Virus record (IMG/VR): IMGVR_UViG_3300032523_000302
Span: 1 to 20,877 of that record
Length of the DNA stretch: 20,877 nucleotides
Direction: 5' to 3' (one strand)
Origin: a virus
Positions 1 through 20,877 of this stretch are shown here, one piece after another. Made by a program: the position numbers and the translations under genes. Every line of letters starts with the position of its first letter. Within the stretch, counting starts at the first letter, position 1. The notes below the pieces were generated by a model. That model was not told the DNA's origin. It searched no databases and was given only the letters and a program-made list of their open reading frames with translations.

Positions 1-209
1 ACATATGCTCCATTTTGCCAAATCTTTCTTGGAAAAGTGTTAAAAGTGAGATTCACCTTACATCTAGTAGATTTGTACCAATCAGATGTAGGAGAATGTT
101 TCTGAGGCTTTCTATCAATCTTTGCACTTCTCATTCCAAGACCAGAAGCATAGACTATTACATCTCCTGGCTCCAGCTCTGCTAAATCATTAACTAGTTC
201 TGTTATCAT
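1..209 (-). CDS. Hypothetical protein, 3' end beyond window
   Basis: Open leftward frame starting at ATG 207-209 (MITELVNDLAELEPGDVIVY) and running off the left edge with 69 complete codons visible. I do not recognise the family. The start LAELEPGDVIVYASG reads like a small beta-barrel or SH3-like opening, and the later part is basic and aromatic (KSTRCKVNLTFN). It lies 12 bases downstream of the UDG-like gene and is probably in the same leftward transcript. Codon use and spacing match the neighbours, so I consider it real, but its function cannot be inferred from this fragment. Confidence 0.7.
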   Translation of the reverse strand, partial: MITELVNDLAELEPGDVIVYASGLGMRSAKIDRKPQKHSPTSDWYKSTRCKVNLTFNTFPRKIWQNGAY

Positions 210-221
210 TGTGTGTTTTGT

Positions 222-938
222 TTAAAATGGTAGATTATCTAACCAATAGATTTGTGTTTTCTTTTCATCTAATAGCACTCTATTCACTTTTGTGAATACA
301 CCTTCTGAATCCCATTCAGCGTTCTTATAAGAAGCACTAGCTGGATGACTCAATTCAAAGGACCATGTTAACGGGGGCATGTAACGCTTAAACTTGCTAG
401 CTTCTTTGCCTAGAAATACAACAGGCACTCTTTTATCAGCAATAGCATTCTCAAATACATACTTGATAAACGGCTCCCATATTTTCAAATGAGAACCAGC
501 TTTATTGATTTCTGTAGTGAGAGCTGCGTTAAGCATCAATACACCTTGCTCAGCTAGATATTCTACATTAGTATTCTTGTTGTATTTAAGATTCAACCCA
601 TTGTAACAATCTTTCTCTACAGCCCCATAGAACTGATCTAAAGAGGGTTGAAGCCTATCTGCAACAGAACATCCCATTAACAAACCATCTGCCACTGGCA
701 GGCCATTTAACTGCGTGTGATAAGGACACATACCTAGCACCACCACCTTCATTTCATTCAAAGGTGTTACCTTAAAACATTTATAAGTAACAGAAGAAAG
801 AGGGGCAATTTTTTTACCCCTCCTAGATTCTGTTTTTAAATGTTCATAGATTGCATCACATTCTTCGCTTTCAATAAATGGACGCATTACATCATGCCAA
901 CTCTCATGAAAGTGATCTTTGAATTTATCCCACAACAT
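222..938 (-). CDS. Uracil-DNA glycosylase family 1-like protein with altered catalytic residue
   Basis: 238 residues from ATG 938; an in-frame TTG at 959 would add seven residues but deepen the overlap with the upstream gene. Family 1 UDG landmarks are visible: motif GMCPYHT at residues 69-75 aligned with the usual GQDPYH, LNAALT near 136-141 (the uracil-binding Asn region), the strand VVFLG followed by a Ser/Lys-rich helix, and LSHPASAS in the last 50 residues, corresponding to the HPSPLS leucine loop with the catalytic His. Known enzymes excise uracil from DNA. Here the water-activating Asp position is Cys, so activity is uncertain, and a DNA-scanning or polymerase-accessory role like that of poxvirus D4 is possible. 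UDG genes are known from crAss-like phages. The start overlaps the end of the DUF932-like gene by 14 bases. Confidence 0.85.
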   Translation of the reverse strand: MLWDKFKDHFHESWHDVMRPFIESEECDAIYEHLKTESRRGKKIAPLSSVTYKCFKVTPLNEMKVVVLGMCPYHTQLNGLPVADGLLMGCSVADRLQPSLDQFYGAVEKDCYNGLNLKYNKNTNVEYLAEQGVLMLNAALTTEINKAGSHLKIWEPFIKYVFENAIADKRVPVVFLGKEASKFKRYMPPLTWSFELSHPASASYKNAEWDSEGVFTKVNRVLLDEKKTQIYWLDNLPF

Positions 939-1728
939 CTGCTTCTTGTAATTGATCAAAGATTGTCAACTGTCTCCTAATTGTCGACTCTTCAAATGAT
1001 ATGTTAATTGATTTACTTTTTATCTCACCAGATGCATTAACAAAGAAGTCATGGGCATCAACGTGATTACCCATCCATAGTGTTGGATGCACATCTCTCA
1101 TTGAATATGTGGTGTATTGATACAATTCCCATAAGCTTTCTGGAGCACAATAATCAAACGTTGGTTTCTTCAACTCACGCTTGATGATATTCACTTGTGT
1201 AGATTCAATAAATTCTTTCTCAAGGATCATTCTCCCTACAAGCTCAGCTGTTATACGAGCATCAATCTGAACATGCTTCATAAGCTCACGCTCAGTTTGC
1301 ATCTTTCTGAATCCATCACCAGCAGCTTTAATGTATTCTATAATAGCACTTGGTGTAAACTCTTGTACATCTCCTTGATGCTTTCTCTTGAATGCACCAT
1401 AATCACCACTAACCATTCCGTTTTCACAAACAATGATTTGTGTACCAATAGCAAACTTTAAGCTAAGACTCTTGTCATAGCTGTTCTGCCAGCCAATCTG
1501 TAGCTGCATCTCTTTATCAGCTACATTACTGATTGTGAATCTACCATTAGCGATGTTACCATCTCTTGCAGCAGAATACTTTTCTGAATCAAGCTTAAAT
1601 CCTGCTTGATGAATGCTCTCCAGGGTGAGGTCAATTAGTTGACCGTGTGAAACAGGCTTATATGTCCTTGTTTCTTTAGGAAGTTCCGTACCTGTGAGAA
1701 TGTATTTGGTTGTTGAATAAGTTGACAT
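925..1728 (-). CDS. DUF932-like phage/plasmid protein
   Basis: 267 residues from ATG 1728. The middle carries a pattern I associate with DUF932 / phage-plasmid-like proteins: a beta-rich stretch IGWQNSYDKSLSLKFAIG followed by VCENGMV near residues 95-108, then a long helical region (residues 130-190). Proteins of this type sit in replication or early regions of phages and plasmids, but their biochemical role is not established. There are no transmembrane segments and no obvious catalytic motif. The stop overlaps the UDG-like gene start, and the small gene 1731-1922 ends two bases upstream, so the three are probably co-transcribed. The family assignment is by eye and moderately secure. Confidence 0.65.
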   Translation of the reverse strand: MSTYSTTKYILTGTELPKETRTYKPVSHGQLIDLTLESIHQAGFKLDSEKYSAARDGNIANGRFTISNVADKEMQLQIGWQNSYDKSLSLKFAIGTQIIVCENGMVSGDYGAFKRKHQGDVQEFTPSAIIEYIKAAGDGFRKMQTERELMKHVQIDARITAELVGRMILEKEFIESTQVNIIKRELKKPTFDYCAPESLWELYQYTTYSMRDVHPTLWMGNHVDAHDFFVNASGEIKSKSINISFEESTIRRQLTIFDQLQEADVVG

Positions 1729-1730
1729 AA

Positions 1731-1922
1731 TTAGTTACAGTTTTCTTTGATTAATTCTTCTACATCTGCCATGCATAGGCTTATTTCATGATACATTGAT
1801 CCCCCTTCTTCAATCTCATTGATTGCTAGGTCTAGGAAATCTTGTATCTCTTCTTTTAATGATGGGCACTGTTTAGCACGCTCTGCGCACCATGCCACTA
1901 ACTCTTTTACTTCTCCACTCAT
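1731..1922 (-). CDS. Small acidic hypothetical protein
   Basis: 63 residues from ATG 1922, whose first bases overlap the TGA of the primase gene (ATGA, 4-base overlap), indicating translational coupling. The product is mostly predicted helix with many Glu residues (KEEIQDFLDLAINEIEEGG) and three Cys (CAERAKQC, LCMADVEEL) that do not form a clear zinc motif. I do not recognise the family. Its place between the primase and the DUF932-like gene suggests an early-expressed accessory role, but that rests on context only. Confidence 0.7.
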   Translation of the reverse strand: MSGEVKELVAWCAERAKQCPSLKEEIQDFLDLAINEIEEGGSMYHEISLCMADVEELIKENCN

Positions 1923-2932
1923 GGTATTATTAGTTTTTGTTTTAGATAGTGTTCTATAATTTGCATTCCATACTTCTTTGCCAGATCAGCCCAATCTTTG
2001 ATTCCTTCTTGTAGATAGCACCTTGGTACATTACAATAGTCAAAGTTGAACATCTCTGTTACCATTTTAGAATTCTTTACTCCTGGCACATCACTGTCAA
2101 AAGAAAGGATTTGGCTGCTTGAATTGTGTTTCAAGAAGTTAATATTGTCTTCAGAGAAGCAAGCCACTCCCTCGTTTTGAACAGCACATGAATGTGGATA
2201 GATTTTCTTCATCACCATGTAGTCTTTCTTACTTTTGTTTATAAAAGCCATTTTGGTTTTGTCAAGATCATCCTTGCCATCCATAGCAGATATTGGAACA
2301 TTGTTTGGAAACCATTTAAAATCTTTATTAAATGGTCTGTAAATCTTCCAATGCCCATCATAGAAGTAACCAAACCTAAGTTCAGTTTCTTTTAGATGAA
2401 CAATTCTTCTGTTTAAGTAAAGTTTCTTAATAGAATATACATTATTCTGCTTTAAATCCTCTATATCTTGATGATATTGATTCCAGTATTCTAGCTCTTC
2501 GTTAGTGAATTTTCTAGCAATCACTTGAATGTGTGAATACTTCTTTTCTAACTTCTCAGGCTGTTTATACTTAGAAACAATCTCTTCGTGATTAGGTAAA
2601 TCATCTCTCTTCTTCATTTTAATTCCTAGATTAAAATCTCTGTCAATCATTTCCAGACATTCAATATAACTCACATTGAACAACTGCGTTATCAAATTAA
2701 AGCAATTACCTCTGTAGTGTGGGTCTGAAAAGTCAAGATAGAATAGTCTACCATCTTTAGAATAGATTGTGAAGGAGGGCCTAGATTCATTTCTGAATGG
2801 AGAATAAGTCGTTCTATTAACTTCCCATTTCTTATTAGGCATATACCATCTAAATATATCGTACTCAGATATTTTAGAAAGAATGGTTTCAAGATTTAAT
2901 TGTTCAGATACTTTTTTCTCCCCAGCTATCAT
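1919..2932 (-). CDS. DnaG-type TOPRIM primase (phage, divergent)
   Basis: 337 residues from ATG 2932 (ATGA overlap with the upstream gene). The N-terminal 110 residues follow the CHC2 zinc-domain layout: SPFRNESRPSFTIY, then LFYLDFSDPHYRGNCFNLI, then helices. The zinc-binding Cys/His set is largely missing. The C-terminal third has a TOPRIM signature, ILSFDSDVPGVKNSK near residue 275, with the DxD metal-binding pair, preceded by FINKSKKDYMVMKKI and QNEGVACFSED, which replace the usual VEG motif and may supply the catalytic Glu. Primases make RNA primers for the replicative polymerase, here presumably with the DnaB-type helicase and PolB encoded downstream. The combination matches primases of crAss-like phages as I know them. 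Confidence 0.8.
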   Translation of the reverse strand: MIAGEKKVSEQLNLETILSKISEYDIFRWYMPNKKWEVNRTTYSPFRNESRPSFTIYSKDGRLFYLDFSDPHYRGNCFNLITQLFNVSYIECLEMIDRDFNLGIKMKKRDDLPNHEEIVSKYKQPEKLEKKYSHIQVIARKFTNEELEYWNQYHQDIEDLKQNNVYSIKKLYLNRRIVHLKETELRFGYFYDGHWKIYRPFNKDFKWFPNNVPISAMDGKDDLDKTKMAFINKSKKDYMVMKKIYPHSCAVQNEGVACFSEDNINFLKHNSSSQILSFDSDVPGVKNSKMVTEMFNFDYCNVPRCYLQEGIKDWADLAKKYGMQIIEHYLKQKLIIP

Positions 2933-3321
2933 TGATAATTCACATATTGTTTCACCTCGTTTATCTCTGATCCCATTACAGTGTTGATTTTATTCTTTAA
3001 TTCAAATCTTCTGTCATTGAGAAAGTAGACACTTCTGGCCTTTGCAATAAATTGTTCATCAAACTTTTTATCAGCTTCCATTTTTCTTAGAACATCTTCT
3101 ACATCCCAGAGATCTTTGTTTACGATTAACAAATTATCATACAATCTTTCTAGTTCATCATCCTGAAGAATTGGTCTTGCCAAATCCATTAGTTGATTTA
3201 GTTCAATCTTCACCTTTGACAATTTATCTGAATCAGATATCATGTCTCTCTTAATGCTGAGAATGCTCACTTTGTCAAGCAGCTCACCAACACTCACGGG
3301 TATATAAATTGTTTTTTCCAT
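2929..3321 (-). CDS. DUF6165-like helical protein
   Basis: 130 residues from ATG 3321. The opening IPVSVGELLDKVSILSIKRD followed by regularly spaced helices (KIELNQLMDLARPIL, LYDNLLIVNKDLWDVED) resembles DUF6165 proteins, which begin with a PVSxGELxDKxTIL motif and are otherwise known near sugar or methyltransferase genes. No catalytic residues are evident and no function can be assigned. The start codon lies only 11 bases downstream of a strong leftward terminator (3332-3359), so the gene needs either readthrough or a promoter within the end of the SSB gene. Its stop is fused to the primase start (ATGA). Confidence 0.65.
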   Translation of the reverse strand: MEKTIYIPVSVGELLDKVSILSIKRDMISDSDKLSKVKIELNQLMDLARPILQDDELERLYDNLLIVNKDLWDVEDVLRKMEADKKFDEQFIAKARSVYFLNDRRFELKNKINTVMGSEINEVKQYVNYQ

Positions 3322-3331
3322 ATAATTAAAT

Positions 3332-3359
3332 AAAAAAAGCCCCCATTTCTGAGGGCTTT
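3332..3359 (-). terminator. Intrinsic terminator after the SSB gene
   Basis: On the minus strand, stem AAAGCCC/GGGCTTT with a 10-base loop is followed by seven T residues (plus-strand A 3332-3338). It lies 20 bases after the stop of the ssDNA-binding protein gene and would split the replication block into two transcripts or attenuate expression of the primase segment. Confidence 0.8.
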
Positions 3360-3378
3360 CAATTTAGAAGATTATTTA

Positions 3379-4272
3379 TTAATAATCAGCATCATCATTA
3401 GCAATTACTTTATCTGATGCCACCATATTTTGTTCTGGATCGTAATCATGCAAGTCCTGGAATGTGTAATAATCTTTACATCCATATTCACCTGCAATCT
3501 TAATAACAAATCTCTCGTGTGGACGAAGATCTTTAGACTTCTTAGAGAACAATGAGGACACTCTAGATGAATCATTGTAATCATTCTCTTTAAGTCTAAA
3601 CTGCTTCAATGAATATGCTGGAAGAAACGCTTTGTTGTATACGCTCTGATACTCCTTCACTTCACCATCTTTCTCTTTGGTGGTAATTGTAGCCATTGCT
3701 ACAAAGTTTCCACAATACTCACCATTGATCTGAGAAGTGATTTCTCTCACGTTTCCTCTGATTAGTTTCTTCCAATCCAATGATAGCGTAGTATCACTCT
3801 TACCATAGTCTAGTTCACACAACCAGTTACGTAGAAACTCATAGAATTCCTCTTCACCAACATAAGCCACTCTGTAATCTTTCTCATTACCAGAAGTTCC
3901 TTTGAACCATTGTGCTAGACCATCTTCATCAGCTGCCCAAGAACAAAGTCCTAGTTGATTAATGTATTGCTTTTTGGTTCCATCTTTGTTCTCACGCTCT
4001 TTATCTTCTAGATAGTAGTTGATGTTGAAATTCTGACCAGACTTAACATCCTTCAACCAGATGCTAATTCTCATGCTAGTATTACCATCTCTACTCTCAC
4101 CAAGATATTCAGTTGCTTTGCTATCTTCTTTGAGCTCGATTCCAAGAATGTCTTTGTATTGCTCAATCGTTGGATTGATTGCAATTACACTAGCTTCGAA
4201 TAAGCCAACTTTCTTTGGAAACTCGCTTCCACCTTCTTTTCTTTCTCTTTTTGAACCGCCAATTCCTGACAT
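3379..4272 (-). CDS. Single-stranded DNA-binding protein, gp32-like (putative)
   Basis: 297 residues from ATG 4272. There is no simple catalytic motif. The N-terminus is basic and Gly-rich (SGIGGSKRERKEGG), the centre is a long beta-rich region with alternating aromatic and basic residues (MRISIWLKDVKSGQNFNINYYLED, shown only in part as ISIWLKDV and NINYYLED), and the extreme C-terminus is short and acidic (VIANDDADY). This layout fits a phage SSB, where the acidic tail contacts replication partners. The gene directly follows an AAA ATPase and precedes the primase block, the usual position of the crAss-like SSB. The call is based on architecture and context rather than a diagnostic motif. Expression is probably high, as the gene ends in a strong terminator. 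Confidence 0.55.
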   Translation of the reverse strand: MSGIGGSKRERKEGGSEFPKKVGLFEASVIAINPTIEQYKDILGIELKEDSKATEYLGESRDGNTSMRISIWLKDVKSGQNFNINYYLEDKERENKDGTKKQYINQLGLCSWAADEDGLAQWFKGTSGNEKDYRVAYVGEEEFYEFLRNWLCELDYGKSDTTLSLDWKKLIRGNVREITSQINGEYCGNFVAMATITTKEKDGEVKEYQSVYNKAFLPAYSLKQFRLKENDYNDSSRVSSLFSKKSKDLRPHERFVIKIAGEYGCKDYYTFQDLHDYDPEQNMVASDKVIANDDADY

Positions 4273-4294
4273 AACTTTAATTGTTTAATTGTTT

Positions 4295-4966
4295 TTATTT
4301 ATAATACTCATTTACACTATCTACAACTAGCTGTAGATTGTTTGGAATCTTAATCTCACTGAACATGCCATCAGGTGATTTTGCTGGCATTTTTCTGTAC
4401 CTGTTGGTGATAAAGCTGTAAGTTGCTGTACCATCTTTTTGCTCTTCTACAAGTGCGTATAGACATACAGTCATCAAGCCTTCTAACAACACTTGGTTGT
4501 CAATCAACTTACCTGCTGTCTTAATCTTGTAACCAATGATTTCACCACTATCTTCAATTACTTCTGGGTGAGTGAAATAGAAAACAACAATGTCTTCTCT
4601 GAGCATTCTTGCTGTTCTAAACAAATCAACCATGTCTTTTGCCATCAATGAGAACTTCTGATAGCCCACTTCTGTGGCTTTAGACACAATAGTGAAGCCC
4701 ATGATGTAGTTGGAATCCTCGATTACAATGTTCTTGATGTGTGGAGCTTTCTCAGAGATAGTCTTTAGTAGTCTTGAAATCTCATTAGCATCATCTACGT
4801 CCTTGTAGTTCTTCTTCTCAGCATTGTACATCTTCTCAGAGCCTTTGAAAGGAAGTTCTTTCTTAGCAACATTGATGATGTACGTCTCATCTGGATTTAA
4901 GTGTTTAATTGATGTTGATTTACCTGTGGATGTTTCTCCAACAATCCCAATCAGTTTACTTGCCAT
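4295..4966 (-). CDS. AAA/RecA-like ATPase (AAA_24 / Sak4-like)
   Basis: 223 residues from ATG 4966. The Walker A motif GETSTGKST is at residues 10-18, a Walker B-like strand NIVIEDSNY is near 80-90, and FYFTHPEV near 130 is a plausible sensor strand. The length and single small ATPase domain fit the phage nucleotide-binding AAA_24 group, which includes Sak4-type annealing or recombination ATPases. Those proteins act with an SSB in recombination-dependent replication, and here an SSB-like gene lies 22 bases downstream. It could also be a more general replication ATPase. The ATPase fold is secure; the recombination role is inferred. Confidence 0.75.
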   Translation of the reverse strand: MASKLIGIVGETSTGKSTSIKHLNPDETYIINVAKKELPFKGSEKMYNAEKKNYKDVDDANEISRLLKTISEKAPHIKNIVIEDSNYIMGFTIVSKATEVGYQKFSLMAKDMVDLFRTARMLREDIVVFYFTHPEVIEDSGEIIGYKIKTAGKLIDNQVLLEGLMTVCLYALVEEQKDGTATYSFITNRYRKMPAKSPDGMFSEIKIPNNLQLVVDSVNEYYK

Positions 4967-4988
4967 TTGCTTTAATTTTTAGGTTTTA

Positions 4989-5028
4989 ACTTTTTTGATT
5001 ATAAATATACACTTTTTTGGTTATAAAT
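4989..5028. repeat. Two 18-base direct repeats, 22-base period
   Basis: Plus-strand ACTTTTTTGATTATAAAT at 4989-5006 and ACTTTTTTGGTTATAAAT at 5011-5028 differ at one base and are separated by four bases. They fill most of the gap between the SF2 helicase stop and the ATPase start, and the second copy overlaps the helicase stop codon. A 22-base period is close to two helical turns, which suits a dimeric or cooperative DNA-binding protein, but a chance AT-rich repeat cannot be excluded. Confidence 0.55.
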
Positions 5029-6115
5029 TCCTAGCTTCAATAAACTTAATTTTGTTCCTATCAAAGAATTCTAGAGCCTTCTGCAACCACTTCAATTCCA
5101 CCTGTTCATTGCTAGATATGATGTATATCTGAGCATTCTTTTCAGGATTATTATATTCCATTGCTGTGCATCTCTGTATCTTCTGAGCCAGGTTCTCACT
5201 ATTGCTGTCAAAGTAGTTTATAACTACACGATTCAAGGGTTTGTATGTCACACCAGTGTTGCCAATCTTCACAACAGCCATGTGATTACCTTTTCCCTCA
5301 GCGAAATCATTAAACAATTGCTTTTCGCTGGATTTGCTGTGATAGGAAGGAATTCCTAAAGCATCAGCCACCTTTGTTACACCACAGAAGATGAGCATTC
5401 TCTCATCCTGGTGCTTGCTAATCAACTTCTTGGTAAGATTTGTCTTTGCTAAAGAAGATTGTATGAGTCTCATTCTTGCTAGTCTAAGAAACATAGTGTC
5501 TCTGTGTTCTGATTGCATCTTGTTAATCACCCATGTATAGTTATCATATTGTTGTTTCTCTGTCTTTTCTTTACCACCATAGTTCTGTCTGACGATAGTA
5601 TCTAGAGGAGTTGTTACAACAGTGATTTCATAGTCTACAATGATGCCTTCTTCTATAGCTTTCTCAAGAGGATATTCAGCAACGATGTTGAGTGCTAAAT
5701 ATTCTGCTAATACATTCTTTGTTTCTCTAGCAAGAGTTCCCGTTAAGCCTAACACTTTCTGATTAATGTCAAAGAAATCTTGACACACCTCAATCTGTGC
5801 CTCACTAAGAAGATGTATTTCATCTACAATCACCAAGTCAAACTTCTTTCCTGCATATTTCTTCAATGAAAGATGTGTGGTGAAGCTGATATTGTCATTT
5901 TCATAACCAAGAGCTTCAAAATCATCTAACCAGGATTGTTTTATCTTATTGTCTGGATAGGCAATAAGCACCTTTGCATCTTTGGGAAATTCTTTTAGTA
6001 TGTTAATACTAGTTCTAATCTTCCCAAATCGTGGACACAAATAAAGAATACCATATTCTCCTGTGTCTTTCCAAGCTTTTGCAAACTCAGCTTGTCGTTG
6101 GTCTCTGAGTGTCAT
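5021..6115 (-). CDS. SF2 (SNF2/DEAH-like) DNA helicase
   Basis: 364 residues from ATG 6115; an in-frame TTG at 6154 is less likely because ATG 6115 makes an ATGA overlap with the preceding small gene. Superfamily 2 motifs appear in order: LRDQR (Q-like motif, residues 3-7), an unusual motif I CPRFGKIRTS (27-36), DEIH motif II (98-101), TGT motif III (125-127), LIFCGVTKV at the start of domain 2, and QKIQRCTAME as motif VI. Such helicases occur in crAss-like replication modules, probably remodelling forks or branched DNA. The gene lies between the DnaB-type helicase and the AAA ATPase. Motif I lacks the usual GxGKT form but keeps Gly-Lys, so ATP binding remains plausible. Confidence 0.85.
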   Translation of the reverse strand: MTLRDQRQAEFAKAWKDTGEYGILYLCPRFGKIRTSINILKEFPKDAKVLIAYPDNKIKQSWLDDFEALGYENDNISFTTHLSLKKYAGKKFDLVIVDEIHLLSEAQIEVCQDFFDINQKVLGLTGTLARETKNVLAEYLALNIVAEYPLEKAIEEGIIVDYEITVVTTPLDTIVRQNYGGKEKTEKQQYDNYTWVINKMQSEHRDTMFLRLARMRLIQSSLAKTNLTKKLISKHQDERMLIFCGVTKVADALGIPSYHSKSSEKQLFNDFAEGKGNHMAVVKIGNTGVTYKPLNRVVINYFDSNSENLAQKIQRCTAMEYNNPEKNAQIYIISSNEQVELKWLQKALEFFDRNKIKFIEARNL

Positions 6116-6296
6116 TCTGAATATATTGAATATATTCCATAACGATGAATCCAATAATTATCATTATTTGGGTCTTCATGAAATTCATCTAGGAATTTGT
6201 TTACAAAATCATCTTTATTAAAATTTTCATCCCCTTATCCAGAGTGTGACTTGTTACGTTTTTACACTTATCGCAATGTTGTGCTATGCTGATCAT
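6112..6296 (-). pseudogene. Small zinc-ribbon-like gene split by a -1 frame change
   Basis: ATG 6296 opens a frame inside the end of the DnaB gene: MISIAQHCDKCKNVTSH, 22 codons to a GGGG run at 6231-6234. That frame then stops soon after. The -1 frame from 6231 continues for 39 codons (DENFNKDDFVNKFLDEF to GIYSIYSE) and ends in a TGA that forms the ATGA overlap with the SF2 helicase start. The second part has no ATG, GTG or TTG of its own. Together they make a coherent acidic protein of about 61 residues with one CxxC pair, exactly filling the gap between two coupled genes. Either one G has been lost (mutation or sequencing error) or the ribosome slips at GGGG. Confidence 0.6.
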
Positions 6297-7350
6297 TTAA
6301 GAAGAAGCTTTTGTTTACAACATTTTCATAATCTACATCTGTCATTTCCTTTCTTTTGGGAAGTTCTTTAAACATACCCACCTGACCAAGAAAGCCAAGA
6401 CCAATTCTTACATCATCCTCACCATAGCTGTTCTTGATGAGTCTTAGTGATCTAAAATACTTACCACCATATTCATCAATCAACTTGTCAAGATTGTAAC
6501 CACTAGGATCAGACACCTTGTATCTCATAGGATCAAATAGTGCTAGCACAACGTCAGCATCCTCTTGAGGAACTGATGACTCTTTGAAGTCTTCTAGTTG
6601 TGGTTCCACATCACCATTCTTTATTCTAATAGGATTTGATATGTCACGATTGAACTGCTGCACAGCCACAATAGTATAACCATAGAAGTCTCTTGCATAT
6701 CTGAGCTCATCACTCATCTTATCAATAGTTTGCTTCTTTGTAGTTAGCTCTCTTGTGGTCTTAAGCAATCCCAGGTGATCTAAAACAACAATGGTCACTT
6801 CGTTCTCATCATTAGGAATATAAATCTTGTTGTATTCATCAAGTTGTTCAACCACACCATTCTTCAATGCGTGACTTCTCAAGTCTTTAGCAATACCAAC
6901 AGGATTTTCTGGACCATCTATGATAGTGATGACATCATCCATCTGTTCCATGTAATCCTTATACAATAGAAATATGTCATGCTCATCCTTTGTCATCTTC
7001 TCAGTCCAGCCCAACAACTTGCTTACAGGGATGATGTAGCCATGATCTAAGAAGATCTTTCTACACACCCACTTAGCAAGTTTGTATGTTCTACTACGCT
7101 CCATTGAACGATATATGATACGAAGTTTGAATTTTGGGTCTTTCTGACTGATATACCAGTCATAAGGGTTCAAAACAAAAGCATCATCTATAAAGCTAGT
7201 CTTGCCTGAGCCTGTCAAACCACCTGCCACAAAGTACATTCTCTTACGAATGCCTATGTATCTATTAAGACGATTAAAACCCATAGGAATACCATTATTC
7301 CTACCATTCATACCATTGTCTACTTCTCTTTTAAGTGCTTCAAAACTCAT
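6268..7350 (-). CDS. DnaB-type replicative helicase
   Basis: 360 residues from ATG 7350. It has a RecA-fold helicase core: Walker A GGLTGSGKTSF (43-53), the IIYRSMERS strand with Arg/Glu where DnaB proteins carry motif H1a, Walker B VTIVVLDHLGLL, the VAVQQFNRD motif, and a final beta region RLIKNSYGEDD. The N-terminal scaffold domain of bacterial DnaB is absent, as in many phage versions. It should unwind the fork 5' to 3' ahead of PolB and recruit the primase. ATG overlaps the TGA of the upstream replication gene (ATGA), and the end overlaps the split zinc-ribbon gene by 29 bases. Confidence 0.88.
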   Translation of the reverse strand: MSFEALKREVDNGMNGRNNGIPMGFNRLNRYIGIRKRMYFVAGGLTGSGKTSFIDDAFVLNPYDWYISQKDPKFKLRIIYRSMERSRTYKLAKWVCRKIFLDHGYIIPVSKLLGWTEKMTKDEHDIFLLYKDYMEQMDDVITIIDGPENPVGIAKDLRSHALKNGVVEQLDEYNKIYIPNDENEVTIVVLDHLGLLKTTRELTTKKQTIDKMSDELRYARDFYGYTIVAVQQFNRDISNPIRIKNGDVEPQLEDFKESSVPQEDADVVLALFDPMRYKVSDPSGYNLDKLIDEYGGKYFRSLRLIKNSYGEDDVRIGLGFLGQVGMFKELPKRKEMTDVDYENVVNKSFFLNDQHSTTLR

Positions 7351-7970
7351 ATATCAAATGATCTTTTTGTTTGTACGTTAGGTATTTCTATTCCTGTTTT
7401 AATCATCTCTAGAAATGGCTCAAAGCTTCTTTGTGAGATGTAGGTGAAGCTATTTTGTATAAAGCTCATTCGATTATCTCCATTCTTCACAGAAGCTTGC
7501 TTCTTTAGAAAAACATCTAGTAGTGTAGCATTTACAATATCATCTGCTGTATAATCTCCTTCAGCTAGTATTTTATTGAACTTGATACGACACTCTTCTC
7601 TGTTTCTTTTAAGTCCTCTTGAACCAGCAAACTTTTTACCATTGTGTTCAAAGTTATCTGTAGAAGGAAAAGCATTCCACCATGCATCAAAGTCTAATGA
7701 TTTTTGCTTTAGTTTCTTCATAGGCTCTTTCACCTCTGAATCAGCAAATGTCAACAACTCTCTACCCACCTGTGTAATCTCTTGTGTTACATCAGAGACA
7801 AGACCTTTCCTGACTAAAGACTGGTAGAGTCCAGCTATCTTCATACTTCCATCTGTTAATGATTGTATGTCAACATTGGCCTCTACGAGCTTTAATAAGA
7901 AAATGTGATCTAGACTATAGGATTGTTTGAGAAGTTGTTCAAAATGGGAGGGTGTCACATTGAACTTCAT
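7347..7970 (-). CDS. Putative replication accessory / helicase-loader-like protein
   Basis: 207 residues from ATG 7970. The N-terminal 75 residues look like a winged helix (LKLVEANVDIQSL, KIAGLYQSLVRKGLV, then VTQEITQVGRELL). The C-terminal half contains DFDAWWNAFPSTDNF, then GSRGLKRNREECRIKF and ILAEGDYTADDIVNAT, a Trp/Pro plus helical layout common at the C-terminus of phage replication initiator or helicase-loading proteins. It is translationally coupled to the DnaB-type gene (ATGA), which supports a role in loading that helicase. The DNA-binding and loader roles are inferred; no enzymatic motif is seen. Confidence 0.6.
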   Translation of the reverse strand: MKFNVTPSHFEQLLKQSYSLDHIFLLKLVEANVDIQSLTDGSMKIAGLYQSLVRKGLVSDVTQEITQVGRELLTFADSEVKEPMKKLKQKSLDFDAWWNAFPSTDNFEHNGKKFAGSRGLKRNREECRIKFNKILAEGDYTADDIVNATLLDVFLKKQASVKNGDNRMSFIQNSFTYISQRSFEPFLEMIKTGIEIPNVQTKRSFDI

Positions 7971-8115
7971 TGTTCTTCTCTGTGGTTAGGATGATTTTTG
8001 CAGGTTTTCTTTTCTCATATTCGTGGTTTGCTTGTTCCACTTCTTCTCTCTTTTGCAATCGTATAATTGCAACCTCCCTAATGGGAACATGTTCATGGTC
8101 TTCGTGTACGTTCAT
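7939..8115 (-). CDS. Small charged hypothetical protein
   Basis: 58 residues from ATG 8115, in a gap that would otherwise be empty. The protein begins MNVHEDHEHVPIREVAIIRL and continues as a highly charged helix (QKREEVEQANHEYEKRK) to end in CDTLPF. Its start is fused to the stop of the upstream membrane peptide gene (ATGA), and its end overlaps the replication accessory gene by 32 bases, which fits the packed organisation of this block. I do not recognise a family, and no membrane segment or metal site is seen. Confidence 0.6.
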   Translation of the reverse strand: MNVHEDHEHVPIREVAIIRLQKREEVEQANHEYEKRKPAKIILTTEKNNEVQCDTLPF

Positions 8116-8207
8116 CGTCTTCTATCGTTTTTGTTTACAAATTCTATGATTAAAATCATTAATACTGTAATAAAGAAGCAATAGGTTACGAAAAAAAAGC
8201 CAATCAT
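8112..8207 (-). CDS. 31-residue single-pass membrane peptide
   Basis: ATG 8207 starts MIGFFFVTYCFFITVLMILI, a continuous hydrophobic helix of about 21 residues, followed by a short basic tail (EFVNKNDRRR). The TGA overlaps the next ATG (ATGA), and the gene starts four bases after the upstream stop, so although tiny it fits the coupled operon exactly. Membrane location is predicted from composition, with the positive tail probably cytoplasmic. Function is unknown. Confidence 0.55.
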   Translation of the reverse strand: MIGFFFVTYCFFITVLMILIIEFVNKNDRRR

Positions 8208-8210
8208 AGG

Positions 8211-8720
8211 TCAAAGTGTTAAAAGTCCAAAGTTTTTATCAAAGAACTCGTATGTTTCACGAGCCTTTGCACCGTTGAATCTAAAAACTTTTTTCAATAT
8301 TCCAAGAGCATAACTCTTAAATATTTCCTTTTGCTTCTTAGTCAGTTTCCATTCTTTCTTCCATTCTGTTTCTGTAACAGTGTTTGCTATTGTTCTACCA
8401 ATAATGTTGAACTGATATTCCAAAAGATGTTCTGAAACATTTTCTCTAGTTATTGGAGGATGTGGGACATTTGTGAATTTTAAAAGCCTCACTTGGTTCT
8501 TAAACTCATCAACATCCCAAACATCAATCATAGCATTGTTCTTAATAGGCATCAATTTAATTGTGTCTGGCTTGGAATATATCACCACATGCACTACACC
8601 GTACAGATCAAAGTATCTACTTCCTCTTGCTATTGGAATTTTCATCAATCTTAGTTTTACAGGAATAAAAGTACGAGGAGATAATGTTTCTATTTGTGTA
8701 TAAAACTTTTCTTGTTCCAT
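8211..8720 (-). CDS. Hypothetical protein next to DNA polymerase
   Basis: 169 residues from ATG 8720, two bases after the polymerase stop. The N-terminal half is beta-rich (VKLRLMKIPIARG, LYGVVHVVIYSKPD) and the C-terminal half is helical and strongly basic (EWKKEWKLTKKQKEIFKSY). No family is recognised. The basic C-terminus and the position right behind the polymerase are consistent with a DNA-binding replication accessory, but that is context only. Confidence 0.75.
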   Translation of the reverse strand: MEQEKFYTQIETLSPRTFIPVKLRLMKIPIARGSRYFDLYGVVHVVIYSKPDTIKLMPIKNNAMIDVWDVDEFKNQVRLLKFTNVPHPPITRENVSEHLLEYQFNIIGRTIANTVTETEWKKEWKLTKKQKEIFKSYALGILKKVFRFNGAKARETYEFFDKNFGLLTL

Positions 8721-8722
8721 AA

Positions 8723-10690
8723 TTAAAATAAAGAAATTTGATTAGCTATTCTTTCTACTTTTCGTTTCTTACCTTTTGTAACAATCTTCAGCACAAGACT
8801 TTCAGCCTTATCAATGTAATACTGATAATTAATATTCATTGATTTGACATCTGTATTTGCAGGAAGATAGTTTACCACCTTACACAACCAATTACCAGCC
8901 TCCACTTGTGAGCTACTTGGTGCTGTAGAATCTGATTCTTGGTTCTTGATTTTCAATAACTTCTCACCATCACCACCACTTGTTACATAGTAGCGAATAA
9001 GTTTGTTGTAGACAGATGGTTCCATGCCTTTTCTATATCCTTCATAATGAAAATCACTTGTTGATTTCTGTCTTATACAAAAATCATAAGGACATCTATA
9101 AAGAGAAATAGTTTCAGAAATATCAACACCATCAACAAAGTAACGCTCAAGAGCAAGAGGAACAATTCTGGCTGACTTGTTTTTATGAAGTTCAAAATCC
9201 GTGAGGAAATCTCCTTTCTTCTTAATTTCTCCATCTGTTTTAATTGCTAAATAATCATTAACTGTTGAGAATATAATCTTTGTGTAATCAGCTCTTTCAA
9301 GCTCATATCCTGTAATCTTACACCACCAGGCATTAATCTTATCCATCTCAGCTAGTTTGCTCTTATGAATGTGGATTGTAACACCGTCAGTGTTAGCTGA
9401 TATGACACGTATTTCTTTAGCTTCATACGCTTCAATAAGCATCATCAAGGACAATTCTCCTGTGATGGTAGTAAACATAGTTAGTTGTCTATCATATATC
9501 CAACTATTCATGTCACTAGATTTACCATACACAGAGTTTACAGCAAGCTTCAATGCACCAACAATACCTCTAATCTTTTTATCATTCTTTGCAAAAGGCT
9601 TTAGTTCAAGACGCTTCTCATACATCTTTTTATAGCCTGTAAGGAACTCTTTACCTAAATGGTATGGATACTGCTTGTTGTTGATGATAATGGCAGGGTA
9701 GTAGCTAGAAACGTCCCAGTCAATGATGAGATGATCTTCATCCTCTTCAAATACTTCTGGTTTGTTTTCTGTGTGCAATCCACCCTTCATAAACGAATAC
9801 ACATTGTCATAGAAATGTATTTGTTCTTTGAAATCATCAGTCATTCCCATTTTCATACCTCTCAGTTTTTTAAGAAACTGATCTAGCTGAACAGTTTTAA
9901 ACTGAACATAAGGAGCTATACATTTATTCAGATATACATGAGATCTAAATTTACCTTTTCTAGGAAGTGTTTTAATATCTATCTTCTTCTCTTCAGAATA
10001 GTATTTCTTGATGATTTCATCACCAATCTTACTATCTGAATAGTTTATACATGGAATATCAAACTCTTTTTCTATGTCAAGTCTCAGCTGTATCTGATCA
10101 TTACCCTTGTACAACGGGTGTTCTGTTTCACCTATAGTCACCTTGTAAAATTCATAAGTGGCCATAACATCATTCTTACAATACTGACGTGTAAGCTTTC
10201 TATCTTCTAGGGTCATTCCCACCTTTGTGTGATGAATAGGCATCTCTTCAATGTTCTCAAGATCCATTTCAAACTCTAGTCTCTTTAGACTAACACGTCT
10301 ATTCTTATTGTCAAAGTGATGTATCTTGAATAAATCAATCTGCTTTAGAGATAGTTCTTCTTCGCGATATTCAGCAAACACATCATAATTAGCATCATGA
10401 ATAACATCCTGTGCTTTCTGAGCAATCATACTTGCTACATCTAGATTAGATTTTTCACCCCAGTCATGGCACTTTCTTAAGATCCACTCAACAACCTGGA
10501 TGTCAAATCTTAGATTGTTATAGCCCACCCAATAGAAATCCTTATATTTCTCACTGAATTCTATAAACTTATCTAGGTCGTATTTGCTTTTGCTCACTTC
10601 ATACTCATGATATGTATCCTCGTGAGGAATATAAATCCCCACGAGAAACATTTCTTTCAGAGTTTCAATGTCGTAAATTAAAACATTCAT
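8723..10690 (-). CDS. Family B DNA polymerase with 3'-5' exonuclease
   Basis: 655 residues from ATG 10690. Exonuclease motifs: Exo I DIET (7-10), Exo II YNNLRFDIQV near 58, Exo III YCKNDVMATYEF. Polymerase motifs: motif A DWDVSSYYPAIII, motif B KLAVNSVYGKSS, motif C ISANTDGVTI, where the usual DTD is NTD but the second Asp is kept. The spacing is compact, so no large insertions or terminal-protein-specific region are obvious. It should be the replicative, proofreading polymerase of the phage. Presence of PolB rather than PolA together with DnaB, primase and UDG matches a subset of crAss-like phages. It is preceded by a 65-base AT-rich gap that may hold a promoter. Confidence 0.92.
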   Translation of the reverse strand: MNVLIYDIETLKEMFLVGIYIPHEDTYHEYEVSKSKYDLDKFIEFSEKYKDFYWVGYNNLRFDIQVVEWILRKCHDWGEKSNLDVASMIAQKAQDVIHDANYDVFAEYREEELSLKQIDLFKIHHFDNKNRRVSLKRLEFEMDLENIEEMPIHHTKVGMTLEDRKLTRQYCKNDVMATYEFYKVTIGETEHPLYKGNDQIQLRLDIEKEFDIPCINYSDSKIGDEIIKKYYSEEKKIDIKTLPRKGKFRSHVYLNKCIAPYVQFKTVQLDQFLKKLRGMKMGMTDDFKEQIHFYDNVYSFMKGGLHTENKPEVFEEDEDHLIIDWDVSSYYPAIIINNKQYPYHLGKEFLTGYKKMYEKRLELKPFAKNDKKIRGIVGALKLAVNSVYGKSSDMNSWIYDRQLTMFTTITGELSLMMLIEAYEAKEIRVISANTDGVTIHIHKSKLAEMDKINAWWCKITGYELERADYTKIIFSTVNDYLAIKTDGEIKKKGDFLTDFELHKNKSARIVPLALERYFVDGVDISETISLYRCPYDFCIRQKSTSDFHYEGYRKGMEPSVYNKLIRYYVTSGGDGEKLLKIKNQESDSTAPSSSQVEAGNWLCKVVNYLPANTDVKSMNINYQYYIDKAESLVLKIVTKGKKRKVERIANQISLF

Positions 10691-10755
10691 ATGTTTGATT
10701 ATACACTATTCCCATTGGTTTTAAGTTTTTTCATTAGTAAAATACATAATATTAC

Positions 10756-11265
10756 TTATTCCTCCAAGTCTTCATCTTCTGCATTTAAATCTTCAATGAA
10801 GAAATATTTGAGAATCACTTCTTGATCTTCTGTGATGGTGAAAATGGTTTCGTCTTGATCATACGCTTGTTCATCAATCAGTATGGATATTTTACCACCA
10901 TTGTTCTGAATGATCCAGTTTGCATCATCAATATCAAACTCTCTAATTGAATCGTCATCATCTTGATGAATCCATCCTATTTCTGGCGAATATGCCACAA
11001 TTAAATCAGCTTCATCAGGATTATTCATTTCTAACGTAAGCATTGGTTCAACAGGGAATCCATGTTTATTCACGAAATCATCATATTCTTCTTCAATAAC
11101 ATCTTCTTCAAGAAGCCATAGTTCAACAAACTCTCTATCTGTTCCTGGATATAAGCTATTCATAAACCACATACCAGCCAACAAATCTTCAGGCTGGTAA
11201 AAGTTAACTTTTAAGTTAACCTCCAGCCACATGAGATGTCTCATATCAAATAACGACCCAGCCAT
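10756..11265 (-). CDS. Acidic hypothetical protein
   Basis: 169 residues from ATG 11265; an alternative ATG at 11244 (MRHLMWLEVNLK) would remove the 20-base overlap with the upstream gene. The protein is very acidic, ending in FFIEDLNAEDEDLEE, with runs such as LLEEDVIEEEYDDF and HQDDDDSIREFDIDD. No membrane segment or motif is seen. Strongly acidic small phage proteins sometimes mimic DNA to inhibit host nucleases or DNA-binding proteins, but nothing specific supports that here. It is the last gene before the polymerase and is separated from it by 65 bases. Confidence 0.7.
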   Translation of the reverse strand: MAGSLFDMRHLMWLEVNLKVNFYQPEDLLAGMWFMNSLYPGTDREFVELWLLEEDVIEEEYDDFVNKHGFPVEPMLTLEMNNPDEADLIVAYSPEIGWIHQDDDDSIREFDIDDANWIIQNNGGKISILIDEQAYDQDETIFTITEDQEVILKYFFIEDLNAEDEDLEE

Positions 11266-11491
11266 TGTCTTTGTCTAGTTTATCTTGAATATCCATCCAA
11301 TACGTATGACCTTCGTTTGATTTCTCCCAAACAAACGCAGAATAAAGAAATTCATTCTCGAACACATTCACAGTTGAAGGATCTATTACTACACCTTCTT
11401 GATTTTCCATATTAGCAAAGAATTTGTCTGCATTGTCTTTGTCTAGATATACATCTGCCCAATGCTTGTAGGTGCTTAGTTGTTTTTCCAT
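11246..11491 (-). CDS. Hypothetical protein
   Basis: 81 residues from ATG 11491. It contains aromatic patches (YKHWADVYLDKDNADKFF, AFVWEKSNEGHTYWMDIQ) and is mildly acidic. No known motif. It overlaps both neighbours by 16-20 bases, as expected in this tightly packed set of small early genes. Function unknown. Confidence 0.65.
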   Translation of the reverse strand: MEKQLSTYKHWADVYLDKDNADKFFANMENQEGVVIDPSTVNVFENEFLYSAFVWEKSNEGHTYWMDIQDKLDKDNGWVVI

Positions 11492-11619
11492 GATGGGTCT
11501 GGTTTTCTTGCTTCAGTGAATATTTGTTCCATTACTTCATTGAACCCGTAGGTTCCTTTAATTGTGCTTTTAACACCTCTTGGTTCTAAGTCTCCTGTTC
11601 TTTTAATTTGTTTCTTCAT
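11476..11619 (-). CDS. 47-residue basic hypothetical protein
   Basis: ATG 11619 gives MKKQIKRTGDLEPRGVKSTI followed by GTYGFNEVMEQIFTEARKP and a stop at 11476. It fills an otherwise empty 110-base gap and overlaps the genes on both sides by 16-17 bases, the same pattern as the rest of the run. The N-terminus is very basic. No family is recognised; reality is supported by position and sensible composition only. Confidence 0.5.
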   Translation of the reverse strand: MKKQIKRTGDLEPRGVKSTIKGTYGFNEVMEQIFTEARKPDPSWKNN

Positions 11620-11869
11620 TTTCTTTGTATGTTTTGTTGTAATATTTTTCTGCTAACATTCTGTCACTTTCTTCTGATAAATGGGAATATCCACCTCCTT
11701 CAATCCAAGATTCTTTAATCTGATCCTTCTCTTCATTAAGCAACTCGTACAATAATCTCTCAATCTGCTGAAGATGATGAGCGGTATGCTTGCCCATCAA
11801 AGTTTCGTCTATTGATTCTATTCTACTTCTCACCATCACAATGGCCTGTTGTATCGCTGTCTGCTTCAT
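11603..11869 (-). CDS. MKQTA-family small phage protein
   Basis: 88 residues from ATG 11869. It opens MKQTAIQQAIVMVRSRIESI and ends with AEKYYNKTYKENEETN. The same opening (MKQTA plus a hydrophobic helix) and similar tail (NYNETYGDE) occur in the gene at 12797-13036, so the two are paralogous. Small proteins with this MKQTAVEW-like start recur in Bacteroidetes phages and prophages as far as I know; no function is established. Overlaps the cysteine-rich gene upstream by 47 bases. Confidence 0.7.
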   Translation of the reverse strand: MKQTAIQQAIVMVRSRIESIDETLMGKHTAHHLQQIERLLYELLNEEKDQIKESWIEGGGYSHLSEESDRMLAEKYYNKTYKENEETN

Positions 11870-12059
11870 CTTTCATTATGTCTTTTAGTTGATTCCAAAT
11901 ACTTTCTGCATTCTCTCCCCAATAGTACTCACATTTACCATCTTTAATTGGGGCTTTCATAAAATATGATTGCATATATTCGCTAGGTCTTGCTGTAAAC
12001 CTATAACATTTTTCTCTCTGGGGACAATTTGTCCCTGGGCACATTGTGATATCAGGCAT
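11823..12059 (-). CDS. Cysteine-containing small phage protein (MPDITMCxGTNCP type)
   Basis: 78 residues from ATG 12059. The N-terminal half carries MCPGTNCPQREKCYRFTA and later DGKCEYYWG, that is, four Cys in the first 50 residues that could hold a zinc ion or an iron-sulphur centre. This recurring Bacteroidetes phage protein type begins in the same manner; its role is not known to me. The tail (DSDTTGHCDGEK) overlaps the next gene. Start overlaps the stop of the MSGGHF-type gene by 8 bases. Confidence 0.75.
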   Translation of the reverse strand: MPDITMCPGTNCPQREKCYRFTARPSEYMQSYFMKAPIKDGKCEYYWGENAESIWNQLKDIMKDEADSDTTGHCDGEK

Positions 12060-12366
12060 TTCTATATTCGTTTAGTTCTTCGTTTAATCTTTCCAAAAAG
12101 GATTCTTCTCCATCATCTCCACATAATAGCCAATCAATTCTTTGAGCGTATATAGCTGCAATTCTAAGATACTCAATCCCTTTCTTAAACTCTTCGATAA
12201 TTTCTTCAGGATATTCGTAGTGGTGAGTAGGCTTGTGATCATCCCAATAATAATCTTTTATCTCCTGTTCTGTAAGTGCTCTACCACTATCTTCTATCTC
12301 TCTTTGAATATCATCCGCTATAGGATCTATTCTTCGTTGATCGTAATTAAAGTGTCCTCCGCTCAT
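12052..12366 (-). CDS. MSGGHF-type small phage protein
   Basis: 104 residues from ATG 12366, opening MSGGHFNYDQRRIDPIADDI. This start is characteristic of a widespread family of uncharacterised Bacteroidetes phage/prophage proteins. The rest is acidic and helical (EEIIEEFKKGIEYLRIAAIY) and includes a central HH pair and an IDWLLCGDDGEESF segment. ATGA overlap with the upstream gene and an 8-base overlap with the downstream gene place it firmly in the operon. Function unknown. Confidence 0.8.
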   Translation of the reverse strand: MSGGHFNYDQRRIDPIADDIQREIEDSGRALTEQEIKDYYWDDHKPTHHYEYPEEIIEEFKKGIEYLRIAAIYAQRIDWLLCGDDGEESFLERLNEELNEYRNA

Positions 12367-12572
12367 AGTTTCTCTAGTTCTTGTTTAACTTCTTGCCAAT
12401 ATTCAATTCTACAACTCCAATCTGAATAATAATAGTCAAAGACATTTAGTCTTAGAATCTCATCTACTGATATTAATGCACATTGCTGAGCATTATGAAC
12501 ATATGGGTGATGTGTGGTGTCAGGATTATTAAATTTCTCAAATAACTCTTCTGCTTTTTCTTTAGGTGTCAT
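12363..12572 (-). CDS. MTPKEKAEELFEKF-type small phage protein
   Basis: 69 residues from ATG 12572. The start MTPKEKAEELFEKFNN, the central AQQCALISVDEILRLN and the end YWQEVKQELEKL match a small helical protein type that I recognise from many Bacteroidetes phages and genomes, annotated only as hypothetical. It overlaps the next upstream gene by 11 bases and the downstream one by ATGA. No catalytic or membrane motif. Confidence 0.8.
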   Translation of the reverse strand: MTPKEKAEELFEKFNNPDTTHHPYVHNAQQCALISVDEILRLNVFDYYYSDWSCRIEYWQEVKQELEKL

Positions 12573-12804
12573 ATCTAATTACATTAATAATATTTCCATG
12601 TTCATCTCTATAAGTTACTGTTCCATCATTGTGGAATCTCATTCGCTCTTGTGAGCCTGATATTAGTTTTATGTTGGCTGTATCAGAAGTTGAGTCAGTA
12701 GTTATTTTTGTGGTCGCAATTTGCGACTGCAAATTCTCTGCTAATAATACAGGGGTTAAAGTGGATAGTAATCCTAACCTCTTTAGAAAGCTTTTTCTAT
12801 TCAT
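12562..12804 (-). CDS. Small exported protein with Tat/Sec-like signal
   Basis: 80 residues from ATG 12804; a longer frame begins at ATG 12834 but the later start makes an ATGAATAG overlap with the upstream stop. The N-terminus MNRKSFLKRLGLLSTLTPVL combines an RK-x-F-L-K motif like a twin-arginine signal with a short hydrophobic core and a polar region (AENLQSQ), so the protein is probably exported. The mature part is Thr/Ser-rich, then has GSQERMRFHNDGTVTYRDE, similar in style to tail-fibre strands. A phage-encoded exported protein could act in superinfection exclusion or surface modification, but this is inference. Confidence 0.6.
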   Translation of the reverse strand: MNRKSFLKRLGLLSTLTPVLLAENLQSQIATTKITTDSTSDTANIKLISGSQERMRFHNDGTVTYRDEHGNIINVIRYDT

Positions 12805-13036
12805 CTCCGTAGGTTTCGTTATAGTTTTGTTCATTTATGTAATTATCTGCATCATTAATGTGATTACATAGACCGTCAGCATGGCCTGCATTATAATCCA
12901 TTATTCTTTGCTCCTTCTCCATCTCTTTGGCTTGCTCAAGTATATCATGTGGTATCTGTCTTCTACCTTGAATAAAACCTACACATATAGGACTGTACAA
13001 CATTCTTACTAACCATTCTACTGCTGTCTGTTTCAT
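12797..13036 (-). CDS. MKQTA-family small phage protein (second copy)
   Basis: 79 residues from ATG 13036. It opens MKQTAVEWLVRMLYSPICVG, continues with ILEQAKEMEKEQRIMDYNAG and ends YNETYGDE. It shares its opening and tail with the gene at 11603-11869, indicating an old duplication or two members of the same family. The AKEMEKEQ core is typical of this Bacteroidetes phage family. Coupled by ATGA to the small gene upstream. Function unknown. Confidence 0.75.
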   Translation of the reverse strand: MKQTAVEWLVRMLYSPICVGFIQGRRQIPHDILEQAKEMEKEQRIMDYNAGHADGLCNHINDADNYINEQNYNETYGDE

Positions 13037-13185
13037 AGCTTATCAATTAGATTGTTTATGTTCTCATCTGATAGAAAGTTCTCTTTATCAGCATTCCAAT
13101 ACTCTAGGTACCTGTCCCTGTGTACAGCATACCATTTTTGTGTGTGTTCATTCCAATGAAACACATAATTCCAAATCTTTTCCAT
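13033..13185 (-). CDS. 50-residue aromatic hypothetical protein
   Basis: The best start is ATG 13185 (MEKIWNYVFHWNEHTQKWYA). The frame stays open further upstream to 13314, but that part lies in a strongly structured segment and reads like non-coding sequence. The protein is Trp/Tyr-rich and ends with an acidic helix (FLSDENINNLIDKL). The start is preceded on its strand by an A-rich run (AATTAAAAAAAACA), a typical Bacteroidetes leader. Coupled to the MKQTA gene by ATGA. Family not identified. Confidence 0.65.
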   Translation of the reverse strand: MEKIWNYVFHWNEHTQKWYAVHRDRYLEYWNADKENFLSDENINNLIDKL

Positions 13186-13203
13186 ATTGTTTTTTTTAAT
13201 TGT

Positions 13204-13336
13204 GGCATTTATGCCGTAATAAGAAAGGCTACCTGCTAACAACTCACACCCTAATTGCAGGCAGGTAGGGTCCCTTAGCCTTGTAGTCAGAGCAGGTTCT
13301 GATCCTGCACGCACATCTAAGGTTATCTCAATGTGC
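13204..13336. other. Structured RNA-like element, possible leader
   Basis: Four strong stems lie in a 133-base gene-free segment: GGCAT/ATGCC (13204-13215), CTACCTGC/GCAGGTAG (13229-13236 with 13261-13268), GCAGG/CCTGC with loop TTCTGAT (13292-13308), and GCACAT/ATGTGC (13311-13336). AAGGCTA 13225-13231 can instead pair with TAGCCTT 13276-13282, sharing bases with the second stem, so two folds compete. On the minus strand this sits in the 5' leader of the 50-residue gene and could be a cis-regulator. On the plus strand the GCAGG stem with loop TTCTGAT matches the anticodon arm of tRNA-Gln(CUG), but I find no matching acceptor, D or T arms. Confidence 0.5.
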
Positions 13337-13398
13337 CATTACTTTTGACAAGCAGCTCCAATGTGTGTCTCCATTCCACCACCTGACTAAATTTACCA

Positions 13399-13602
13399 TT
13401 ATTCTTCTAAGAATTCAATTTTTGTAGGACTTCCTGTAAGCTTCTTGTATTGAATCTGTGTCACCGCAGTTTTAGTAGCTTCACCATATGCTTTAACAGC
13501 AATCATTGCTGCTTTCAAGTCTTTTGACTGATCATATTTTGATTTTGCATCGTCACCAATTTGAACGAGCTTTTCTCTAATTGATAGAATTTTCTGTGCC
13601 AT
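13399..13602 (-). CDS. Small conserved-looking phage protein
   Basis: 67 residues from ATG 13602. It reads as two helices (LSIREKLVQIGDDAKSKY and LKAAMIAVKAYGEATKTAV) followed by QYKKLTGSPTKIEFLEE. The KAYGEATKTA...QYKKLTG segment seems familiar from Bacteroidetes phage proteins, but I cannot name a family. No metal-binding or catalytic residues. It lies between the structured element and the putative homing-endonuclease gene, 17 bases from the latter. Confidence 0.7.
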   Translation of the reverse strand: MAQKILSIREKLVQIGDDAKSKYDQSKDLKAAMIAVKAYGEATKTAVTQIQYKKLTGSPTKIEFLEE

Positions 13603-13619
13603 AGTTGTTTTTGATTAAA

Positions 13620-14150
13620 TTATTTTAAGCTGTTTACATTAAGATTATGTTCTTTTGCGATTTTTCTTTTTAGTAGAATAAGATTTCTATGATGTTCATA
13701 AAGTTCATCTGATAAATCATTAACAGAAATACCTAATAAACCAGCAATTGAATGCTTTGGCATCGTACTCTTTGATTTTTCATAATGTTTTTTTCTATTA
13801 ATTATTGTTTTTTCAGGATTTTTAGTTCTGCATCTCTTGATTACTTTTTGATGTTGCAGATTTTTACAATCATTGCAGTATAAATAAAGTAGTTGAGTTA
13901 CAAGATTTGAACATTCTGAATTTTTACAAGGCTTAAATCCGTAATAATCAATCAGTAACTTATTATTACCATAACGTTTTCCATTTAATACAATCTGAAA
14001 AGTTGTCCCTCTTGGATCTTTACTACCTTGAAGAATTGATTTTTCATAAACTCTTTTTTGATTTCTTAGAATTTTATAATGTTTAATCACAACACCATCT
14101 TCTCTGATTGAATACTGCTCATTTGTTCCTTCAATGAATTTCTCTATCAT
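13620..14150 (-). CDS. Putative homing-endonuclease-type protein (NUMOD4-like, zinc-binding)
   Basis: 176 residues from ATG 14150. The N-terminus YSIREDGVVIKHYKILRN then FQIVLNGKRYGNNKLLIDYY resembles the NUMOD4-style region that begins many phage HNH homing endonucleases. It is followed by a four-Cys cluster (CKNSEC ... CNDC, residues about 93-114), a basic stretch and a C-terminal helical segment (LLGISVNDLSDELYEHH) that may bind DNA. No clear HNH triad is visible, so it may be a relic or a different nuclease type. The gene is more AT-rich than its neighbours, sits directly after a terminator, and does not overlap adjacent genes, all signs of a mobile insertion. Confidence 0.5.
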   Translation of the reverse strand: MIEKFIEGTNEQYSIREDGVVIKHYKILRNQKRVYEKSILQGSKDPRGTTFQIVLNGKRYGNNKLLIDYYGFKPCKNSECSNLVTQLLYLYCNDCKNLQHQKVIKRCRTKNPEKTIINRKKHYEKSKSTMPKHSIAGLLGISVNDLSDELYEHHRNLILLKRKIAKEHNLNVNSLK

Positions 14151-14173
14151 AGTTTTGTAAGTTTAAATTAAAT

Positions 14174-14205
14174 AAAAAAGCTCTCCCTTGTGGAGAACTT
14201 TTTGT
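14174..14205 (-). terminator. Intrinsic terminator, probably bidirectional
   Basis: Stem AAAGCTCTCC (14177-14186) pairs with GGAGAACTTT (14192-14201) across a 5-base loop. On the minus strand there is only one G-U wobble, and TTTTTT follows. On the plus strand TTTTTG follows, with one mismatch in the stem. It closes the leftward small-gene run coming from 16.5 kb, 55 bases after the stop of the gene at 14257, just before the putative endonuclease gene. Confidence 0.75.
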
Positions 14206-14256
14206 CACTGGAAAGCACTGACGACTTAGTTTAACATCAAACCCTATTTATTGTCA

Positions 14257-14412
14257 TTATCCTACTAGTAAACGTTTCTTAAGCTGATAATAGATTTGTG
14301 TTGGCTTTTTATTCATTGTCCAAGCCATTTGTTTAATTGTTAGCCTATCACGCCACAATTCTATAAGAGTGTCTACTTCTTCTTCTGTGAATCCTTTCAT
14401 AATTCTATTCAT
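14257..14412 (-). CDS. 51-residue helix-turn-helix-like protein
   Basis: ATG 14412 (MNRIMKGFTEEEVDTLIELW) with a second in-frame ATG at 14400. The sequence TEEEVDTLIELWRDRLTIK, then QMAWTMNKKPTQIYYQLKKR, has the rhythm of a Myb/SANT- or resolvase-like helix-turn-helix in which the last helix is basic, so DNA binding is plausible. The start overlaps the upstream stop as ATGAATAG, the same junction type used at 12797. It is the last gene before the terminator at 14174-14205. It may regulate the operon that contains it; no target site is identified. Confidence 0.6.
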   Translation of the reverse strand: MNRIMKGFTEEEVDTLIELWRDRLTIKQMAWTMNKKPTQIYYQLKKRLLVG

Positions 14413-14572
14413 AATAGCCCCATTGGATTAGTTTATCCTCTGGGGCTGTAACTTGGTACAAATCTTTAACTGGTTTTACGTCAAATTTGACATTGAACTT
14501 GTCAGCAATAGCTCTAAAGTTCTCGATCTCCTCCTCTGTTAGTTTTATTGTTTTGGTCTTTACGGGGCTCAT
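14405..14572 (-). CDS. 55-residue hypothetical protein
   Basis: ATG 14572 (MSPVKTKTIKLTEEEIENFR), with another in-frame ATG at 14578. It continues AIADKFNVKFDVKPVKDLYQ and ends KLIQWGYYE. Mixed helix and strand, no motif recognised. It overlaps the upstream membrane-protein gene by about 59 bases and the downstream HTH-like gene by 8, and otherwise fills a gap. Codon usage looks like the neighbouring genes. Confidence 0.6.
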   Translation of the reverse strand: MSPVKTKTIKLTEEEIENFRAIADKFNVKFDVKPVKDLYQVTAPEDKLIQWGYYE

Positions 14573-14768
14573 ATGCATAAATTGTTAATAGGATCACTGA
14601 TGACGCTATTACATGAGCCAGAAAGCCAAGAGATGGATGTAGAGTTATTGTTCTCCATGTGATTATCATTGCTAGTGTGATCATATAATACACAAATATG
14701 TAAAACGCTAGGATCAATGCAATAAAACTTATCATATTTTTCATATGTTCTTTCAGTTGAGGTTTCAT
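14514..14768 (-). CDS. Small two-helix membrane protein
   Basis: 84 residues from ATG 14768. Two hydrophobic segments are visible: MISFIALILAFYIFVYYMI (about residues 12-34) and LGFLAHVIASSVILLTIY (about 47-65). A polar C-terminal tail follows (EPRKDQNNKTNRGGDREL). It should sit in the inner membrane with the basic tail in the cytoplasm. Start overlaps the upstream HTH-like gene by ATGA. Function unknown; a holin is conceivable from size and topology, but the gene lies far from lysis genes and nothing specific supports it. Confidence 0.65.
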   Translation of the reverse strand: MKPQLKEHMKNMISFIALILAFYIFVYYMITLAMIITWRTITLHPSLGFLAHVIASSVILLTIYAYEPRKDQNNKTNRGGDREL

Positions 14769-15028
14769 ATCCTAAATCTATTCATGACCTTTTCAATTAA
14801 ATCTAACCTACTACTCTTAGTGTTCCTAATCTCTATTTCATCAGTGACTAGTCTATAAATCACTTCATCAGTGTGTCTTATTCTACTATACCATCTGTTT
14901 GAAATCATCATAACCTTAATCCCACTAATTTCACTGACACGCTCAAATGCGTATCGTAAATTTGTAGGATAGAGTTTCACTATTGTAATGATCATTCTGT
15001 CGAGTTGTTCCTTGTTCTTGATTTTCAT
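14765..15028 (-). CDS. Putative helix-turn-helix DNA-binding protein
   Basis: 87 residues from ATG 15028 (MKIKNKEQLDRMIITIVKLY); a TTG at 15037 would extend it by three residues. The segment NLRYAFERVSEISGIKVMM, then ISNRWYSRIRH, has a classic HTH pattern with a conserved-looking Trp-Tyr in the recognition region, as in small phage regulators. The tail is basic. It lies between the membrane-protein gene and the gene at 15034, with five bases to the latter. It may control this small-gene transcript; no operator is identified. Confidence 0.6.
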   Translation of the reverse strand: MKIKNKEQLDRMIITIVKLYPTNLRYAFERVSEISGIKVMMISNRWYSRIRHTDEVIYRLVTDEIEIRNTKSSRLDLIEKVMNRFRI

Positions 15029-15033
15029 GATTA

Positions 15034-15309
15034 TCAAGAGTTAAAGAGTAAATCAAAATGATTAACCACCTCATTCATTGTATCCCATTTGTAAACAAAA
15101 TGAGATCCCACTTCCTGATGTACACTAATTGATAAAGGAATGAATGTGCGTGTGAGAAATGTTTCTCCTCTCATAGCTTCAAACTCATCTTCTCCTGGAT
15201 AGGAAAAGTAAAACGTGTTCTCGTGATCTGTAATCACAACGAACTTCTTTGCTGTCTCAGGTGTATTGATGTCCATCAACACGTCTGTAATTGTTTGGTG
15301 TGCTTTCAT
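15034..15309 (-). CDS. Hypothetical protein
   Basis: 91 residues from ATG 15309. Beta strands rich in aromatic residues (FVVITDHENTFYFSYPG, FIPLSISVHQEVGSHFVY) are followed by a short helix (DTMNEVVNHFDLLF). No motif or membrane segment. The 91-base gap upstream, containing an A-rich leader on the minus strand, may hold its own promoter. Function unknown. Confidence 0.7.
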   Translation of the reverse strand: MKAHQTITDVLMDINTPETAKKFVVITDHENTFYFSYPGEDEFEAMRGETFLTRTFIPLSISVHQEVGSHFVYKWDTMNEVVNHFDLLFNS

Positions 15310-15400
15310 TTGTTTTTGCTTTAGCTGTGTGTGTTATTTGCTTTAATGCTATATAAATTGAGCAGTTTATTCTGAATACTCAGCAGGCGCACAAATCACA

Positions 15401-15529
15401 TTAGAATATGATTTGCGGATAATACTTACTAAACTCAACCCACCATACAATTAGTATGATGGTTAATCCTGACAACATGCTATAGAATAGCACTGTCTCA
15501 CTGAATTCTCTTTTAGTTAATCTTTTCAT
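15401..15529 (-). CDS. 42-residue single-pass membrane peptide
   Basis: ATG 15529 gives MKRLTKREFSETVLFYSMLS, then GLTIILIVWWVEFSKYYPQI. A basic N-terminus precedes one hydrophobic helix of about 20 residues. The stop codon lies in the loop of a hairpin with 7-bp stem CAAATCA/TGATTTG (15392-15415); there is no T-run after it, so I do not call it a terminator. The gene lies 15 bases downstream of the gene ending at 15545. Likely a membrane-inserted peptide of unknown function. Confidence 0.5.
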   Translation of the reverse strand: MKRLTKREFSETVLFYSMLSGLTIILIVWWVEFSKYYPQIIF

Positions 15530-15544
15530 GTGCGTTTGATTAAA

Positions 15545-15754
15545 TTATTCTTCTAACTCTCCAAATAACTCATTCCATTCTACTGGATGAATACCAGATA
15601 TAATGAACTCACGTTCATCAATAGACAATTGAGGAAATGCATCTTGAGCAAGTCCTGATATGCCATCAACAAAATCATTCAACTGTTGTTGAGTGATATC
15701 TAATTCCATCTGATAAGTCTTACCAGATATAATACTCTGTTTTTCAATTATCAT
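15545..15754 (-). CDS. Small phage protein (SGIHPVEW type)
   Basis: 69 residues from ATG 15754. It contains ISGKTYQMELDITQQQLNDF and ends FIISGIHPVEWNELFGELEE. The final SGIxxxEW element followed by an acidic end is a pattern I associate with recurring Bacteroidetes phage proteins, with no assigned function. Overlaps the upstream gene by 11 bases. No membrane or metal motif. Confidence 0.7.
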   Translation of the reverse strand: MIIEKQSIISGKTYQMELDITQQQLNDFVDGISGLAQDAFPQLSIDEREFIISGIHPVEWNELFGELEE

Positions 15755-15959
15755 AATCTTCAGTGTCTAGTCCACTATCTTCCCATTCTGTGTAATAAAT
15801 AACATCATCAGCATAAGCATCATCTATATCTCTATAGCCTCTGCCTATACACCATTTGCGTGCATCTTTTTCATATTTGAAATAGACACAACCATCATCT
15901 CCCACCCATCCTTGATTCATTCCTTGTCCTGTAATAGAACACTCTCTGGCATATTTCAT
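15744..15959 (-). CDS. MKYAREC-type small phage protein
   Basis: 71 residues from ATG 15959, chosen because it forms ATGA with the upstream stop; a TTG at 15992 would extend the frame. It opens MKYARECSITGQGMNQGWVG and contains FKYEKDARKWC, then DVIYYTEWEDSG. This combination of an N-terminal CSxTGxGMNxGW motif and a C-terminal YYTEWED is a recurring Bacteroidetes phage protein as I know it. The two Cys and two aromatic clusters suggest a compact fold, perhaps zinc-stabilised. Function unknown. Confidence 0.8.
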   Translation of the reverse strand: MKYARECSITGQGMNQGWVGDDGCVYFKYEKDARKWCIGRGYRDIDDAYADDVIYYTEWEDSGLDTEDYDN

Positions 15960-16261
15960 AAGAATACCAGAGAGAGTGTTCCAAGAATACAAAGAATCAT
16001 CAATACAGCAGCATGATTAAATGTTGTTTGATGAATCTTCTTTACAGCTTCTGTATAAGCCTCATCTCTCTTAATAATAGCATCAATAGCTGACCAATAC
16101 AATGTAGAAATGAAGAATACAATAACAGTGACAACAAACTGCTCATCTGTTACACCCATTCTAAATGCTGTTCCTGTAGATACAAGAATATAAACAGATA
16201 GGATTCCTGCAAGCACAGCTGTTCCAACAGCTATAGCTCTAACTAATTTTAATGTGTTCAT
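15956..16261 (-). CDS. Three-helix membrane protein
   Basis: 101 residues from ATG 16261. Hydrophobic segments: LVRAIAVGTAVLAGILSVYI (about 5-27), FVVTVIVFFISTLYWSAI (about 42-60) and HAAVLMILCILGTLSLVFL (about 83-101). A basic loop (IKRDEAYTEAVKKIHQ) lies between the second and third. Probably an inner-membrane protein with three passes. It is coupled by ATGA at both ends. No family recognised; possible roles include membrane-associated host takeover or superinfection immunity, but this is speculation. Confidence 0.7.
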   Translation of the reverse strand: MNTLKLVRAIAVGTAVLAGILSVYILVSTGTAFRMGVTDEQFVVTVIVFFISTLYWSAIDAIIKRDEAYTEAVKKIHQTTFNHAAVLMILCILGTLSLVFL

Positions 16262-16545
16262 TCGGTTTGTGTGTTTAAATTTGGTAATTCTTGAATCTCA
16301 ATCATGTGTTTAGTGACATCTTCAGGCTTAAGAAAGCCTATTACATTATGAGTGATGGGTGTATCATAACATACATCACCATTAGCATCTAAGACAACAA
16401 GTTCATACAATCCTACTTTCCCACTATGACTATGTGGATCCTGAACAACAGATACACCATATCCATTGTCAAACTTCATAAATGCACGAATCCAATTAGT
16501 ACGATCGTACACCATGTTGAATAATAAATCTTTAAATGTTCTCAT
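16258..16545 (-). CDS. Hypothetical protein, LYELVV-type phage family
   Basis: 95 residues from ATG 16545 (MRTFKDLLFNMVYDRTNWIR); TTG 16572 would extend it by nine residues. It has FDNGYGVSVVQDPHSH, GKVGLYELVVLDANGD, DTPITHNVIGFL and LKPEDVTKHMIEIQELP, an order of strands I associate with a common uncharacterised Bacteroides phage protein. No catalytic signature. First gene of the leftward small-gene run; 130 non-coding bases upstream contain the short inverted repeat TGCCC/GGGCA (around 16629-16645) and may carry the promoter, though no consensus -7 box is clear. Confidence 0.7.
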   Translation of the reverse strand: MRTFKDLLFNMVYDRTNWIRAFMKFDNGYGVSVVQDPHSHSGKVGLYELVVLDANGDVCYDTPITHNVIGFLKPEDVTKHMIEIQELPNLNTQTE

Positions 16546-16675
16546 AAATAATGGGTTAAAATTGGTAAACAATAAATACTATCTAATAGAAGACATGTAG
16601 CAAATGCTTTCAATGTCTCAGTCCTTGTGCCCTCAAAATTGGGCATAATACATAATGTGATCATAATTGATTGAT

Positions 16676-16831
16676 TTAATTGCTCTTGTTCAAGATGCAT
16701 CCTTTCTTCACATACTCATTGATCTCATCCCATTGCTTCTTCATAGCATCAGCAAAATACTCATCAAGAGCATTCTTTTTAATAGAAGCAATAGTCTTAG
16801 GAAACAAGAAGGTTAAAATTGATTGTAACAT
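16676..16831 (-). CDS. 51-residue hypothetical protein
   Basis: ATG 16831 gives MLQSILTFLFPKTIASIKKN, then ALDEYFADAMKKQWDEINEY and VKKGCILNKSN. The N-terminus is a short amphipathic or hydrophobic helix; the rest is a charged helix. It starts about 25 bases downstream of a leftward terminator (16855-16883), so it may depend on readthrough or a promoter overlapping that terminator. Composition and codon use are gene-like. No family recognised. Confidence 0.6.
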   Translation of the reverse strand: MLQSILTFLFPKTIASIKKNALDEYFADAMKKQWDEINEYVKKGCILNKSN

Positions 16832-16854
16832 GTTTGTGTGGGTTTAAATGAATG

Positions 16855-16883
16855 TAAATAAAAATGCAGGCTTTGCACCTGCT
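16855..16883 (-). terminator. Intrinsic terminator ending the structured RNA region
   Basis: On the minus strand GCAGG-TGCAAAG-CCTGC is followed by ATTTTTATTT. The stem bases are 16866-16870 and 16878-16882. It lies at the downstream edge of a gene-poor, highly structured stretch, so the transcript it ends is probably non-coding. Confidence 0.7.
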
Positions 16884-17032
16884 TGGGAGCATATATACCT
16901 CCAAATCCCTCTGCACTCAATTGTAATACATTCAGGAACTATGTAATGAACATAAACCATCCTTAGCTACGTTACACTCTGTACACAAGTACTTTGGCCC
17001 ATATGGATATTACAACTGCTCACCCTTGGGAG

Positions 17033-17100
17033 CTGATTACTTTATCTACTAAATCCCTTACTTGTTAAAGCTTAGATGTTATATTTAGTAGAGTAATCAG
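17033..17100. repeat. Long imperfect inverted repeat
   Basis: Arm CTGATTACT-(TTAT)-CTACTAAAT at 17033-17054 pairs with ATTTAGTAGAGTAATCAG at 17083-17100: 18 base pairs with a 4-base bulge and a 28-base loop. It is one of the most stable hairpins in the window and lies inside the candidate structured RNA. Confidence 0.8.
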
Positions 17101-17220
17101 GTGGTTTCACATCTTAACTCAAGCCTACCATCATTACTACTCAGCTGTAGTGTCAGATTGTTATGATGATAAGGCATAGTCAGTATAGAAGTCTTCATAT
17201 CCACGTGAGAATGGTGCATT

Positions 17221-17248
17221 AAACAAAAGAGCCCTATTACAGGCTCTT
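17221..17248 (-). terminator. Intrinsic terminator overlapping a stop codon
   Basis: AAGAGCC (17227-17233) pairs with GGCTCTT (17242-17248); on the minus strand the stem is followed by TTGTTT. The TAA of the small gene ending at 17237 lies in the hairpin loop, so the terminator doubles as the gene end. Confidence 0.7.
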
Positions 17249-17436
17249 AGGATCAAAAGGATAATCATCCCATCTCCATTCTACAATACCATTAAGTTCT
17301 GTATAATATGGAACTTTAATAGTGTTAGAATAAAGACTAATTACAACTATCTTATCACCTGCATTTAATTCCTCATCAAGATTAGGCCAATCACCTTCAT
17401 GGTTCTTCTTTTCGATTTGTTAATGATGATGTACAT
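17237..17436 (-). pseudogene. Small gene split by an apparent one-base deletion
   Basis: A leftward frame open from 17419 to a TAA at 17237 reads as a plausible protein: KKNHEGDWPNLDEELNAG, DKIVVISLYSNTIKV, then TELNGIVEWRWDDYPFD. It has no ATG, GTG or TTG start before its upstream stop. In the neighbouring frame ATG 17436 gives MYIIINKSK and then meets a four-A run (minus strand, 17409-17412). One extra A there would join the two into a protein of about 66 residues. The final helix-free, Trp-rich end and the terminator at its stop support a once-intact gene. Alternatives are a -1 frameshift, a non-standard start, or a sequencing error. Confidence 0.5.
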
Positions 17437-17492
17437 ATAAATGTTAGGGTTAATGCTATATAATTTAATGAATACTGAAATCAACACTTGTG

Positions 17493-17512
17493 AAAAAAGG
17501 ATGATTACACCC
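17493..17512 (-). terminator. Possible weak intrinsic terminator
   Basis: On the minus strand GGGTG-TAAT-CATCC (one G-U pair) is followed by six T residues. The stem is only 5 bp, so efficiency is doubtful. It would end a transcript from the non-coding segment 17513-17787. Confidence 0.4.
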
Positions 17513-17787
17513 TATTAGTCACACTCCCACTCCTTTACATACAACTATTTCTTAGTAAAGTACAACATGAAGTTTACAATTCCCCGTGTAAAACTTTATT
17601 AAATTGTACATTACAATACTTTCGTTGTATTTTATAAAGAAGACATCCTCACACCACATATAACACAACGCAACGTGTATTATATATGTCATCTATTTGC
17701 TTGATGATGCATTAGAATGTTCTTCTATATACGTTAATAAGCGCAGCGATTTCTCGCCACGCTATTAATGCCTATTGGCAAAGGAGC
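17513..17787. other. Gene-free AT-rich segment with two large hairpins
   Basis: No ORF of interest is seen on either strand. It contains a nested inverted repeat at 17560-17609 (outer GTACAA/TTGTAC, inner AAGTTTACA/TGTAAAACTT) and a 13-bp hairpin at 17734-17768 (TTAATA-A-GCG, inner GCGA with a TTTC loop). AT-rich DNA with strong inverted repeats close to the point where gene direction flips could be a replication origin, a regulatory region, or another structured transcript. Sequence alone does not decide. Confidence 0.45.
17734..17768. repeat. Imperfect 13-bp inverted repeat
   Basis: TTAATA-(A)-GCG pairs with CGC-TATTAA, then a 2x2 CA/CA internal loop, then GCGA/TCGC closing a TTTC loop (GAAA, a GNRA tetraloop, on the minus strand). 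It lies 20 bases downstream of the stop of the leftward gene 17788-18186. Confidence 0.75.
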
Positions 17788-17797
17788 TTATTGCTCC
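17783..17797 (-). terminator. Hairpin containing the stop codon of the 132-residue gene
   Basis: GGAGC-TTATT-GCTCC with the TAA in its loop, followed on the minus strand by TTTGCC. The T-run is short, so termination may rely on this plus the larger hairpin at 17734-17768. Confidence 0.5.
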
Positions 17798-18186
17798 AAT
17801 GCCTTTACGTCTGCCTCGCTTAGTTCTGCTTTTGCTTTGAATGAACCCTTCATGATGCTTTGTAGTACAGCATCAGTTTGAGTTAGGCCAATCATTTGCG
17901 CATTGCTTGCGTAACCGTCGAATGCCAATCGTGTAACATTACTAGTGTTACCATTAGCATCTTCAATGGTGTCTTCCGTCTCAAGCAAGAATGCAGTGTG
18001 AACTTTACCAGCTTTAAGTTCTGCAAGGAATGGGTCTTTATCATTGATAGTAAAGACTGTTCCATTGTAGGTTACTCTGGAGTAGGTTTGTCCAGCAAGT
18101 GCAGAATCTTTTGCGTAAGGTCTAGAAGATTCTAGGACTCTAAGACGAAAGATTTGAGCCCCTTTGATTTCGATTGCAGTTGTCAT
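17788..18186 (-). CDS. Hypothetical protein, possibly nucleic-acid binding
   Basis: 132 residues from ATG 18186 (MTTAIEIKGAQIFRLRVLES). The open frame extends upstream to 18294, but that part lies in a GC-richer hairpin-forming leader. The protein is beta-rich in its first 90 residues (YSRVTYNGTVFTINDKD, KVHTAFLLETEDTIED) and ends with a helical KAKAELSEADVKALEQ. I do not recognise it; the layout would suit a small beta-barrel. It is the last leftward gene before the divergent junction and stands alone, with its own leader and terminator, suggesting separate and perhaps strong expression. Confidence 0.7.
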   Translation of the reverse strand: MTTAIEIKGAQIFRLRVLESSRPYAKDSALAGQTYSRVTYNGTVFTINDKDPFLAELKAGKVHTAFLLETEDTIEDANGNTSNVTRLAFDGYASNAQMIGLTQTDAVLQSIMKGSFKAKAELSEADVKALEQ

Positions 18187-18219
18187 TTTAGTTTGTGTTT
18201 TGTTGTTGATTAAGGTTAA

Positions 18220-18244
18220 GGCATGGGGACTACCCCAACATGCC
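18220..18244. other. GC-rich leader hairpin
   Basis: GGCATG (18220-18225) pairs with CATGCC (18239-18244), enclosing GGG/CCC with an ACTA-type loop. A second small hairpin (CCC-GCAA-GGG, 18249-18258) follows. Both lie 30-75 bases upstream of ATG 18186 in the presumed 5' leader of the leftward gene. Its GC content contrasts with the AT-rich surroundings. It may affect translation or mRNA stability. Confidence 0.55.
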
Positions 18245-18386
18245 ATTTCCCGCAAGGGGTTTCTATCTGATGTAGCCCACTCCCCCATACCCATAAAACT
18301 TTTCTAAAATTTTAAAATTGTAGGGGGCTGTTCACTATACAAGTGACTAAGGGTGGGGCACATGAATAAAAACAGAAATAATAAAA

Positions 18387-18419
18387 TTTGTTATTTTCAC
18401 GGAGGATGTTTTATATTTG
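18387..18419 (+). promoter_or_regulatory. Bacteroidetes-type promoter for the rightward genes
   Basis: TTTG at 18387-18390 and TATATTTG at 18412-18419, separated by 21 bases, match the Bacteroidetes primary sigma consensus (-33 TTTG, -7 TAnnTTTG) in both elements and spacing. Transcription would begin a few bases after 18419, leaving a very short leader before ATG 18438. It is the clearest promoter in the window and lies exactly at the strand switch. Confidence 0.75.
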
Positions 18420-18437
18420 TTAGAAACCAGCGGGGAA

Positions 18438-18785
18438 ATGATTGTACAAAAATTAAAGAAGGAGCTAAGCAATGACACGGAAGTGTCTTACAGGTATTAT
18501 TCTGTTCTTTCTGCATTGAATGATTTGGAGCTTACAGAGAGGGAAATTCAATTGATGTCTTTCATTGCTGTTTCTGGAAGTATTTCTGTTCCTAGTAATA
18601 GGGAGAAGTTCTGTACTACGTATAGTACGACAGGAGCTACAGTGAATAATATGGTGAGTAAGCTTAAGAAACGTAACCTGCTTCTTAAGAAGGATGGAAA
18701 GATTTTTGTCAATCCGTTAATATCATTGGATTTCTCAAATAGTATTACATTAGAGATAAAGATTTTGCATGAAGGAAAAGCCTAA
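18438..18785 (+). CDS. Winged-helix/HTH DNA-binding protein
   Basis: 115 residues from ATG 18438; a TTG at 18417 is rejected because it lies inside the -7 promoter element. The middle ELTEREIQLMSFIAVSGSIS, then TTGATVNNMVSKLKKRNLLL and DGKIFVNPLI, is a winged helix: LTERE helix, recognition helix with Thr/Asn, and a Lys-rich wing. Similar small proteins precede the HU gene near the terminase in Bacteroidetes phages as far as I recall. As the first gene after the promoter it may be an early regulator or a packaging-related DNA-binding protein. Its end overlaps the next gene by 17 bases. Confidence 0.7.
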   Translation: MIVQKLKKELSNDTEVSYRYYSVLSALNDLELTEREIQLMSFIAVSGSISVPSNREKFCTTYSTTGATVNNMVSKLKKRNLLLKKDGKIFVNPLISLDFSNSITLEIKILHEGKA

Positions 18786-19182
18786 TTCAATGTCCCATAG
18801 GGATTGGTTTGTTAAACAGCTTGCCAATTCTTTAAAGATGGATGTGAAGATTGTTGATCAAGTGATAAAGCATCAGTTTGATAGTGCTCTCATTGCTCTA
18901 CAAAAGAATAAGACTGTAGAGATTTCTGGATGGGGTACGTTTAAATGGAATGATAGATCTGCACAGAAGAAGCTTGATGTTTTAGATGAGAAGATTAGGA
19001 GTTTTAGAGATAGGATTTCTAGCTCTGATAGCGATGTTAGAACGGAGAAGTGGAATGATGATATTGATCAGATGTTGTTGAAGCGTAAAATACTAATGAA
19101 TAAGATAAATGAGCTTAACACAGATTTACGAAGGTTGGAAAAACAATCTGCTCCCAGAAGAAAGTCTAAAGGAACAGATTGA
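18769..19182 (+). CDS. HU/IHF-like protein with coiled-coil tail
   Basis: 137 residues from ATG 18769; ATG 18790 (MSHRDWFVKQLANSLK) is an alternative start that avoids the overlap. The N-terminal half has the HU/IHF helix-turn-helix core followed by LQKNKTVEISGWGTFKW, matching the V-x-I-x-G-F/W-G-x-F strand signature of the family. The usual DNA-wrapping beta-arm is not obvious; instead a long charged helix (VLDEKIRSFRDRISS, then LLKRKILMNKINELN) and a basic tail (RRKSKGTD) follow. IHF-like genes are known from crAss-like phages. Probably bends or compacts DNA; how the coiled coil is used is unknown. Confidence 0.75.
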   Translation: MKEKPNSMSHRDWFVKQLANSLKMDVKIVDQVIKHQFDSALIALQKNKTVEISGWGTFKWNDRSAQKKLDVLDEKIRSFRDRISSSDSDVRTEKWNDDIDQMLLKRKILMNKINELNTDLRRLEKQSAPRRKSKGTD

Positions 19183-19390
19183 TCAAGTGTCAACAGAGAG
19201 AATGAGTATATGCAATGAATGCAAGTTTCATTCTAAACATCACAAGACAATACGTTTTGATGCACATTGTACACATTGTGGATGTACGTTGTCTGCTAAG
19301 ACGAAATGTTTGTCTTGTGCGTGCCCTACAGAGAAATGGCAATCAGTGATGACAAAAGAACAAGAACAAGAAATCGATGGGGAGGAATAA
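19109..19390 (+). CDS. Zinc-ribbon protein
   Basis: 93 residues from ATG 19109, overlapping the HU-like gene by 74 bases. N-terminus LTQIYEGWKNNLLPEESLKE is helical; the second half holds CNECKFHS, HCTHCGCTLSAKTKCLSC and ACPTEKW: eight Cys in CxxC/CxC arrangements, enough for two zinc sites. This is a recurring Bacteroidetes phage protein located upstream of terminase genes in my experience. The role is unknown; binding of DNA, RNA or a protein partner is likely. Confidence 0.75.
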   Translation: MSLTQIYEGWKNNLLPEESLKEQIDQVSTERMSICNECKFHSKHHKTIRFDAHCTHCGCTLSAKTKCLSCACPTEKWQSVMTKEQEQEIDGEE

Positions 19391-19628
19391 TAAGGAAATG
19401 CGATTTAGAAAAATCAGCTTAGAGCTGCTCCTTGATACGCTAACGCATATATGGGATTCTGGAGCTGATTACGTTGACATTATTGGGATTCAAGGAGATG
19501 AACAAGATGTCATTAATATTGTGGTGAAAGAAGATTATATGTCAGATGACATCGAGGAATATGAAGGGGATGATGAAGACCCTCCTCTACCACCACTATC
19601 TGATGAAGATATAAACAATTTGATATGA
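19377..19628 (+). CDS. MRFRKIS-type acidic phage protein
   Basis: 83 residues from ATG 19377, or 76 from ATG 19398 (MRFRKISLELLLDTLTHIWD), which would leave seven bases after the previous stop and better matches the start I would expect for this protein type. It contains SGADYVDIIGIQGDEQD and IVVKEDYMSDD, then an acidic tail with PPLPPLSDEDINNLI. Common in Bacteroidetes phages as an uncharacterised protein. No catalytic motif. ATGA overlap with the next gene. Confidence 0.75.
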   Translation: MGRNNKEMRFRKISLELLLDTLTHIWDSGADYVDIIGIQGDEQDVINIVVKEDYMSDDIEEYEGDDEDPPLPPLSDEDINNLI

Positions 19629-19816
19629 ACAGAGCTATGATTGGACAAGAGTCCATTTCCGTAATTGAAAGACTGGCAGCATTGTGTGCCACGCCTGGTA
19701 TTGATGAGAAGACAAAAGAAATTGCTAATAAGCAGATTCAGGAATTGTTGAGCGGTCCCGTTCAGATTTCTGTGCTAGAGCTAAAGACAGCTGCTGCTGG
19801 TATTGTAACCCTATAA
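19625..19816 (+). CDS. Small helical hypothetical protein
   Basis: 63 residues from ATG 19625 (MNRAMIGQESISVIERLAAL), coupled to the previous gene by ATGA. It is helical throughout (EKTKEIANKQIQELLSG, then ISVLELKTAAAGIVTL). No motif is recognised. It stops four bases before the next ATG. Position suggests it belongs to the rightward run heading to the packaging genes. Confidence 0.65.
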   Translation: MNRAMIGQESISVIERLAALCATPGIDEKTKEIANKQIQELLSGPVQISVLELKTAAAGIVTL

Positions 19817-19820
19817 TAAT

Positions 19821-20078
19821 ATGAAAGATTTACACAACGATATTCCTGCCTCAGCAAAAGATGCTGAAGAATTGGTTGATTTCATAAAAAATGAAACTCC
19901 CGAAGATGAATACTTAAGAGTGAGAAGAGATATGCATAGGGAAATTATGTATGTAAAAAATACAATTGCTCAATTGATGGAAGACATTAAAAAAGAAATT
20001 GATCATATTGATTGGTCTGTTTTGCAAATGGAAGAGTCTTATGAGAATTATTTAAAACAGAAAAATGGCAGCTCCTAA
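19821..20078 (+). CDS. Coiled-coil hypothetical protein
   Basis: 85 residues from ATG 19821. Mostly charged helix: AEELVDFIKNETPEDEYL, VRRDMHREIMYVKNTI and MEDIKKEIDHIDWSVLQMEE suggest a coiled coil that could mediate oligomerisation. It ends NYLKQKNGSS and overlaps the GIY-YIG gene by 14 bases. Function unknown. Confidence 0.65.
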   Translation: MKDLHNDIPASAKDAEELVDFIKNETPEDEYLRVRRDMHREIMYVKNTIAQLMEDIKKEIDHIDWSVLQMEESYENYLKQKNGSS

Positions 20079-20655
20079 GAAAACTACGTACATTAATACA
20101 GAGCTCGATTACAATCTTGCATTTTTTGCAGGGGTGTATAAAATTAATAACTCAGTAAGCGGAAAGTCTTATATTGGATCATCTATTAGCTTATATAAAA
20201 GATTATCTGAGCATTTTGAAAAACTTAGAAAAGGAATTCATAAAAATCCTCATTTACAATCCTCGTATTTAAAATATGGGAATGTATTTAATTTTGAGAT
20301 TTTAAAAATTTGTAAACCTGAAGAAGTTTTTCAAACTGAGCAGTATTATTTGGATACAATAAAACCTGAGTATAATATAAATAAAAGGGCTACAGGTAGA
20401 CATGGTTCAATGAGAAGAGAAACAATTGAAAAAAGAAGTTTATCTCAATCTAAACCTGTTGAGCAATATGATGAAAATGGTAAATTGATTGCTGAATTTA
20501 AAAGCATAACGGAAGTTTTTGAAAAGTTTAATATTAAAAAAACTGGTGCAATAGTTGATCACTTAAAAGGTAAACAAAGAATTTTTCAAGGATATTTCTG
20601 GTGCTATAAAGGAGGATTACCTTTAATAAGAAAAAAAAGAAACAGATGGCAATAA
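20065..20655 (+). CDS. GIY-YIG homing endonuclease with NUMOD1-type domain
   Basis: 196 residues from ATG 20065. GIY-YIG core: GVYKI (23-27), YIGSS (36-40), the conserved Arg in KRLSEH (about 46) and Glu in FQTEQYYLD (92), followed by KPEYNINKRATGRHGS. A C-terminal segment KPVEQYDENGKLIAEFKSI, then KGKQRIFQGYFWCY, is a NUMOD1/IENR1-type DNA-binding module. The gene is markedly AT-rich compared with neighbours, pointing to horizontal entry. Its first 18 residues (MAAPKKTTYINTELDYNL) resemble those of the following gene, which suggests insertion at that gene's 5' end. Such enzymes cleave unoccupied sites to spread. Confidence 0.88.
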   Translation: MAAPKKTTYINTELDYNLAFFAGVYKINNSVSGKSYIGSSISLYKRLSEHFEKLRKGIHKNPHLQSSYLKYGNVFNFEILKICKPEEVFQTEQYYLDTIKPEYNINKRATGRHGSMRRETIEKRSLSQSKPVEQYDENGKLIAEFKSITEVFEKFNIKKTGAIVDHLKGKQRIFQGYFWCYKGGLPLIRKKRNRWQ

Positions 20656-20877
20656 GAAAAAGAGAAACTTTTATATCCGTTGAACTGGATTGGGCTGAAC
20701 AACAGCTTGCTTCATGGAAGGAATATGTTGATGCCAATCCTCTGCATAAGCTTACAGATAGGATAGAATGGAAACCTACAGCTAGGGGTGGAATGTTACC
20801 TATGGTGATTGCTAGCATTGAGAGTCAGGGTAAGTTTATTCAGGAGACAATGAAGAACTATCTTGCCTTATTAGAAG
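20646..20877 (+). CDS. Conserved phage protein upstream of terminase (partial)
   Basis: Starts at ATG 20646, 10 bases inside the end of the endonuclease gene, and runs off the right edge after 77 codons. MAIRKRETFISVELDWAEQQ, then LASWKEYVDANPLHKLTDRI and MVIASIESQGKFIQETMK, match a Bacteroidetes phage protein type that I recall lying just ahead of the terminase large subunit; a small-terminase role is possible but unproven. Helical and charged. Its N-terminus is partly duplicated at the start of the GIY-YIG gene. Confidence 0.7.
   Translation, partial: MAIRKRETFISVELDWAEQQLASWKEYVDANPLHKLTDRIEWKPTARGGMLPMVIASIESQGKFIQETMKNYLALLE

Follow-up and report, generated by a model that had tools for sequence, protein, structure and literature searches.

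The window analysed here is a 20,877-nt stretch of viral DNA (IMG/VR record IMGVR_UViG_3300032523_000302). On its minus strand, two leftward terminator-like hairpins at 17248–17227 (T1) and 16882–16866 (T2) delimit a segment that a sequence-only reading had placed at 16855–17226 and proposed as an independently transcribed, structured non-coding RNA of the phage. The flanking hairpins were confirmed. The conserved unit is shorter, comprising 315 nt from 17219 to 16905 on the minus strand, and T2 and the bases below 16905 fall outside it. T1 resembles an intrinsic terminator, ends 7 nt 5' of the unit and has an identical 31-nt stretch in the related locus L003. T2 lies 3' of the unit and is kept in L003 and L034. 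With a third hairpin at 17513–17498, three leftward terminator-like hairpins are present, compared with 1.3 ± 1.4 in shuffled sequences.

Inside the segment, no ORF longer than 40 codons was found on either strand, in line with the earlier reading. Upstream of T1, about 60 codons (17250–17430, minus strand) form an open frame that ends within the T1 stem, has no ATG, GTG or TTG start, and is possibly a truncated small gene. Two proteins encoded elsewhere in the window are, by our reading, homing-endonuclease-like: the one at 13620–14150 (minus strand) matches only the uncharacterised phrog_32828, and the one at 20065–20655 (plus strand) is GIY-YIG-like by sequence.

The minus strand of the segment folds with a z-score of −1.62, and 8 of 100 shuffles fold equally well; the plus strand gives a z-score of 0.03. 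Because this fold is only modestly above shuffles, energy by itself would not prove the segment to be an RNA; the comparison of relatives does. The weak folding of the window copy, and the degenerate-looking open frame upstream of T1, would fit a chance structure or a decayed gene between terminators with no functional RNA at all. This explanation is extremely improbable, being contradicted by the distribution of the units and refuted by the covariation of both of their forms (below).

A family of phage RNA units

The gene encoding a 168-aa protein next to the segment (17788–18294) served as the entry point to related loci (L002–L007). In L003 both terminators are kept and the sequence between them is different, with two short motifs recurring, CAGTTGTA and TACAAyTGAnnGCAGAGGGAT. 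The latter, a 21-nt signature of the 3' end, was found in 111 IMG/VR stretches, and a second signature, that of the long form described below, in 40. About 88 distinct units with both left and right core were extracted; among 48 long-form candidates, both ends were found in 33. Because the search accepted only exact copies of the signature, divergent members were missed and conservation at the 3' end is overestimated. Across 257 Gb of bacterial and archaeal genomes the 21-nt signature has a single match, which lies within a response-regulator gene and was rejected as a chance match in coding sequence. The family is thus phage-specific. A direct DNA search of INPHARED returned no match, and neither did a 43-nt core query.

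The window and 23 further loci were compared with the 4227 covariance models of Rfam 15 at the curated (gathering) threshold. The matches were limited to tRNAs, one tmRNA and one Pistol ribozyme, all of them outside the units, and no family was matched by the segment. ARAGORN likewise found no tRNA or tmRNA in the window. None of 78 units is spanned by an ORF and no Rfam intron model was matched, which argues against both group I and group II introns. The Pistol ribozyme (RF02679, 56 bits; L049:13780–13840) belongs to the same operon as two units and precedes them by about 500 nt. The tmRNA gene (RF00023, 70.9 bits; L031:7798–8271) belongs to a phage record of 116 kb and is followed by a tRNA-Thr. 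In L041, a hammerhead-like core string (CTGATGAGTCCTAGTGGGACGAAAC), unreported by Rfam at the gathering threshold, directly follows the unit ending at 2732.

The units occur in a short and a long form. The short form has the layout ATGCACCA-n-CTCAC-TTCCCAAGG-GTGAG-CAGTTGTAAT-[V3]-TACAACTG-A-GTGCA-GAGGGAT, in which the variable arm V3 measures 24–124 nt in nearly all units. It is a three-way junction of helices P1, P2 and P3 with a likely loop–tail pseudoknot. In the long form, the P2 loop is opened to CTCAC-GTGGATATAAAGACTTCTTA-[V1]-TAAGATGTGAAACCACCTGATTAA-[V2]-TTAATCAG-CTCCCAAGG-GTGAG, adding helices P4, P5 and P6 and two further variable arms. In alignments made with shortened arms, 97.5% of the cells are paired in the short form (46 sequences), and both sides have changed in 14 of 25 pairs; the covariation score is 0.326, compared with 0.135 ± 0.008 in shuffled alignments and at most 0.092 when the pairing is slid. 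The long form (25 sequences) is 96.6% paired with 17 pairs changed on both sides, and scores 0.174 compared with 0.077 for shuffles. The helices covary clearly. Among non-Watson–Crick cells, G-U outnumbers A-C by 21:8 and 24:7 in the two alignments, as expected if the sense-strand RNA folds.

Every long-form element is present at 17219–16905 of the window (5' ATGCACC...GCAGAGGGAT 3'; all positions on the minus strand), and its ends and core are those kept across the extracted units. Helix P1 pairs TGCAC (17214–17218) with GTGCA (16912–16916) and covaries at three positions (CG/UA, AU/GC and CG/UA). P2 pairs CTCAC (17205–17209) with GTGAG (17019–17023); in the short form all five of its pairs covary and it is 100% paired. 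P4, formed by GTGG (17201–17204) and CCAC (17101–17104), is also 100% paired. Across the long form it varies from GUGG/CCAC to GUAG/CUAC and GCAG/CUGC, with one pair AU instead of GC in 10 of the 25 sequences and another changed from UA to CG. P5 (ACTTCT, 17187–17192, with 17109–17114) contains one U-U mismatch and encloses V1; it is 97.7% paired family-wide and its two innermost pairs are missing in the window. V1 (17115–17186), with the hairpin ACTAC-AGCTGA-GTAGT, is of an arm type common to L081, L074 and L085. P6 (17093–17100 with 17033–17040) is 98% paired, ends in a compensated CG pair in the window copy, and together with arm V2, the two spanning 17100–17033, corresponds to the 18-bp hairpin noticed earlier. 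P3 (17018–17008 with 16928–16918), in which six pairs covary in the short form, is the 11-bp long-range helix containing a G-U pair that was also noticed earlier. The P3 element (16918–17018) encloses V3 (16929–17007), which matches the short-form arms of L091, L120 and L052 at 94–95% identity.

The invariant loop CTCCCAAGG (17024–17032) carries UCCC (17028–17031), which could pair with GGGA (16906–16909) in the kept 3' tail GAGGGAT (16905–16911). This pairing holds in 92–98% of sequences and is near-invariant, hence it shows little covariation, and the pseudoknot is plausible but unproved by that measure. The short-form model R1 gives the window unit a low score (15.9 bits); it is the long-form alignment that places this unit in the family. 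Taken together, the roughly 88 units sharing a core, their covarying helices, the absence of an Rfam 15 match and the absence of conserved coding potential bear out the main proposal of the earlier reading: we are highly confident that the segment belongs to a family of structured phage RNAs that had not been described before and has no counterpart in Rfam 15.

Genomic setting and expression

The units are found in non-coding arrays close to the head of a long co-directional early operon and share its coding strand. A divergent strand switch was found 0.1–5.5 kb upstream in 55 of the 57 loci with enough upstream sequence, mostly with 1–3 genes in between. A tRNA is present in the locus for 24 of 78 units, so tRNA proximity is not general, and no gene family or protein partner was consistently linked to the unit among the loci. 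By our reading of the layout and by the terminase, the host phages are crAss-related with genomes of about 110–125 kb. Related terminases occur in Cellulophaga, Bacteroides and gut crAss-like phages, among others. Of the cultured phages, the one with the closest terminase (40% identity) is Leptolyngbya phage Lbo-JY46, which infects a cyanobacterium and has no unit according to model R1.

Independent transcription, which the sequence-only reading had suggested, is unsupported. T1 stops 7 nt 5' of the first RNA base, leaving no space for a promoter, and the units are co-directional within a long operon. It is likelier that the window unit is made by read-through from upstream plus processing than from its own promoter.

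This setting also bears on whether the unit is a cis element of the early operon, either a processive antitermination RNA or an inter-cistronic element for processing or stability within the next gene's leader. Internal terminator-like hairpins on the sense strand are denser in the early operon (about 3.3 per 10 kb) than in the same phage's late operon (1.1). A cis antiterminator would explain both these hairpins and the position of the units at the operon head. A hairpin lies within 45 nt upstream of 63% of the units, compared with 17% in shuffles. The next ATG is often 25–60 nt downstream, which fits a cis element and also counts against a role in trans. One antitermination RNA of this kind, put of phage HK022, is likewise a structured RNA near the start of early operons that contain terminators (PMC9378689). 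However, put consists of two stem-loops within about 70 nt and directly follows the promoter, and an antiterminator of its type would be expected to stand ahead of the terminators that it suppresses and to be kept in every relative whose operon needs it. This expectation does not hold here: RNA polymerase must pass T1 before making the window unit, and L002 and L004 have strong internal terminators in their early operons yet lack the unit. A cis element would also have no need of the tandem units and arm swapping described below. We therefore consider a cis role possible but on balance doubtful.

Accessory presence and exchange of modules

In L002 and L004 the flanking 168-aa gene is kept at 82–84% identity and the window region 17449–16665 is cleanly absent, seen as a gap in blastn; neither locus has a model match. 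This cassette (16665–17449, minus strand) is accordingly accessory. In L034, a 74-nt module and the T2 module, which are adjacent in L003 (TTTCA|TTTGGAGG), are separated by exactly one unit. These modules are near-identical between the two loci, and the outer sequence is unrelated or far more diverged. The 74-nt module is itself folded, with sharp ends (TTGTATGTGGCCACGTAGTGCC...GGACATACAATTTCA), and was found at L003:6642–6716, at L034:1683–1757 and also in L052, near-identical between phages with unrelated neighbouring sequence.

A second RNA family, TACTCTCATCCAAGCAGG-[variable]-CAAGGrTTGCAACCTTGTGAGAGTA, has members in at least 120 IMG/VR stretches (e.g., L024:3477–3606). It has a closing stem TACTCTCA/TGAGAGTA, a hairpin CAAGG-rTTGCAA-CCTTG and a variable arm of 5–156 nt, and 7 of its 13 pairs covary. 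In 57 loci it is no more than 1.5 kb away from the first family, which it sometimes directly abuts.

Within the units, the core is near-constant and the three arms are hypervariable. Comparison of 180 arms (101 V3, 40 V1 and 39 V2) gave 24 similar pairs, all 24 at the same arm position; from the arm counts, about 41% of pairs would be of the same type if position were irrelevant. L031, L149 and L156 have V3 in common and differ in V1 and V2. V2 alone is common to L037 and L135 and to L053 and L081, and V1 alone to L127 and L146. The V3 of L053 is identical across 112 nt to the short-form V3 of L117. Arms are thus swapped between phages one at a time and always into the same position. The exchange of single arms between units differing in J1/2 and in form fits homologous recombination within the conserved core. 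The arms themselves show mild structure (mean z −0.90 ± 0.10 for 160 arms). Hairpins resembling the tRNA T-arm are real but rare (5 of 180 arms, compared with 0–1 in shuffles), and a tRNA origin of the arms was dropped.

The clean ends raise the question of a selfish or site-specifically mobile module, similar to REP and IS200/IS605-derived miniature elements or to integron attC sites, with precise ends and a fold that would be read as ssDNA or RNA. The units resemble the REP and IS200/IS605-derived elements as short, folded, non-coding pieces with sharp ends. The L034 unit, set against L003, provides one clean empty-site case, and in four of the five unit pairs that have an interior in common, neither flank is related. 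Such elements would, however, be dispersed. Among 20 near-complete records (108–345 kb), one had no match and nearly all of the 19 matching records have a single locus, holding either one match or two side by side; one record has matches in two separate places. A dispersed transposon, our first reading, was dropped, as in nearly every near-complete record the units, from one to a few adjacent copies, are confined to one locus. Moreover, what is exchanged is often a single arm, for which homologous recombination in the core suffices, no transposase is linked, and the covarying core with its G-U excess favours RNA. We regard a mobile module as rather improbable.

Our preferred reading, held tentatively and somewhat short of an even chance, is that the unit is an accessory, early RNA acting in trans, the arms of which vary its putative partner or target. 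The unit would be transcribed early through read-through of T1 and then excised, or be stable as a folded piece. Its constant core may bind a common partner, such as a host or phage protein, the ribosome or an RNase. The arms would make up a variable surface able to bind, decoy or inhibit differing host targets, e.g., defence components, and such targets would explain both arm swapping and presence or absence. A trans-acting RNA with variable partners would account at once for the constancy of the core, the exchange of arms, the tandem units and the optional presence. A more specific and less probable version is an RNA platform, in which the constant core displays three hypervariable, exchangeable arms, arrayed with at least one other family, against changing host targets; if true, this would be an RNA counterpart of variable-domain display.

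Structured phage RNAs of open function are already known as a broad kind. What is added here is a well-supported RNA family, with a second one linked to it, in a phage lineage without close cultured relatives. In the literature searched, which included large screens for structured RNA motifs (PMC8040213, PMC2864571), no match to the architecture was found, nor to the mode of evolution in which arms on a constant RNA core are swapped position by position between phages; subscription papers and supplementary tables lay outside this search, and an earlier mention as an unnamed motif is possible. GOLLD and ROOL are large structured RNAs of phages and prophages (PMC12286853) that are comparable in being phage RNAs of open function and are often found near tRNAs. 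Their Rfam models, however, were not matched, and the units described here are about 85–330 nt, modular and arrayed, with exchanged arms. For the proposed role in trans, the model is provided by RNA anti-CRISPRs (Racrs), small phage RNAs that mimic host RNA to block defence (PMC10651486). Racrs, however, mimic CRISPR repeats. If the arms of the present units face host targets, the arrays would represent a list of candidate RNA counter-defences.
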